In this document: positions 1 through 64,000 of the stretch, piece by piece
How the letters are laid out: each line of letters starts with the position of its first letter
How positions within the stretch are numbered: position 1 is the stretch's first letter
DNA from: [Empedobacter] haloabium
GTDB lineage: Bacteria; Pseudomonadota; Gammaproteobacteria; Burkholderiales; Burkholderiaceae_D
NCBI GenBank assembly: GCA_008011715.2
Contig: CP136508.1
Location: forward strand, 4,774,001 to 4,838,000
Reading direction: 5' to 3'
DNA: 64,000 bases
Program-made: the position numbers and the translations under genes
Notes under the pieces: generated by a model
What the model was told of the DNA's origin: nothing
Database searches by the model: none
Seen by the model: only the letters and a program-made list of their open reading frames with translations

Positions 1-2
1 CG

Positions 3-2270
3 GTCGCCAGCGACATGCAGACCGTCGTCGTGACGGGCACCTACGCCAAGAACCGCCGCAGCACGGACTCCGAGTCGCCCGTGGACATCATCGGCGCCAA
101 GGAGCTGCAGGCCACCGGCTCCACCGAGCTGGCCTCCGTGCTGGCCCGCGTGCTGCCGTCGATGAACTTCCCGCGCCCATCCGGCGCCGATGCGTCCGAC
201 GCCGTGCGTCCCGCGCAGCTGCGCGGCCTGGCGCCGGACCAGGTGCTGGTGCTGGTCAACGGCAAGCGCCGCCACACGTCGGCTGTCATCAACGTCAACG
301 GCACCTCCGGCCGCGGCTCCGCGCCGGTGGACCTGAACGCGATCCCTCTGGCCGCCATCGACCACATCGAGGTGCTGCGCGACGGCGCCTCGGCGCAGTA
401 TGGCTCGGACGCCATCGCCGGCGTCGTCAACATCATCCTGAAGAAGGGTCCGCGCGGCGGCGACGTCGAAGTGGGCTCTGGCGAATACCAGGAAGGCGAC
501 GGCACGCAAAAGACCGTCAAGGCGTCCGGCGGCTTCGCGCTGGGCGACAAGGGCTGGCTGCGCCTGGCCGCCGAGGCGGCCGATCGTGATCCGACCAACC
601 GGGCCGGCGCCGATTTCCGCGATCCGAAAGAGCCGCTGTACGGCCAGGTGACACAGCGCTACGGCGACTCCGATACCAGGCCGCGCAATGTGCTGTTCAA
701 CGCCCAGTACCAGGTGGGCGAGAACACCGACCTGTACGCGTTCGGCCAGTTCGGCAAGCGCAAGACGGAAGCCGCGGCCACGTGGCGCACGTCCACGCGT
801 TCGCCCCTGTTCCCGCAAGGTTTCCTGCCGCTGCAGAACAGCGAATCGACCGATGCGTCGCTGGTGGCCGGCCTGCGCGGCGACGTCGCCGGCTGGCGCT
901 GGGACGCCAGCGTGGACTACGGCCGCAACAGCTTCTGGCTCGACATCGACAACACGGCCAACCTGGACCTGAAGGCCGAGAGCCCCACTCACTTCCACCT
1001 CGGCAAGCTGACCAACACGCAATCGGTGGCGAACCTGGACCTGGCGCGCGAAATTCCTGTCGCGGCCTTCAGCGGCCCGCTGACGCTGGCGACCGGCATC
1101 GAGGTGCGGCATGAGCAATACGAGATCGGCGCCGGCGACGTGGCGTCGTACACGGGCAGCGGCGCGCAGGGCTTCGCCGGCTTCCGCCCCGTCAACGCGG
1201 GCAAGAACAGCCGCAGCAACCAGTCCGCCTACGTCAACCTGGAAGCGCAGGTGACGCCGAAGCTGTCCGGCGCGCTGGCGACCCGCTACGAGCACTACAC
1301 GGACTTCGGCAGCACCACGTCCGCCAAGGCTTCGGCACGCTACGCCTTCAACGACGCCATCTCGCTGCGCGGCACCGCCTCCTCGGGCTTCCGCGCACCG
1401 TCGCTGGCGCAGCAGTTCTACACCATCACGACAACCAACTTCTCCGTCATCAACGGCGTCAATACGCCGATCGAGACCGGCACGTTTGCCGTCAACAGCG
1501 CGGCCGCGGGCGCGATCGGTTCGCAGCCGCTGAAGGCGGAAAAAGCGCGCAATTACAGCATCGGCCTGCAGCTCGCGCCGACACGCAACTTCAACACCAG
1601 CATCGATGTCTACCGCATTTTCGTCGACGACCGCATCGCGCTGTCGGCCAACATGACCTTGCCGCCAGCGCTGCGCAATGCGCTGGCGCTGCAGGGCGTG
1701 CAGGTGGGCGCGGGCCGCTACTTCACCAACGCCAGCGACACCAAGACGACCGGCGTTGACGTGGTCAGCACGTATCGTCTGGACCTGTCGAACCGCGACC
1801 GCGTGGACTTCACGCTGGCGTACAACCACAACAAGAACGAAGTGGAGCACGTCGCCGACAACCCGGCCCTGCTGACGCAGAATGGCCTGCTGCTGATCGA
1901 CCGCCAGACGGTACTGCGCACGACGGTGGGTTCGCCGAAGGACAAGCTCAGTCTCGGCATCGACTACACGGCACCGCGCTGGGGCGCGCACGCGCAGGCC
2001 ACGCAGTACGGCAAGTTCACGGTCCCGCAGAACAACCCGGCGTTCGACCAGACCTACGGCCGCCAGTGGGTGCTGGACGTGTCGGCCAGCCTGAAGCTGG
2101 GCCAGAACTGGCGCGTGACGGCCGGCATCGACAACCTGACGGACAGCTATCCGGACAAGACCACGTCGGCCAACAACCTGAACGTGGGCGGCATCTACCC
2201 GTACAGCATCTGGTCGCCGGCGGGGTTCAATGGACGCTACTACTACGCCAAGGTGGGCTACAGCTGGTAA
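3..2270 (+). CDS. TonB-dependent outer-membrane receptor (5' truncated by window edge)
   Basis: Outer-membrane active transporter for a siderophore or other scarce substrate, energised by TonB-ExbBD. The frame is open to the left edge, so the signal peptide and true start lie outside; the ATG at 15 is internal (VASDMQTVVVTGT reads through it). Counting from that ATG, residues about 5-130 are the plug domain (LRGLAPDQVLVLVNGKRR, then VLRDGASAQYGSDAIAGVVNI), and the rest is beta-barrel with many alternating aromatic strands. It ends in Y-S-W, an aromatic terminus typical of barrel proteins recognised by BamA. A strong terminator follows 17 bp after the stop. The substrate cannot be told from sequence; family assignment is secure. 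Confidence 0.93.
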   Translation, partial: VASDMQTVVVTGTYAKNRRSTDSESPVDIIGAKELQATGSTELASVLARVLPSMNFPRPSGADASDAVRPAQLRGLAPDQVLVLVNGKRRHTSAVINVNGTSGRGSAPVDLNAIPLAAIDHIEVLRDGASAQYGSDAIAGVVNIILKKGPRGGDVEVGSGEYQEGDGTQKTVKASGGFALGDKGWLRLAAEAADRDPTNRAGADFRDPKEPLYGQVTQRYGDSDTRPRNVLFNAQYQVGENTDLYAFGQFGKRKTEAAATWRTSTRSPLFPQGFLPLQNSESTDASLVAGLRGDVAGWRWDASVDYGRNSFWLDIDNTANLDLKAESPTHFHLGKLTNTQSVANLDLAREIPVAAFSGPLTLATGIEVRHEQYEIGAGDVASYTGSGAQGFAGFRPVNAGKNSRSNQSAYVNLEAQVTPKLSGALATRYEHYTDFGSTTSAKASARYAFNDAISLRGTASSGFRAPSLAQQFYTITTTNFSVINGVNTPIETGTFAVNSAAAGAIGSQPLKAEKARNYSIGLQLAPTRNFNTSIDVYRIFVDDRIALSANMTLPPALRNALALQGVQVGAGRYFTNASDTKTTGVDVVSTYRLDLSNRDRVDFTLAYNHNKNEVEHVADNPALLTQNGLLLIDRQTVLRTTVGSPKDKLSLGIDYTAPRWGAHAQATQYGKFTVPQNNPAFDQTYGRQWVLDVSASLKLGQNWRVTAGIDNLTDSYPDKTTSANNLNVGGIYPYSIWSPAGFNGRYYYAKVGYSW

Positions 2271-2287
2271 GCCAGCCATAAAAAAAA

Positions 2288-2312
2288 CCGGTGACTGTCA
2301 CCGGTTTTTTTT
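2288..2312 (+). terminator. Rho-independent terminator of the TonB receptor gene
   Basis: A 7-bp perfect stem (CCGGTGA / TCACCGG) with a CTG loop is followed by eight T. The A-run before the stem makes it usable in both directions, so it may also help stop cysB transcription from the opposite strand. Confidence 0.9.
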
Positions 2313-2343
2313 ACTTTGCCTCGGCCACGAACCCCGAAGAGCC

Positions 2344-2384
2344 GGGGTCAGACCCGCCGGGACTCGGCGTCCCCGTCTGACCCC
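2344..2384. repeat. GGGGTCAGAC-type intergenic palindrome, copy 1
   Basis: GGGGTCAGAC at 2344-2353 is mirrored by GTCTGACCCC at 2375-2384. It lies between the convergent 3' ends of the receptor gene and cysB. It belongs to a family seen at seven places in this window. Confidence 0.8.
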
Positions 2385-2429
2385 AGTTTTCGGTATTGGG
2401 TTCTGTATGCCAACCTGCGCCTTGAAGCC

Positions 2430-3362
2430 TCAAGCCGCCTCGGCCCCCAACAACGCCTGCTCGATATCCCCGCGCTTCAACTCCGGCGCGAACTGTGCGA
2501 TGAACTCGTACGCGTAGGCGCGCAGGTAGGCGCCGCGGCGCACGGCCAGCCGGGTCGTGTTGGCGGCGAACAGGTGCGAGGCCTCGATCGCGCGCAGGCC
2601 CTGGTCGCGGCCATGGTCGAACGCCATCGACGCCACCAGGCCCACGCCCAGGCCCAGCGCCACGTACTGCTTGATGACGTCCGAGTCCATCGCCGTCAGT
2701 ACGATGTCCGGCCGCACGCCCGCCTTGTCGAACGCGTCGTCGATGTGGCCGCGGCCCGTGAAGCCCACGTCGTAGGTAATCAGCGGGAACTCGGCCAGGT
2801 CTTCCAGCCGCACTGGCGTCCGTTGCAGCAACGGGTGCCCTTCCGGCACCACGATCAGGTGAGTCCAGCGGTAGCACGGGAACGACACCAGGTCCGGAAA
2901 CTGCGACAGGCCTTCGGTGGCGATGCCGATATCGGCCTTGCCCGACAGGACCCACTCGGCGATGTGCTCCGGCGCGCTTTGCTGCAGCGCGATGCGCACG
3001 TCCGGAAAGGCGTTGCGGAAGTGCTGCACGGCGCGCGGCAGCGCGTAGCGCGCCTGCGTGTGCGTGGCCGCCACCGTCAGGGTGCCGGTGCTCTGGCCCT
3101 TGTATTCGAGGCTGGCCTGCTGCAGGTTTTCCGCCTCGATCAGCAGGCGGTCGATGATCTTCAGGATGCCCTTGCCGGGCTCCGTCAGGCCCGTCAGGCG
3201 CTTGCCGTTGCGTTCGAAGATGACGACGCCCAGCTCGTCCTCCAGCTCGCGGATCTGGCGGCTCACGCCCGGCTGCGACGTGAACAGCGCGTTGGCCACT
3301 TCGGTCAGGTTGTAGTTGCGGCGCGCGGCCTCGCGGATGGAACGCAGTTGTTGGAAGTTCAT
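2430..3362 (-). CDS. cysB: LysR-family regulator of sulfur assimilation, CysB
   Basis: Transcription factor that senses acetylserine or sulfate status and activates sulfate-uptake and cysteine-synthesis genes. The 310-residue length and the opening [20 protein letters not shown] with the winged helix-turn-helix at residues 1-60 ([19 protein letters not shown]) are the CysB/Cbl hallmark. The periplasmic-binding-protein-like sensor domain spans about 90-295. Its ATG overlaps the cysA stop in an ATGA arrangement, so it is the last, translationally coupled gene of cysTWA-cysB. CysB is preferred over its paralogue Cbl because of this linkage. Confidence 0.9.
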
Positions 3363-4435
3363 ATCGCGGCTCCTTCGTCGACGAACACGTGCAGGCGCTT
3401 CGGCCGCACGACCAGCGTCTCGCCCTCCTTCAGTTCGAGGTGGCGGAAGCGTTCGTTCGAGATGGTCGCTTCGATCAGCTGGGCGTTGTCGGTGCGCTCC
3501 AGGTCCAGCTGGGCCAGCGGGCCGATCGCATGCGCACGGCGCAGCTTGACGACGATGCCCTCGGCGCCCTGCTCGTAGCGGTCGATCTCCAGGTCGTGCG
3601 GGCGCACGTAGGCGGTGCCCTTGCCGTCCTGGACGGCGCGGTGCTGGTCCGGCACGTCGAAGTGCACGCCTTCGCTGGCCAGCACGCCGTCGTGCACGCG
3701 GCCATGGAACACGTTCACGTTACCCAGGAAGCCGTACACGAACGGCGAGGCCGGATGGTTGTACACCTCGTCCGGGGCGCCCAGCTGCTCGACCCGGCCC
3801 TTGTTCATCAGCACCACCTGGTCGGCCACTTCCAGCGCCTCTTCCTGGTCGTGCGTGACGAAGATCGACGTCACGTGCAGGTCGTCGTGCAGGCGGCGCA
3901 GCCAGCGGCGCAGCTCCTTGCGCACCTTCGCGTCGAGCGCGCCGAACGGTTCGTCCAGCAGCAGCACGCGCGGCTCCACCGCCAGCGCGCGCGCCAGCGC
4001 GATGCGCTGGCGCTGGCCGCCGGAGAGTTGGGGCGGATAGCGGTCGGCCAGCCAGTCCAGCTGCACCAGCTCCAGCAGGTCCTTCACTTTCCGACGGATC
4101 TGTTCTTCCGAGGGCCGCTCGGCGCGCGGCTTGACGCGCAGGCCGAAGGCCACGTTCTCGAACACCGTCATGTGCTTGAACAGCGCGTAGTGCTGGAACA
4201 CGAAGCCCACCTGGCGCTCGCGCACGTGGCGTGCCGAGGCGTCCTCGCCATCGAGCAGCACCTGGCCCGAGTCCGGGTGCTCCAGGCCGGCGATGCAGCG
4301 CAGCAGCGTGGTCTTGCCGCAGCCCGAAGGGCCCAGCAGCGCCGTCAGCTCGCCCGCCGGGAAGTCCAGCGACACGTTGTTCAGCGCGATGAAGTCGCCG
4401 AAACGCTTGTTGATGTTCTTGACTGCGATCGTCAT
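3359..4435 (-). CDS. cysA: Sulfate/thiosulfate ABC transporter ATP-binding protein CysA
   Basis: Cytoplasmic ATPase subunit that powers sulfate import with CysT and CysW. The start is taken at [15 protein letters not shown] (4435), 16 nt after cysW; an upstream in-frame ATG at 4477 would add 14 residues inside cysW and lacks family support. The 358 residues carry Walker [10 protein letters not shown] (about 35-43), the Q-loop FVFQHYALF, signature LSGGQRQR and Walker B LLLDEP followed by FGALDAKVR. The C-terminal extension ([18 protein letters not shown] onward) is the TOBE-like regulatory region usual for CysA. Confidence 0.95.
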
Positions 4436-4451
4436 GTCAGAGCTCCGGTGT

Positions 4452-5327
4452 TCAGTGTTCGTTCGTGTCGTCGGCACGGCTCTCGTGCAGGCGCCATTCG
4501 ATAAAGGTCTTCAGGGCCAGGGTGACCAGCGCCAGCAGCGCCAGCAGCGAAGCGACGGCAAACGCGGCCACGAAGTTGTATTCGTTGTAGAGGATCTCGA
4601 CCTGCAGCGGCATCGTGTTGGTCTCGCCGCGGATATGGCCCGACACCACCGAGACGGCGCCGAACTCGCCCATCGCGCGGGCGTTACACAGGATCACGCC
4701 ATACAGCAGGCCCCATTTGATGTTCGGCAGCGTCACGCGGAAGAAGGTCTGCCAGCCGGATGCGCCCAGCACCACGGCCGCCTCCTCTTCCTCGCTGCCC
4801 TGCGCCTGCATCAGCGGGATCAATTCGCGCGCGACGAACGGGAAGGTGATGAAGATCGTCGCCAGCACGATGCCTGGCACCGCGAACAGGATCTTGATGT
4901 CGTGCGCGGCCAGCCACTCGCCGAACCAGCCCTGGGCACCGAACAGCAGCACGTAGATCAGGCCCGAGATCACCGGCGAGACGGAGAACGGCAGGTCGAT
5001 CAAGGTCAGCAGCAAGCTCTTGCCGCGGAACTCGAACTTGGCCACGGCCCACGACGCGGCCACGCCGAACACGAGGTTCAGCGGCACGGCGATGCCGGCG
5101 GCGATCAGGGTCAGCTTGATGGCGGAGATCGCGTCCTCGTCGACGATCGCTTCCACGTACGTTTGCCAGCCCTTGCGCAGCGCCTCGGTGAAGACGGCCA
5201 CCAGCGGCACGAACAGGAACAGGGTCAGGAACGCCAGCGCGACGGCCAGCAGCGCCCAGCGCACCCAGGCGGGTTCGAGGACGTCGGATACGGTCGGCAG
5301 TTCGCCGCGGCGGGTGGAGGCACTCAT
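4452..5327 (-). CDS. cysW: Sulfate ABC transporter permease CysW
   Basis: Inner-membrane subunit of the sulfate importer. The 291 residues show six hydrophobic segments, and the EAA loop that docks on CysA is visible near residue 190 ([22 protein letters not shown]), followed by [14 protein letters not shown], a CysW signature. It starts 1 nt after the cysT stop and ends 16 nt before cysA, so the three are one transcript. Confidence 0.95.
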
Positions 5328-5328
5328 C

Positions 5329-6210
5329 TTATTTCCCCGATTTGCCGCGCGCCCAGGCCTGCAGCAGGTTGATGGTCAACAGCATGATGAACGAGACGAT
5401 CAGCATGACGACGGCGATCGCCGTGGCGCCCGTGTAGTCGTACTGTTCCAGCTTGGTGATGATGAACAGCGGCGTGATCTCCGAGACCATCGGCATGTTC
5501 CCGGCGATGAAGATGACGGAGCCGTACTCGCCCGTGGCGCGGGCGAACGCCAGCGCGAAGCCCGTCATCAGCGACGGCAGGATGGTGGGGAACACGACCT
5601 TCACGAAGGTCTGCAGCGACGAGGCGCCCAGCGAGGCGGCTGCCTCTTCCAGTTCGCGCTCGGCGTCCTCCAGCACCGGCTGCACGGTGCGCACGACGAA
5701 CGGCAGGCCGATGAAGGTCAGCGCCAGCACGACGCCCAGCGGCGTGAACGCCACCTTGATGCCCAGCGTGCCCTCGATGTACTGGCCCAGCCAGCCGTTC
5801 GACGAGTACAGCGCCGTCAGCGTGATGCCGGCGACGGCGGTGGGCAGCGCGAACGGCAGGTCCACCAGGGCGTCGACCAGGCGCTTGCCGGGGAAGCGGT
5901 AACGCACCAGCACCCAGGCCACGATGCCGCCGAAGATCACGTTGAGGAAGGCGGCGATCAGGGATGCGCCGAAGGTCAGGCGGTAGGAGGCCAGCACGCG
6001 CTCGGACGTGACGGCGCTCCAGAACGCCTCCCACGTCATCGTGAACGTCTTCAGGAACACGGCCGACAGCGGGATCAGGACGATCAGCGTCAGATAGAAG
6101 ATGGTAAAGCCCAGCGAAAGCTTAAAGCCGGGCATGACGCGGTACGGCGCGCGGCGCTTCCCCTTGGCTTCGAACGGCACCGGCTGTGCGACCGGCAGGA
6201 CTGCGGACAT
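5329..6210 (-). CDS. cysT: Sulfate ABC transporter permease CysT (CysU)
   Basis: Inner-membrane permease pairing with CysW. The 293-residue protein has six predicted transmembrane helices, and the EAA loop is [23 protein letters not shown] near residues 190-212. [18 protein letters not shown] is diagnostic of CysT. It is the first gene of the cysTWA-cysB transcription unit; the 194 bp before it hold a long palindrome and a candidate promoter. Confidence 0.95.
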
Positions 6211-6265
6211 GGTGGCCCCTCTTATTACATTTTCGGATAATGAGGCCGAATAATCGCAGAGAGGC

Positions 6266-6293
6266 GATATAAACCAAACTATGCTTTTGTCAT
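6266..6293 (-). promoter_or_regulatory. Candidate promoter of cysTWA-cysB
   Basis: Read on the minus strand: ATGACA, 16 nt, then TATATC, ending 55 nt before the cysT start. The spacer contains GCATAGTTTGG, and a related GCTTGTTTGGCATAT stretch lies before sbp. That is a possible shared CysB site, which is inference only. Confidence 0.45.
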
Positions 6294-6323
6294 TTGCTTA
6301 GATGCCGGATGGGATATAAAAAA

Positions 6324-6397
6324 GTTGCCTGGAAAATGGGGACAGACCCCATTTTCCAGGCAACGTTTCCCGAAAAATGGGGTCTGTCCCCATTTTT
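6324..6397. repeat. GGGGACAGACCCC-type intergenic palindrome pair, copy 2
   Basis: The left unit (6324-6364) has perfect 18-bp arms, GTTGCCTGGAAAATGGGG and its complement, around ACAGA. The right unit (6373-6397) has 10-bp arms AAAAATGGGG around TCTGT. The same two-unit design recurs in reverse orientation at 15926-15998. It separates the peroxiredoxin gene from cysT and could terminate or attenuate transcription between them. Confidence 0.88.
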
Positions 6398-6404
6398 GGA
6401 GCAA

Positions 6405-7043
6405 TTATTTGTTTGGCTGCGGCGTCAGGCGCAGGTATGGCCGTGGCGCGTTGTAGCCTTTCGGGTACTTCTGCTTGATCACTTCAGGGTCCTGCACCGT
6501 CAGCGGGATGATGACGTCGTCGCCATCTTTCCAGTTGCCCGGCGTGGCCACGGTGTGCTTGTCCGTCAGCTGCAGCGCGTCGATCACGCGCAATACTTCG
6601 TCGAAGTTGCGGCCCGTGCTCATCGGGTAGGTGATCTGCAGGCGGATCTTCTTGGCCGGGTCGATCACGAACAGCGAACGCACCGTCGCCGTGGCCGATT
6701 GCTCCGGGTGGATCATGTCGTACAGGGTGGCGACCTTGCGGTCGGCATCGGCGATGATCGGGAAGCCCACCACCGTCTGCTGGGTTTCCTCGATGTCACG
6801 GATCCAGTCCTTGTGCGCGTCGGCCGGGTCCACCGACAGCGCGATTGCCTTGACGTTGCGCTTGTCGAACTCGGGCTTGAGCTTGGCGGTCAGGCCCAGC
6901 TCCGTCGTGCAGACGGGCGTGAAGTCGGCCGGGTGGGAGAACAGGACCACCCAGGAATCGCCGGCCCACTCGTGGAACTTCAGGCGGCCAATGGTGGAAT
7001 CCTGCTCGAAATCGGGTGCGGTGTCGCCGAGGCGTAAGGTCAT
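6405..7043 (-). CDS. 1-Cys (Prx6-type) peroxiredoxin
   Basis: Thiol peroxidase that reduces hydroperoxides. The start is the ATG at 7043 (MTLRLGDTAPDF), preceded by CTGGAG at good spacing; the frame runs far upstream but only antisense to other genes. At 212 residues it has the Prx6 length. The peroxidatic cysteine is C45 in PVCTTE, and no other cysteine exists in the protein, so it is a true 1-Cys enzyme needing an external reductant. It sits between the serine hydrolase and cysT in the sulfate-uptake block, 35 nt after the hydrolase. Confidence 0.92.
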   Translation of the reverse strand: MTLRLGDTAPDFEQDSTIGRLKFHEWAGDSWVVLFSHPADFTPVCTTELGLTAKLKPEFDKRNVKAIALSVDPADAHKDWIRDIEETQQTVVGFPIIADADRKVATLYDMIHPEQSATATVRSLFVIDPAKKIRLQITYPMSTGRNFDEVLRVIDALQLTDKHTVATPGNWKDGDDVIIPLTVQDPEVIKQKYPKGYNAPRPYLRLTPQPNK

Positions 7044-7078
7044 GTGGGTCTCCAGGTAAAAGTTACGTTGTGCAATCG

Positions 7079-7633
7079 TCAATAGGCGGACAGCGCATTG
7101 TGCGCCCGTTCGGCCAGCGATTGCAACTGCTGCTGGCCGAACAGCCAGTCGCCCAGGCCGGACTCGGCGTTGATATGGCCCAGCTCGCCGACTTCGACGA
7201 AGGTGGCGCCCCAGCGCCCGGCCCAGGCACGGGCGCGCTCCAGTGGCATCCAGGGGTCGTTGCTGCTGGCGATGACGATCGACGGGCACGGCAGTTCGCC
7301 GTGGGGCAGCAGGTCGGCCACGCCGAACTTGTCGGGGTCGGCCGGCGCCACCAGCAGCAGGCCGGCGACGTGTTCCGGGTCCTGCGCCACGCTGCGTACC
7401 GAGGCCAGGCAGCCGAAGCTGTGCGCGACGATCAGGGTGGGTTTGCGCTCGACCTGGCGCGCCGCGTCGACGCGGCCGCTCCAGGCCGGCAGGTCGGGCA
7501 CGCTCCAGTCGCGCTGTTCGATGCGCTGGAACGCGGGATACAGGCGCTGCCAGCGACTCTGCCAATGGTCCGGCCCGCTGTTGTCCAGGCCGGGCGCGAC
7601 CAGCACGCGGTATGGCGAGAGTTGCGCTGGCAT
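7079..7633 (-). CDS. RBBP9/YdeN-family alpha/beta serine hydrolase
   Basis: Small cytoplasmic hydrolase of unknown physiological substrate. The 184 residues open with VLVAPGLDNSGPDHWQSRW, the family signature. The nucleophile is the Ser of AHSFGC (about 72), and the Asp of SSNDPWMP and His of GELGHINAESG complete the triad. AAGGAGG lies 7 nt before the chosen ATG. It begins 10 nt after sbp ends, so it is probably co-transcribed with the sulfate-binding protein; a role in sulfur metabolism is only inferred. Confidence 0.88.
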   Translation of the reverse strand: MPAQLSPYRVLVAPGLDNSGPDHWQSRWQRLYPAFQRIEQRDWSVPDLPAWSGRVDAARQVERKPTLIVAHSFGCLASVRSVAQDPEHVAGLLLVAPADPDKFGVADLLPHGELPCPSIVIASSNDPWMPLERARAWAGRWGATFVEVGELGHINAESGLGDWLFGQQQLQSLAERAHNALSAY

Positions 7634-7643
7634 GCATGCCTCC

Positions 7644-8639
7644 TTATTTCTGGTAGATCTGGTCGAACACGCCGCCGTCGGCGAAGTGCGTCTTCTGGGC
7701 GCGGGTCCAGTCGCCGGCCACGTCGCCCAGCGTGAACAGCTTCACGTTGGGGAACTGCGCCGCGTACTTCTTCGCTTCCTTCTCCACCGTCGGGCGGTAG
7801 TAGTTCTTGGCAATCAGTTCCTGCGCCGCGTCGGTGTACAGGAAGTTCAGGTAGGCCTCGGCCACCTTGCGGGTGCCGCGCTTGTCGACCACCTTGTCGA
7901 CGATGGCGACGGGCGGCTCGGCCAGGATCGACACCGACGGCGCCACGATCTGCACCTTGTCCGGACCCAGTTCCTTGATCGCCAGCAGCGCTTCGTTCTC
8001 CCAGGCGATCAACACGTCGCCGATGCCGCGCTCGACGAAGGTCGTCGTGGCGCCGCGCGCGCCGGAATCGAGCACGGGCACGTTCTTGTACAGCTTTTTC
8101 AGGTATTCGCGCGCGGTGGCGTCGTTGCCGCCCGGCTGGCGCAGCGCGTAGCCGTAGGCCGCCAGGTGGTTCCAGCGCGCGCCGCCCGAGGTTTTCGGGT
8201 TCGGCGTGATGACCTGGATGCCCGGTTTGACCAGGTCGCCCCAGTCCTTGATGCCCTTCGGATTGCCCTTGCGGACGAGGAACACGATGGTCGAGCTGTA
8301 CGGCGTGGAATTCTTGGCCAGGCGCTTCTGCCAGTCCTTGTTGACGAGGCCACGCTCGGCGATGGCGTCGATGTCGTACGCCAGCGCCAGGGTGACGACG
8401 TCCGCTTCCAGGCCGTCGATGACGGCGCGGCCCTGCTTGCCGGAGCCGCCGTGCGATTGCTTGATCTTGACGTTGTCGCCCGTCTTCGCCTTCCACTCCT
8501 TGGCGAACGCCTCGTTGACGTCCTGGTACAGCTCGCGGGTCGGGTCGTAGGAAACGTTGAGCAGGCTGATGTCCGCGGCCTGGGCAGTCAGGGACAGTGC
8601 CAGGGCGGCGGCAAGCGCGGTAAGTTTTTTGGACAGCAT
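7644..8639 (-). CDS. sbp: Periplasmic sulfate-binding protein Sbp
   Basis: Captures sulfate in the periplasm and delivers it to CysTW. The 331 residues start with a Sec signal peptide ([18 protein letters not shown], cut before [16 protein letters not shown]). [21 protein letters not shown] and TLALAYDID are conserved sulfate-binding family blocks. It heads the minus-strand cluster that continues through the hydrolase and the peroxiredoxin to the cysT group. It is preceded by 98 bp after dgkA that must hold its promoter. Confidence 0.95.
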
Positions 8640-8737
8640 CGAAATCCCCTTATGTTCGGAGATTGCAGAGTATCCGCCCTGCTTATAAAAGAGAACTAAT
8701 GTTTAGTTGAATCCATATGCCAAACAAGCATAAGGAA

Positions 8738-9124
8738 TCAGTAAAACCGATTGAAGAGCACGACGACCCAGGTGGCCAGCGCCAGCCCGCAGCTCAACAA
8801 TACAGCTGCGCTGCCGAAATCCTTGGCGTTTTTCGACAGCGGATGGCGCTCCAGCGAGATGCGGTCCACCACCGCCTCGATGGCCGAATTGATCAGTTCG
8901 ACGATCAGCACGATGACCAGCACGCCGACCAGCGCCAGCTTCTGGAACGCCGAGATCGGCAGCAGCGTGGCGACGATGCCGCCAACGATGAACAAGGTGA
9001 GCTCCTGGCGGAACGCGTGCTCATGGCGCCACGCCGACTTCAGGCCGTCCACCGAATAGAAAAACGCGGACAGGATGCGTTTCAGGCCGCTTTTGCTCTT
9101 GAATTCACTGACGGGTTCTGACAT
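8738..9124 (-). CDS. dgkA: Diacylglycerol kinase DgkA
   Basis: Small integral membrane kinase that recycles diacylglycerol to phosphatidic acid. The 128 residues contain three transmembrane segments. The active-site block ELINSAIEAVVDRI (about 76-89) is followed by KNAKDFGSAAV, as in the E. coli enzyme. The gene is divergent from the IclR regulator, and a minus-strand TATAAT (plus coordinates 9152-9157) lies 28 bp upstream. Confidence 0.95.
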   Translation of the reverse strand: MSEPVSEFKSKSGLKRILSAFFYSVDGLKSAWRHEHAFRQELTLFIVGGIVATLLPISAFQKLALVGVLVIVLIVELINSAIEAVVDRISLERHPLSKNAKDFGSAAVLLSCGLALATWVVVLFNRFY

Positions 9125-9230
9125 GACGATAACGTAAAGAAATGGTGCGCCATTATAGCGATCCGGCCCGGAATTCCCATTTTTTTCACATCATGGTATA
9201 AAGGGACAGGAAGATACCGCACTGCACAAC

Positions 9231-10013
9231 ATGAAAATCGAACCCGTCCCGGAACAGAAGACCACCATCCAGGTCATCGAGCGCATGGTCGCGCTGCTGG
9301 ATGCGCTGGCCAAATACCCCGATCCCGTCAGCCTGAAGGAATTGTCGAAGGTCTCCGGCCTGCACCCGTCGACGGCGCACCGCATCCTGAACGACATGGT
9401 GCTGACGCGCTTCGTCGACCGCATCGAGCCCGGCACGTATCGCCTGGGCATGCGCCTCCTGGAGCTGGGCAACGTCGTCAAGAGCCGCCTGTCGGTCCGC
9501 GAGGCGGCCCTGGACTTCATGCGCTCGCTGCACAAGAAGACCCAGCAGACCATCAATCTTTCCGTGCGCCAGGGCGACGAGATCGTCTACATCGATCGTG
9601 CCTTTTCCGAGCGCTCGGGCATGCAGGTCGTGCGCGCCATCGGCGGGCGCGGTCCGCTGCACCTGACCTCCACCGGCAAGCTGTTCCTGTCGGTGGACGA
9701 GCCGAAGGCCATCCGCGCCTACGCCACCCGCACGGGGCTGGCGGGCCACAACAAGAATTCCATTACGGACCTGGGCAAGCTCGAGCGCGAGCTGTCGCTG
9801 GTGCGGGCACGCGGCTACGCGCGCGACAACGAGGAACTGGAACTGGGCGTGCGCTGCATGGCGGCCGGCATCCGCGACGACAGCGGCAAGCTGGTGGCGG
9901 GGCTGTCGATCTCGGCGCCGGCGGACCGGCTGCAGGAGGAGTGGTTGGAAGACCTCGTCAATACGGCCAACCAGATTTCGGCGACGTTGGGGTATCGGCC
10001 GGTGGCTGAGTAG
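9231..10013 (+). CDS. IclR-family transcriptional regulator
   Basis: DNA-binding regulator, normally of a catabolic operon. Residues about 13-75 are the winged helix-turn-helix (SLKELSKVSGLHPSTAHRIL), and about 90-255 form the GAF-like effector domain with LHLTSTGKLFLS and the LGVRCMAAGIRD block. Length (260) is normal. No catabolic target gene is adjacent: the neighbours are divergent dgkA and a convergent endopeptidase, so the regulated pathway is unknown. Confidence 0.9.
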   Translation: MKIEPVPEQKTTIQVIERMVALLDALAKYPDPVSLKELSKVSGLHPSTAHRILNDMVLTRFVDRIEPGTYRLGMRLLELGNVVKSRLSVREAALDFMRSLHKKTQQTINLSVRQGDEIVYIDRAFSERSGMQVVRAIGGRGPLHLTSTGKLFLSVDEPKAIRAYATRTGLAGHNKNSITDLGKLERELSLVRARGYARDNEELELGVRCMAAGIRDDSGKLVAGLSISAPADRLQEEWLEDLVNTANQISATLGYRPVAE

Positions 10014-10024
10014 AGTGAACCCCT

Positions 10025-10077
10025 GGGGTCAGGCACCTATTTTCGGGTCGAAGACCCAAAAATAGGTGCCTGACCCC
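10025..10077. repeat. GGGGTCAGGC-type palindrome, copy 3 (between convergent genes)
   Basis: Perfect 19-bp arms (10025-10043 and 10059-10077, beginning GGGGTCAGGCACC) enclose an inner GGGTC-GAA-GACCC hairpin, so almost all 53 bp can pair. It fills the gap between the stops of the IclR gene and the endopeptidase gene and probably terminates both. Confidence 0.88.
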
Positions 10078-10088
10078 GGTGTTTCCTT

Positions 10089-11249
10089 TTACATGCCGCC
10101 TGCTCTCGGCGCGACCATGCTGGTGCTGTAGATGCCAGCGCCGCCGGAGCCGCCCGTTACCGTGGCGCCGGAAGCATCCGAGAAGCCCGGCGGCTTCAAC
10201 GCCGCCAGCCATTTGCGCATGCGCATCGCGTCCGCCACGCGGGCCGCCGTGCCCTTTGCGTCCAGCAGCACCATGATGACTGCGCGGCCCTCGATCACCG
10301 CCTGCATCATGACGCAGCGCCCTGCTTCGTTGATGAAACCGGTTTTCTGCAGCCCGATCTCCCAGCCCGAGTTCGGCGTCACCAGGCCATTCGTCGTGCC
10401 GAACTGCACGGGACGGCCGTTGCGCTCGACAATCGCTTTCGGGTCGGTCGAGAACTCGCGCAGGATCGGGTGCTGGTAGGCCGCCAGCGCCAGCTTGGCC
10501 AGGTCGCGCGCGCTGGCCACGTTCCGCTTGGACAATCCGCTCGAGTCCACGTAATGCGTGTCGTGCATGCCCAGCGCCTGCGCCTTGGCGTTCATCGCCT
10601 CGACAAACGCGGGCAGCCCGCCCGGATAATTGCGGCCCAGCGCGGAAGCAGCGCGGTTTTCCGAGCTCATCAGCGCGATATGCAGCATATTGCGGCGCGT
10701 CAGCTGGTCGCCCACCTTCAGGCGCGAGCTGGAGAACTTGGCGCGGTCGACGTCCTCGTCGGTCACCGTCAGCACCTCGTCCATGTCCTGGTTGGCTTCG
10801 ACGACGACCAGGCCCGTCATCATCTTGGTGATGGACGCGATCGGCAGCGCCACATTGGCGTTCTTCTCGAACAGCACCTCGGAATTGCTCTGGTCGAGCA
10901 CCAGGGCCACATTCGATTTCAGGTCGAGCGGGTCGCGCGTCAGGTTCAGGCCGGCCAGGTCGCCCATCGTCGGACGCGCCACGGCCGCAGCCAGCACCGG
11001 CGCCGCCGTCGTGATGCGCTGGTAGACCACCTTGCGCTTGCCGCGCTCAGTCACGATGCGGCGCACGATGCGCTCGCGCGGCTCGGCCGAGAACTTGGCG
11101 GCGCGGCGCACGCCGGCCTTGGCCACCTTGCCCTGCTTCTTGACGACGACCTTCTTGACACTCTTCTTGACCGGCGCGGCGTACACGGCCGGGGCCGGTA
11201 CCGACAGGCACAGCGCGGAAACCAGAGCACCCACGATCAGCTTATACAT
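10089..11249 (-). CDS. Periplasmic D-alanyl-D-alanine endopeptidase (PBP7/PbpG type)
   Basis: Low-molecular-weight penicillin-binding protein that trims peptidoglycan cross-links. The start is ATG 11249, giving MYKLIVGALVSALCLSVPAP, a signal peptide; longer in-frame starts would destroy it. Of 386 residues, 27-80 form a Lys/Arg-rich linker. The S11 serine peptidase domain follows: SxxK at S139-K142 (SITK), SxN at S196-N198, KTG at 302-304. The basic linker before the catalytic domain suggests electrostatic binding to the wall or DNA-like polyanions, which is inference. Confidence 0.9.
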   Translation of the reverse strand: MYKLIVGALVSALCLSVPAPAVYAAPVKKSVKKVVVKKQGKVAKAGVRRAAKFSAEPRERIVRRIVTERGKRKVVYQRITTAAPVLAAAVARPTMGDLAGLNLTRDPLDLKSNVALVLDQSNSEVLFEKNANVALPIASITKMMTGLVVVEANQDMDEVLTVTDEDVDRAKFSSSRLKVGDQLTRRNMLHIALMSSENRAASALGRNYPGGLPAFVEAMNAKAQALGMHDTHYVDSSGLSKRNVASARDLAKLALAAYQHPILREFSTDPKAIVERNGRPVQFGTTNGLVTPNSGWEIGLQKTGFINEAGRCVMMQAVIEGRAVIMVLLDAKGTAARVADAMRMRKWLAALKPPGFSDASGATVTGGSGGAGIYSTSMVAPRAGGM

Positions 11250-11554
11250 AATCTTCCCCGCAAAACTCGGCAGCCGCGTTCCTCGAAAACCCGCCTGCGC
11301 TGGATGAGAGTCCCGCCGCACCCGCCGCGCCGCCGTTGCTGCTGCACAGGTCGGTCGCCGAACGGGGCCCGGCACGTCCGCGGCGGCGCCTGGCGCCGGG
11401 CCGCGGTGGTCGAGGTCCCATAACATTCGTTGCAGTGTAGCAAAACGCGGAGCGACAGCAAACGGAATTCACATTGTCGCGTCCAATGTCTGATCAAGCA
11501 TAAAACACTTTCGCCTGTCCTGATGCAGACGTACAACGGAAACACAACAGATTG
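11250..11554. other. Gene-free leader region upstream of the endopeptidase gene
   Basis: It lies between the start of the endopeptidase gene and the stop of the nitroreductase gene. The left part is very GC-rich with GGCGCC-containing inverted repeats near 11390-11400, the right part is more AT-rich. No convincing ORF or promoter hexamer pair was found. Confidence 0.4.
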
Positions 11555-12253
11555 TCAAGCCTCGAGAAACTTGACGAAACCGTCCAGTGGCTCGCGCTCC
11601 GTCACCAGGCCGTTCTCGACCCTGGAAGGATCGGCAACGCCCAGCGCCATGCCGCACACCACCATTTCATTGTCGGGTAATGCCAGCCGCTCTGCAATGA
11701 TGCGATGGAATTGTGTCCATGCCGCCTGAGGGCAGGTGTCCAGGCCCCGGCCCCGCGCCGCCACCATGATGTTCTGCAGGAACATGCCATAGTCCAGCCA
11801 GGAACCCTGCTCCATGATGCGGTCGATCGTGAAGATCAGGCCGACGGGCGCGTCGAAGAAGCGGAAGTTGCGGGCGTGCTGGGCCGCCATGCCTTCCTTG
11901 TTCTCGCGCGTCAGGCCCAGCAGCGCATACAGGTCCCAGCCGACCTTGCGGCGGCGGTCGATGAACGGCGATTTCCATTCGCGCGGGTAGTAAGCGTACT
12001 CTTCCTTGTGCTGCGCGTTCTGGTCCGGATCGAGGTAGGCGGCCGTGACGGCGTCGCACAGGCCGTCACGCGCGGCGCCCGTCAGCACATACACCTTCCA
12101 CGGCTGCGTATTGGTACCGGAGGGCGCGCGGCGCGCCACGTCCAGGATCGCGGCGACGTCTTCCAGCGCGACCGGCGTGGGCAGGAAGGCGCGAATCGAA
12201 CGGCGCGATGCGATGGCGGCGTCCACCGCCTGTTGTTCCGGAGTCGAAATCAT
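11555..12253 (-). CDS. Nitroreductase-family FMN oxidoreductase
   Basis: Probable NAD(P)H-dependent FMN flavoprotein reducing nitro or quinone compounds; the natural substrate is unknown. SRRSIRAF and ARRAPSGTNTQPWKVYV (about 17-54) form the FMN phosphate-binding region, and ALGVADPSRVENGL near the C-terminus is the second conserved block. At 232 residues it is full length. It lies 24 nt downstream of the EamA exporter gene on the same strand and is probably co-transcribed. Confidence 0.88.
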   Translation of the reverse strand: MISTPEQQAVDAAIASRRSIRAFLPTPVALEDVAAILDVARRAPSGTNTQPWKVYVLTGAARDGLCDAVTAAYLDPDQNAQHKEEYAYYPREWKSPFIDRRRKVGWDLYALLGLTRENKEGMAAQHARNFRFFDAPVGLIFTIDRIMEQGSWLDYGMFLQNIMVAARGRGLDTCPQAAWTQFHRIIAERLALPDNEMVVCGMALGVADPSRVENGLVTEREPLDGFVKFLEA

Positions 12254-12277
12254 CGGGTCCTCTATCTCTATATAAGT

Positions 12278-13186
12278 TCAGGTTTTCCTGCCGACGACCA
12301 GCATCACGCCCAGTACGGCCAGCACCATGCCGGCGATGCCCAGCGGGCTGAACGCCTCGCCGAACATCAGCCAGGCCATGACGGCGGTCGTCGGCGGCGT
12401 CAGGTACATCAGGCTCGTCACCTGAGTGGCGTCGGAGCGGCGAATCAGCGCAAACAGCAGGAAAATGGCACCGATCGACAATGCCAGCACCGACCACAGC
12501 AGCGCTCCGACGAAGCGCGGCGTCCAGTCCACGCTGGCCAGCGCCGGCGTCAGGTCCTCGAACGCGACGGCAAACGGCAGCACGACGATAGCCGAGGCGG
12601 CAAACTGGATGACGGTGCCAACCCGCAGGTCGAATTGCGGGCAATAGTGTTTCTGGTACAAGGTGCCGGCCGTGATCGACAGCAGCGCGCCCGTGCACAG
12701 CGCCAGGGCTGGCCAGCTCAGGCCGACCAAGGACATCTTGGCGGCCACGACCAGCGCAACGCCACCGATGCCGCACAATAGGCCCAGCCATTGACGCGGG
12801 CGCACGCGCTCGCCCACCAGCGGTGCCGCGATGGCCGTCAGGATGGGTTGCATGCCGACGATCAGGGCCGACAAGCCGGCCGGCATGCCGGCCTTGATGG
12901 CGCACCAGACGCCAGCCAGGTAGCCTGCCTGCAGCAGGATGCCGGCGACGGCGATATGGCCGACCTTGCCGCGCGGCCAGGGCGCCCGCATCAGCGCGAT
13001 CAGCGGCCCCAGAATGACCAGCACGCCGGCAAAGCGCAGCAGCAGGAACGTCAACGGTGGCGCGTACGGCAGGCCGAACTTGGCCACGATGAATCCCGTA
13101 CTCCAAAGGAACACGAAAAACAGCGGAACAGGCGACAGGAAGGCATGGCGCGGCGTTGTCTGCGCGGCAATTGACGAATGAGTCAT
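12278..13186 (-). CDS. EamA/DMT-superfamily metabolite exporter
   Basis: Inner-membrane transporter of the drug/metabolite family, with ten predicted helices arranged as two EamA repeats (about 15-145 and 155-300) over 302 residues. PLFFVFLWSTGFIVAKFGLPYAPP is the usual first helix. The substrate is not predictable. It is likely the first gene of a pair with the nitroreductase. Confidence 0.88.
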   Translation of the reverse strand: MTHSSIAAQTTPRHAFLSPVPLFFVFLWSTGFIVAKFGLPYAPPLTFLLLRFAGVLVILGPLIALMRAPWPRGKVGHIAVAGILLQAGYLAGVWCAIKAGMPAGLSALIVGMQPILTAIAAPLVGERVRPRQWLGLLCGIGGVALVVAAKMSLVGLSWPALALCTGALLSITAGTLYQKHYCPQFDLRVGTVIQFAASAIVVLPFAVAFEDLTPALASVDWTPRFVGALLWSVLALSIGAIFLLFALIRRSDATQVTSLMYLTPPTTAVMAWLMFGEAFSPLGIAGMVLAVLGVMLVVGRKT

Positions 13187-13309
13187 CGGGCCAGTCTACC
13201 ATGGCCGCCCGAGCCCGGCAGATGGCTCAAAAAATTCCGTTGTGCAATGCGGTAGTGACGCCGAGAAAAATGATTGCGCTCTCTTTGCATTGCCACGGTA
13301 GAGATGCCT

Positions 13310-13380
13310 TTGTGCAACGCACAAAATACGCTTGACTTAAATTTCAGCACCCGTAGAATGGGCGATGTTGCGTTGCACAA
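13310..13380 (+). promoter_or_regulatory. phaP promoter with flanking TTGTGCAACGC operators
   Basis: A TTGACT (13332-13337) and TAGAAT (13354-13359) with a 16-nt spacer form a good sigma-70 promoter. A perfect inverted repeat, TTGTGC-AAC-GCACAA (13310-13324), sits just before the -35. The complementary half TTGCGTTGCACAA (13368-13380) sits just after the -10, and a third TTGTGCAATGC is at 13240-13250. This is the layout of a repressor bracketing its promoter; PhaR is the obvious candidate by analogy with other PHA producers, but the site match to PhaR is inference. Confidence 0.7.
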
Positions 13381-13561
13381 TAGCTGTTCGGACCAAGAAC
13401 GTCGGTAGCAAAAAATAAGTAGGCAACAGGAGCGACAGCTCAGGCAGCACCAGTAGTACAGCTGGCAATCACAGCAAGTAGTCTGCAGGAACTTCAACCA
13501 CAGGAACCTGAGAGCCCCCAACAGGGGTCATTCACGTCCACTACTATATTTGGAGAGTCTA

Positions 13562-14131
13562 ATGTTTTCGATCCCAGAACAATTTTCCAATGCGACCAAG
13601 GCCAATCTCGAAAGCCAGTTCGCCATCTTTTCCGCGCTGACCAACAAGGCGTTCGAAAGCGTCGAGAAGATCGTCGAGCTGAACCTGTCCACCGCCAAGG
13701 CATCGCTGGAGGACTCCTCCGCGGCCGCCAAGCAGCTGCTGTCCGCCAAGGACCCACAGGAATTCTTCTCGCTGACCGCCGCCCGCGCCCAGCCGAACGC
13801 TGAAAAAGCCATCGCCTACAGCCGCAGCCTGGCGACGATCGCCACCGGCACGACCGCTGAGTTCTCGCGCGCCGCCGAAACGCAGATCCTGGAAACCAAT
13901 CGCAAGGTCATCTCCCTGGTCGACGAAGTGTCCAAGAACGCACCGGCCGGCACCGAAAACGCCGTGGCCCTGTTCAAGTCCGCCCTGGGCAGCGCCAATG
14001 CCGGCTACGAGCAGTTCACCCGCACGGCCAAGCAAGCCAGCGACGCCATCGAAGCCAACGTCAACGCTGCCGTGAACCAGTTCACCGCCGCCGTCAAATC
14101 GGCCCCGACGGCCACTGCCAACGCGGCTTAA
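13562..14131 (+). CDS. phaP: Phasin (PHA granule-associated protein)
   Basis: Coats polyhydroxyalkanoate granules in the cytoplasm and controls their size. The 189 residues are almost entirely amphipathic helix, opening MFSIPEQFSNATKANLESQFA with the family pattern and FSLTAARAQPNAEKAIAYSR centrally. The ATG at 13562 is preceded by GGAGAG at proper spacing; an in-frame TTG at 13550 is less likely. It is monocistronic, with a strong terminator downstream. No pha synthase genes are in the window. Confidence 0.93.
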   Translation: MFSIPEQFSNATKANLESQFAIFSALTNKAFESVEKIVELNLSTAKASLEDSSAAAKQLLSAKDPQEFFSLTAARAQPNAEKAIAYSRSLATIATGTTAEFSRAAETQILETNRKVISLVDEVSKNAPAGTENAVALFKSALGSANAGYEQFTRTAKQASDAIEANVNAAVNQFTAAVKSAPTATANAA

Positions 14132-14235
14132 CGACTGCGTTAACGTCTACGAAGTCATCGCCGGGCGCGTGCCCGGCCATCGCTGTATCAGGTCTCCTCG
14201 GCATCCGTGGATCCTCTCAGCGGATGTCCTTCCAG

Positions 14236-14263
14236 GCCCCGGCACTGCCGGGGCTTCTTTTTT
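14236..14263 (+). terminator. Rho-independent terminator of phaP
   Basis: An 8-bp GC-only stem (GCCCCGGC / GCCGGGGC) with an ACT loop is followed by TTCTTTTTT. Confidence 0.92.
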
Positions 14264-14272
14264 GCCCAGGGA

Positions 14273-14308
14273 GTATACAGAAAATCCAAAAGAAGATAAT
14301 CTGTATAC
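14273..14308 (+). promoter_or_regulatory. Inverted repeat operator before the DauR-like gene
   Basis: GTATACAG (14273-14280) and CTGTATAC (14301-14308) form a perfect 8-bp dyad with a 20-nt spacer, ending 2 nt before the ATG at 14311. Two half-sites two helical turns or so apart suggest autoregulation by the downstream regulator. Confidence 0.6.
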
Positions 14309-14310
14309 CC

Positions 14311-14955
14311 ATGACCTCACGTACACCCGAACAGCAGCACCTGCTGAACCAGCTGACCTGCATCGCCGAAGGCCTGGGCCGCGCGCTGGCGCCCTTCTGC
14401 GAAGTCATCGTCAATGATTTGCTGGCCCCGGACCAGGCCGTGGTGGCGATCCACAACAACCAGTCCGGCCGCGCCGTTGGCGATCCCGCCACCGAACTGG
14501 GGCTGGCGCGCATTGCCGATCCGGCCCTGCCCCAGGTGCTGGCCAACTACCCCAACCGCTTTCCCGACGGCCGGCCCTGCAAGGGCACGTCGATCGGCAT
14601 CCGCGACAGCGCCGGCAACTACGTCGCCGCCCTGTGCCTGAACGTGGACCTGACGCCCGTGCTGAACGTGCAGGCGCTGCTGGCCCAGTTCGCCAGCACG
14701 GAGGGCACGGCGCCGGTCAGCGAATCCCTGGCCCCGGCCGGCGCGGCGGCGCTGCGCCAGCATATCGACGGTTTCGCCGCCCGCCATGGCACCACGGCAC
14801 GCGCGTTGAAGGCGGACGAGCGCCGGGCACTGCTGCGCGAACTGAAGGAGGTTGGCCTGACCGAAATGCGGCGGGCGATGGAAACCATCGCGGGCCACCT
14901 CGGCGTGTCGCGCGCCACCGTTTACAAGGATTTCAACTCTCAAGGAAAACCATGA
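14311..14955 (+). CDS. YheO/DauR-like transcriptional regulator (PAS-like plus HTH)
   Basis: Transcription factor with an N-terminal YheO-type PAS-like sensor (about 10-120: IVNDLLAPDQAVVAIHNN, GTSIGIRDSAGNYVAALCLNVD) and a C-terminal DauR-type HTH (about 165-214: MRRAMETIAGHLGVSRATVYKDF). The start is set at MTSRTPEQQ because a dyad and leader occupy the sequence before it. Its stop overlaps the start of the ammonia-lyase gene (ATGA), so it almost certainly controls that enzyme. Relatives act as repressors of amino-acid catabolic genes. The exact ligand is unknown. Confidence 0.85.
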   Translation: MTSRTPEQQHLLNQLTCIAEGLGRALAPFCEVIVNDLLAPDQAVVAIHNNQSGRAVGDPATELGLARIADPALPQVLANYPNRFPDGRPCKGTSIGIRDSAGNYVAALCLNVDLTPVLNVQALLAQFASTEGTAPVSESLAPAGAAALRQHIDGFAARHGTTARALKADERRALLRELKEVGLTEMRRAMETIAGHLGVSRATVYKDFNSQGKP

Positions 14956-15920
14956 CCGAACTGAAGCTTCCTACATATGACGACGTCGTCGCGGCTGCAG
15001 GCCGCATCGCCGGCCTGGCCAACCGCACACCGGTGCTGACATCGCGCACGGCCGACGAGGAACTGGGCGCGCAGGTGTTCTTCAAGGCCGAAAACCTGCA
15101 GCGCACCGGCGCGTTCAAATTCCGCGGCGCCACCAATGCGCTGGCGCGGCTGGACGCGGCGCAGCGCCAGGCCGGCGTGGTCGCCTTCTCGTCCGGCAAC
15201 CATGCGCAAGGCATGGCGCTGGCAGCGAAGCTGTTGGGGATTCCGGTCACCATCGTCATGCCGCATGATGCGCCGGCGCTGAAGGTGGCTGCAACGCGCG
15301 GCTATGGCGCCACCGTCGTCATCTATGATCGCTACAAGGAAGACCGCGAGCAGATCGGCCGCGAGCTGGCGCAGAAACACGGTCTGGCGCTGATTCCGCC
15401 GTACGACCACTTCGACGTGATCGCCGGCCAGGGCACGGCCGCGAAGGAGCTGTTCGAGGAGGTCGGCGAGCTGGATTACTTCTTTGTCTGCATGGGCGGC
15501 GGCGGGCTGCTGTCCGGCTCGGCGCTGGCGACGCGGGCCCTGTCGCCCCGCTGCAAGCTGTACGGCGTGGAGCCGGAAGCGGGCAACGATGGCCAGCAGT
15601 CGTTCCGCAAGGGAGAAATCGTGCACATCGACACGCCGCAAACGATCGCCGACGGCGCCCAGACCCAGCACATGGGACAGCTGACGTTCCCCATCGTGCG
15701 GCGCGACGTGGACGACATCCTGACGGCCACCGACGCCCAGCTGGTCGACGTCATGCGCTTCTATGCATCGCGCATGAAGATCATCGTCGAACCGACCGGT
15801 TGCCTGAGCTACGCGGCCGCGCGCGAGATGAAGGACCAGCTGCGCGGCAAGAAGGTGGGCATCCTGATCAGCGGCGGCAACGTCGACCTGGCCCGCTTCG
15901 CCCAGCTGGTCGCGCAATAG
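14952..15920 (+). CDS. PLP-dependent threo-3-hydroxyaspartate ammonia-lyase / serine-threonine dehydratase
   Basis: Cytoplasmic fold-type II PLP enzyme that deaminates a beta-hydroxy amino acid to an oxoacid and ammonia. The PLP lysine is in TGAFKFRGA (about K53). SSGNHAQG (substrate loop) and CMGGGGLLSG (phosphate-binding glycine loop) follow, and SGGN near residue 310 closes the site. The 322 residues lack the ACT regulatory domain of biosynthetic IlvA, pointing to a catabolic enzyme or serine racemase-like activity. Pairing with a DauR-like regulator favours 3-hydroxyaspartate dehydratase, an inference. Confidence 0.82.
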   Translation: MTELKLPTYDDVVAAAGRIAGLANRTPVLTSRTADEELGAQVFFKAENLQRTGAFKFRGATNALARLDAAQRQAGVVAFSSGNHAQGMALAAKLLGIPVTIVMPHDAPALKVAATRGYGATVVIYDRYKEDREQIGRELAQKHGLALIPPYDHFDVIAGQGTAAKELFEEVGELDYFFVCMGGGGLLSGSALATRALSPRCKLYGVEPEAGNDGQQSFRKGEIVHIDTPQTIADGAQTQHMGQLTFPIVRRDVDDILTATDAQLVDVMRFYASRMKIIVEPTGCLSYAAAREMKDQLRGKKVGILISGGNVDLARFAQLVAQ

Positions 15921-15925
15921 CCAGG

Positions 15926-15998
15926 GAAAATGGGGACAGACCCCATTTTCTCGGAAACATTTCTCAAAAAATGGGGTCTGTCCCCATTTTCCAGGCAA
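15926..15998. repeat. GGGGACAGACCCC-type palindrome pair, copy 4
   Basis: The units 15926-15950 (GAAAATGGGG-ACAGA-CCCCATTTTC) and 15966-15990 (AAAAATGGGG around TCTGT) are followed by CCAGGCAAC. On the opposite strand this reproduces the order of copy 2 at 6324-6397, so the two are a dispersed repeat of about 75 bp in opposite orientation. It lies between convergent gene ends. Confidence 0.88.
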
Positions 15999-15999
15999 C

Positions 16000-16728
16000 T
16001 TACTCGCCGAGGTAGGCCGCCTTCACCCGCGGGTCGTCCAGCATGTCGCTGGCATTGCCCGTCATCGTGATGACGCCCGAGTCCATCACGTAGCCGCGGT
16101 GCGCGGCCTGCAACGCCAGCTTGGCGTTCTGCTCGACCAGCAGGATCGTGATGCCTTCCTTCGACACGTTGCGGATCACCTCGAAGATCTTGTCCACCAT
16201 GATCGGCGACAGGCCCATCGACGGCTCGTCCAGCAGCAGCAGGTGCGGATGGCACATCAGCGCGCGCGCCATCGCCAGCATCTGCTGCTCGCCGCCGGAC
16301 AGGGTGCCGGCCAGCTGGCCCGCGCGTTCCTTCAGGCGCGGGAAGATGTCGAACCACTTGGCGATGTCGGCCTCGACGCCCGCCTTGTCGTTGCGGGTGT
16401 AGGCGCCCATCATCAGGTTTTCCTGGATCGTCATGCGCGTGAAGACGCCGCGCCCTTCCGGCACCATCGCCAGCTTGCGCTCGACCAGGTGGAAGCTCTG
16501 CGTGCCCTTCAGCGACTGGCCCAGGTAGGAAATCGTGCCCTCGACCTTGCAGGCCGGCAAGGTGCCGGTAATGGCTTTCAACGTTGTCGTCTTGCCGGCG
16601 CCGTTGGCGCCGATCAGCGTGACCAGCTCGCCTTCGTTCACTTCCAGGTCGATGCCCTTGACGGCCTTGATGCCGCCGTACGCGACCTTCAAGCCGGAGA
16701 TCTTCAGGACATTGTTCGTGGCACCCAT
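16000..16728 (-). CDS. livF: Branched-chain amino acid ABC transporter ATPase LivF
   Basis: One of two ATPases of the Liv importer. The 242 residues begin at MGATNNVLKISGLKVAYGG; the ATG overlaps the livG stop by one base (TGATG). Walker A GANGAGKTT, signature LSGGEQQMLAMARAL and Walker B LLLDEPSMGLSP are present. GAYTRND and EGRGVF are LivF-like. Confidence 0.93.
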   Translation of the reverse strand: MGATNNVLKISGLKVAYGGIKAVKGIDLEVNEGELVTLIGANGAGKTTTLKAITGTLPACKVEGTISYLGQSLKGTQSFHLVERKLAMVPEGRGVFTRMTIQENLMMGAYTRNDKAGVEADIAKWFDIFPRLKERAGQLAGTLSGGEQQMLAMARALMCHPHLLLLDEPSMGLSPIMVDKIFEVIRNVSKEGITILLVEQNAKLALQAAHRGYVMDSGVITMTGNASDMLDDPRVKAAYLGE

Positions 16729-17495
16729 CAGTGCGATCCTCCCAGATAGGCGTCGATGACGGCCTGGTTGCTTTGAATTTCGTGTGGCAGGCCTTCGGCG
16801 ATGCGCTTGCCGTATTCCAGCACCGTGATGCGGTCGCACAGGCCCATCATCAGCTTGACGTCGTGCTCGATCAGCAGCACCGTCTTGCCCTCGGCCTTGA
16901 TCTTGACCAGCAGCTCGCGCAGCGCCAGCTTCTCGGTGGCGTTCATGCCGGCGGCCGGCTCGTCCAGTGCCAGCAGTTGCGGATCGGTCGCCAGCGCGCG
17001 GGCGATCTCGAGCCGGCGCTGGTCGCCGTAGGACAGGTATTTCGACGTGCGGCTGGCGAACTGGCCGATGCCGACGAAGTCCAGCAGCTCCTGCGCGCGG
17101 CGGCGGATCGACGCTTCTTCTTCACGCGCCGCCTTGTGGCGGAAGATGGCGCCCAGCACGCCCTGGTGCGAGCGCACGTGGCGGCCCACCATGACGTTCT
17201 CCAGCGCCGTCATCTCGCCGAACAGGCGGATGTTCTGGAAGGTGCGGGCAATGCCGGCCTTGGCCACGGTATGCGGCGCGGATGGCGAATAGGGCTTGCC
17301 GGCCAGCTCGAAGGTGCCGGTGTCCGGCTGGTACAGCCCGGTGATGACGTTGAAGAACGTCGTCTTGCCGGCCCCGTTCGGGCCGATCAGGCCGTAGATC
17401 TGGCCCCGTTCGATCTTGATGCCGACGTCGGTCAGCGCTTGCAGGCCGCCGAAACGCTTGTTGACGCCCTGGATATTCAGAATGACTTCGCTCAT
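16728..17495 (-). CDS. livG: Branched-chain amino acid ABC transporter ATPase LivG
   Basis: Second ATPase of the Liv importer, 255 residues from MSEVILNIQGVNKRFGG. Walker A GPNGAGKTTFFN, ARTFQNIRLF Q-loop, signature LSYGDQRRLEIARAL and LLALDEPAAGMN are the LivG versions of the motifs. It starts 8 nt after livM; the frame also runs through livM antisense-free sequence upstream, but homology begins here. Confidence 0.93.
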   Translation of the reverse strand: MSEVILNIQGVNKRFGGLQALTDVGIKIERGQIYGLIGPNGAGKTTFFNVITGLYQPDTGTFELAGKPYSPSAPHTVAKAGIARTFQNIRLFGEMTALENVMVGRHVRSHQGVLGAIFRHKAAREEEASIRRRAQELLDFVGIGQFASRTSKYLSYGDQRRLEIARALATDPQLLALDEPAAGMNATEKLALRELLVKIKAEGKTVLLIEHDVKLMMGLCDRITVLEYGKRIAEGLPHEIQSNQAVIDAYLGGSH

Positions 17496-17503
17496 GGACT
17501 TCC

Positions 17504-18721
17504 TCAGGCAGGCACGACGCCGGACGATTGATCTTTGGTATCGGAATCGGCATCGGGCCGGTCCTCGTGCTTCGGCGACGGCCACAGGCCGGCCGGACGC
17601 GTCAGCATGATCAGCACCATCGCCAGGCCGTACAGCAACTGGCGCAGCACTTCCGCCTCGATCAGGATCTGGCCGAACAGCTGCTGCTGCAGCGGCTCGA
17701 CGACATGGCGCAGCACTTCCGGCAGCGCCGCCAGCAGCGCGCCGCCCAGCACGACGCCAGGAATGTGGCCGATACCGCCCAGCACCACCATCGCCAGCAC
17801 GGCGATCGATTCGGTCAGCGAGAACGATTCCGGCGACACGAAGCCCTGGAACGCGGCGAACATGGCACCGGCCACGCCGCCGAACGACGCGCCCATCGAG
17901 AATGCCAGCAGCTTGACGTTGCGGGTATTGATGCCCATCGCCTTGGCGGCGATCTCGTCCTCGCGGATCGCGACCCAGGCACGGCCCAGGCGCGAGTGCT
18001 GCAGGCGCGACGTCATGAAGATCGTGACGATCGTCAGCAGCAGGAACAGGAAGTAATACGCGTTGACCGACGGGATCGACAGCGAACCCACCTGCACCAT
18101 CGCGCCGGAACCGGCGGCACCGGCCAGGTCGACGCCGAACACCTTGATCGGATCGATCAGGTTGATGCCCTGCGGACCGTTGGTGATGTTGATCGGGTCG
18201 TTCAGGTTGTTCATGAAGATGCGGATGATCTCGCCGAAGCCCAGGGTGACGATGGCCAGGTAGTCGCCGCGCAGCTTCAGGGTCGGCGCGCCGAGGATCG
18301 CGCCGAACAACGCGGCCAGCAGCGCGGCCAGCGGCACGATGAACCATACCGACAGGTGGATGCCGTTGGTGCGGATGTCGTCGCCCAGCACCGCGGCCAG
18401 CGCCTCGCCGGTGCCCGGATGCAGGTTGATCAGCGACTCCAGCAGCACGGCGAACTGGGGCGAGGCCAACAGGCCGGTCAGGTAGGCGCCCAGCGCGTAG
18501 AAGGCGATATAGCCCAGGTCCAAGAGGCCGGCAAAGCCGACCACCACGTTCAGGCCCAGCGCCAGCATGATGTACAGCAGCGCCAGGTCGGCGATGCGCA
18601 CCCACGAGTTGCCGAAGTTCTGCGCGAAGAACGGGAACGCGAGCATGACGACCAGCAGCAGCGCCAGGCTCGTGTAGGCCTTGCGCGGGTTCTTGGCGGT
18701 ATCGAAATTGAGCAGTGCCAT
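17504..18721 (-). CDS. livM: Branched-chain amino acid ABC transporter permease LivM
   Basis: Inner-membrane permease of 405 residues with about nine to ten helices. NVVVGFAGLLDLGYIAFYALGAY and GDYLAIVTLGFGEIIRIFMNN are conserved LivM blocks, and the coupling loop WVAIREDEIAAKAMGIN contacts the ATPases. A short charged tail (EDRPDADSDTKDQ) follows the last helix. It lies 9 nt after livH. Confidence 0.93.
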   Translation of the reverse strand: MALLNFDTAKNPRKAYTSLALLLVVMLAFPFFAQNFGNSWVRIADLALLYIMLALGLNVVVGFAGLLDLGYIAFYALGAYLTGLLASPQFAVLLESLINLHPGTGEALAAVLGDDIRTNGIHLSVWFIVPLAALLAALFGAILGAPTLKLRGDYLAIVTLGFGEIIRIFMNNLNDPINITNGPQGINLIDPIKVFGVDLAGAAGSGAMVQVGSLSIPSVNAYYFLFLLLTIVTIFMTSRLQHSRLGRAWVAIREDEIAAKAMGINTRNVKLLAFSMGASFGGVAGAMFAAFQGFVSPESFSLTESIAVLAMVVLGGIGHIPGVVLGGALLAALPEVLRHVVEPLQQQLFGQILIEAEVLRQLLYGLAMVLIMLTRPAGLWPSPKHEDRPDADSDTKDQSSGVVPA

Positions 18722-18730
18722 GGTCTCTCC

Positions 18731-19660
18731 TTAAGCCCGGTCCGCCACGCGCTCGCCCATGATGCCGGACGGCCGCACGGTCAGCACGAGGATCAGCACG
18801 ATGAACGCGAAAATGTCCTGGTAGTGGCTGCCCAGGAAGCCGCCGGTGAAGTCGCCGATGTAGCCGGCGCCCAGGCTCTCGATAATGCCCAGCACGATGC
18901 CGCCGATCATGGCGCCATAGATGTTGCCGATACCGCCCAGCACCGCCGCGCAGAAGGCCTTCAGGCCGGGAATCGTGCCCATCGCGAACTGGATCGACGC
19001 ATAGTTGGCGCCCCACATCACGCCGGCCACGGCGGCCAGCGCGGCGCCGATGGCGAAGGTGTAGACGATGACGCGGTTCGAATCGACGCCCATCAGGCCG
19101 GCAACCCGCGGGTTCTCCGCGACGGCGCGCATGGCACGGCCCATCTTGGTTTTCTCGACCAGCAGCACCAGGCCGCCCATCGACAGCGCGGCCAGCGCCA
19201 GCAGCAGAACCTGCGTGATGCTGATGACGGCACCACCCACGGCGATCGGCTCGGTGGACAGCAGTTGCGGGAACGGCAGCGGGTTGCGGCCCCAGATCAT
19301 CATCGCGAACGTCTGCAGCAGGATCGACATGCCGATCGCGGTGATCAGCGGCGCCAGCCGGGGCGCGTTGCGCAGCCGTCGGTAGGCGATGCGTTCGATC
19401 AGCACATTGACGATCATGCAGCAGGGAATGGCACCCAGGATGGCGATCAGCAGCTGCAGGCCGCCGGACATTTCAGGGAAGTGGGCGCCGAGGATGTTCA
19501 GGATCGTCAGGCCGACCATGGCGCCGATCATCAGCACGTCGCCATGGGCAAAGTTGATGAGGTTCAAAACGCCGTACACCATCGTGTAGCCCAGCGCGAC
19601 CAGTGCGTACATGCTGCCCAGCACCAGCCCGTTGATGATTTGTTGGATGAAAGTATCCAT
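18731..19660 (-). CDS. livH: Branched-chain amino acid ABC transporter permease LivH
   Basis: Inner-membrane permease of 309 residues, first gene of livHMGF. It opens FIQQIINGLVLGSMYALVALGYTMVYGVLNLINFAHGD, the LivH signature; MRAVAENPRVAGLMGVD is the ATPase-contact loop. No livK/livJ binding-protein gene is adjacent, so the periplasmic receptor must be encoded elsewhere. GGGGCAAT lies upstream as an acceptable ribosome site. Confidence 0.93.
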   Translation of the reverse strand: MDTFIQQIINGLVLGSMYALVALGYTMVYGVLNLINFAHGDVLMIGAMVGLTILNILGAHFPEMSGGLQLLIAILGAIPCCMIVNVLIERIAYRRLRNAPRLAPLITAIGMSILLQTFAMMIWGRNPLPFPQLLSTEPIAVGGAVISITQVLLLALAALSMGGLVLLVEKTKMGRAMRAVAENPRVAGLMGVDSNRVIVYTFAIGAALAAVAGVMWGANYASIQFAMGTIPGLKAFCAAVLGGIGNIYGAMIGGIVLGIIESLGAGYIGDFTGGFLGSHYQDIFAFIVLILVLTVRPSGIMGERVADRA

Positions 19661-19725
19661 CGTGAGATTGCCCCTTCAGTGCGCGGCGACGGTGGATGGT
19701 GTCCCGTCCTGCTGCCGCTGCGTAA

Positions 19726-19760
19726 TAAAAACGGCACCCGGGAAGCTTCCCGCGTGCCGC
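19726..19760 (-). terminator. Terminator hairpin in the livH leader
   Basis: On the minus strand, CGGCAC...GTGCCG arms enclose a GGGAAGCTTCCC palindrome and are followed by TTTTTATT. It lies about 66 nt before livH and about 245 nt after ispH. It could end the fkpB-ispH transcript, or attenuate liv transcription if the liv promoter is upstream of it. Confidence 0.65.
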
Positions 19761-20004
19761 CGTGTTCCGCCCTGTTCCGCTGTGCCGGTCAACCGGCTGA
19801 CAGTGCTTCCAAGCGATCCTGGTCCGGCCGCTTCGCAGAAAGCAGTCGGAATGGCAATTTTTCCAAGCGTTCGCAATCATAGCGATTCCGCGCAAAAACT
19901 AAACGTGGAAAAATCGGAGCAATTCTAAATTAAATTCAGCTCTGGTGTGGCTTTCTCATCAACAGACGTTGCAAAAATGTTGTATGGATGACTTGACTTG
20001 CTCG
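19761..20004. other. Intergenic stretch between ispH and the liv leader hairpin
   Basis: AT-richer 245 bp on the 3' side of ispH. A minus-strand frame from 19895 has no coding character and runs into livH out of frame. No clear promoter pair was found; a liv promoter or a short leader RNA could lie here. Confidence 0.35.
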
Positions 20005-20931
20005 TCAGGTCAGTCCTTTCGGCAGCGGGAAGGTCACGTTTTCCTCGACGCCTTCCAGCGGCCGCACGCTTTTCACGCCCAGCTCCTTGAGCCGGTCGAT
20101 GACGGCCTGGACCAGCACCTCGGGCGCCGACGCGCCGGCCGTCACGCCCACGCGGCGGAAACCTTCCAGCCAGGCTGGATCGATCTGCTCGGCGCGGTCG
20201 ACCATATAGGCCGGCGTACCCATCTTCTGCGCCACCTCGCGCAGACGGTTCGAGTTGGAGCTGTTCGGGCTGCCGACGACGATGACGACTTCCACCTGCG
20301 GTGCCATGAACTTCACGGCTTCCTGGCGGTTCGTGGTGGCGTAGCAGATGTCGCCCTTCTTCGGCTCCTGGATGTTCGGGAAGCGCGCCTTCAAGGCGGC
20401 GATGATCTCGGCCGTGTCGTCCACCGACAATGTGGTCTGCGACACGTAGGCCAGGTGGTCGGGATTGGCCACCTGCAGCGCGGCGACGTCCTCGACCGTC
20501 TCGACGAGATGCATGCCCTCTTCCGCCTGGCCCATCGTGCCTTCGACTTCCGGGTGGCCGTCATGGCCGATCATGACGATCTCGTAGCCGGTCTTGCGCA
20601 TCTTGGCCACTTCCACGTGCACTTTCGTCACCAGCGGGCAGGTGGCGTCGAAGATCGACAGGCCGCGCGCTTCCGCCTCGGCCCGTACTGCCTTCGAGAC
20701 GCCATGCGCCGAGAACACCAGCGTGTTGCCGGCCGGGACATCGTCCAGCTCCTCGATGAAGATGGCGCCCTTGGCGCGCAGGTCGGCCACCACGTAGGCG
20801 TTGTGGACGATCTCGTGGCGCACGTAGATCGGCGAGCCGAACTGCTTCAGCGCGCGCTCGACGATTTCGATGGCACGGTCGACGCCGGCGCAAAAGCCGC
20901 GCGGCTGGGCCAGCAGGATTTCTTTGTCCAT
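20005..20931 (-). CDS. ispH: 4-hydroxy-3-methylbut-2-enyl diphosphate reductase IspH
   Basis: Last step of the MEP isoprenoid pathway, making IPP and DMAPP with a [4Fe-4S] cluster. The 308 residues hold the three cluster cysteines in [13 protein letters not shown] (C13), [11 protein letters not shown] (about 96) and [13 protein letters not shown] (about 195), plus the substrate motif [11 protein letters not shown]. It starts 10 nt after fkpB, the same pairing as in E. coli. Confidence 0.97.
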
Positions 20932-20941
20932 GGAGATTCGA

Positions 20942-21385
20942 TTACAGAACGGAGATAAGGTTCACTTCGAAGCGCACCGGCTGGCCAGCCAACGGGTGAT
21001 TGAAGTCGAAAATGGCGGCATCGTCGCGCAACTCGCGCAAGATGCCCGCAAAGCGGCCGCCGCCCGGCGCCGCGAAGTCGACCAGGTCGCCGACCTTGTA
21101 GTCGGCGCCCGGCACGGAATTCTCGTCCAAGGTCGCGCGCGACACCGGCTGGATCAGGTCGGGATTGCGCGGACCGAAGCCGACGCCCGGTTCCAGGTCG
21201 AACGTCTTGTGCGTGCCTTCCGGCAGGCCGATCAGCAGTTCCTCCAGCACGGGCGCCAGCTGCCCTTGGCCCAGCATCAGCGTGGCCGGGTTGCCGTTGA
21301 AGGTGGTGACGATATCGGTGCCGTCCAGCGTGGCGAGACGGTAGTGCAGCGTAAGGTAGGCAGAGGGTGTGACGACGTTGGACAT
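20942..21385 (-). CDS. fkpB: FKBP-type peptidyl-prolyl isomerase, SlpA/FkpB-like
   Basis: Prolyl isomerase and chaperone of the SlyD/SlpA subfamily. It is 147 residues from [17 protein letters not shown]; an ATG 13 codons upstream lacks family support. The FKBP fold is split by the insert-in-flap domain (about 75-125: [20 protein letters not shown]), and [16 protein letters not shown] is the highly conserved C-terminal strand. It lacks the His-rich tail of SlyD. It heads the fkpB-ispH operon. Confidence 0.92.
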
Positions 21386-21424
21386 GGCGGTTCGGTGAGC
21401 TTGCAAACCGTTATTGTATGCCAT

Positions 21425-21461
21425 GGGGTCTGTCCCCGCACGGGGACTGACCCCGAAGTTT
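21425..21461. repeat. GGGGTCTGTCCCC-type palindrome, copy 5
   Basis: GGGGTCTGTCCCC, GCA, then CGGGGACTGACCCCGAAGTTT. It lies in the 181-bp region between divergent fkpB and radC, so here it is upstream of genes rather than downstream. Confidence 0.8.
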
Positions 21462-21566
21462 GGCTGAGGGACTGCTCCCGAAGTTTTCCAATGCCGCCTG
21501 CGCCAGAATCAGAACGCCACGATCCCAGCCGTCGATAATGTAAGCCGATCCCCGGCGGAGGCCCCC

Positions 21567-22241
21567 ATGACGATCACCGACTGGCCCGAACAGCAACGCC
21601 CGCGCGAGCGGCTGATCCGCGACGGCGCCCAGGCATTGTCGGATGCCGAGCTGCTGGCGGTGTTCCTGCGGGTGGGCGTACCCGGCAAGAACGCCGTCGA
21701 ACTGGCGCGCGAACTGCTGCGCGAATTCGGCTCACTGCAGGCCCTGTTCGGCGCCAATCTGGCAGAATTCACCCGCATCCCGGGCCTGGGCAATGCCAAG
21801 TTCGCGCAACTGAAAGCCGTGATGGAGCTGGCCCGCCGCGCCATCAACGAGCAGCTGCGCCGCGGCGAAACGCTGAACTCGCCGCAAGCCGTGAAGGAAT
21901 ACCTGCGCCTGGCGCTGATCGGCCAGCCCTACGAATCGTTCCACGTGCTGTTCCTGGACGTGCGCAACCGCCTGATCGAGGCGCGCGAGATGTTTCGCGG
22001 CACGTTGACGCACACCAGCGTCTACCCGCGCGAGATCGTGCGCGAGGCGCTGGCCTACAACGCGGCCAGCGTGCTGCTGGCCCACAACCACCCCTCCGGC
22101 GTGCCCGACCCCAGCGAATCGGATCTCGCGCTGACGCGCACGCTGGTGCAGGCGCTGGCGCTGATCGACGTGCGCATCCTCGACCATTTCGTGGTGGCCG
22201 GGCACCGCGTGCATTCGTTCGCGGAGAACGGCCAGATCTGA
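21567..22241 (+). CDS. radC: RadC-family JAB-domain protein
   Basis: Protein of the RadC family, historically linked to DNA repair but with uncertain biochemical role. The 224 residues carry an N-terminal helix-hairpin-helix region (about 50-80: [15 protein letters not shown]) and a C-terminal JAB/MPN metal site. Metal ligands are in [18 protein letters not shown] (H-x-H ... S ... D). Its TGA abuts the convergent sulfatase-gene stop with no base between. Genes around it (fkpB, ispH, rpmB, rpmG) are its usual company. Confidence 0.93.
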
Positions 22242-24245
22242 TTACCTTGCCAGCTTGTAGCGCTGCTCGCGGTACAGCATCGACGGCAGCAGCACGTGCG
22301 CCATGGCCTTGTCGACCGTGTCCTTCTGCGGCGCTGTGCCCAACAGTTCGAGATGGCTGGTGGCCGGATCGTATTTCGCCGCCAGCGCCGCGCCGCCCGG
22401 GCGCAGGATGGTGGCGCCGCTGTCGTCCAGCCACGTGAAGTAATTGTCGAACTGCAGCAGCGCGCGGCCCGGCGTCGTGCTGTCGCGCACGAAGTCGCGG
22501 CCGATCATCGGGTGCTCGCTGGAGACGCCCAGCAGCGACAGCAGGGTCGGTCCCAGGTCGATCTGGCTGGCGAAGGGCTTGATGCGCTTGGGTTCGATGT
22601 CCGCGCCCAGGATCAGGCCAGGGATATGGAACTTGTGGACCGGCACCAGGCTGTCGCCGTAGACACGGTTGTCGTGGTCGGCCACGATCAGGAACACCGT
22701 GTCCTTCCAGTAGTCCTGCTGCTTGGCGGCGCGGATGAACTTGCCCAGCGCGAAATCGGCGTACTTGACGGCGTTGTTGACGGTCTGCTTGGGCTGCTCG
22801 TGCAGGTCGATCTTTCCGTCCGGGAATTCGAACGGCTCGTGGTTGGACGAACTGAAGATCAGCGTGAAGAACGGCTTGCCGGCCTTGTGCAGCTGGTCCA
22901 GGCGTTCCAGCGACTTGTCGAACAGGTCTTCGTCGGAGGCGCCCCAGCTGCCTTCGAACTTCGGTTTCATGTCGCCGCGGTCGGTGACCTTCTGGAAGCC
23001 GTTGCCGGTAAAGAATTGGCGCATATTGTCGAAGTGCGCCTCGCCGCCGTAGACGAATTCCGTGTGGTAGCCCTGCTGGCCCAGGCCCAGCGCCAGCGTG
23101 TAGAAATTCTGCTGCGCCAGCGACAGCTTGACGACGCTGCGCGCCGGCGTCGGTGCATAGCCGGCCACGACGGCCTCGATGCCGCGCACGGAGCGCGTGC
23201 CCGTCGCGTACAGCTGCTCGAACCACCAGCCCTCGCCCTTCAGCTTTTCCAGTTCCGGCGTGACCGGCAGGCCGCCCAGCGACTGCACGAAGGTCGCGCC
23301 CAGGCTTTCCTCCAGCACGATGACGAGGTTTTTCGGCCGCTCGCGCGTGAGCGCGGCTTGCTGGCGGTGCAGGGTCGGCAGCTCCGGCGACGTGAACTGG
23401 TAGCCGGCCAGCCATGGCGCGGCGCGCACCTGGGCCAGCACCTGCTCGCGCGGCATCTCGCCATAGATTTCGGACGAGCGCGCTTCCTTGCGCATCGAGG
23501 CCAGCGCGTCCAGCACGGACCAGGGCGAATTGATGATGACGGAGTTGACCATCGAATCGCCCGTCAGCGCGAACAGGGCCGGGTTGGCGGGACGGTGGTC
23601 CGTCGTCGAGCGGATCAGGCAGGCGGCCAGCAACGCGGCCAGCGGCCAGCTCAGCAGCACCTTCCACGTCGACCAGCCCGGCGCGGCGGCCGCGCCCTTC
23701 AGCAGGTGCCAGATGGCCAGGCCCAGCAGGATGGTCAGGCCGAAGCCCAGCAGTACCGTCGTGCGGTAGCCGTTCCACAAGGTCGCGGCAACTTCGCGCG
23801 GGTAGACCAGGTATTCGATGAACAGGCGGTTCGGGCGCACGTCGTATTGCAGGATGAAGCGCGGCGTGGCCAGCTCCAGGAATACGATGAGGATCAGCGC
23901 CAGCGTGGCCCACCCGACCGTGGCGACCCGCCAGGCGTGGGCCGGCAGGCGGCGCGCCAGGAACGGTGCCACCAGCGGCAGCAACAGCAGCGGCACGGCA
24001 ATGAAGTAACCCAGCAGGATCAGGTCGGCTCGCACGCCCTGCACGAGGATATCGCCAACGATGCCGGTGGCGGCCACGCGCGGCCACTGCCAGGCCACCA
24101 GGCCGAGACGCGACAGCGACAACAGAACCAGGCCCAGCAGCAGCATCTGCAGGAGGGTCGCATAAGGTCCGGCCCAGCCGGTCAGGCGGGCCAGGCGGCT
24201 TGAGCCGGCGGTCAGGAACTGCTTGGGTGCTGCGTAAATCGTCAT
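22242..24245 (-). CDS. LtaS-like sulfatase-fold phosphoglycerol/phosphoethanolamine transferase
   Basis: Inner-membrane enzyme with a large periplasmic alkaline-phosphatase-fold domain, related to lipoteichoic acid synthase and to OpgB/EptA enzymes. It has five transmembrane helices in about residues 15-210, then the catalytic domain. Metal and catalytic elements are LVIVLEESLGATF, the Thr of TGTRSVRGIEA, SSSNHEPFEFP and VADHDNRVYG. At 667 residues it is full size. The start is taken at MTIYAAPKQF (24245). It probably decorates glucans or lipids with phosphoglycerol; the acceptor is unknown. It is inserted between radC and rpmB. Confidence 0.85.
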   Translation of the reverse strand: MTIYAAPKQFLTAGSSRLARLTGWAGPYATLLQMLLLGLVLLSLSRLGLVAWQWPRVAATGIVGDILVQGVRADLILLGYFIAVPLLLLPLVAPFLARRLPAHAWRVATVGWATLALILIVFLELATPRFILQYDVRPNRLFIEYLVYPREVAATLWNGYRTTVLLGFGLTILLGLAIWHLLKGAAAAPGWSTWKVLLSWPLAALLAACLIRSTTDHRPANPALFALTGDSMVNSVIINSPWSVLDALASMRKEARSSEIYGEMPREQVLAQVRAAPWLAGYQFTSPELPTLHRQQAALTRERPKNLVIVLEESLGATFVQSLGGLPVTPELEKLKGEGWWFEQLYATGTRSVRGIEAVVAGYAPTPARSVVKLSLAQQNFYTLALGLGQQGYHTEFVYGGEAHFDNMRQFFTGNGFQKVTDRGDMKPKFEGSWGASDEDLFDKSLERLDQLHKAGKPFFTLIFSSSNHEPFEFPDGKIDLHEQPKQTVNNAVKYADFALGKFIRAAKQQDYWKDTVFLIVADHDNRVYGDSLVPVHKFHIPGLILGADIEPKRIKPFASQIDLGPTLLSLLGVSSEHPMIGRDFVRDSTTPGRALLQFDNYFTWLDDSGATILRPGGAALAAKYDPATSHLELLGTAPQKDTVDKAMAHVLLPSMLYREQRYKLAR

Positions 24246-24624
24246 CGGGATTGTCTCTTGCACGGGGATCGGGACGGGCTTCCTTGCGAACCGGAAAGCT
24301 CTCTTTATGCGGAGTGCTTTATACAGCATGCAGTTGTAACCCGGCGTTACGCCTGCGTAAAGATTTCGTTAAGCAACTTTAGTTGTGCGAGGCCGGGCTG
24401 ACAAGTTTCCGTAGGCAACGTGCAACAAGAGCCGGTTTTGCTGCGTCTCGATGCGTGGAATGTGACGTCGGCGGGAAGGAATGGTCTCGCGCCGGTCTTC
24501 CCGCCGGCGCGTCGTGGTGACGGTTTACCGTTAGATATCAAGGACTTCGCGCTCGTGCCCGGAGCGCGGCAGCAAATGTTAAATTTCTTCGTATTTGCGA
24601 GACACAATTGTTTTTCGCAAGTGA
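24246..24624. other. Divergent intergenic region between the sulfatase gene and rpmB
   Basis: About 380 bp without a gene. It contains an inverted repeat, GGCGGGAAG (near 24472) and CTTCCCGCC (near 24500). The half next to rpmB becomes AT-rich as it approaches the promoter. Confidence 0.4.
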
Positions 24625-24653
24625 TTGAAAAAGCTCAGTTTTTTCGGTATAGT
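24625..24653 (+). promoter_or_regulatory. rpmBG promoter
   Basis: TTGAAA (24625-24630), a 17-nt spacer and TATAGT (24648-24653), 41 nt before the rpmB ATG. It is a near-consensus sigma-70 promoter, as expected for ribosomal protein genes. Confidence 0.85.
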
Positions 24654-24693
24654 CTTGTTTTTTCCAATTTCGGAAGTTACTAAGGAGTGCACC

Positions 24694-24930
24694 ATGGCAC
24701 GTGTTTGCCAAGTCACTGGGAAGAAGCCGATGGTCGGCAACAATGTTTCCCATGCAAACAACAAAACCAAGCGCCGTTTCCTGCCAAACCTGCAGAATCG
24801 TCGTATCTTTGTTGAATCTGAAAACCGCTGGGTCTCCCTGCGTCTGTCCAACGCCGGTCTGCGCGTAATCGACAAGGTCGGCATCGACGCCGTCCTGGCC
24901 GACATGCGCGCTCGTGGCGAAAAAGTCTAA
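24694..24930 (+). CDS. rpmB: 50S ribosomal protein L28
   Basis: Large-subunit ribosomal protein of 78 residues. [29 protein letters not shown] is the unmistakable L28 N-terminus. AAGGAG lies 6 nt before the ATG; an upstream in-frame ATG at 24625 coincides with the promoter and is not used. It is followed 12 nt later by rpmG. Confidence 0.98.
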
Positions 24931-24942
24931 TAGGGAGCTATC

Positions 24943-25110
24943 ATGGCAAAAACTGGCCGCGACAAAATCAAGCTGGAATCGACCGCCGGTACCGGTCACT
25001 TCTACACCACCACCAAGAACAAGCGCACGATGCCTGGCAAGATGGAGATCATGAAGTTCGATCCGAAAGCCCGCAAGCACGTGACGTACAAGGAAACCAA
25101 GATCAAGTAA
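24943..25110 (+). CDS. rpmG: 50S ribosomal protein L33
   Basis: 55-residue ribosomal protein: [20 protein letters not shown] at the start, then [21 protein letters not shown]. It lacks the CxxC zinc pairs found in some L33 forms, so it is the zinc-independent C- form. GGGAG precedes the start, and a strong terminator follows. Confidence 0.97.
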
Positions 25111-25130
25111 TCGATCTGGTGCCCATGAAA

Positions 25131-25157
25131 AAGCCGCTCTTCGAGCGGCTTTTTTTA
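25131..25157 (+). terminator. Rho-independent terminator of rpmBG
   Basis: An 8-bp stem AGCCGCTC / GAGCGGCT with a TTC loop, then TTTTTT. Confidence 0.93.
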
Positions 25158-25158
25158 T

Positions 25159-25397
25159 GGGGACTGGCCCCGGTTTGTATCTGCGGCTGAAATGCTGCCG
25201 CTGACTGGCAAGTTCGGGGTCGTTGGGTCTGTCCCCGCAGGGGGACTGACCCTGAAGTTTACGGTGAGTCGTGGCGACGCAGGCAAACTTCGGGGTCAGT
25301 CCCCTGGGGGACAGACCCCAACGACAACCCCTGCTGCGTCTCGACGGATTTTCGGCCGCGGATGAAAACCGGGGACAGTCCCGCAGGGACAGTCCCC
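25159..25397. repeat. Cluster of GGGGACnGnCCCC palindromes, copy 6
   Basis: Four related units lie in 240 bp: 25159-25171 (GGGGACTGGCCCC), 25225-25260, 25285-25322 and 25371-25397. The second and third are about 37-bp imperfect inverted copies of each other (TTGGGTCTGTCCCC...GAAGTTT against AAACTTC...GGGACAGACCCCAA) around a 24-bp centre, so a very long stem-loop can form. The cluster separates the convergent ends of rpmG and the desaturase gene. Confidence 0.87.
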
Positions 25398-25411
25398 AAG
25401 AGACCCCATAA

Positions 25412-25435
25412 AAAACGGCCCCGCAGGGCCGTTTT
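25412..25435 (-). terminator. Terminator of the desaturase gene
   Basis: On the minus strand, AAAACGGCCC and GGGCCGTTTT arms with a short loop are followed by more T. It lies 20 bp after the desaturase stop. Confidence 0.85.
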
Positions 25436-25454
25436 CGATCAAGCGAACAGGTAG

Positions 25455-26657
25455 TTACGCGTAGCTGCGCAGCCGCAGCGAGAAGTCCTGCAGCGCCTTG
25501 ATGCCGGACGCTTCGGCACGCTGGCACCAGTCCTGCAGCTTGTGCACCAGCTCGTCGCGGGTGAAGTGCGAACGCTCCCAGATCACGCCCAGCTCGACGC
25601 GCATATTGTGCATCGTCTCCAGCGCCTTGCTGTGCTGGAACAGCTCGACCAGCTGCTGCTGCTGCGGCGCTTCCAGCTTGGCCGGCTCGCGCTGCATCAG
25701 CTTGCGGGCCGACTTCAGGAAGCCCGATTCCAGCTGCGCCTTGTGCTTCAGGTGTTCCACTTCTTCCTTCCACGCGTGCTTGACGGACGCGGCATACTTC
25801 GCCATCACGTCGTAGCGGTTGGCGATCACGGCCTGCAGCGTCTCGAAATCGGCATGCGGCTTGTTCTTGGCGAACTTCGGCTTCGGCGGCATCTTCTTGA
25901 CCTTGGCCAGGCCGACCATCTCCATGGCGCGGATGTAGCCCCAGCCGATGTCGAACTCGTACCACTTGGACGACAGCTTGGCCGACGTCGCATACGTGTG
26001 GTGGTTGTTGTGCAGCTCTTCGCCGCCGATCAGGATGCCCCACGGGAAGATGTTGGTGGCGGCGTCCGAGCAGTCGAAGTTGCGGTAGCCCCAGTAGTGG
26101 CCGATGCCGTTGATGATGCCGGCGGCGGTGACGGGAATCCACAGCATCTGCACGGCCCACACGGTGATGCCCTTGGCGCCGAACAGCATGACGTTAATGA
26201 TGAACAGTGCGGCCACGCCCTGCCAGCTGTACTTGGTGTACAGATTGCGTTCGATCCAGTCGTCCGGCGTGCCGTGGCCGTACTTGGCCAGCGTTTCCTT
26301 GTTCTTCGACTCGGCGCGGTACAGCTCGGCGCCTTCCCAGAACACCTTCTTGATGCCGCGGGTAACCGGGCTGTGCGGATCTTCTTCCGTGTCGCATTTG
26401 GCGTGGTGCTTGCGGTGGATCGCGGCCCACTCCTTCGTCACCTGGCCCGTGGTCAGCCACAGCCAGAAGCGGAAGAAGTGCGATGGGATCGCGTGCAGCT
26501 CCAGCGCGCGGTGCGCCTGGTGGCGGTGCAGGTAGATCGTGACGGATGCAATCGTGATGTGCGTAACGATCAGCGTGTACACGACCGTCTCCCAGGCGGA
26601 CAGGCCGGTAATGCCGTCGTTCAGAAATTGCAAAACAGCGTTCAAGCTAAATTCCAT
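25455..26657 (-). CDS. Acyl-lipid/acyl-CoA delta-9-type fatty acid desaturase
   Basis: Membrane di-iron enzyme introducing a double bond into saturated acyl chains, which adjusts membrane fluidity. All three histidine boxes are present: HRHQAHRA (about 44-51), HRKHH (about 81-85) and HNNHH (about 216-220). Three to four transmembrane segments surround them. The C-terminal third (about 255-400) is a charged, helical extension rich in Lys and Glu, longer than in minimal desaturases of this class. It is monocistronic, with its own terminator. Confidence 0.92.
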   Translation of the reverse strand: MEFSLNAVLQFLNDGITGLSAWETVVYTLIVTHITIASVTIYLHRHQAHRALELHAIPSHFFRFWLWLTTGQVTKEWAAIHRKHHAKCDTEEDPHSPVTRGIKKVFWEGAELYRAESKNKETLAKYGHGTPDDWIERNLYTKYSWQGVAALFIINVMLFGAKGITVWAVQMLWIPVTAAGIINGIGHYWGYRNFDCSDAATNIFPWGILIGGEELHNNHHTYATSAKLSSKWYEFDIGWGYIRAMEMVGLAKVKKMPPKPKFAKNKPHADFETLQAVIANRYDVMAKYAASVKHAWKEEVEHLKHKAQLESGFLKSARKLMQREPAKLEAPQQQQLVELFQHSKALETMHNMRVELGVIWERSHFTRDELVHKLQDWCQRAEASGIKALQDFSLRLRSYA

Positions 26658-26781
26658 TCAAGCTCCAAGAGTGATTCCCTGATTCCGATCCCTTGGGCGC
26701 GGAAATCGGGCGCCGTCGGTTGTACGACGTGTTCTGTCCGTCATTGTACGCCCAATTGGCGGTGACACGCGGAACGATAGC

Positions 26782-28116
26782 TTACCTTTCGTCCCCGCTC
26801 TGTCGCATTTCCGGCAGAGGTACCGCGGGCGGTATCGAACCGATAATGCGCATTTCGCGCTGCGGGAACGGCACCGATATCTGATTGTCTTTCAAGGCTT
26901 TCCAGATGGCCCGGTTGACATCGGACGTGACGCCGCCGCGGCCGTTTTCCGGGTCGCTGATCCAGAACCCCAGCTGCAGCTCCAGGCCGTCGGCGCCGAA
27001 GGCCAGCAAGGTGGCCGCCGGCGGGCGTTCGGTCAGCACGCGCGGCACCGTCGCGGCGGCCTCCTCCAGCAGCTTGAGCGCGAAGTCGAGGTCGGTGTCG
27101 TACGCCACCGAGACCTTCGTGCCCAGCCAGACGTACTTGCTCGTCAAGGAAGAGTTCTGCACCACGCCGGACACCAGCATCTCGTTCGGCACGATCGACT
27201 CGACCCCGTCCAGGCCGGCCAGGACCGTGTAGCGGGTGTTGATGCGGGCGACGCGGCCGCTGAACTTGTCGACGGTGATCATGTCGCCGATCGCCAGGCT
27301 GCGGTCCAGCAGGATGATGAAGCCGGACACATAGTTGCTGGCGATCTTCTGCAGGCCGAAACCGAGGCCCACACCCAGCGCGCCGCCGAACACGGACAGC
27401 ACGGTCAGGTCGATCCCCACCATGTTCAGGCTGAACAGCACGGCGATGACGATCAGCACGGCACGGCCCACCCGCGCCATGACGACGCGCAGGTTCGAAT
27501 GCAGCGTCTCCACGTGCATCAGGCGCTCTTCCAGCGCCGCGCCGGCCCACATCGCCAGCACCAGCAGCACGACCACCGACACGGCGGCCTGCAGGATTTC
27601 CGCCACCGTCACCTTGTTCTTGCCGAGATGAAGAACGATGTCGTCGAGATAGCGGTAGATGTCGTCCCAATAGCCCGTGATGTACAGCGCGAAGGCGACC
27701 CACACGACCAGCTGGAAGATCTTCTCGAACGTGAGCACGGCCGCGCCGATCTCGCCATGGCGCGCGAACACGCGCCGCAGCAGGTAGAACACGAAGCGGA
27801 TCACGGCCAGCGAGCCGAAGATCGGCAGCGCCAGCTTGATCAGGTTGATATGGTGCCAGCGCGCCAGCACGACCTGCGACAGCGCCAGCAGGCAGACGAT
27901 GGCCAGCGGCCCGACGACGCGGCCGAAGCTTTCCATGCCGAAGCGGCGCACGCCCGTGTGCGTATCGTCACCGCGCACCCAGCTGCGCAGCAGGCGCGAC
28001 AGGCCCCAGCCGAGCAGGATCGACAAAGCGATGGCCCCGACCTGCCACATCAGGCCGGGATCGCTCAGGTCGCCCAGCAGGTCGTCGATGAGTCGGTTCA
28101 GGCGCAGTTGCGTCAT
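26782..28116 (-). CDS. MscS-family mechanosensitive channel
   Basis: Inner-membrane tension-gated channel of 444 residues. Five to six transmembrane helices precede the pore helix and beta domain; TVLSVFGGALGVGLGFGLQKIASNYVSGFIILLDRS (about 235-270) is the conserved TM3/beta block with Gly/Ala packing. The start overlaps the rsmB stop (ATGA), so it is translationally coupled to rsmB. An extra N-terminal membrane region distinguishes it from the 286-residue E. coli MscS. Confidence 0.9.
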   Translation of the reverse strand: MTQLRLNRLIDDLLGDLSDPGLMWQVGAIALSILLGWGLSRLLRSWVRGDDTHTGVRRFGMESFGRVVGPLAIVCLLALSQVVLARWHHINLIKLALPIFGSLAVIRFVFYLLRRVFARHGEIGAAVLTFEKIFQLVVWVAFALYITGYWDDIYRYLDDIVLHLGKNKVTVAEILQAAVSVVVLLVLAMWAGAALEERLMHVETLHSNLRVVMARVGRAVLIVIAVLFSLNMVGIDLTVLSVFGGALGVGLGFGLQKIASNYVSGFIILLDRSLAIGDMITVDKFSGRVARINTRYTVLAGLDGVESIVPNEMLVSGVVQNSSLTSKYVWLGTKVSVAYDTDLDFALKLLEEAAATVPRVLTERPPAATLLAFGADGLELQLGFWISDPENGRGGVTSDVNRAIWKALKDNQISVPFPQREMRIIGSIPPAVPLPEMRQSGDER

Positions 28117-29414
28117 GCCTCGTCGCCGGCCTCGTCAGCTTGCTTGGCCTTGGCCGCCATCGGCTTGCGCTCGAACACGGCGGCAAAGAAGCCGTCGGTC
28201 TGGTGCTTGTGCGGCAGGAGCTTCAGGTAGTCGCCCATCTCCAGCTCGATCTTCTGCTCGGCCAGCACCTTGCTCATCGGTACCAGCTGGAAGTCCGGGT
28301 GCGTCGCCACGAATTCCTGCGCGACGGCGTCGTTTTCCTCGTCCAGCAGGCTGCACGTCGCATACACGAGGCGGCCGCCGGCTTTCACCAGCCGCGCCGC
28401 GCCGTCCAGGATCGATACCTGCTTGTCGTGCATCTCGGCAATGGCGCTTTGCGGCTGGCGCCACTTGACGTCCGGATTGCGGCGCAGCGTGCCCATGCCC
28501 GAGCATGGCGCATCGACCAGCACGCGGTCGATCTTGCCGGCCAGGCGCTTGATCTTCGCATCCTTTTCATGGGCGATCGCGACCGGATGCACGTTCGACA
28601 GGCCGGAACGGGCCAGGCGCGGCTTCAGCTTGGCCAGGCGCTTCTCGGACACGTCGAAGGCGTACAGGCGGCCGGTGTTGCGCATCTGCGCGCCCAGCGC
28701 CAGGGTCTTGCCGCCGGCGCCGGCGCAGAAGTCGACCACCATCTCGCCACGCTTGGCGCCCAGCACCTGGGCCAGGATCTGGCTGCCCTCGTCCTGCACC
28801 TCGACGGCGCCTTCCTTGAACAGCGGCAGGTTCTGGATCTGCGGCTTCTTCAGCACGCGCAGGCCCAGCGGCGCGTACGGCGTGGGCACGGCCGCGATCG
28901 GGGCCTCGGCCAGTTGCGCGATGACCTTGTCGCGGTCCGCCTTCAGCGCGTTGACGCGCAGGTCCAGCGGGGCCGGCGTGTTCAGCGCGTCGGCCAGCGC
29001 CAGCGCTTCCTCTTCGCCGTATTGCGCCACCAGCTTCTCGTACAGCCACAGCGGCAGGTTGCTGCGCAGCGACTTGTGCAGCAGCTTGCGGTCGATGGCC
29101 TTCATGCGCTGCAGCCATTCCACCTCTTCCGGCGACAGGCCCGGCAGCGCATCGACGCCGACCGCATCGGCCATGCCCAGCAACATCAGGCGCCGCATCG
29201 TCGAGCCACCGCCCGCTTCCGAGAAATCGGTAAAGAAGTTCTTGTTGCGCAGCACGGCGTAGATGCACTCGGCGATGGCACCGCGCTCTCGGCCGCCCAG
29301 GCGGGGATGGTCCTTGAAGTAGCGCGACAAGGTGGTATCGGCCGGGGCCGTAAAGCGCAGGATCTCGCGCAGCACCTCTTCGGCGCCGGCAAGAACAGCT
29401 GGTGGCAATCTCAT
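28113..29414 (-). CDS. rsmB: RsmB/NOP-family 16S rRNA m5C methyltransferase
   Basis: SAM-dependent enzyme methylating a cytosine of 16S rRNA (C967 in E. coli). The 433 residues have a NusB-like N-terminal part (about 1-130) and a Rossmann methyltransferase domain. VDFCAGAGGKTLALGA is motif I. The two cysteines are in VDAPCSGMGTLRRNPD (motif IV) and VYATCSLLDEEN (motif VI, the catalytic one). RsmB is favoured over RsmF by length and the NusB-like region. It lies between purN and the MscS gene on the same strand. Confidence 0.88.
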   Translation of the reverse strand: MRLPPAVLAGAEEVLREILRFTAPADTTLSRYFKDHPRLGGRERGAIAECIYAVLRNKNFFTDFSEAGGGSTMRRLMLLGMADAVGVDALPGLSPEEVEWLQRMKAIDRKLLHKSLRSNLPLWLYEKLVAQYGEEEALALADALNTPAPLDLRVNALKADRDKVIAQLAEAPIAAVPTPYAPLGLRVLKKPQIQNLPLFKEGAVEVQDEGSQILAQVLGAKRGEMVVDFCAGAGGKTLALGAQMRNTGRLYAFDVSEKRLAKLKPRLARSGLSNVHPVAIAHEKDAKIKRLAGKIDRVLVDAPCSGMGTLRRNPDVKWRQPQSAIAEMHDKQVSILDGAARLVKAGGRLVYATCSLLDEENDAVAQEFVATHPDFQLVPMSKVLAEQKIELEMGDYLKLLPHKHQTDGFFAAVFERKPMAAKAKQADEAGDEA

Positions 29415-29498
29415 GTGAATCCTGGTGATGAATACAGATTAATAGGGTACAGAACAAAGCGGTGAAGCGCGGACCGCAGGCGGCGGTCCCATGGCGGA

Positions 29499-30122
29499 TC
29501 AGTGCGCCGGGCGGGGATTGTGGGGACCGTACACCCGGCCGTCCTCGACCGTCAGTTTATCTTCGATGAACCAGCGGATGGCGCGCGGGTACAGCACGTG
29601 TTCCTGTTCCAGCACGCGCGCGGCCAGCGTCTGCGCCGTGTCGCCGGGCAGCACCGGCACCGCCACCTGGTCCACCATCGGACCGTGGTCCAGCTCGGCC
29701 GTGACGAAGTGCACGGTGGCGCCATGCTCGGCGTGGCCGGCGGCCAGCGCCGCCTCGTGCGTGTGCAGGCCGGGGAAATGCGGCAGCAGCGACGGGTGGA
29801 TGTTCAGCATGCGGCCGGCGTAGTGCTCAACGAAGCCCGGCGTCAGGATGCGCATGAAGCCGGCCAGCACGACCAGGTCCGGCGCGTAGGCGTCGATGAC
29901 TTCGGCCAGCGCTGCGTCGAATGCCTCGCGCGTGGGGTAATCCTTGTTCGGCACGACAGCGGTGGCGATGCCGTGCGCGGCGGCAAATTCGAGGCCCTTG
30001 GCATCGGCACGGTTGCTGATCACGGCGGCAATGCGGGCTGGCCACTGTTCGGCCTGCGCCGCGCGGACCACCGCTTCCATATTGCTGCCCCGTCCGGAAA
30101 TCAGGATGACGATATTTTTCAT
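29499..30122 (-). CDS. purN: Phosphoribosylglycinamide formyltransferase PurN
   Basis: Third step of purine synthesis, transferring a formyl group from 10-formyl-THF to GAR. It is 207 residues from MKNIVILISGRGSNMEAVV; an ATG three codons earlier (30131) is possible. The catalytic Asn-His-Asp set is visible in MLNIHPSLLPHFPG and ELDHGPMVDQ. It starts 84 bp upstream of rsmB. Confidence 0.95.
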   Translation of the reverse strand: MKNIVILISGRGSNMEAVVRAAQAEQWPARIAAVISNRADAKGLEFAAAHGIATAVVPNKDYPTREAFDAALAEVIDAYAPDLVVLAGFMRILTPGFVEHYAGRMLNIHPSLLPHFPGLHTHEAALAAGHAEHGATVHFVTAELDHGPMVDQVAVPVLPGDTAQTLAARVLEQEHVLYPRAIRWFIEDKLTVEDGRVYGPHNPRPAH

Positions 30123-30225
30123 GGCCGACATTGTACCCTCTGCTTGCAGAGCGGGCCAGAAAAGCGGGCGGGCCGGCAAGGGCATGGTATGCGGCGTTGC
30201 AGGGTGCGGAGCCGCGGCAAGGTGG

Positions 30226-30624
30226 CTACTCGAAGGAGTAGAATACCCGGAACGGCACCTTCTTTTCGGCCCAGTAGTCGGCGGCGTCGCGGAACACGTC
30301 CAGCAGCGTTTCACGCGCTTCGCGGTCGAATTTCTGGGTGTTCGGCAATTGTTCCAGCACGATCAGGAAGCCCGTCTGGGGGCCGGCCTGGAACATGGTG
30401 TCGGTCAGCGTCTGGCGCAGCGCATCGAAGTTCTTGCCGCATGGCTTGGGGAACAGGAACGCCTCCGCAATGATCCCCAGGACCTGCTGCTTCGTCAGGC
30501 CAGCGTTGCAGTGCGCATATAGAAAATGCTGGCCCAGGCGGCCGGCTTCCTCTTGCAGCTCAGGGACCCGGAAGGCCCGGATCGACTGGACAAGATTGGG
30601 CGGCACGGTTAAGAACAAACTCAT
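30226..30624 (-). CDS. Barstar-family protein
   Basis: Small protein of the barstar fold, classically an inhibitor of barnase-type ribonucleases. In the 132 residues, LGQHFLYAHCNAGLTKQQVLGIIAEAFLFPKPCGKNFDALRQTLTD carries the barstar core (the FP-x-xxG-xNxDAL pattern is the family hallmark). No RNase gene is next to it, so it is an orphan inhibitor or has another role. AGGGAAAAATG provides a ribosome site. Confidence 0.85.
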   Translation of the reverse strand: MSLFLTVPPNLVQSIRAFRVPELQEEAGRLGQHFLYAHCNAGLTKQQVLGIIAEAFLFPKPCGKNFDALRQTLTDTMFQAGPQTGFLIVLEQLPNTQKFDREARETLLDVFRDAADYWAEKKVPFRVFYSFE

Positions 30625-31059
30625 TTTTCCCTCAAAATCGACCTGTTATGTAAGGTTGTGTTTTTTGCTATAGTGAAGGCACCTATACATTGACACTTAT
30701 CATTGACACTGAGGACAGGCGACGGCACGGTTTCCCGTCAAATGTTTCCCTCCGTCAATTCAATCCTTTAAGGTATAAGGGTAACGTGTTGTACAGCATG
30801 AATCAACTTGAATGTGGTTCCGCACGCAAGATTTGTTAAAAGCCGGTCATTTTCAGGCCAAATTAAGGCTTGTTGCGCAAAATTTGCGTTCTGATCGAAC
30901 TGAACCCTTTCCACCCCTTCACTGCCCCGGGTTACAAATTGTTGCCATGAGCTCAGTTGGAACGGGGCTGGCGGCGGTACCATTTCAATGCGCGGTCCCC
31001 GATGCGCGGGACCGGCACCCGACCCAAACAAGTCGTTCACCCATATCGAGGTATCTCAA
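30625..31059. other. Divergent intergenic region, barstar gene / glycine-zipper gene
   Basis: No gene in 435 bp. A plausible rightward promoter is TTATGT, 17 nt, TATAGT (about 30646-30674). ATTGACACT occurs twice in tandem, near 30689 and 30702. The rest is an AT-rich long leader for the glycine-zipper gene. Confidence 0.45.
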
Positions 31060-31569
31060 ATGAAGCTGCAAGCAAAATTGTTGTCGGCGGCGTTGCTCAT
31101 CGGTGCTCTGCCGGTCGCCCACGCGACCGATTTCGAAGATTACGGCCGCGTCGTGCGCGTGACCCCGCAGGTGGAGCGCTACAACCAGCCCCGCGAGGAA
31201 TGCCGCACGGAATACGTGCAGGTACAGCAGCCGCAGCAGCGCAGCGCGGGCGGCTCCATCATCGGCGGTATCGCCGGTGCCGTCCTGGGCAGTAATATCG
31301 GCAGCGGCAACGGGCGCACCGCCGCCACCGCGGCCGGCGCCATTGCCGGCGCCATCGCGGGCGACCGCATCGGCAACGCCAACGCCGCGCCCGGCGGCGT
31401 GCAGGAACAGGCCGTGCGCCAGTGCCGCATGGTCGACAGCTGGGAATCGCGCACCAACGGCTACGAAGTCGTGTACGACTACCGCGGCCGCAACTACACC
31501 AGCATCATGTCGTACGACCCGGGCGAGCGCGTGCGCCTGCGCGTGTCGGTCGAGCCGATGTCGCGCTGA
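31060..31569 (+). CDS. Glycine-zipper 2TM-domain surface protein
   Basis: Exported envelope protein of 169 residues. The start at 31060 gives MKLQAKLLSAALLIGALPVAHA, a signal peptide. A SlyB/OmpA-like glycine zipper follows (about 66-102: GGSIIGGIAGAVLGSNIG, GAIAGAIAGDRIGN). Two cysteines (C49 and C120 approximately) flank the zipper and may form a disulfide. The C-terminal part is a beta-rich domain ending VRLRVSVEPMSR. Function is unknown; relatives stabilise the outer membrane. Confidence 0.82.
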   Translation: MKLQAKLLSAALLIGALPVAHATDFEDYGRVVRVTPQVERYNQPREECRTEYVQVQQPQQRSAGGSIIGGIAGAVLGSNIGSGNGRTAATAAGAIAGAIAGDRIGNANAAPGGVQEQAVRQCRMVDSWESRTNGYEVVYDYRGRNYTSIMSYDPGERVRLRVSVEPMSR

Positions 31570-31585
31570 GGCACCCTCCTTTCGT

Positions 31586-31615
31586 AAAACTGCCGGCCGC
31601 GTGCCGGCAGTTTTT
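31586..31615 (+). terminator. Rho-independent terminator after the glycine-zipper gene
   Basis: CTGCCGGC / GCCGGCAG stem with flanking A and T runs, ending TTTTTATTTTT. Confidence 0.93.
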
Positions 31616-31668
31616 ATTTTTGGGTTTGCCAACTGGCATAATGGGGCATCGTTATTCCTGCCTTTCCC

Positions 31669-32502
31669 ATGCTGATCAAACGCAAATCCATCGAAAAAGA
31701 AGAATCGTCGCGCCCTGCGTCCAAACCCGCGCCCGCCAAGGCGGTAGCCAAGGCGGCAGCCAAGGCGCCGCGCAAGCCGCGCTTCGCGCCCGTCACGCTG
31801 TCGGAACAGGAAGGCGTGCGCTACCTGCACTTCGGCACGGAATGGGTGCAGGGTGCGATGCGCATCCGCAAGCCCGACTGGCCGGAGCTGGAGTACGCGC
31901 AGCAGATGATGGCCTGGATGCTGTGGCAGGACGCGCCACGCGCCATCGCCCAGCTGGGCCTGGGCACGGCCGCGCTGACCAAGTTCTGCTACAAGACCTT
32001 CCCGGCCGCGCAGGTCACCGCCGTCGAACTCAATCCGCACGTGATCGCGATCTGCCAGTCGATGTTCAAGCTGCCGGACAACGACGAGCGCCTGCACGTG
32101 CTGGAGATGGACGCGCTCGACTACGTCGACGACCCGGCCAACCACGGAACGCTGGACGCGCTGCAGGTCGACCTGTACGACGCCACCGCGCGTGGCCCCG
32201 TGCTGGACACGCCCGAGTTCTACCAGGGCTGCGCGGCCTGCCTGAAGGAAGACGGCATCATGACCGTCAACCTGTTCGGCGACCATCCCAGCTATGCGAA
32301 GAACCTGAAGGCGATGAAGTTCGCGTTCGCGCAAGTGATCGCGCTGCCGCAGGTCCATGATGGCAACGTCGTCGCGATCGCGTTCCGCACGCCGCGCGCC
32401 ATCGACGCCGCGGCGCTGGCCGAACGGGCCGCGCAGATCGTCGCGCAGACCAAACTGCCGGCCAAGTCCTGGGTCAAGGGCGTGCTGGCCAGCCAGAGCT
32501 GA
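31669..32502 (+). CDS. Spermidine-synthase-like SAM-binding protein
   Basis: Predicted Rossmann-fold aminopropyl- or methyltransferase of the spermidine synthase superfamily, 277 residues. Residues 1-40 are a Lys/Ala/Pro-rich tail unlike classical SpeE. LGLGTAALTKFCYKTFPAAQVTAVELNPHVI (about 95-125) is the SAM-binding motif, and the usual catalytic DxxD region reads QVDLYDA. The typical polyamine-binding residues are not evident, so true spermidine synthesis is doubtful. It lies 12 nt upstream of the GspE-like gene. Confidence 0.78.
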   Translation: MLIKRKSIEKEESSRPASKPAPAKAVAKAAAKAPRKPRFAPVTLSEQEGVRYLHFGTEWVQGAMRIRKPDWPELEYAQQMMAWMLWQDAPRAIAQLGLGTAALTKFCYKTFPAAQVTAVELNPHVIAICQSMFKLPDNDERLHVLEMDALDYVDDPANHGTLDALQVDLYDATARGPVLDTPEFYQGCAACLKEDGIMTVNLFGDHPSYAKNLKAMKFAFAQVIALPQVHDGNVVAIAFRTPRAIDAAALAERAAQIVAQTKLPAKSWVKGVLASQS

Positions 32503-32514
32503 CGGAAACCATCC

Positions 32515-34287
<1,773 letters not shown>

Positions 34288-34306
34288 AAATTTGTCGCGC
34301 CCGCCC

Positions 34307-34335
34307 TTGCACAGCGCTCATCGCGTGGCTATAAT
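34307..34335 (+). promoter_or_regulatory. tRNA-Lys promoter
   Basis: TTGCAC (34307-34312), a 17-nt spacer and a perfect TATAAT (34330-34335), 12 nt before the mature tRNA. The GC-rich discriminator (ACGGCC) after the -10 is typical of stringently controlled genes. Confidence 0.9.
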
Positions 34336-34347
34336 ACGGCCTCTTTC

Positions 34348-34423
34348 GGGTCGTTAGCTCAGCTGGTAGAGCAGCGGACTTTTAATCCGTTGGTCGCAGG
34401 TTCGAATCCCGCACGGCCTACCA
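34348..34423 (+). tRNA. tRNA-Lys (anticodon TTT)
   Basis: A 76-nt cloverleaf with encoded CCA. Anticodon TTT is at 34381-34383 in loop CTTTTAA; GGTTCGAATCC is the T arm. The acceptor pairs GGGTCGT with ACGGCCT, so it has G-U wobbles at the 1-72 and 4-69 positions instead of the canonical GGGTCGT/ACGACCC. It lies immediately before the type VI effector island. Confidence 0.97.
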
Positions 34424-34444
34424 CGAATTCGCAGCAGCAAATGA

Positions 34445-34475
34445 AGGCGTCATGAGCAATCGTGACGCCTTTTTT
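34445..34475 (+). terminator. Terminator of tRNA-Lys
   Basis: AGGCGTCA / TGACGCCT stem with a 10-nt loop, then TTTTT. Confidence 0.88.
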
Positions 34476-34592
34476 GTTTTCGCTGTCAAGCGCCCTTGCG
34501 CTCCCTCATGGGCCCACCAAAATTTCCTGATTAAAGTCGAGCAGTTTGGCGCAAGCGCAGCCGTCCGTCGATGCGATGCGCGACACCAACCG

Positions 34593-34683
34593 TGGCAAAA
34601 ATAGCAATTTTTTGCTAGAATGTTCGGCTGCCTGATCGATTGGCACCGCCGCGCCGCGTGCCGGGAGAGTAGTACCCCGGCAC
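34593..34683 (+). promoter_or_regulatory. Candidate vgrG promoter and leader hairpin
   Basis: TGGCAA (34593-34598), 17 nt, TAGAAT (34616-34621) is a plausible sigma-70 promoter 111 bp before vgrG. The leader then forms GTGCCGGG (34658-34665) / CCCGGCAC (34676-34683) with a 10-nt loop and no T run. The vgrG ATG has only a weak ribosome site, so this structure could influence translation (inference). Confidence 0.5.
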
Positions 34684-34732
34684 CGGTGGCGGGCACATCC
34701 ACAACACCACTGCCCAGTTCAACCAACGAGCA

Positions 34733-37700
34733 ATGACGATGACCGACCTGCAAGCACTGCTGGAAGCCCACCAGAGTACCCGCCTGTTGCGCCTGTCGTT
34801 CCCACGGGACGACGGACCGCAATCGACATTGATGGTCAACCGCTTCGAAGGCATGGAATACCTGTCGCGCGACTTCGAGTTCAAGGTGGAACTCCTGAGC
34901 GACGACGCCAGGATCGAACTGGAAGCGATGCATGGCAAGCTGCTGTGCGTGTCGCTGGTGCAGGCCGATGGCAGCCTGCGTCCGTTCACGGGTTACATCA
35001 CCTCGTTCAAGCTGGTCAAGACGGATGGCGGCGTCGCCTTCTACGAAGCCGTGCTGAGGCCATGGCTGGCCTACCTGCGCCTGCGCAAGAACAACCGCCT
35101 GTTCCATGAGCAGGGCTTGCGCGAGCAGGCCGAGGCGATCCTCGCCGGCTATGGCGGCTTGCCCGTGTGGGAATGGGAAGTGGCCGGCGAGCAGCCGCAG
35201 TTCACCATGGCCACGCAGTGGGACGAGACCGACCACAACTACCTGTGCCGACGCTGGGAAGCGGCGGGCTACAGCTATTGGTACGAACACAGCAGCGAGG
35301 GCCACACGCTCAAGGTCTGCGACGACACCCGCCTGGCGCCGCCGATCGATGGCCCGTCACCCGGCATCCGCTTCCAGCGCGCCGGCGGCGTGGCCGAAGA
35401 GGACGCGATCGGCGACTGGAGCCCCGTACGCCAGTGGGCGTCGACCCAGACGGCCGTCAGTGGCTTCGACTTCAAGAATCCGCGCCCGGTCCATGCCGAC
35501 AGCGTCACCGTCGACCAGCCGGGCGACGTGCCGCAGCTGGAGGTGCACAGCTATGAGGGCCATTACGGCTTCAAGCACCAGTCCGGCGCCTTTGACCTGT
35601 CGCGCCTGCGCATGGAAGAAATCGAAGCGCGCGGCAGGCTGGTCGAAGCACAAGGCAACAACCGGCGCGTCGCCCCGGGCCGGTCGTTCACGCTGCTCGA
35701 GCATTTCGGCGAAAGCAAGGAGAGCGAATTCCTGATCCTGCAGGTGCATCACGAAGCCAGCAACAACTACCTGCAAGGCAAGGGTGCGATCTCCGAATAC
35801 AAGAACCGCCTGCTGTGCCAGAGCAAGGCTGTGCCCTGGCGCCCGGGACGCGGCTACAACAGCACGGAGACCAAGCTGCTGGCCGTGCAAACCGCCATCG
35901 TCGTCGGTGCGCAAGGCCAGGGCAGCCTGAACGTGGACGAGTACGGTCGCGTCAAGGTCAAGTTCCACTGGGACCGCGACGAAAGCGGCAGCTGCTGGGT
36001 GCGGGTCGGCAGCAACTGGGCCGGCGCCGAGAAGGGCCTGGCCAGTCACCCGCGGGTCGGCTCGGAAGTGATCGTGCAATGGCTCGACGGCAATCCCGAC
36101 CACCCCATCGTCACCGGCGCCGTCTACAACCAGGACTATATGCCGCCATGGAAGCTGCCCGAGCAGCGCGCGCTGACGGGTCTGCGCAGCCGCGAGCTGA
36201 CGGCCGACGGCGGCAACACGCCGGGCGGGCGCAGCAATCACCTGGTGCTGGACGACACCCAAGGCCAGATCCAGGCCCAGCTCAAGAGCGACCATCTGGC
36301 CAGCCAGCTGAGCCTCGGCCATATCAGCCGCATCGAAGACAATGCCGGCCGCAAGGACGCGCGCGGCCAGGGCTTCGAGCTGCGTACCGACGGCCATGGC
36401 GCGGTACGCGCGCAGCAGGGCCTGCTGCTCAGCACCGAAGCACGGCCGAACGCGCGCGCCCACATCACGGATATGCCCGAGACGCTGGAGCGGATGACGC
36501 AGGGCCAGGACCTGCACGACAGCCTGTCGCAGGCCGCGCAGCAGGCGCAGGCGCACCAGCCGGGCGACCAGGACCAGGTGATCGCCGCGCTGCGGGCGCA
36601 GGTCGAGGCCCTGAAAGGCCAAGGCGGCACGCCGGCGCAAGGCGAGTTCCCGGAATTCCAGGCGCCGCACCTGACCTTGGCCAGCCCCGCCGGCATCGAA
36701 ACGACTACGCAGGGTTCCACCCACGTGATGAGCGTGGAGCACAGCGCGGTGACCAGCGGCGGCCACATCAGCCTGAGCGCGGGCAAGAGCCTGCTCGCCA
36801 GCGTCAAGGAAGCGGTGCGCCTGTTTGCCTACAAGGCCGGCATGAAGCTGGTGGCGGCCAGTGCCGACATCGACATCACGGCCTTGAAGGACAGCGTCAA
36901 CATCCTGGCCAAGCTCAACATCACCCATACCGCCAACAAGATCACGATCACGGCCAAGGAAGAGGTGGTGATCAACGGCGGCTCCAGCTTCAGCCGCTGG
37001 AACGCTTCGGGGATCGTCCACGGCACCAGCGGCAACTGGACGCAACATGCGGCGCACCACAGTTTCGTCCCCGCCAAGAGCGAGGGCACGCCCACCTTGC
37101 CGCAGCCCATGCAGCTGGAGCCGGGTAAGCTCGACCTCTATCACCAGTACGTGAATCCGGCAGGCGGCAAGAAGCAAGGCATCCGGCAAGGCGACTACAC
37201 GGTCGTCGATGCCGAAGGCGGCACGCACCAGGGCACGCTCGATGGCGAGGGCTTTAAGAGCGTGGCCGGCCTGCCGATGGGCACGGCCATGGTCACCTAC
37301 GGCAAGGACCCGCGCGATCCGTGGGACGATGGCAGCGTGCTTGGCCAGGATGCCGAGTGGCCGGCAACGCCGCTGCCCGAGGGCGACGCCCCTGCTGCGC
37401 CTTCGGCCGAATGGCAGGCGTCCGCGCCCGGGGCCGGGCTGCTGGCTGCCGCCGGTGCCGCGGCAGGCAAGATGAAGGGCGCGGCGGGCCAACTCGGCCC
37501 GGTGGCGCAGGCCGCGCAGAAGGCTGCTGGAGCCGTGCAGGCGCTGAAACAAGGCGGCGCGCAAGGCTTGCTGGCGTCGGCCGGACAGGCGGCCTTGGCG
37601 GACGCGGCGGGCAAACTTCCGGGCGGCGCGGCGGCCTTGAGCGCTTTTGGTGCGCTGGGCAACAAGCCGGCCGCTGCCATGCCGCCGGGCGTGCGTGGTT

Positions 37701-37759
37701 CGCTGCCGCACGCCGGCTCCGATGCAGCACCGGCGTCTTTGAAAAAGCTCACCGTCTAA
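34733..37759 (+). CDS. vgrG: Type VI secretion spike protein VgrG
   Basis: Trimeric tip of the T6SS tube that carries effectors into target cells. In the 1008 residues, about 15-370 is the gp27-like base and about 390-480 the gp5 OB fold (VDEYGRVKVKFHWDRD, VRVGSNWAGAEKGL). About 640-755 is the DUF2345 needle extension. About 798-865 is an extra beta-domain ending TYGKDPRDPWDDGS, and about 899-1000 is an Ala/Gly-rich amphipathic tail. The Rhs effector gene starts 6 nt after its stop, so the C-terminal extension is the likely docking site for it. No other T6SS structural genes are in the window. Confidence 0.95.
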   Translation: MTMTDLQALLEAHQSTRLLRLSFPRDDGPQSTLMVNRFEGMEYLSRDFEFKVELLSDDARIELEAMHGKLLCVSLVQADGSLRPFTGYITSFKLVKTDGGVAFYEAVLRPWLAYLRLRKNNRLFHEQGLREQAEAILAGYGGLPVWEWEVAGEQPQFTMATQWDETDHNYLCRRWEAAGYSYWYEHSSEGHTLKVCDDTRLAPPIDGPSPGIRFQRAGGVAEEDAIGDWSPVRQWASTQTAVSGFDFKNPRPVHADSVTVDQPGDVPQLEVHSYEGHYGFKHQSGAFDLSRLRMEEIEARGRLVEAQGNNRRVAPGRSFTLLEHFGESKESEFLILQVHHEASNNYLQGKGAISEYKNRLLCQSKAVPWRPGRGYNSTETKLLAVQTAIVVGAQGQGSLNVDEYGRVKVKFHWDRDESGSCWVRVGSNWAGAEKGLASHPRVGSEVIVQWLDGNPDHPIVTGAVYNQDYMPPWKLPEQRALTGLRSRELTADGGNTPGGRSNHLVLDDTQGQIQAQLKSDHLASQLSLGHISRIEDNAGRKDARGQGFELRTDGHGAVRAQQGLLLSTEARPNARAHITDMPETLERMTQGQDLHDSLSQAAQQAQAHQPGDQDQVIAALRAQVEALKGQGGTPAQGEFPEFQAPHLTLASPAGIETTTQGSTHVMSVEHSAVTSGGHISLSAGKSLLASVKEAVRLFAYKAGMKLVAASADIDITALKDSVNILAKLNITHTANKITITAKEEVVINGGSSFSRWNASGIVHGTSGNWTQHAAHHSFVPAKSEGTPTLPQPMQLEPGKLDLYHQYVNPAGGKKQGIRQGDYTVVDAEGGTHQGTLDGEGFKSVAGLPMGTAMVTYGKDPRDPWDDGSVLGQDAEWPATPLPEGDAPAAPSAEWQASAPGAGLLAAAGAAAGKMKGAAGQLGPVAQAAQKAAGAVQALKQGGAQGLLASAGQAALADAAGKLPGGAAALSAFGALGNKPAAAMPPGVRGSLPHAGSDAAPASLKKLTV

Positions 37760-37765
37760 CATTCC

Positions 37766-40700
37766 ATGACCGAACCCACGCATAAACCTGCCGAGCGCGC
37801 GCCCGAGGTCGCCGTCGCACCACTGAACACGATCGACCAGCAAGACGTCGGCGCGGCGGCGGCTGCCTTCGACAAATGGCTGCGCAAGATCAGCCACGAT
37901 TACGTCACGCTCGAGCGCCTCAGCACCGTGGCTGGCAGCCTGCCGGTCATCGGCAACATTATGGCGCTGATCGACGTCATCATGGACGTGGTTGGAATCA
38001 TCCAGAAATACATCGACAAAGGGAAAGACAAAGTCGATTTCCTGGCATGGGTCAGCCTGGGCATCAACCTGATCGGCGTGATCCCCCTGCCGGCAACGGC
38101 TGCGGCGCGCATGAGCCTGCGCCCTGCCTTGCACCTGGCTCGGCAAAAGCTGGCCATGGGTTTCAAGGATGTCGGCGCCACGCTGGTCGAGGTGCTGGCC
38201 GTGAACCTCAACGCGAAACTGGCCGGCGAGCTCGACACCTTTATCGACGGCGCGATGGCCAGGCTCTCCGGCATCCTGGACGATTGCGCCAGGATGGCCG
38301 ACGGCATTGCCGACGACCTGATCAAGATCCTCAGGCGCTGCATCGGCAAGGAACCGCTATTCGAGATCGCCTCGCCGGCGGAGGTGGAACACAAGCTGCA
38401 CGACCACAAGGTGCAGAGCAGCTGGCGCCGCATGCTGGGTGCGCTGGACCGGCATTACAAGAAGGCCGCAAACTATGCCGCAGCCACCGCGGCGCGCCAG
38501 CTGCCGCAGAGCGCGGTCGCTGGCGTGACAGTCATCATCACGCACCTGACCAACTTCAAGCCCGCGTTCCGCGCCCAGCTCACGGCCCTGGCCGACGAAA
38601 AGGCGCAGATGAGCATCAAGTGGATCCTGCTGCGCCTGCGCGACGCCGTCGTCAAGCACAAGAAGCGCCATGCGGTGCTGGTGCCGTCCGCCAAGGGCGC
38701 GCAGCACAAGAAGGACAACCCCGGCCACGAGCTGGAGGTCGTCAACAAGCAACACCCGGCCACGGGCGACGCCAATCAATGCAAGCTGTGCCCCGCCAAG
38801 GCCGCCACCGCCCACTCCATCAGCTTCGCCACCGGCGCCGAAACGTTCACGCATACCGACTTCGTGTTGGATGCGCCGCTGCCAATCGAGTGGAGCCGCA
38901 CCTATCGCAGCCAGCTGATCGCCTACGACAGCGGCAACCTGGGCGCGCGCTGGCTGACGCCGTACAGCACCCGCATCGACGTCATCGGCCAAGGCAAGCC
39001 CACTGGCCTGCTTTACCACGCCGCCGATGGCCGCAGCCACCGCTATCCCTGGCTGGCGGTCGGCGAAAAGCATCACGATCCGGTCGAGCAGATCACGTTG
39101 ACGCGCATGAGTGTCACGCTGCTCACGCTTGATTTCGGCAAGCCGCTGCCCGAAGGCCAACCAAGCCCGTGGCGAGAGACCTATGAATTGACCGACACGG
39201 TACGCAGCAAGGCGGCCGAAATAGGCAAGCAGCACTTCCGCCTGATCGCCATTCACGCCAAGGACGGCGCAGCCCTGGGCCTGCGCTACGACCACGTGGC
39301 CAATGGCGAGGCGGTGCTCAGCGACATCATCAGCAAGCAAGGCGACGCCATCGTCGCCCATGCCGGCACCCAAGTCGACGCCAATGGCCACATCGTCGCG
39401 CTGTGGGAAATCAAGGAAGGCCAGCTGGTGCGCCAACTGTCCGCCTACGACTACAACGAGCACGGCGACCTGATCTACGCCCAGGAAGAAAACGCGGCCG
39501 CCTGGCACTACCAGTACGACCGCCACCTCGTCACCCGCTACACCGACCGCACGGGTCGCGGCATCAACCTGGCCTACGACACCAGTATCGACAGCGGCGC
39601 CAATGCGAAAGCGATCCGCGAGTGGGCCGACGACGGCAGCCACGACACGCGGTTAGAGTGGGACAAGAACATCCGCCTGACCTACGTCACCGACGCGTTG
39701 GGCAACGAAACCCGCTACTACTACGACATCGCCGGCTACACCTACCGCACCATCTACGCGGACGGCCTGGAAGAATGGTTCTACCGCGACAATGCGAAAA
39801 ACGTCATCCGCCATATCCACACCGACGGCAACAGCGAGCATTTCCGTTACGACGACCACGGCAACCTGCTGACGCACACCCGAGCAGACGGCAGCCAGGT
39901 CCATTTCGAATACGACGCCCAACACCGCATTACCGGCATCCTCGACCCCGAAGGCGGCACGTGGAAGCGCGACTACGATGCCAAAGGCCACTTGGTCGAG
40001 GAAATCGACCCGCTCGGCAACAAGACCCAATACGCCTACGACAAGGCTGGCCGCCCCGTCGAAGTCACCGATGCCAAGGGCGGCGTCAAGAAGCTCGCTT
40101 ACACCCCGGACGGCCAGCTCGCCAGCTACACCGATTGCTCCGGCCACAGCACCCAGTGGCAATACGACGAGCGCAAGCGCCTCATCAAAAGCTTCGACGC
40201 CGCCGGCAACATCACGCGCTACCGCTACACGCCAGTCAGCGCCGAAGCGCTGACCTTGGCGCTCAGCGAAGAAACCGGCAATCACCCAGGCCAGCTCGAA
40301 GCCGTCATCCACCCCGACGGCAGCGAAGAGCAGTTGCGCCACGACGCCGAAGGCCGTCTGCTGGCGCACATCGACGCCCTGCAACGCACCACCAGGTACC
40401 GCTACACGGCGGCCGGCCTGATCGCGCAGCGCACCGACGCGCTGGGACACAGCCTGCGCTACCGCTGGGACGCGCTGGGCCGTCTGTCCGCGCTGGAAAA
40501 CGAAAACGGCAGCGTCTACCGATTCCAATACGACCCGGTGGGCCGCCTGCTGCAGGAGCAGGGCTTCGATGGCAAAGCGACCGAGTACCGCTACCACGAA
40601 GGAACTGGCGTGCTGGCGGAAACGGTCGAAGCCGGCGTGACCACACGTCTCGAGTTCGACGCCATGGGCAGGCTCATGCAGCGGCGCGCCGCCGCGCCAG

Positions 40701-42688
40701 GCCAGTCCGAGCAAATCGAAACCTTCGCCTACTACGCCAGCGGCCAACTGGCCGACGCAAAAAACGAACACGCCCGGCTGCAATGGTTCTACGACCCCGC
40801 CGGCAACCTGGTACGCGAGCACCAGCACTATCACGGCCCATTCCACCCCGACAAACGCACGGCGGTCTGGCACCACCGCTACGACGAACTGAACCAACGT
40901 ATCGGCACCACCCGCCCGGACGGCCACCGCATCGACTGGCTGACCTATGGCGCCGGCCACGTGCACGGCTTGCTGCTCGATGGGCAAGAAGTCGTGTCCT
41001 TCGAGCGCAACGCGCTGTATCAGGAAACCGCCCGTATCCAGGCCAACGGCTTGCTGCAAACGATGAAGTACGACCCGGCCGGCCGGCTGATCGAACAGCA
41101 GCTGGGCCGGAAGAACATGGAGTTCCACCCTGACCCATATCGTCCCGATGCGCAAGTCGGCATGCAAGCGGCAATCCAGCGGCGCTACCGCTACGACCGC
41201 TCCGGCCAGCTGACGAGTATCGACGACACCCGGCGCGGGCATATCGAATATCGCTACGACCCGATTGGCCGGCTGCTGGCGGCAAACAGCGCGATGGGGC
41301 ATGAGACCTTTGCGTTCGACCCTGCTGGCAATATCCAGGTGCCCGACACTACGCAGCAACACCAGAGCATTGCCACCCGCGTCTCGCTTCCTAAGGTGCT
41401 GGACAACCTGCTCAAGGAATACGCTGGCACCAGCTACCGCTACGACGATCGCGGTAACCTCATTGAACGGATGCACAATGGACAGCGCGATACGTTCGAG
41501 TGGGATGCTTTCAACCGGATGGCACGCGCCGCTACTAGGTCCGGCGTCATCTCCTTTGCCTACGATCCGTTGGGGCGGCGCATCGCTAAGCACAGCCAGG
41601 GGCTGAATGGAACTGGCCTGCGGCAAGCGACCCGGACCATGTACGGCTGGGATGGCAATACGTTGGCGTTGGAGAGCAGGGTCCACTACGGCCATATAAA
41701 CGACGAGCGGACGGTCCACTATGTGTACGAACGCGATAGCTTCGTGCCGCTGGTACATGTCACGCGAAACCGAACTCTGCAACTGGCACCTACAACCGAT
41801 GTCAAAGCGCTGATGGCGCGAAACGATGGCAAATACGACATTGCGCTCGATCCGCTATGGAACGGCGAATATGAGCAGGAAGCCGAGCCGTTTGGCAAAG
41901 ATGAGATCGCGTTCTATCAATGCGACCATCTCGGCACGCCTCAGGAATTGACGGATTGCGCAGGCAACGTCGCGTGGTCGGCACAGTACGAGGCATGGGG
42001 ACGAGCAAAAGAAGCAATCAGCAAAGCAGCCTACAAGGCCGGGATGTTTAACCCAATCCGCTTCCAGGGACAATATCTCGATGAAGAAACAGGGTTGCAC
42101 TACAACCGGTATAGATACTACGATCCCAATGGAAGTAGGTTCGTTAGCCAAGATCCAATTCGACTAAGTGGCGGCAATAACCTCCAGCAATACGCTCCAA
42201 ACCCTACCGAATGGGTTGACACACTTGGGCTCCATCGCTCCAGCTCAAGGGTCGGTAGTGAGAGCGGCTCGGGAGCAGCCTCACCTTGCTATGAAACTCT
42301 TTATCGAGGTGACAGTCGAGGCGGCGTCGCCTGGATGAAATCCCATGGAGCCAGGAACAGCGGCTATATGTCAGCCGTGAATCAGACGCATCTTTCAGAT
42401 CAAGACGTTTTGATGAAACAGCATGCCCGAGATAGCGTGACTCCGCCATCCCCGTATATTTCTGTAACGTCAGACCCACGTGTCGCCGAATACTTCGCCA
42501 CGAATGGGGGTACGACGCCGGGCGTGGTCTACACGCTGAAAGTGAAGTGCGGCAGAGGCATACAGAACAAATTTAACAATTTGGCTGTGCCAGCTGGTCC
42601 GGGTGGTAAGCTCATCTCTGAGGCAGAGTGGCTGATACCTGGCTATATTCGCCCAAGCGAAGTCGTAGGAAGGAGAAAAGTGCCATGA
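37766..42688 (+). CDS. Rhs polymorphic toxin with C-terminal ADP-ribosyltransferase-like domain
   Basis: Large T6SS-delivered effector of 1640 residues. Residues 1-250 are a helical header with two hydrophobic stretches (about 55-80 and 92-112); NQCKLCPAKA near 335 precedes the Rhs cocoon. YD repeats fill about 550-1300. The conserved cage end is RYYDPNGSRFVSQDPIRL (about 1447) and DTLGL (1485-1489), after which the 151-residue toxin begins. There, LYRG (R1514), SVTS (1566-1569) in PYISVTSDPRVAEYFA, and ExE (E1619, E1621) in SEAEWLIPGYI match the R-S-E pattern of ADP-ribosyltransferases. The domain assignment rests on these motifs. The gene lacks a PAAR domain; PAAR genes lie downstream. Its stop overlaps the candidate immunity gene. 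Confidence 0.9.
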   Translation: MTEPTHKPAERAPEVAVAPLNTIDQQDVGAAAAAFDKWLRKISHDYVTLERLSTVAGSLPVIGNIMALIDVIMDVVGIIQKYIDKGKDKVDFLAWVSLGINLIGVIPLPATAAARMSLRPALHLARQKLAMGFKDVGATLVEVLAVNLNAKLAGELDTFIDGAMARLSGILDDCARMADGIADDLIKILRRCIGKEPLFEIASPAEVEHKLHDHKVQSSWRRMLGALDRHYKKAANYAAATAARQLPQSAVAGVTVIITHLTNFKPAFRAQLTALADEKAQMSIKWILLRLRDAVVKHKKRHAVLVPSAKGAQHKKDNPGHELEVVNKQHPATGDANQCKLCPAKAATAHSISFATGAETFTHTDFVLDAPLPIEWSRTYRSQLIAYDSGNLGARWLTPYSTRIDVIGQGKPTGLLYHAADGRSHRYPWLAVGEKHHDPVEQITLTRMSVTLLTLDFGKPLPEGQPSPWRETYELTDTVRSKAAEIGKQHFRLIAIHAKDGAALGLRYDHVANGEAVLSDIISKQGDAIVAHAGTQVDANGHIVALWEIKEGQLVRQLSAYDYNEHGDLIYAQEENAAAWHYQYDRHLVTRYTDRTGRGINLAYDTSIDSGANAKAIREWADDGSHDTRLEWDKNIRLTYVTDALGNETRYYYDIAGYTYRTIYADGLEEWFYRDNAKNVIRHIHTDGNSEHFRYDDHGNLLTHTRADGSQVHFEYDAQHRITGILDPEGGTWKRDYDAKGHLVEEIDPLGNKTQYAYDKAGRPVEVTDAKGGVKKLAYTPDGQLASYTDCSGHSTQWQYDERKRLIKSFDAAGNITRYRYTPVSAEALTLALSEETGNHPGQLEAVIHPDGSEEQLRHDAEGRLLAHIDALQRTTRYRYTAAGLIAQRTDALGHSLRYRWDALGRLSALENENGSVYRFQYDPVGRLLQEQGFDGKATEYRYHEGTGVLAETVEAGVTTRLEFDAMGRLMQRRAAAPGQSEQIETFAYYASGQLADAKNEHARLQWFYDPAGNLVREHQHYHGPFHPDKRTAVWHHRYDELNQRIGTTRPDGHRIDWLTYGAGHVHGLLLDGQEVVSFERNALYQETARIQANGLLQTMKYDPAGRLIEQQLGRKNMEFHPDPYRPDAQVGMQAAIQRRYRYDRSGQLTSIDDTRRGHIEYRYDPIGRLLAANSAMGHETFAFDPAGNIQVPDTTQQHQSIATRVSLPKVLDNLLKEYAGTSYRYDDRGNLIERMHNGQRDTFEWDAFNRMARAATRSGVISFAYDPLGRRIAKHSQGLNGTGLRQATRTMYGWDGNTLALESRVHYGHINDERTVHYVYERDSFVPLVHVTRNRTLQLAPTTDVKALMARNDGKYDIALDPLWNGEYEQEAEPFGKDEIAFYQCDHLGTPQELTDCAGNVAWSAQYEAWGRAKEAISKAAYKAGMFNPIRFQGQYLDEETGLHYNRYRYYDPNGSRFVSQDPIRLSGGNNLQQYAPNPTEWVDTLGLHRSSSRVGSESGSGAASPCYETLYRGDSRGGVAWMKSHGARNSGYMSAVNQTHLSDQDVLMKQHARDSVTPPSPYISVTSDPRVAEYFATNGGTTPGVVYTLKVKCGRGIQNKFNNLAVPAGPGGKLISEAEWLIPGYIRPSEVVGRRKVP

Positions 42689-42972
42689 CAATTATTTCAA
42701 CCCACGATTTGCACCCAAGTGACGTACCTCCAGCAAATTGCAACTGGTCTACGTTTTCGGAGTTCGCCTTGACTTTTGACCCCATGGCCGAGGCTAAAGA
42801 CGAGTCCGATCAATTGCCAGCAAGTGCGACACCATCTGATATTTCGACTGCTGTGGCATTGAGATACTTTCTCTACTGTTGGCAACGCATCGGCAACAAT
42901 CAAGGGGGCTTAACCCCCGAGGCATTAGAGAAGGTTCAAACAGCTCTACATATTCTTCGCACAAAAGTCTGA
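42685..42972 (+). CDS. Candidate immunity protein for the Rhs-ART toxin
   Basis: A 95-residue soluble protein with no family I recognise. Its ATG overlaps the Rhs stop (ATGA), with AGGAAGGAGAA upstream inside the toxin gene, the classic position of a cognate immunity gene. It is mostly helical (DISTAVALRYFLYCWQRIGNN). A second copy at 47335 matches 81 of 95 residues, and ten of the fourteen differences fall in the first 22 residues. The immunity role is inferred from position. Confidence 0.75.
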   Translation: MTIISTHDLHPSDVPPANCNWSTFSEFALTFDPMAEAKDESDQLPASATPSDISTAVALRYFLYCWQRIGNNQGGLTPEALEKVQTALHILRTKV

Positions 42973-42973
42973 C

Positions 42974-43285
42974 CTGCAAATTCAGATTCCCTATTAGTAC
43001 CCTAGGAACTCAGTTCGACTACGGCAGTGCGGGTCGCTGACCCGCTACAGCGCTTCCGCGCAACCCAGCAGCCATTGGGGAATTTGACGGCACTAGTCGA
43101 AGAAAGCGTCGATAAAGATTTCATGCTGAATTCAATTTTCGCAAAACTAGGGCCTAGCAAAAAGGGATGGCAGCACTACCAACATAGAATGTGGCATGAC
43201 GCCTATAATCCCAAGAGATAATGGTCAAGTGTTGGGCGAACCCTTTCACCGATAGTGCTTACACTAAGAGGTGCAACTCAGGCCG
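42974..43285 (+). pseudogene. Broken copy of the 94-residue partner gene (intact at 47624)
   Basis: The DNA aligns along its length with 47624-47936, but the GTG start is CTG here, the eighth codon is TAG (42995-42997), and indels follow. Blocks such as CTACAGCGCTTCCGCGCAAC and TAATGGTCAAGTGTTGGGCG are shared. Similarity ends near AGGCCG at about 43285. With the immunity gene it forms one half of a roughly 625-bp direct duplication. Confidence 0.85.
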
Positions 43286-43520
43286 AAATGGCCTGTGCGA
43301 CCCCAGGGGGATACGATGCACTTGTCTCCGATGTGGCTGACAACAATTTGAGATTGAGTGCGAAAGTATGGCGAGGACGGCCAAAAAATCGAGTCCTCCA
43401 CGATGCCTTTGTTTTCAACTATTAAATCGGCATGGCAGATGTGAATACCAGGGTACACTGACCGAACATGGCTTCGTCTACAGCATGTGCCGCAAAGGTA
43501 CTGCTGGGATAACGTCGTCG
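43286..43520. other. Unassigned decayed sequence in the effector island
   Basis: Short frames exist on both strands but none has a ribosome site or recognisable product. It lies directly before a TNT-toxin tail remnant and is probably the eroded body of another toxin tip. Confidence 0.4.
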
Positions 43521-43657
43521 CTGGATTCAATCGAGCTGGCGAATCGTTGCCGACCACTGCGGGAATAAATATGTCGAAAAATAATTTGATCATTGTAGAT
43601 TTGCACCATGTTGCTGGTACAACGCTACTAGTTTCGGCAACGATGAGATTGTCGTGA
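43521..43657 (+). pseudogene. Remnant of a TNT toxin tail plus 5' part of its immunity gene
   Basis: 43521-43568 reads LDSIELANRCRPLRE-stop, matching the last residues of the TNT toxin at 46382 (GELIELPNRCPPPRK). Two bases later, 43571-43657 encodes MSKNNLIIVDLHHVAGTTLL and stops after 28 residues; it matches the start of the TNT immunity gene at 46386 (MSKNKLVIIDLKHVNGTPLP). Both parts are truncated. Confidence 0.75.
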
Positions 43658-43801
43658 TGATGAAACTAGAACTCATCCGAACGGCGATGAGGAATTTCAT
43701 GGCCACGTTCGCTGCTGGGATGACCTACACAATGACCAGCAGTCTGCGCTAAAAAAAGCACGAATGATAACCAACAAGGGAAAGATAAAAAGGAAATCTA
43801 T

Positions 43802-44125
43802 ATGACAGCACAATACCGCAAGGATGAAATCGAAACACTTTTGAAGTCGAGCGATAGCAATGTAGTTATTGATGCACTTATGTATTTGTGCTTCAACATA
43901 AACGATCCGGATTGGGCCCAAGAGAAATGTCTTGATGCCATTGAAAATGGTATGAACGAGGATATCAGGGGTTTAGGAATTACATGCATCGGGCACATAG
44001 CAAGAATGCATGGCAAGATTGATAGACAAAAAGTAATGCCGGCGCTGGAGAGGAAACTCAAGGATAGCGCGCTATCTGGAAGAGCTCAAGATGCCATGGA
44101 TGACATAGAGACATTCGTGAAGTGA
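43802..44125 (+). CDS. HEAT-repeat-like small protein, candidate orphan immunity
   Basis: A 107-residue all-helical protein: two or three helix pairs resemble HEAT units (SNVVIDALMYLCFNIND, IRGLGITCIGHIARMHG, ALSGRAQDAMDDIETF). AAAAAGGAAATC gives a ribosome site. Base composition is markedly AT-richer than the chromosome. Helical-repeat proteins of this size are common immunity proteins in polymorphic-toxin loci; the cognate toxin is not present. Function is inferred from context only. Confidence 0.7.
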   Translation: MTAQYRKDEIETLLKSSDSNVVIDALMYLCFNINDPDWAQEKCLDAIENGMNEDIRGLGITCIGHIARMHGKIDRQKVMPALERKLKDSALSGRAQDAMDDIETFVK

Positions 44126-44402
44126 TTGAATAAATCTTTTTGCCGAGTATGCATACGGTTCTGCATCATACGAACGAGTACGCCACTGACGTATTTTTAC
44201 CCGCGCTTATGATTCCAATAGGGGCGAACGATACCTCGGACGAAGGGCCGGAATCATATAGATGGACGGAGCGAACGGGAGATGCCGATGAATATGAGCA
44301 GGGTCGAGGCAGGTCGAGCTTCAGCGTGTCCTGTACCATCTAGGCGTCGCCTAGGAAAGCTAGGATTGGATGAACAATCAAGGTATTTGACACAAAATTG
44401 AT

Positions 44403-44861
44403 ATGCATATCGTTAAAGTGGACGCGAGACAAGGCTGGGCTTCGATTGACTCGACACGGATTGAACTTGATGAGGCGGGAAAGCTGGTTGCGGCGATCGC
44501 AACGCTATGCTCTCGCCCAATTCTTACAAGTCAAGAGCCAACGCGCTATCGTATCGTCAGGAAGGTTAGCGTATGCGGATACTCCGCCGACGCCGAGATC
44601 GGAACAAGGGACGGAAGAGCATTCTCGCTACATTTTCTATTTGATTTGGTGTATTTTTTCACGTTGAGCATTCTAGAGTCAAAGGTACTCAAGGCGTGTG
44701 AAAAATCTTGGAAGGTAAAATTCAGGAGTGATTCTCCGAGTACGGCGTTTCTCGACTCTTGCGAATGGGGAAGCGCTAGATTCAGGTATGATCCGAAACA
44801 AGGCGATCTAAGTCTGGAACTTATATTCGCGTACAGCGAAAGCCCGGTTGATCACGTGTAG
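44403..44861 (+). CDS. Hypothetical protein, candidate orphan immunity
   Basis: A 152-residue soluble protein, AT-rich, with no recognised family. It has a central FSLHFLFDLVYFFTLSILESKVLKACEKSW helix region and a C-terminal CEWGSARFRYDPKQGDLSLELIF beta region. No good ribosome site precedes the ATG, although TTGACA lies 23 nt upstream. Placed between a HEAT-like gene and PAAR copy 1, it most likely belongs to a past toxin tip. Confidence 0.6.
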   Translation: MHIVKVDARQGWASIDSTRIELDEAGKLVAAIATLCSRPILTSQEPTRYRIVRKVSVCGYSADAEIGTRDGRAFSLHFLFDLVYFFTLSILESKVLKACEKSWKVKFRSDSPSTAFLDSCEWGSARFRYDPKQGDLSLELIFAYSESPVDHV

Positions 44862-44962
44862 CTTCAAGGCTGTAACTAGACATCGCCCTTGCGTTTACAT
44901 TGCCACGAATCAATTAGTACTCCCTAGCGATTAGTCTCGTCAACGACCTCACTGGAGAACAA

Positions 44963-45241
44963 ATGTCCCTGAAAATCATTACAGTCGGCGACATGACCGA
45001 CCACGGCGGCACGGTAATAAGCGGCTCACCCAATCACGACATCCGCGGCAAGGCGATCGCCCGCGTGGGTGACAAAGTCGCCTGCCCGCTGGTCTACCCT
45101 GGCGGCAAGCCGCATGGGGTCAACAAGATCACTTCCGGCCACGATACGCTGACCGTTGACGGCATCGCTGTTGCGGTCGAGGGATGTACGACGGAATGTG
45201 GTTGCAAGCTGATCGGCAGCATGCCTGCAACGATTGGTTGA
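44963..45241 (+). CDS. PAAR-domain spike-tip protein, copy 1
   Basis: Sharpens the VgrG trimer and carries effectors in type VI secretion. The 92 residues MSLKIITVGDMTDHGGTVIS onward are a stand-alone PAAR domain. GSPNHDIRGKAIARVGDKVACP and HDTLTVDGIAVAVEGCTTECGCKL contain the zinc-binding His/Cys set. It differs from copy 2 (48827) by two residues. GGAGAACAA precedes the ATG. It is followed by an Rhs header remnant. Confidence 0.93.
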   Translation: MSLKIITVGDMTDHGGTVISGSPNHDIRGKAIARVGDKVACPLVYPGGKPHGVNKITSGHDTLTVDGIAVAVEGCTTECGCKLIGSMPATIG

Positions 45242-45321
45242 GCGCACGGCGTACTGGTGCAGTTACCACTCGACCTTGCTAGACCGAGCATTCTTGTTTC
45301 TAACACCGCAGCGCCACTAAC

Positions 45322-46382
45322 ATTGCCCAACGCGCGCCCGAAGTCGCCGTCGCCCCACTGAACACGATCGACCAGCACGACGTTGGCGCGGGAGCCGCGG
45401 CCTTCGACAAATGGCTGCGCAAGATCAGCCACGATTACGTCACGCTCGAGCGCCTGAGTACAGTGGCCGGCAGCTTGCCGGTCATCGGCAACATCATGGC
45501 GCTGATCGACGCCGTCATGGATGTCGTCAACGTTGTCCAGAAATATATCGCCAAGAAGGAAATCGAGTTCCTGGCATGGGTCAGCCTGGGCATCAACCTG
45601 ATCGGCGTGATACCCCTGCCCGCATCAAGCGCGGCGCGCATGAGCCTGCGCCCTACCCTGCACCTGGCCCGGCAGAAGCTGGCGATAAGCGCCAAGGATG
45701 TCGGCACCACGCTGGTCGAGGTGCTGGTCTTGCACCTCAACGCGAAGCTGGCCGGCGAGCTCGACACCTTTATCGACGGCGCGATGGCCAGGCTCTCCGG
45801 CATCCTGGACGATTGCGCCAAGCTGGCCGACGGCATCGCCGACGACCTGATCAATATCCTTAATCGCTGCATCGGCAACAAGCCGCTGTTCGACATCGCC
45901 GCACCGGCGGAGGTGGAAAGCAAGCTGCACGACCACAAGGTGCAGAGCAGCTGGCGCCGTATGCTGGGCGCCCTGGACCGGCAATATAAACGGGCCGCGA
46001 ACTACGCCGCGATGCAAAAGGGCGATTTGCCAAAGACCCAGGATGGCCGTCAAATTATGGGTTTGCGCCGGGGAAAGACTCTACAATTACACTGACGCCC
46101 GGCACTCAGATCGACCGCTTTGGACGGCCGACAGGTGGATTCGTCGCTCCCGCAGGAACACCCTTCGGTGATCGCGCGCTGCCTGCAGCGTCGTACAACG
46201 CGGAATATCACGTATATGAAGTGAAGAAGCCTATTGATGGCGTTCGAGCCGGACCAGCAGAACCTTGGTTCAATCAGCCCGGCAATGGAATTCAATATCA
46301 GCTTCCGCGAAGCGTTCAATCGCACCTAAACGCGGGGGAGCTAATCGAACTGCCGAATCGTTGTCCACCACCGCGGAAATAA
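45322..46382 (+). pseudogene. Rhs header joined to a TNT (NAD glycohydrolase) toxin domain, frameshifted
   Basis: 45331-46015 encodes the same header as Rhs residues 12-238 (RAPEVAVAPLNTIDQ to NYAA) but has no ATG; the first usable start is GTG 45463. The whole Rhs core is missing. From about 46011 a different frame reads NYGFAPGKDSTITLTPGTQI, then DRFG, GTPFGDRAL, PWFNQPGNGIQYQL and ends PPPRK at 46382: the tuberculosis-necrotizing-toxin (TNT) fold with its Arg and Gln active-site positions. A one-base shift near CAAAAGGG separates the frames. It is probably a deletion relic of a second Rhs toxin. Confidence 0.82.
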
Positions 46383-46385
46383 ATT

Positions 46386-46618
46386 ATGTCAAAAAACAAG
46401 CTTGTCATCATAGATTTGAAGCACGTCAACGGAACTCCTCTACCAGTTTCGGACCGGACGTTTTATCAGTGCATTAACTGCTGGAGCATTCTCAAGTCCC
46501 CCCCTTAGATAACGAGTACTGCGCCTGCGGAAATGTTTCCGTGGACGTTGATGCCGGGAGGGCGGGGGCGAAGAATGAGCAGTGGCTTCGAGTATTGCAG
46601 ATCACCAATGGCGACTGA
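46386..46618 (+). pseudogene. TNT immunity gene, interrupted at a C7 tract
   Basis: It starts 3 nt after the TNT stop: MSKNKLVIIDLKHVNGTPLP, then FYQCINCWSILKSPP-stop at 46506. Dropping or adding bases in the seven-C run (46498-46504) opens LDNEYCACGNVSVDVDAG and runs to TGA 46618, giving about 76 residues with CxxC and CxC pairs like a zinc ribbon. It may be a pseudogene, a phase-variable gene or a base-call error. Confidence 0.7.
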
Positions 46619-46834
46619 AAGCCGCCCAAGATGAGGCTTCGATAGAGGTGTGAAAAAAAAATTTCTACAGCTTTATTTCAACGCCCTTCCAAAGACGTAG
46701 ATGCTTCCGTGAGACAAAAGATGGGCGCAAATAGAAAACTCCGCTCGCAATTTTTCGAGACCAATTGCATATGTGGACGATGACGTTGTTTGGGTAGCAA
46801 AGCGAAATTTTCTTAACAGGACGGATGAGTAGTC

Positions 46835-47254
46835 ATGACTAACATCGTCGATATTGTTGAAGGATGCGATTCTTTTCCCAGCGAATCCTGGGCGCTGCTT
46901 TTTGCCAGACTAGCAGTAGAGCAATCCCTATACCCGAAACGCACATACACCTCACCTGCGGAAAGGTTTGCGGCAACTGTTCGCGTACAAGATAGGACCA
47001 CATCCGAAGCTGGTATTGAAAAATGGGGGTTTTCGGAATTACTGTCTCGACTGAGCGCGTTACCAGCAAGTACGACCTTACGCGTGGAAGAGTTTGGTTC
47101 AAAAGAATTTGCAGCCCGTTGCGTATTTACTAGCGATACCTCAAAGCTCTTAGGATGCACTATCGTTAGGAAAAGCCAAAACGTGATGCAGACGCCGCCT
47201 GCTTGGGACGGATCGCTCGAAGCTCTGCGACGTTTCAACACGCCTCCTAAATAA
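46835..47254 (+). CDS. Hypothetical protein, candidate orphan immunity
   Basis: A 139-residue protein with a start at ATG 46835, AT-rich and unlike any family I know. Sequence blocks: SWALLFARLAVEQSLYP, SPAERFAATVRVQDRT, LGCTIVRKSQNVMQTPPAW. It lies between the TNT module and the duplicated immunity gene. By size, composition and place it is probably an immunity protein left from a lost toxin. Confidence 0.6.
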   Translation: MTNIVDIVEGCDSFPSESWALLFARLAVEQSLYPKRTYTSPAERFAATVRVQDRTTSEAGIEKWGFSELLSRLSALPASTTLRVEEFGSKEFAARCVFTSDTSKLLGCTIVRKSQNVMQTPPAWDGSLEALRRFNTPPK

Positions 47255-47334
47255 GGGGACGCCGAGGAAAAATTCCTGAAGATCAAGGATGAGTGTACAC
47301 TCTCGAAGCGAAATCGCAGGAAGGGGAAGGCATC

Positions 47335-47622
47335 ATGGCCACTATTTCAACTCAAAATCTGCGCAGAAGCGATGTACCTTTAGAAAAATGCAACTGGTAT
47401 ACATTTTCGGAATTCGCCTTGACCTTCGATCCCATGGTCGAGACTAAAGATGAATCGGATCAATTGCCAGCAAGTGCGACACCATGTGATATTTCGACTG
47501 CTGTGGCATTGAGATACTTTCTCTACTGTTGGCAACGCATTGGCAACAATCAAGGCGGCTTAACCCCCGAGGCATTCGAGAAGGTTCAAACAGCTCTACA
47601 TATTCTTCGTACAAAGGTTTGA
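47335..47622 (+). CDS. Second copy of the Rhs-ART candidate immunity protein
   Basis: A 95-residue paralogue of the protein at 42685 with 14 substitutions. From CNWxTFSEFALTFDPM onward it is nearly identical, while the first 22 residues diverge. GGAAGGGGAAGG precedes the ATG, and the homology with copy 1 starts about 30 bp before it, in what was the toxin 3' end. No toxin precedes it now, so it is an orphan; it may protect against a sister strain's variant toxin. Confidence 0.75.
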   Translation: MATISTQNLRRSDVPLEKCNWYTFSEFALTFDPMVETKDESDQLPASATPCDISTAVALRYFLYCWQRIGNNQGGLTPEAFEKVQTALHILRTKV

Positions 47623-47623
47623 C

Positions 47624-47908
47624 GTGCAAATTCAGATGCCCGATCAGTACACCTTGGAACTCAGTTCGACTACGGCAATCGGGATCGCGGACACACTACA
47701 GCGCTTCCGCGCAACCCAGCAGCCACTGGAAAATTTCACGGTCGTAATCGAAGAAGGCGACGATAAAGATATCCTTCTGATTTCGTTTATCTCGAAACTA
47801 AAGCTTGGCAAAAAGGGGCATGGCAGTATTAACAGCATGGGGCTTGGGATAACGTATCGCATCCGCAGAGATAATGGTCAAGTGTTGGGCGAATCCTTTC
47901 ACCGATAG
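47624..47908 (+). CDS. 94-residue partner of the immunity gene (intact copy)
   Basis: Starts at GTG one base after the immunity stop, so it is translationally coupled. MQIQMPDQYTLELSSTT leads into a compact alpha/beta protein with many charged residues (VVIEEGDDKDILLISFISKL). Family unknown. The copy after the intact toxin is broken, so it is not needed for immunity there, or its role is served by this copy. Confidence 0.65.
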   Translation: MQIQMPDQYTLELSSTTAIGIADTLQRFRATQQPLENFTVVIEEGDDKDILLISFISKLKLGKKGHGSINSMGLGITYRIRRDNGQVLGESFHR

Positions 47909-47940
47909 TTACCACGCCAAGCTGCAACTTAGGCCGGTAA

Positions 47941-48080
47941 ACCGAGCACTAGCGGCCGACGGTAGTGACGCCCCTGCAGCCGCAGCAATACGTGGTGCCG
48001 GACGACACGCATGCGCAGATAAGAGGCTAGCTCAAGAGCTATGATCTTACCAGCCAGATCAGCCTCGGGCATATCAGATT
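47941..48080 (+). pseudogene. vgrG fragment
   Basis: 140 bp aligning with vgrG 36187-36330: CGGCCGACGG, CGCAGCAAT, GGACGACAC, CTCAAGAGC and AGCCTCGGxCATATCAG are shared, and LKSYDLTSQISLGHI mirrors LKSDHLASQLSLGHI. An in-frame TAG and indels make it non-functional. It marks a second, lost vgrG-effector unit. Confidence 0.8.
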
Positions 48081-48200
48081 ATCGCCTCAAAGGGACATGC
48101 GGCTGAGGGTCGTTTTCCAATCTAGCCTTTGTTAATAATATTAATTAACTCGCGCACTTTTCCTTGACAACCTTTAGCAAATCACCAGGCTCGGCAGATA

Positions 48201-48647
48201 ATGATTAATTTTTCGGAAGGAAAACTAAGTCTCGGCGCGCAGGAGCTTTTCTTTACGTCCGATTGTGGTCGCTTGACTTCATTCTGTGCACAGGGTTTGA
48301 TAGAGAAACGCCAAGACCCCGGCGGCGGCGAGCCTTATTTCTACGGCGTGACCATAGTAGCGGGGATGAAGTTTGGACTAGTTATCACGCCAAAAGAAGA
48401 TAAAATCGCTTCGCTAGCATTGCATTGGCTGGACGGTCCCTGTACAGGGCAAGGCTGGGACGGCGTAAGTGATGAGTTATTATGGAGTGAATACCGCCTA
48501 CTGTTGAAGTTTGTGCAGAAGAATGGCGGAGGCCAACCGGATCGCAAGCAGGAACGGCAGCACACGTGGTATTTCAAATGGGGGCAGGTTGTGGTCAGCT
48601 ACCAACAGCGTGATTTCGTTACGGGCATATTCATTCAGTGCCGCTGA
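48201..48647 (+). CDS. Hypothetical protein, candidate orphan immunity
   Basis: A 148-residue soluble protein: MINFSEGKLSLGAQELFFTS, then a beta-rich middle (YFYGVTIVAGMKFGLVITP) and a HTWYFKWGQVVVSYQQRDF C-terminus. No family recognised. It lies between the vgrG fragment and PAAR copy 2. Role inferred from position. Confidence 0.6.
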   Translation: MINFSEGKLSLGAQELFFTSDCGRLTSFCAQGLIEKRQDPGGGEPYFYGVTIVAGMKFGLVITPKEDKIASLALHWLDGPCTGQGWDGVSDELLWSEYRLLLKFVQKNGGGQPDRKQERQHTWYFKWGQVVVSYQQRDFVTGIFIQCR

Positions 48648-48826
48648 TGGCACACCGTCGAAAATTTCGCCATGCCATATTCAATGCGTGGCTGGATCGA
48701 CAGAAGCACAACAGCCAGTTTGCTCACGCTTACCGCACCACGATAGCTAAGCAGGGTCTGTTACCAGCCCAGCTCCAGCCGCAGATCCCTCGTATTTACC
48801 GGCGTTACCGATTCACAGGAGTATAA

Positions 48827-49105
48827 ATGTCACTGAAAATCATTACCGTGGGCGACATGACCGACCACGGCGGCACCGTCATCAGCGGCTCGCCCAACCA
48901 CGACATCCGCGGCAAGGCGATCGCCCGCGTGGGTGACAAAGTCGCTTGCCCGCTGGTCTACCCCGGCGGCAAACCGCACGGTATCAACAAGATCACTTCC
49001 GGCCACGATACGCTCACTGTGGACGGCATCGCTGTTGCGGTCGAGGGATGTACGACGGAATGTGGCTGCAAGCTGATCGGCAGCATGCCTGCAACGGTCG
49101 GTTAA
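48827..49105 (+). CDS. PAAR-domain spike-tip protein, copy 2
   Basis: 92 residues, identical to copy 1 except V to I in KPHG(V/I)NK and I to V in the last PAT(I/V)G. CACAGGAGTATAA is a good ribosome site. It is the last gene of the effector island; CCACTAACATTG after it matches the sequence that follows copy 1, where an Rhs header remnant begins, so an Rhs gene probably once followed here too. Confidence 0.93.
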   Translation: MSLKIITVGDMTDHGGTVISGSPNHDIRGKAIARVGDKVACPLVYPGGKPHGINKITSGHDTLTVDGIAVAVEGCTTECGCKLIGSMPATVG

Positions 49106-49263
49106 AGGCCAGGTATAGTCGGAATAACGGCTGATGGTCGGCTTTTTGTTTCCTGCCACCGCAGGCCACTAACATTGTCGAGATAATTTCACGACAATTC
49201 TGTTGACGAAAATACCACCGGACGGCGCTACGATATCGGTCTCTTCAATCTCGTGGAGCCGAT

Positions 49264-49983
49264 ATGAAATTGCTAGCCCTCGCAGCCGCCCTGTCCATCC
49301 CCCTTGCCGCCCAGGCCGAAGCCACCGCCACCGCGCAGCTCAGCAACTTCCGCTATGAAGTCATCGACCTGGACCTGTCCGACGGCATCGATGCCAAGCT
49401 GACTCTGGACGACACGGGTGCCATCGTCATGGCCGGCTATTACGCCAGCCTGGAAGGCACCCCGCTGCCCGATCCGCTCGACTACCACCCGGGCGAAGGC
49501 ACGGCGACCGTGGCGCACGCAACCGGCAACGCGAGTGCCACCTTGACGGCGACCGGCGCCAGCGCAACGACGACCTTCCACGGTCCGCAGGGCGAGCTGT
49601 TCGGTCAGGCGCTGTATGGCCACAACTTTACGTTGACCGCCAATACGCGTCTCGTGCTGTATGCGGACGCGGCGGTCAGCGGCACGGTCAACGCGGACCA
49701 TTACGGCTACAGCAATGCGATCACGTTCATCACGTACCGGCTGCCGGGTGACGCGGAGGATACTATCGTCGAAGACGGTATCGTCAGCTACATGGGATTG
49801 CCGGACACGCGCGCGCTGACGGTCGGCTTCTCTACCGGTGCCGCCAGCGTCAGCGGCACCTATGGCTTCACGGCAGGTACTTACGGCACCGTCGCTGCCG
49901 TGCCGGAACCGTCGACCTACGCAATGCTGGGCCTGGGCCTGGCCGCGATCGGCTGGTGCGCGCGGCGCCGGCGGCACCAATAA
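49264..49983 (+). CDS. PEP-CTERM-sorted exported protein
   Basis: Exported protein of 239 residues, sorted by an exosortase not present in the window. It has a signal peptide (MKLLALAAALSIPLAAQA), a Thr/Ala-rich beta domain, then the C-terminal sorting signal VPEPSTYAMLGLGLAAIGW with a CARRRR tail (about 215-237). Such proteins go to the outer surface or the exopolysaccharide matrix. TCGTGGAGCCGAT gives a ribosome site. The passenger domain is not a family I recognise. Confidence 0.88.
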   Translation: MKLLALAAALSIPLAAQAEATATAQLSNFRYEVIDLDLSDGIDAKLTLDDTGAIVMAGYYASLEGTPLPDPLDYHPGEGTATVAHATGNASATLTATGASATTTFHGPQGELFGQALYGHNFTLTANTRLVLYADAAVSGTVNADHYGYSNAITFITYRLPGDAEDTIVEDGIVSYMGLPDTRALTVGFSTGAASVSGTYGFTAGTYGTVAAVPEPSTYAMLGLGLAAIGWCARRRRHQ

Positions 49984-49987
49984 GGCC

Positions 49988-50773
49988 TTACGTGCGAAAC
50001 GCCGGCGCCACGCGGCCGACACCGCCCAGCCGGCGCGCCAGCAACTGCACCACCAGCGCGCAGCCGAACGCCATGGTAAACGCCAGGCCGACCGGCTGCG
50101 CGCGCAGCGCAACCGACAGCACCGTGCAGAACACGGCAAATGCGTAATAACCGGTGACCATGCCGCGCAGCAGGTTGACGGCAAACGCAGGGCCGGATTG
50201 CACGTGCGAGAATCCCACCAACACCGTGCTCATCACGGGGAACATGGCGAAGAAGCCGGACAGGCGCGGGCCCATCGCGGCGGCGCCGAACGTTACCGCC
50301 AGCACCAGCATGGCGCCTGCCAGCATGCGCCACGCCAGATCCGAGCCCGTGGCCTTGGCCGGCGCGTCCTGCGCCATGCGCGGGAACAGCCTGGGTGACA
50401 CGGCCAGGGCAACAATGACCAGGACGAAGCTGGCTGCCAGCGGCAGTACCAGCAGCCGCAGCAACGCGACCGCCAGCGCATACGCGGCGAGTGCGCGCGC
50501 CATCGCGCCCCACATGCCATGGCGCACGGCAGACCACGCATAGGCAATACTGAACACCAGGATCGCCAGCACTGCCATCAGCGTGCCTTCCGCCGCCGTG
50601 GCGGCGAACGGCGCGCCCTGCTCCAGGGTCAAGGTCAGCAGGATCGGGCCGGCAACGATGGGAAAGGCGGACATCCAGCCAGCCACGGCCGGTCCCCAGC
50701 GGCGGCCCGCCATCGTCACCGCAAAGATCAACAAGGGAACGAGCGTGAGTTTGAGCAGCAGGATGGCGGTCAT
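49988..50773 (-). CDS. Multi-pass membrane protein of unknown function
   Basis: 261 residues, with the start at MTAILLLKLTLVPLLIF; an upstream in-frame start would add 49 non-membrane residues. About eight hydrophobic helices cover the whole length, with Gly/Ala-rich packing (AGRRWGPAVAGWMSAFPIVAGPILLTL). The GWMSAFPIVAGPI region near 25-40 resembles small GlpM-like/transporter-like inner-membrane proteins, but no function can be assigned. Confidence 0.7.
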   Translation of the reverse strand: MTAILLLKLTLVPLLIFAVTMAGRRWGPAVAGWMSAFPIVAGPILLTLTLEQGAPFAATAAEGTLMAVLAILVFSIAYAWSAVRHGMWGAMARALAAYALAVALLRLLVLPLAASFVLVIVALAVSPRLFPRMAQDAPAKATGSDLAWRMLAGAMLVLAVTFGAAAMGPRLSGFFAMFPVMSTVLVGFSHVQSGPAFAVNLLRGMVTGYYAFAVFCTVLSVALRAQPVGLAFTMAFGCALVVQLLARRLGGVGRVAPAFRT

Positions 50774-50938
50774 GAAGGTCGCGGCGATCAAACGAGCGAT
50801 AGTAACATAGCAACACGACCGCGCTGTGGGTGTGCAGTACAACGCACTGCCACTTTTTATCTTCAGTGGAGCGTGGCTATCCTGCAAGCTTGCCGATGGG
50901 GCGTATCGCCTGCTGACCAATTCACTGCCTGATCGCCA

Positions 50939-51517
50939 TCAGCCCCGAGTGCCAATGATGTCGAACAGGCGCTTCGTTTCATCGTTGAGCCGCCGCTCGA
51001 CGACCGCAGGCTGAAATCGATAGTTCACGTGCAATACGCCGGCATTTCTGCCTTTGCCTGCAACCGTCATTTTCAAGCAAGCTGCCCCTCCATCAATCCG
51101 CGTGCCCTTATTGGTGCCATCCACGCGAACTGTTTCCGGCGCGGCGAAATGATCAGGGCTGGGGCTCGCTGTGCATTTCCATCCACAATTTTTCACCCCG
51201 CCGCTGCTTTTGCTGGTGCACGAATGTTCCACGATTCTCTCAGGGTTTACCGCTTTATACTCGGCAAGACGAGCAACCCGGAAGTCATCGCGCAACTTGC
51301 CGATCCGCCGGTCATATTCCGCCATTCGTGCATCGATATCGGGCGGCATCGCCTCGATCGCTTCAAGGATGACGCGGCGCTTGTCGCGGTACTCGCCAAC
51401 ATAGTTCGACAACGGTGGAACTTCATAATCCGGGGTCGGTCCAGGTGCTTGTGCTTTCGCTGGTACGACGAGCGAAGACAGCAGAACGCCAACGGCGCAA
51501 CCAATTTTATGCAGCAT
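50939..51517 (-). CDS. Secreted hypothetical protein
   Basis: 192 residues with a signal peptide (MLHKIGCAVGVLLSSLVVPAKAQA). AAGGAGGTATGTC gives an excellent ribosome site and fixes the start at 51517. After a Pro-rich stretch there is a charged coiled-coil-like helix (RDKRRVILEAIEAMPPDIDARMAEYDRR), then a beta domain with CTSKSSGGVKNCGWKC, whose cysteines may pair. Family unknown. Confidence 0.7.
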   Translation of the reverse strand: MLHKIGCAVGVLLSSLVVPAKAQAPGPTPDYEVPPLSNYVGEYRDKRRVILEAIEAMPPDIDARMAEYDRRIGKLRDDFRVARLAEYKAVNPERIVEHSCTSKSSGGVKNCGWKCTASPSPDHFAAPETVRVDGTNKGTRIDGGAACLKMTVAGKGRNAGVLHVNYRFQPAVVERRLNDETKRLFDIIGTRG

Positions 51518-52043
51518 GACATACCTCCTTTTGAACTGTGGAGAAGTCTGATCGAAAGGGAAAAGACACGGGTCGATGAGACCCGACAAGGCACGCGTCG
51601 ATGTAGTTACACTGGCCGTGGGTCGGAGCCAGCTACAATTCCAGATGAAGCTGTTATTCCCCAGCGCGTGATTCACTGCGCGTGCCGTTCCATATTCCGT
51701 CACCACCTGTTTGCCTGCTACCCTCCCGAAGTAGGCGTCCCATTGGAGATGCCGACGGCTGCCGCAGTAATTGATGAGACTGCGATGCGTCAGTTGGCAC
51801 GGTCGCGGTTGAGCGAAATGCGCTTCGACAGCGTAACCCTGAAGATTAAAAGGCAGAGTCGTTCACCGCAGGCATGCCAAGGCGAGAAGTGATACCGCCC
51901 TCTCGCGGATGTCGGACATTCGAAGATGACTGCAATAGTGGCAATCATCCCGCCAGTCAGGTTAACAGTCTAATGTGCAGTCCGGTCGCGTTGACCGGAC
52001 TGATCGGACAGTCGTGATGGCGACGTAGAAGGGCTGCCATCAG
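51518..52043. other. Gene-poor intergenic region
   Basis: About 525 bp. A rightward frame runs through it but only as an antisense extension of the secreted-protein gene. A perfect 10-bp inverted repeat, CAGTCCGGTC-GCGTT-GACCGGACTG (51978-52002), lies 41 bp after the acyltransferase stop and may act as a terminator although no T run follows. Confidence 0.45.
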
Positions 52044-53177
52044 TCAGCGCACAGATACGAAATTTCCGCCCTGCCCCGCCAGCGGTCGCGAGACGAGCCG
52101 TGTGACGAAGCGGGTCGCCGCCCCCAGCGGCACCTCGACCCAGCGGTGGAACGCGGCGCCGGCCAGCAGGCTGGCGCCCCACGCCACGGCCATGCCGAAG
52201 GCCTGCGGCTCCGCCTCCGGCGAGACGAAGCGGGTGAACGCCGCGTTCACCAGCAAGCAGACGGCGAAGTGCACCAGGAACACCGAGTAGGAAATCCGGC
52301 CCAGCGTGTTGACGGCGCTCCAGAAGCGGCCCGTCGAGTCGATTGTGCTGCGACCGAACAGCACCAGCAGCCCGGCCGTCAGCACGGCCAGCGCGATCCG
52401 GCTGCGGAAGTCCAATGCCAGCGCGACGATAGCCGGGATCAGGATCATCGCCAGCAGCGCCAGTACGAAGCCGGGCCGGCGCGCGCGGTCGCCGGCCCAC
52501 CAGGCCAGCACGCCCAAGCCGTAGCTGCCGAAGAAATACAGGGCCCACACGTCCCAGCCGGCATCGAGGTTGAAATGCAGCAGCGACACGGCTACGCCCA
52601 GCGTGACAGCGGCCGGCATCAGCCAGCGCGCAGGCCGGCCGCCGGCGATCGCGCCGCCCAGCCACAGCATCGCTACCAGCAGCGCGTACAGCTGGAAGTC
52701 GATCGCGACATACCAGGCGCCGGCGGCGACGGAATCGAAGCCCAGCACGCCATGCAGCAGCAGGGCATGCGCGCCCAATTGATCCAGCGTAGGCGGCGGG
52801 GAAATCGAATCGTGTGTCATCCAGCCAGATGCCCAGTCGGAGGCGACCACCGCCAGCAGGGTGGCGGCGATGAACGGCGGTGCCAGCTTGCCGTAGCGAT
52901 GGCCGATCGCGGCCAGCGGATGGGACACGCCCGGCTGCCCGGTTGGCGCCAGCGACTTCGCGGCCAGGAAGCCGCCGATCACAAGGAAGACCTGGACGGC
53001 AATGCGGGCTGTGTCGCCCAGCCAGTCGATCAGGTCGGGCAGCAAGGGCCGTGCGCGATCCGCCATCGGTCCGTAGAACGCCAGGTGATGCAGGACGATC
53101 AGCTGTGCCGCGACAGCTTTCAACAGGTTGATCAGGCCAAATTGCGGCTGGCTTCTCAAATCTCGCGTTGCAGTCAT
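52044..53177 (-). CDS. Acyltransferase-3 (OafA/YrhL-like) membrane protein
   Basis: Inner-membrane O-acyltransferase, probably modifying a surface polysaccharide or lipid. 377 residues from MTATRDLRSQ; AAGGG lies 6 nt before this ATG, while an ATG two codons earlier touches it. About ten helices. The first carries LLKAVAAQLIVLHHLAFYGP with the conserved His pair, and RISYSVFLVHFAV near 300 is typical. The RxxR motif region is present (VSHPLAAIGHRYGKLAPPF). Acceptor unknown. Confidence 0.85.
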   Translation of the reverse strand: MTATRDLRSQPQFGLINLLKAVAAQLIVLHHLAFYGPMADRARPLLPDLIDWLGDTARIAVQVFLVIGGFLAAKSLAPTGQPGVSHPLAAIGHRYGKLAPPFIAATLLAVVASDWASGWMTHDSISPPPTLDQLGAHALLLHGVLGFDSVAAGAWYVAIDFQLYALLVAMLWLGGAIAGGRPARWLMPAAVTLGVAVSLLHFNLDAGWDVWALYFFGSYGLGVLAWWAGDRARRPGFVLALLAMILIPAIVALALDFRSRIALAVLTAGLLVLFGRSTIDSTGRFWSAVNTLGRISYSVFLVHFAVCLLVNAAFTRFVSPEAEPQAFGMAVAWGASLLAGAAFHRWVEVPLGAATRFVTRLVSRPLAGQGGNFVSVR

Positions 53178-53364
53178 CCACATCCCTTACTCATCAGCAA
53201 TTATTACAGCTTGATGAAATATCAACAGGGCGTGATGATAGCCGAGTTAGCCGGGCGGTGGCGTCTATTACATTCGCTTACACCCGGCTGAGATCAAGGC
53301 AAATATGGCGCAACTCGCGATACTGGTGGTCCCCGCACTTTGTCCGCAACATCAGGAGGCAATC

Positions 53365-53484
53365 ATGCACACCCGCACCCCGACGCTGAACGACTGGCTC
53401 ATCGCCGCGCTATTCTCCACGGGCGTCTATATCGGCTGGACCTTCGCCAAGTCGCTCACTGTCGTGGCGGCAGCCTGCAGCTAG
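53365..53484 (+). CDS. 39-residue single-pass membrane peptide
   Basis: ATG 53365 is preceded by AGGAGG at ideal spacing. MHTRTPTLNDWLIAALFSTG and a second half VYIGWTFAKSLTVVAAACS give one hydrophobic helix. It ends 2 bp before the stop of the convergent beta-propeller gene. No homologue is recognised; the strong ribosome site is the main support. Confidence 0.5.
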   Translation: MHTRTPTLNDWLIAALFSTGVYIGWTFAKSLTVVAAACS

Positions 53485-53486
53485 GC

Positions 53487-54614
53487 CTATTTCCCCTCGC
53501 GCAGCCGCCACAGCGACGTCGGCAACGCAATCGGCGCCCCCGGCTTGAAGAACGCCGAGTCCTGGATGCGCGATGTCGTCACGTAGATGCTGCCGTCCGG
53601 GCCTTCGCTGAACGTATCGGGCCAGCGCAGGCGCGGGTCCTGCACCAGGATCAGCGGCTGCGCGCCGACGCCCGCGCCGAGCTTGCGCAACTTGATCGAG
53701 TCATCCTCCGGCGACGTGATGTACATGCGTTCGCTGCCCGCGGCGATCCACAATCCGTCCGCCACGCCGTTCCTGCCGTAGTCCTGCACCTGGTCGCCGA
53801 TGTCCTCACCGCGCCAGCCCGCCTCCGTCAGCGCGCTGGTGGCGATGCGGTACAGGGTGTCGCCCTTGATCGCCTGCCAGTACAGGTATCTGCCGTCCTG
53901 CGACAAGGCGATGCCGTCGGCCGAGAACTCCACGCCCTTGCCGTCCGGCCGGCGCAGTGGCTTGCCGTCCGCCTTCACGACCAGGCCTTTCTTGGCCTGC
54001 GTGGACGGGTGGCCATCGAGCAGGCGCTTCGCCTCGCCCGTCGCCAGGTCGACGACGACGATGGCGCCGCGCACGCCCGAATCCGTGATGTAGGCCCATT
54101 TACCGTCCGGCGAGAAGCGCACGTCGTTCAGGTAGGAACCCTGCAGCGCGACGCTCTCGTCGAAGCGGATGTTCTGCAGCACGGCGCCCGTGGCCAGGCT
54201 CACGCGCACCAGCTTGGCCCCGCCCGGCACCACCGTTGCCTGCGCCGGCGCGGCCGGGTCGAGCACCCAGACGTTGCCCTTGCCATCCGCGACCACGCTC
54301 TGCACGCAGACCCAGTGCTCGGCCGGCGACAGTTCGTCCTTGCGGGCGTTGCGCCAGGCGTTCCAGGCCTCGTCCGGGAACGGCCGCAGCGTGCCGTCCG
54401 GTTTCAGCTCGGCCACCGAAATGGGCGAGTCCTCCGTCCAGCGTGGGAAGTTGACGAAGATGCGGTTGTCTTCCGACACCGTGACGCCGGTGACCTGGTG
54501 GCCGAAGTCGGCGACTTTTTCGATGCCGAAGTACTTGGTGGTGGGCTGCGCGGCCACCGCGCTGCCGAAAATGCCGGCGGCCAGGACGACCGCGGACCAT
54601 GCGTGAGACGCCAT
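53487..54614 (-). CDS. Secreted Yellow/MRJP-like beta-propeller protein
   Basis: Periplasmic or secreted protein of 375 residues from MASHAWSAVVLAAGIFGSAVA (signal peptide), with AAAGGAA upstream. The family pattern of major royal jelly/Yellow proteins is seen in VSEDNRIFVNFPRWTEDSPISVAEL, VWVLDPA, SYLNDVRFSPDGKWAYITDSG and GVEFSADGIALSQDGRYLYWQ. Six-bladed propeller predicted. Bacterial members have uncertain catalytic roles; gluconolactonase-like activity is possible but not shown. Confidence 0.85.
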   Translation of the reverse strand: MASHAWSAVVLAAGIFGSAVAAQPTTKYFGIEKVADFGHQVTGVTVSEDNRIFVNFPRWTEDSPISVAELKPDGTLRPFPDEAWNAWRNARKDELSPAEHWVCVQSVVADGKGNVWVLDPAAPAQATVVPGGAKLVRVSLATGAVLQNIRFDESVALQGSYLNDVRFSPDGKWAYITDSGVRGAIVVVDLATGEAKRLLDGHPSTQAKKGLVVKADGKPLRRPDGKGVEFSADGIALSQDGRYLYWQAIKGDTLYRIATSALTEAGWRGEDIGDQVQDYGRNGVADGLWIAAGSERMYITSPEDDSIKLRKLGAGVGAQPLILVQDPRLRWPDTFSEGPDGSIYVTTSRIQDSAFFKPGAPIALPTSLWRLREGK

Positions 54615-54728
54615 CCGAATTCCTTTCAATGCCGTTGAAGGGAGCGCCGCGCGGCGGCGGCGAGCTGGACAATCGGGGCGATGATGCCACAGCAGGCCGA
54701 TGTTTCGGCAAGGTAGCGAATCGGGGTG

Positions 54729-55619
54729 TCAGGCGCCCGCCGGCGCCACTCCCCTGGATCCGGACCAGCCGGCAAACAGCACGGCGCCCAACACGCACGC
54801 GACGCCCGCCCACTGCAGCGGGCCCACGTGCTCTCCCAGCACGGGCGCGGCCAGCAGCAGCGCGGCGACGGGCGCGATGGCAGTCGTCAACGAGGCTTCG
54901 GCCGCGCTGACGCGGGCGCAGCCGGCATACCACAGCAAGAAGCCGCCCACCGTGGGCACCAGCGCGTAATAGGCGACGGCCCACAGCGCGGCCGCATCGG
55001 GCCGCAGGCGCCACGGCGCCTCGAAGAGCGCGGCCAGCAGCGACAATGCCAGCCCCAATCCCGTCATCAGCACGGACAGCCACAATGCCGGCACGGCCAC
55101 GCGCATGCGCCGGTTCAGCAGGATGAAGATGGCCTCGCACACCAGCGCCCCCAGCACGAGCAGGTTGCCTTGCCAGGAACCGCCGCCGGTGCCGTTGCCG
55201 GTGGCGAGCAGTACGCCGGCCAGCGCGACGGCGATGGCCGCCCACAGGCGCCAGGACGGCCGCTCGCGCAGCGCCAGCATCGAGAACAGTGCCGCCACCA
55301 GGGGCAGCAGGCCCAGGATGACGCCGGCCTCGGTGGCGGACGTGCGGCGCAGGCCCGCCATCATCAGGGCCGTGTAGCCGATCGCGCCCGCGCAGGCCTG
55401 CACGAACAGCAGTACCCAGTCGCCACGGCCCAGCCGCGGCAGCCGGGCTTTCATCAACGGCACCAGCACCACGAGGAACGGCAGCGCGAGGGCAAAACGC
55501 AGTGCCGTTGCGGTGAACGGCGGCAAGGACGCCGCCGCGATCTTGCTGGCCACGACGGTGCTGCCCACCGTGACCATGGCAAGCACCAGGTACAGGTAGC
55601 CCAGGGTTCTGCTGTTCAT
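54729..55619 (-). CDS. EamA/DMT-family transporter
   Basis: Inner-membrane metabolite exporter of 296 residues from MNSRTLGYLYLVLAMVTVGST, with ten helices in two EamA repeats. ALRFALALPFLVVL and SWQGNLLVLGALVCEAIFILLNRR mark the repeats. GGAGGAGCAC before the ATG is a good ribosome site. It is one of two EamA genes in the window and is not closely similar to the one at 12278. Confidence 0.88.
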   Translation of the reverse strand: MNSRTLGYLYLVLAMVTVGSTVVASKIAAASLPPFTATALRFALALPFLVVLVPLMKARLPRLGRGDWVLLFVQACAGAIGYTALMMAGLRRTSATEAGVILGLLPLVAALFSMLALRERPSWRLWAAIAVALAGVLLATGNGTGGGSWQGNLLVLGALVCEAIFILLNRRMRVAVPALWLSVLMTGLGLALSLLAALFEAPWRLRPDAAALWAVAYYALVPTVGGFLLWYAGCARVSAAEASLTTAIAPVAALLLAAPVLGEHVGPLQWAGVACVLGAVLFAGWSGSRGVAPAGA

Positions 55620-55661
55620 GTGCTCCTCCGAGTGATGAAACCCCGGTACTTCATTCGCTGC

Positions 55662-55674
55662 GGGGACAGACCCT
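55662..55674. repeat. GGGGACAGACCC half-element, copy 7
   Basis: GGGGACAGACCCT overlaps the phzF-like stop codon and lacks a partner arm; it is the only single unit of the family seen here. Confidence 0.6.
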
Positions 55675-56524
55675 AGCGGATCAACCGCGCGCTGCCCGAC
55701 ACCCGCACCGGGCTGCCGCGCTCGGGGCCGATGTCGACGTGCAGGTGGCATGGCACGCCCATGTCCTCGCCCTGCACGATGTCGATGGCGCCGCCGTGCG
55801 GCCAGCCGATGTCGCGCAGGTAGCCTGCCAGCGCGGCCGCGCCGGCGCCGGTGGCCGGATCTTCGTAGACGCCGCCGGAAGCGAACGGATTACGCGCATG
55901 GAAGCGTTGCGCGGTCTCGGCATGGACGATGACGATGGTGGCGTAGCCTTCGCGCCGCATCAGGGCGCGGCCGGCATCGAGCTCGTAACGCATCGCGGCC
56001 AGTGCCGCGCGCGAGTCGAGGGCCAGGATCAGGTGGCCGGCGCCGCCGTTGGCGAGCGCGGGCGGCAAGCGCGGATCGAGGTCCGCAAGCGTGTAGCCGA
56101 ACAGCGCCAGCACCTCGTCGATCAAGGCGGCTGGCGCGGGCACGCTGCTGGTCGGCGGCGACAGCAAGGTGGCCGAGACGGTATCGCCGTCGCGCCGGCC
56201 CTGCACGGAAATCGACGCGTGGTTGGTCGTCAGTGGAAAGGTGCCGTCGCCGTTGCGGCGCGCCAGCACGGCGCCCAGCGCGATCGTCGCGTGGCCGCAG
56301 AACGGCACTTCCGACTCGGGCGAAAAATAGCGCACGCGCCAGCCGCCGTCTTGCGGCGCGGCGAACGCGGTTTCGGAATAGCCCACCTGTGCGGCCAGCG
56401 CCTGCATTTGTTCCGGCGCCGGCAGGGCGGTGCCGATCCATACTCCGGCGGGATTGCCGCCGGCTAGTCCCCCGCTTCCGTCGCCGACGCAAAACGCGGC
56501 GAGCCGTTCCACTGCTTCGATCAT
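55673..56524 (-). CDS. PhzF-family isomerase/epimerase-like protein
   Basis: Cytoplasmic protein of the diaminopimelate-epimerase fold, 283 residues. GGNPAGVW and the catalytic Glu in VGYSETAFA (about 51) are present, then FCGHATIALG (about 75-84) and the second-half mirror ASGGVYEDPATGAGAAALAGYL (about 215-236). No phenazine genes are nearby, so it is one of the many PhzF relatives of unknown substrate. Confidence 0.9.
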   Translation of the reverse strand: MIEAVERLAAFCVGDGSGGLAGGNPAGVWIGTALPAPEQMQALAAQVGYSETAFAAPQDGGWRVRYFSPESEVPFCGHATIALGAVLARRNGDGTFPLTTNHASISVQGRRDGDTVSATLLSPPTSSVPAPAALIDEVLALFGYTLADLDPRLPPALANGGAGHLILALDSRAALAAMRYELDAGRALMRREGYATIVIVHAETAQRFHARNPFASGGVYEDPATGAGAAALAGYLRDIGWPHGGAIDIVQGEDMGVPCHLHVDIGPERGSPVRVSGSARLIR

Positions 56525-56634
56525 AGTCTTCCTCCTTTGACCGACGAGTATAGCGCGGCCATCCGAAGGAAAAGACCAGCCAGATTTAGCTTTAGCACTT
56601 GCCAGGCGGCGATCTCAAGCAAAGGCTGACCGGG

Positions 56635-57411
56635 CTATCTGGGTGCCGAGGATATGGCCGGTGTTGCCGCGTCGCTGTTCAAGATCGGGAATGCCGGTGC
56701 CCATGACCGGTTTTCCTGCAGCCAATTCAACCTTTGCTGCATCGCGCTGCGCAGGAATTCGACATCGATCCCACTGATCTCATCGCTCGCCTTTCGATAC
56801 AGCTCGCGCGCCCGCTGTTCGGAACGCGCCAGATGCTGCTCGTTCCACGCCCAGCTTTGATACGTCACTGCATCGTTTTGCCGACTCAGGTTGTCGCGGC
56901 CGAGCGGCTGCCGCAATGCCAGGGCAAATTGCTCCCGAGCCTCCATGAAGCGATGCTGGGCAAACAAGAACATAGCGTATGCCCGTATGGCTTGGGACCG
57001 ATACAGCGGTGAGTAAGCCACCTCCACGGCCTTGCGATAGTACTTTTCGGCAGCCAGGACATTGCCAGCGTTGGCGCCCGCCACCGCCATCGTGTTGTAC
57101 TCGTAAGTCGTTACCAGGTGAGGTACTTGGTCGGCCAGGTAGAAGGCCTGATCCAGCAGGAAGCCGTTCTGCTGGCCCAAGGCCGCGCTGCCGGTGGTCT
57201 GGTACATGGCGTCGTCTTTCGACTCGTGCATCAGCTTGGCGTGTTCCATTTGCACCGACATCAGTCCACGCAGCACTTCCGTCAGCTGCGAACGCACCGT
57301 TCTTTGCTTGTCGTCATCTGCCCGCAGTTCTCCCAGTACCGTCGCGAACAGCGATAGCGCGAACGCCAGGATGCTGACCGCCAGCGCAATGTCATCCTTG
57401 TGCTTCTCCAT
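56635..57411 (-). CDS. Membrane-anchored TPR-like hypothetical protein
   Basis: 258 residues with one N-terminal membrane helix (DIALAVSILAFALSLFATVLG) followed by a soluble helical domain. Pairs of helices (AAEKYYRKAVEVAYSPLYRSQAI, RFMEAREQFALALRQ, EQRARELYRKASDEI) resemble TPR units. Family unknown. It lies 16 bp after the metallopeptidase-like gene and may be co-transcribed with it. Confidence 0.7.
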   Translation of the reverse strand: MEKHKDDIALAVSILAFALSLFATVLGELRADDDKQRTVRSQLTEVLRGLMSVQMEHAKLMHESKDDAMYQTTGSAALGQQNGFLLDQAFYLADQVPHLVTTYEYNTMAVAGANAGNVLAAEKYYRKAVEVAYSPLYRSQAIRAYAMFLFAQHRFMEAREQFALALRQPLGRDNLSRQNDAVTYQSWAWNEQHLARSEQRARELYRKASDEISGIDVEFLRSAMQQRLNWLQENRSWAPAFPILNSDAATPAISSAPR

Positions 57412-57427
57412 GATTCACCCCGGGCAG

Positions 57428-57892
57428 TCATGGCGTGTTGTAACAGTTAGCCATCATCGTCACGCGCCATGGACCGGGTGCGTGCGTCCAGTCACCAGGG
57501 CTGTTGATGAAGGCTTGCCCGATCACATTCGCGAATGCCGGCGGCAGCCAGCCCTGGTCGCGGCCGAGGCGAATGGCCCAGCAATCCGCCATCGGTTCGT
57601 TGCGCCCCACGTGCTGGTGCGCGCACTCGTGGTAGTACACGAAAAGCTGCACGAATGCCGGGTATCGAAACAAGATTGGGTTGAGGATTATCTGGCCGGG
57701 CAATGCCATTCCGATGTCGTTGATGGGAGCCACCAGGGTGATCGCCCCATTGCAGCTAACCGGAACGCCACCAATGATCGGGCTCGGCCCGAGATTGTAG
57801 GGCTGTCCCCGAACGGGATGTGCCGCAGCTAGCAGCATCGAAGCGAGCAGCACGGTTGCTGCGTAGGTGGTCTTGCTGGCTTGGCTGTGCAT
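57428..57892 (-). CDS. Secreted HExxH metalloprotein
   Basis: 154 residues from MHSQASKTTYAATVLLASML (signal peptide cut near GQ30); AAGGGAGGCGAT fixes the start. The zinc motif is H88-E-C-A-H92, followed by QHVGRNEPMADCWAIRLGRDQGW, where E99 and D103 are candidate third ligands. Cysteines at 47, 90, 104 and near the C-terminus could form disulfides. A minimal peptidase-like fold is likely, but catalysis is not established. Confidence 0.72.
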   Translation of the reverse strand: MHSQASKTTYAATVLLASMLLAAAHPVRGQPYNLGPSPIIGGVPVSCNGAITLVAPINDIGMALPGQIILNPILFRYPAFVQLFVYYHECAHQHVGRNEPMADCWAIRLGRDQGWLPPAFANVIGQAFINSPGDWTHAPGPWRVTMMANCYNTP

Positions 57893-58045
57893 ATCGCCTC
57901 CCTTGGCTGTGGTAGAGCCTACGAACGATGGGCTCCCGATATGCAAGTTAGACCGGTCTACGACTGGATATTTGAGGTAGATCAATGCCCTGAGAAGGTG
58001 CCGCTGCGAACAGGATGCGCCAGCCATGTCCCGTTGTAAATTCGC

Positions 58046-58071
58046 AAAAAAAGACCCGCCGCAGCGGGTCT
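58046..58071 (-). terminator. Terminator of the BON-domain gene
   Basis: On the minus strand AGACCCGC / GCGGGTCT with a TGCG loop is followed by seven T, 24 bp after the BON gene stop. Confidence 0.92.
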
Positions 58072-58095
58072 CATCGTACCGATCCCTTTTAAAGC

Positions 58096-58980
58096 TTACT
58101 TCTTGACCTGGATCGAGCTCTTCACGTCCGTCACGCCCTTCACGCCACGGGCCAGTTCGACGGCGCGGTCGGCTTCCGCCTTCGATGCCACGAAGCCGCT
58201 CAGCATGACGACGCCCTTCTGCGTTTCCACATGGACGTCCATCGCCTTGGCGGTCTTGTCGGCGGCCATGTCGGCTTTCACCTTGGCGGTGATCATCGTG
58301 TCGGACATCGCGACCGAGGCGTCAGCAGTCTTGTCCTGGGCCGTGCCGGCCAGGTTCGAGGTCTTTTCCTTGGCGGTGGCGGCGGCGGCGGCGGTCTTGT
58401 CGCCCAGGCGGTCGGCGGCAGCGGCCGTGCGGTCGCCCATGCGATCGGCGGCGGCAGCGGTGCGGTCGCGCACGTCGGCGGCATTGTTCGCTACCGTGTT
58501 GCGGTCGGCATTCGGGACCAGAACGGCGGTGCGGCCGTCACCCGTGGTGCCCGCAACGCTGGTGCCAGCGGTCGTGCCCATCGTGGTGCCCGCGCCCAGC
58601 GAAGCCAGTGCATTGGCTTTCGCCGTGCGTGCCTGGTTTTCGCAGGAATCCTTGGAGTCACCGCTCAGCTCGTCGCAACGCTCGTCGGCCAGTTCATACT
58701 CGGCGTCGGCCAGCTTGCGGTTGGCCTTCTCCAGTTCGCGCGGCGTATTCTTGTACTGCGCGACGGCATCGCGTTCGGCCTTGGCGCGTGCGACTTTCGC
58801 CTCTTCCTCGCAGATGTCCTGGGCGTTATCCTTCAACGATTTGCATGCCTTCTTGGCGGCCTTGTAGTCGGACTCGGCCTTGTTGTGCGCCTGCTTGTAG
58901 CCGGCGGTATCCATGTTTTGGGCGAATGCAAAACTTGCGCTGGCTGCAGTAGCCAGGGTCAGCAATACGATCTTCTTCAT
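58096..58980 (-). CDS. Periplasmic BON-domain protein with LEA-like 11-residue repeats
   Basis: 294 residues with a signal peptide (MKKIVLLTLATAASASFAFA); AAAGGGGACC fixes the start. Residues 25-125 are a charged coiled region with paired cysteines (C46, C57, C102, C113). Residues 172-226 hold five tandem 11-mers starting D/E-[RK]-T (DRTAAAADRMG, DRTAAAADRLG, DKTAAAAATAK, EKTSNLAGTAQ, DKTADASVAMS). About 227-292 is a BON domain (SDTMITAKVKADMAAD, VVMLSGFV). BON proteins respond to envelope or osmotic stress; the repeats resemble group-3 LEA proteins. Confidence 0.88.
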   Translation of the reverse strand: MKKIVLLTLATAASASFAFAQNMDTAGYKQAHNKAESDYKAAKKACKSLKDNAQDICEEEAKVARAKAERDAVAQYKNTPRELEKANRKLADAEYELADERCDELSGDSKDSCENQARTAKANALASLGAGTTMGTTAGTSVAGTTGDGRTAVLVPNADRNTVANNAADVRDRTAAAADRMGDRTAAAADRLGDKTAAAAATAKEKTSNLAGTAQDKTADASVAMSDTMITAKVKADMAADKTAKAMDVHVETQKGVVMLSGFVASKAEADRAVELARGVKGVTDVKSSIQVKK

Positions 58981-59094
58981 GTTGGTCCCCTTTAGGATGG
59001 TTGGCATGCACATTAAACGCTGCAAGAGCGCTTCGTTCTGTGCGCCGCCGTACACACCGGGGGAAGTGTTGCGTTTTGGTCGCGAGGTCGGCGT

Positions 59095-59784
59095 TTACTC
59101 GTCCTGCAACAAGCCGGCACGCCACAAGGCAACCACCTGCTCGAACGGGCTGCCCTCGGTGCCGAACACGCCGCCGCCGGGAGCCAGCTTGAGCCAGGCA
59201 CGGGTATCGTGCGAACCGTGGCTGTGCGGCTGCGCGTCGCGCACCGTGCGCAGCCAGCCATACACGTGAGCGTACTCGGCCGGGCGGTTGCGCTGGATCC
59301 AGGCCAGCGCGACCAGGTCGGAAAAGCCTTCCTCGCGCCGGGTCTGGCGCTGCTGTTTCGACAGTTCCAGCAGCGTGGGGTCGTCGGCGTGCTCGCTGCC
59401 CATTTCCGTGAAGCCGGCCGGCAGCGCATGCCAGCTGCCCTGCACGATGCGCCAGCAATGGCCCATCTCGTGCGCGGCCATCGCCTCGATCAGCACGTCG
59501 CGCTTGCCTTCCGGTACGTCTTGCAGAATCGTTTCGGCGTTCGGGTTGCCGCGCATCGACAGCACCAGCTTGCAGCGGCCGTCGGCAAAACCCATCGCCA
59601 GCGGCACGTCGTTCGGGCCGGCCTGCGGCTGGACAATGATATCGACTGGCAATTGCAGCGATTTGGCGTAACCGATGACTGGCGCCGCCGCGTTCAGCCA
59701 GCGCGTCTCCAGCGCGGTCAACTGGGCCGCCTGAGAGACGGAAGCAGCAAGTGACAGGACAGCTATCGGCAGGAACTTGAACAT
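59095..59784 (-). CDS. Secreted HEMGH metallopeptidase-like protein
   Basis: 229 residues with a signal peptide (MFKFLPIAVLSLAASVSQA). H105-E-M-G-H109 in IEAMAAHEMGHCWRI is a gluzincin-type zinc motif; the third ligand may be in RREEGFSDLVALAW (about 150). It is similar in style to, but not homologous by eye with, the protein at 57428. Substrate unknown. Confidence 0.75.
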   Translation of the reverse strand: MFKFLPIAVLSLAASVSQAAQLTALETRWLNAAAPVIGYAKSLQLPVDIIVQPQAGPNDVPLAMGFADGRCKLVLSMRGNPNAETILQDVPEGKRDVLIEAMAAHEMGHCWRIVQGSWHALPAGFTEMGSEHADDPTLLELSKQQRQTRREEGFSDLVALAWIQRNRPAEYAHVYGWLRTVRDAQPHSHGSHDTRAWLKLAPGGGVFGTEGSPFEQVVALWRAGLLQDE

Positions 59785-59967
59785 GGCGAACTCCGGTTAC
59801 GTGAATTCACTATACATGCCTTACGGCAATTTGTTACACCGAAAGGTCGCCTGTTACAAAATATTTCTTTGTGGAAAACGCCAGTTTGCGCGAAAAATAA
59901 GGCCGGGCGACCTGGGAGCCGGCCCGGCCTTCAAGCGCTGCTGCGGGGTAAAACGAGGAGATCCGGC

Positions 59968-61737
59968 TTAGAACTCTTCCCAGGAGTCGTCCGGCTGGGT
60001 GCGGGCGTTGACGGTCTTGCGGACGGCCGGGTGTGCCGGCGCGGCAACAGGCGCCGCCACGGCTTTTGGCACTGCCGCCAGGTGCGGCCCGGCCTCACGC
60101 CGCCCGGCCTGGCGCGGCTTGCGTGCCTTGGCTGCCCGGTCGGCGGATGGTGCCGCTTCCTCTTTCAGCCGGAACACGGCGACAACCTCGGCCAGGTGCC
60201 CGGCCTCGTCCTGCAGCGACGAGGCGGCGGCGGCGGCCTGTTCGACCAGCGCGGCGTTCTGCTGCACCACCTGATCCATGCCGACGACGGCCGCGTTGAC
60301 CTGCTCGATCCCGGCCGTCTGCTCGATGCTGGCGGTGGATATCTCGCCCATGATGTCGGTGACGCGGCGCACGCTGTCGACGATCTCGGCCATCGTGGCG
60401 CCGGCCTGGTCCACCAAGCGCGCGCCGACGTCGACCCGCTCGACCGAGTCGTCGATCAACGCCTTGATTTCGCGCGCGGCCCCGGCCGAACGCTGCGCCA
60501 GGCTGCGCACCTCGGTGGCGACGACGGCGAAGCCGCGCCCCTGCTCGCCCGCCCGGGCCGCCTCGACGGCCGCGTTCAGCGCCAGGATATTGGTCTGGAA
60601 GGCGATGCTGTCGATCACGCCGATGATGTCGACGATCTTCTTCGACGACTCGTTGATCGACGCCATCGTCTGCACCACCTGCGCCACCACGGCGCCGCCC
60701 TTGGTGGCCACTTCCGAGGCCGACAGCGCCAGCTGGTTGGCCTGGCGCGCATGGTCGGAATTCTGCTTGACGGTGCCGGTGAGCTGTTCCATCGACGACG
60801 CGGTCTGTTCGATATTGCCGGCTTGCAGCTCGGTGCGCTGTGACAGGTCGTGGTTGCCCGCGGCGATCTCGCGTGACGCGGTGGCGATCGTGTCCGTGCC
60901 ATGGCGCACCTGGGTGACGATATTGACCAGGCTGTCGCGCATGCCACGCATCGCATGCAGCAGGCTGGAAGTGTCACCCGGCCGTGTGTCGATGCGCACG
61001 GCCAGGTTGCCGGCCGCGATGGCCGCCACGATCGACGATGCATAGGCCGGCTCGCCGCCCAGCTGGCGCGTCAGGCCGCGGCCGATGAGCCAGGCCGCAG
61101 CCAGGCCGAGGGCGATCGCCGCCAGGCCCAGGGCGACCATGAAGACGGTGAAGTCGTGCGCCACCGTGCGTGCCTGGGCGGCCTGCGCCACACTGGCCTT
61201 TTCCTCCAGGTCGATCAGGCGGTTGACGGCGGCCAGCCAGGCGTCGAAGGCCGGCGCGGCCTGCTGCTGCAGCAGCGCGATGGCCTCGGCCGTCTTGCCG
61301 GCCTGGCGCAGCGCGACCACGGCGGCGATCAGCGGCTGCGCCTTGGCCTCGGCCGCCTTGATGCCGGCAACAAAGGCCAGCTCGGCCGGCGTCGAGTCGG
61401 CGCGCCCGGCCAGCAGGGCGTCCAGCGGACCGGCCGAGGCCGCGTACTTGTCGGCCAGCGCGAACAGCTGGCCCAGGTGCACCTTGATGGCGGCGGCATC
61501 GGCCGCCAGTACCACGTCGCGGAGGGCAATGGCGCGGTCGTGCACGCTGCCGCGGAAATTGATCGCGTGGCGCTGCTTGACCTGGTTGACGTCGGAAATA
61601 TTGCTGAGGATGCTGTCGATCTGGCCGACCCGGACGATGCCGAGCGCCGTGACGATCGTCAGCAGCAGGAAGACAAGGCCGAAGCCGAAGGATAAACGCG
61701 TGCGGATGCTGCCGTTGACGAGTGTGCCGATGCCCAT
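59968..61737 (-). CDS. Methyl-accepting chemotaxis protein with C-terminal WEEF tether
   Basis: Inner-membrane chemoreceptor of 589 residues. AGGGGATCG before the ATG at 61737 sets the start. TM1 is about 12-32, a four-helix-bundle ligand domain runs to about 190, TM2 about 192-215, then HAMP. The signalling tip [38 protein letters not shown] (about 385-420) is fully conserved. An Ala/Pro/Arg-rich linker leads to the terminal WEEF, a CheR/CheB docking pentapeptide like NWETF of Tsr. Ligand unknown. Confidence 0.93.
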
Positions 61738-61881
61738 TTGCGATCCCCTGAAACTGTTGAATAACAGCAATAGGTTCACGGTAGCATGGGCTCCGGCGTC
61801 TTTCCATGAGGCAGCAAGGGAAAGCGCCGGAGATTTGCGGCAGGCCAAACCTGCCGCGAGTTGGCGTGTTGCCTGGCGTGG

Positions 61882-63597
61882 TTATTTCGCCAGCAGCGCC
61901 TGCGCGGTCGGGAACGAAGGCCGGATGTCGTTCGGCACCGCCTTCATCTTGTTCAGCGCCTTTTGCACGTCCGGGCGGATCACGACGTACTTCGTCATCA
62001 TCGTCTTGGCGCGGGCGTAGTCGCCGGTGGCCTCGATCGTCAGCAGCTCACGGTCCAGGTCCGTGACGGCCTGCTTGATCTTCTTGAAGTTGACGGAGAA
62101 CGTGCCGTCGCCATGCGAGACGAACGCGCCCTTGTCGAGCAGGTAGTTGACCTGGATCGCCATGCCGCGCGCGTGCGAGTCGGTCAGGCCGAAGTGCAGC
62201 GTGCGGAAGGCCGATGCCAGGAAGGTCGTGTGCAGCTTGCGCTCCGCCTCCTCGCCCTGGCCCAGCGAATCCTTCAGCTGGCCCTTCTCCATCATGTACA
62301 TCAGCGCGTACAGGCCCGTCACGTCGGCCTTGGCTTCCTCGATGGTGGCGTAGGCATCCTTCAGGTCCTGGCGCGGCGTCGATTCGGCGCCGTTCTTCCT
62401 GGTCTTGTGCGGACCCAGGCCGTGCGTGATCTCGTGCGCCAGGATGTGCGTGAAGAAGGAATCGAAGTGCACGTCCTTGCGGTCCTGCGGGCGCAGTACC
62501 AGCTGGGCGATCGGCGTCAGGGTGGCCTTGAACTTGGCTTCCTGCACATTCTTCAGCATCACGCGCTTGGAGCCGCGCTGGCTGATGATGCGCTCGTCGT
62601 TGGGCAGGTTGTAGGCGGCCGTCTGCACGCCCATATTGCCGTCGCCGGCGCCGAACACCTGGTTGACGACGACCATCGGCGCCACCGCGCCCACCTTCGG
62701 GTTGCGGTACTGCGGGTCGAGCGGCAGGTTGTCTTCCAACTCCTGCATGTGCTTGGCGAAGAAGTTCAGCTTGTCCGTTTCCTGCTGGTCGCGCAGGCTG
62801 ACATAGGCCTCGAACGCGGCCTTGTAGCCGAACAGCTCGTCGTTATAGGTCTCGTACGGGCCGATCGTCACGTCCACCGGCGAATCCAGGTCCATCCAGG
62901 CGAAGTCGGAAGCCAGGTAATCGTTGGTCAGGAAGGCCTCGGCGCGCAGGGTCAGGAATTTCTTCAGCGACGCGTTGTCGGTGGCATCCGCCGCTTCCTT
63001 CAGCAGGATCGACAGCTGCTGCAGCTCGGTCTTGTACTCCTCGGAATACTTGACGATCTGGAACTTGCCATCCTTGTCCTGGCGGATCGTCGTGAAGAAC
63101 CACTGGGCCTGCTTCTTCTCTTCCGCCGGCAGGCCATTCATCCACTTTTCCAGCGCGGCCTTCCTGGCCGTCTCGGGATAGAAATTGCCGCCCTCGATCT
63201 TGCGCGCCGGGATCTTGATCTTGCCGATCTGCGCGGGCAGGAACGATTTGTGGCCGTCCAGGATCGACCAGGGGCCCTTGTTCAGCCAAAAATAATCGAG
63301 GCGGGCACGGCCCAGCGCCGAGTTGTCGCTTTGCAGCGCCGCCAGCAGCGCTTCGTTGCCGGACCAGCGCTGGCGCAGTTGCAGGATGTCGACGATCTTG
63401 GCCGCTTCGATCAGCTTGGAGATGGCGCGCCGGTCGCCGGCGGACAGCCCGCCAGCGTTGACCACCAGCTCGACCGGGGCATAACGCTGCGTCATCTTGT
63501 TCAGCTCAGCAACACCGGCAGGCGCGGCGCCGACATTGCCGACAAAGGCGCTGGCAACCGTGGCGGACACCAGCAGCGAAAGGAGAGGTTTTTTCAT
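61882..63597 (-). CDS. Peptidase M49-like (dipeptidyl-peptidase III family) zinc hydrolase
   Basis: 571 residues with a signal peptide (KKPLLSLLVSATVASAFVGNVGA). The zinc motif H388-E-I-T-H392 (HEITHGLGPH) pairs with E420-E-A-K-A-D425, matching bacterial DPP III-like proteins rather than the HELLGH of eukaryotic ones. Upstream conserved blocks include DYFWLNKGPWSILDG and GPYETYNDELFGYKAAFEAYV. Being exported, it probably trims peptides in the periplasm. Confidence 0.85.
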   Translation of the reverse strand: MKKPLLSLLVSATVASAFVGNVGAAPAGVAELNKMTQRYAPVELVVNAGGLSAGDRRAISKLIEAAKIVDILQLRQRWSGNEALLAALQSDNSALGRARLDYFWLNKGPWSILDGHKSFLPAQIGKIKIPARKIEGGNFYPETARKAALEKWMNGLPAEEKKQAQWFFTTIRQDKDGKFQIVKYSEEYKTELQQLSILLKEAADATDNASLKKFLTLRAEAFLTNDYLASDFAWMDLDSPVDVTIGPYETYNDELFGYKAAFEAYVSLRDQQETDKLNFFAKHMQELEDNLPLDPQYRNPKVGAVAPMVVVNQVFGAGDGNMGVQTAAYNLPNDERIISQRGSKRVMLKNVQEAKFKATLTPIAQLVLRPQDRKDVHFDSFFTHILAHEITHGLGPHKTRKNGAESTPRQDLKDAYATIEEAKADVTGLYALMYMMEKGQLKDSLGQGEEAERKLHTTFLASAFRTLHFGLTDSHARGMAIQVNYLLDKGAFVSHGDGTFSVNFKKIKQAVTDLDRELLTIEATGDYARAKTMMTKYVVIRPDVQKALNKMKAVPNDIRPSFPTAQALLAK

Positions 63598-63807
63598 GGA
63601 GACCTGCTATCGGGTGAAAAAAGGCCCACATTGTAAACCCAGCCGGGCTGTGTCGGCGTTGCGCACGACACATTGGCAAGCAGATGGCATCCAGGCTTAT
63701 CGATATGCCAACGGTAGCTTAACCGGGAATTAAGTATTGCTCGACAATAATGCTTGCCGTCCTCCTAACCCTTGCCGACCTGTCCTCCGGACCATGGCCC
63801 TGACCTC

Positions 63808-64000
63808 ATGACACCCGTCGCTGCCCCTGGCCTGACCCTGTACCGCTGGCGCATGGCGTATTTCGTGCGTGCGTCGGCAACGCTGTACCGACGCTGGAGC
63901 CATGTGCTGGCGGTCGCGCTCGCGCTGGGCGGGCTGGCGCTGCTGGAGCGGCCCGAGCTGCTGGCCGGGCCGCTGCCGCATTTCCGCGTCGCACCGGCCG
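63808..64000 (+). CDS. 5' end of an unidentified membrane protein (cut by window edge)
   Basis: The frame from ATG 63808 is open to the right edge (64 codons). MTPVAAPGLTLYRWRMAYFV, a basic stretch, then a hydrophobic helix (HVLAVALALGGLALL) suggest an inner-membrane protein. Too little is visible to name it. Confidence 0.55.
   Translation, partial: MTPVAAPGLTLYRWRMAYFVRASATLYRRWSHVLAVALALGGLALLERPELLAGPLPHFRVAPA

Follow-up and report, generated by a model that had tools for sequence, protein, structure and literature searches.

The locus considered here raises the question of what the C-terminal tip of a large Rhs protein does, what it acts on, and which gene shields the producing cell. It lies in a 64,000-nucleotide stretch of [Empedobacter] haloabium DNA, which is referred to as the window. 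The tip is rare but ordinary in kind, a predicted TreX-related Rhs ADP-ribosyltransferase (ART). The reading that we favour, at a probability of roughly 0.7, is protein mono-ADP-ribosylation after delivery by the type VI secretion system (T6SS), with the gene at 42685 providing immunity. The gene and the island around it comprise the following features.

37766..42688, + strand: rhs effector gene, an uninterrupted open reading frame (ORF) of 1640 codons
42218..42232, + strand: DTLGL (residues 1485-1489), where the Rhs core ends and self-cleavage is presumed
34733..37759, + strand: VgrG spike gene, with a 6-base gap before rhs (Pfam Phage_GPD 3e-69, T6SS_Vgr 9e-37, DUF2345 2e-46)
44963..45241, + strand: PAAR spike-tip gene (Pfam PAAR_motif 8e-23)

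The Rhs product consists of an N-terminal region, DUF6531 (residues 350-427), YD/RHS repeats (PF05593, 2.9e-73), an RHS-associated core (TIGR03696, residues 1408-1489), and the ART tip. RHS repeats and an RHS-associated core followed by a variable tip are a trait of T6SS Rhs effectors. The first 349 residues (37766-38812) gave zero Pfam matches and contain hydrophobic stretches. Other rhs genes in the same genome share this N-terminus, three of them in full at 82–83% and two overlapping pieces at 87% and 93% (G000:C1 2883442-2884473, 3654007-3655035, 1960577-1961605, and 3620615-3621612). The Rhs core terminates in PNPTEWVDTLGL. The core-end motif is DTLGL in the window, DTIGL in P0002, DPSGL in P0003, and DPLGL in P0055, so that the window deviates from the canonical DPxGL. 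By the cleavage rule PxxxxDPxGL, as worded in an excerpt of PMC13324451, the protein is presumed to cleave itself after DTLGL, which is a predicted site. A search for T6SS genes, made with TssB, located two loci in the genome, both more than 1 Mb from the rhs gene. With VgrG and PAAR genes as its neighbours, the rhs gene thus belongs to a VgrG-Rhs-PAAR island that stands apart from the TssB loci.

The sequence-only reading had assigned the tip to the 151 residues behind DTLGL and had named R1514 in LYRG, SVTS at 1566-1569, and E1619/E1621 as the marks of an R-S-E ADP-ribosyltransferase. Boundary and residues alike are found where that reading had placed them.

42233..42685, + strand: ART toxin tip, residues 1490-1640, 151 aa, recognized by a phmmer match to TreX, an AF2 model, and fold searches
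42287..42289, + strand: C1508, a conserved cysteine immediately before predicted strand 1
42305..42307, + strand: R1514, the region-1 arginine, with LYRG at 1512-1515 (LYRGDSR, RxDxR)
42461..42472, + strand: S1566-S1569 (YISVTS, SVTS), region 2
42548..42550, + strand: C1595, a conserved cysteine immediately after predicted strand E101-109
42620..42628, + strand: E1619-A-E1621, the region-3 EXE, with ISEAEW from 1617

The class assignment is supported by both sequence and predicted fold. TreX, a solved Rhs toxin, matches the tip in phmmer at E 2.5e-8. A Foldseek search of the AF2 tip model against 350,542 PDB chains returned four matches at E <= 0.001, all of them chains of TreX and with moderate TM-scores (TMq 0.50 to 0.54), and the next matches were cholera-toxin A1 and pertussis-toxin S1. 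The earlier reading had depended on an ART fold being predicted, and the ART split-beta fold is present in the model, although the five AF2 tip models vary in mean pLDDT from 86.0 to 71.9. In Pfam, no model matched the tip above its own cut-off; the best was NarE (PF21641), at 19.8 against 27 bits, and all nine rows of alignment A1 match this profile at E <= 1. Given the TreX match and the agreeing fold, the motif spacing is more than chance, and we regard an ART fold and the use of NAD as highly probable.

In an excerpt of PMC3000352, the cholera-toxin (CT) group pattern is given as [YFL]RX in region 1, [YF]-X-S-T-[SQT] in region 2, and [QE]-X-E in region 3. Region 1 of the tip, YRG, fits this pattern in all five covering rows, window included, and region 2, YISVT, deviates from it once, with Val for Thr. 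Region 3 is EAE, and ExE is found in all nine covering rows, window included, with row P0059 stopping before it. The first serine of SVTS, S1566, is the predicted equivalent of the R-S-E serine and is invariant in the ten rows of alignment A3, window included. RGDSR, which fits the RxDxR given for Tox-ART-RSE in an excerpt of PMC3482391, stands in four of five covering rows, window included, against RGDSA in L002, a locus of Pelomonas. Counting the window, C1508 is conserved in 4/5 and C1595 in 9/10 covering rows, and both are missing in L002. The same excerpt of PMC3000352 associates EXE with arginine targets and QXE with Asn, Gln, or Cys. Arginine is therefore a rule-based guess at the acceptor, which we rate as somewhat more probable than other acceptors taken together.

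An ART of this type could instead act on RNA or DNA. RhsP2 and RhsF-CT are Rhs ART tips like that of the window, but they are described in the available excerpts as having an R-Y-E triad and an RNA substrate. With the serine at S1566 invariant here, with Scabin/ScARP 3.5 Z units below TreX in the fold search of the tip model, and with the EXE rule pointing to arginine, a nucleic-acid target is unlikely, and a protein target is preferred.

The sequence-only reading had also pointed to a gene at 42685. It is a real ORF, and AAGGAG stands shortly upstream of its ATG.

42685..42972, + strand: probable cognate immunity gene, 95 aa, its start overlapping the rhs stop (ATGA); best model all-helical

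This is very probably the immunity gene. Its product has no Pfam match at E <= 1, its family has no PDB sequence match up to E 10, and its model has no Foldseek match at E <= 0.001 and no TriX among the listed structure matches; no named relative of the protein was found in Pfam or PDB, nor any account in the literature searched. The five immunity models vary more than the tip models do (pLDDT 94.1, 92.2, 74.3, 62.0, and 55.6). A WQRIG segment, W66 to G70, is invariant in the 50 rows of immunity alignment A4. Downstream of the gene lies an array of remnants.

45324..46010, + strand: a further copy of the rhs N-terminus, truncated and with 88% identity to 37789-38481
46020..46382, + strand: displaced tip of another rhs, a TNT-type domain without Rhs core (Pfam TNT PF14021, 3.1e-32)
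47306..47909, + strand: duplicate block, 84% to 42655-43256 (tip end, immunity gene, and ~290 bases)
47335..47622, + strand: intact orphan immunity copy, its protein 85% identical to that of the first copy

The truncated rhs N-terminus and the coreless TNT-type tip stand between the two immunity blocks. Comparison of the immunity copies gave dN 0.071, dS 0.383, and dN/dS 0.19, a ratio that suggests constraint; the second copy may shield the cell from related tips in other strains. The array illustrates the retention of old immunity genes in Rhs loci after tip displacement. Two PAAR-gene regions (44949-45239 and 48813-49103), 92% identical, flank the array. The ORF start behind the TNT tip may mark the immunity gene of that tip, and a similar but weaker TNT-like tip/ORF pair ends near 43569.

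Linkage of tip and immunity gene extends beyond the window. Among 72,556 plasmid records, the tip and immunity queries match one record each, the same Acinetobacter plasmid, on which the homologues adjoin; as in the window, the annotated coding sequences in which the matches fall share 4 bases, and the tip is a fragment (62/151 residues matched). Clear tip DNA was found in two of 392 family genomes, that of the window and G316, and in both the immunity gene is directly behind it; in G316, neither gene is complete, and the start of the immunity gene coincides with the final base of the tip match. The same 392 genomes hold six immunity loci in five genomes. Two of these loci are behind clear tip DNA, one (G031) has a weak tip remnant upstream (39% over 36 residues, E 0.011), and three have no upstream tip match. 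In G320 and G377, no tip match occurs within 1.5 kb upstream of the immunity gene, and of the tip the duplicated block in the window retains roughly the final 30 bases and no more; these three are read as orphan immunity genes after tip displacement. In G031 (L006 2-910), the rhs gene upstream of the immunity gene carries a different tip with the weak ART-tip remnant behind it, likely an example of such displacement. Three of eight database tip proteins (P0057, P0058, and P0059) agree in longest-contig size (7039, 3084, and 4104) with the immunity homologues P0025, P0022, and P0031, which is indirect evidence of linkage; the other five show no such agreement with any immunity homologue.

The three loci that lack an upstream tip match, together with the additional small ORFs that follow in the array, could be taken to mean that the true immunity gene is further downstream, for example at 43802 or 44403. 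Rhs arrays are, however, expected to hold orphan immunity copies, and the junction is the same in G316 as on the Acinetobacter plasmid, the latter from a different bacterial class, which makes a downstream position highly improbable. Still harder to credit is an effector directed at eukaryotic hosts. Host-directed toxins are among the fold matches, and the nearest Pfam name, NarE, is described in excerpts as acting on human cells, but a dedicated, linked immunity gene is to be expected only for a toxin able to act on bacteria. We keep the gene at 42685 as the probable immunity gene of a probably antibacterial tip.

The array also bears on whether the ART-fold tip transfers ADP-ribose at all, or acts as an NAD(P) glycohydrolase that kills by NAD depletion. 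The orphan TNT-type tip at 46020..46382, 3.3 kb downstream, belongs to an NADase family, and the array may thus be one in which NAD-directed tips occur. An ART-fold Rhs tip with NAD glycohydrolase activity, Tne5 of Pluralibacter gergoviae, is described in passages of PMC13285283, and the fold alone therefore does not prove transfer; NarE, too, is described in excerpts as hydrolysing NAD. Tne5, which could be compared by description only, has in those passages a Lys/Glu pocket with a non-critical Glu and no detected transfer to protein, whereas the R-S-ExE set of the window tip is intact and conserved. TreX, the nearest relative, is moreover termed an ADP-ribosyl transferase in a passage of PMC12605009. 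Killing by NAD depletion is thus quite improbable, and transfer to a protein remains the preferred activity.

The tip is rare among the genomes searched. It was found in 1/74 genus, 2/392 family, 1/399 order, and 1/369 class genomes, in draws that overlap and that each count the genome of the window itself. The carriers differ, with another N-terminus (PF13665) in P0003, and the tip thus seems to travel as a module. The immunity homologue P0047 of Massilia sp. YIM B02443 (Oxalobacteraceae) has the sequence of the G377 locus, and since G377 is one of the family genomes, the family of the window is probably Oxalobacteraceae. A distant ART at L002 5821-6432 of Pelomonas sp. CA6, at 30% identity, has YRG, FVSTS, and EAE and neither conserved cysteine; an unrelated protein follows it, and no homologue of the 42685 gene occurs within the 7.1 kb examined.

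In the mechanism that we propose, the product of 37766..42688 would be a T6SS Rhs effector carried by VgrG (34733) and the PAAR protein (44963). The C-terminal tip would sit inside the Rhs shell until cleavage behind DTLGL1489 releases it. Once in a rival bacterium, the tip of 151 aa would bind NAD through R1514 and S1566 and use E1621 to transfer one ADP-ribose onto its target. E1619, as part of EXE, hints at arginine as the acceptor, in an essential protein of the cytosol. The 95-aa helical protein would shield the producer, probably through obstruction of the active site and not through removal of the ADP-ribose.

Several known systems can be set beside this proposal. According to the available excerpts, the active site of RhsF-CT is occluded by RhsFi, a small immunity protein encoded downstream. 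Tox-ART-RSE is an R-S-E clade listed with RHS and T6SS in an excerpt of Zhang et al. 2012 (PMC3482391). RxDxR, S, and E are all present in the window tip, but the table of that source gives Imm41 and ADP-ribosylglycohydrolase as immunity, whereas the window has a protein of 95 aa whose best model is helical. The likeness to NarE, the Neisseria meningitidis ADP-ribosyltransferase (PDB 2kxi), is confined to the YIS segment with the next helix and strand, at a profile E of 0.0015; only this short segment aligns, and the score is below the Pfam gathering cut-off.

TreX, the Xenorhabdus bovienii Rhs ADP-ribosyltransferase (PDB 8s2m, 8s2n, and 9gco; Dumont et al. 2024), is related to the window tip in both sequence and fold. 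The 8s2n entry is titled TreTu, though it has the same protein sequence as TreX. Region 2 is FVSTT in TreX and YISVT in the window, and the immunity protein of the window, which probably differs from the TriX of TreX, has no sequence match to any PDB chain. The TreX chain has 140 residues, and the end of the window tip model (155) aligns to TreX residue 122, so that the tip is without the C-terminal extension. In TreX, this extension reportedly binds thioredoxin, and TreX is said to have no cysteines, unlike the window tip with C1508 and C1595. The earlier reading, which could not place the tip in a named T6SS toxin family, can be amended: the tip is a relative of a named Rhs ART, although, because the extension is missing, it is not filed as TreX itself. 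A bolder account, which we consider unlikely, would make the tip and its homologues a separate TreX-like branch that folds without thioredoxin, its extension lost or never present. The C1508/C1595 pair could then clamp adjacent strands by a disulphide or act as a redox switch between them, the immunity protein would represent a new family of all-helical inhibitors that insert WQRIG into the NAD site, and the target would be new for antibacterial ARTs. The tip probably works like TreX. With it, the TreX branch of antibacterial ARTs reaches a probable Oxalobacteraceae lineage and, via a fragment, Acinetobacter, and is linked to an immunity protein whose Pfam and PDB searches brought up no relative. 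Being related to TreX but lacking the C-terminal extension, the tip offers a natural comparison for how such a toxin manages without a host chaperone.
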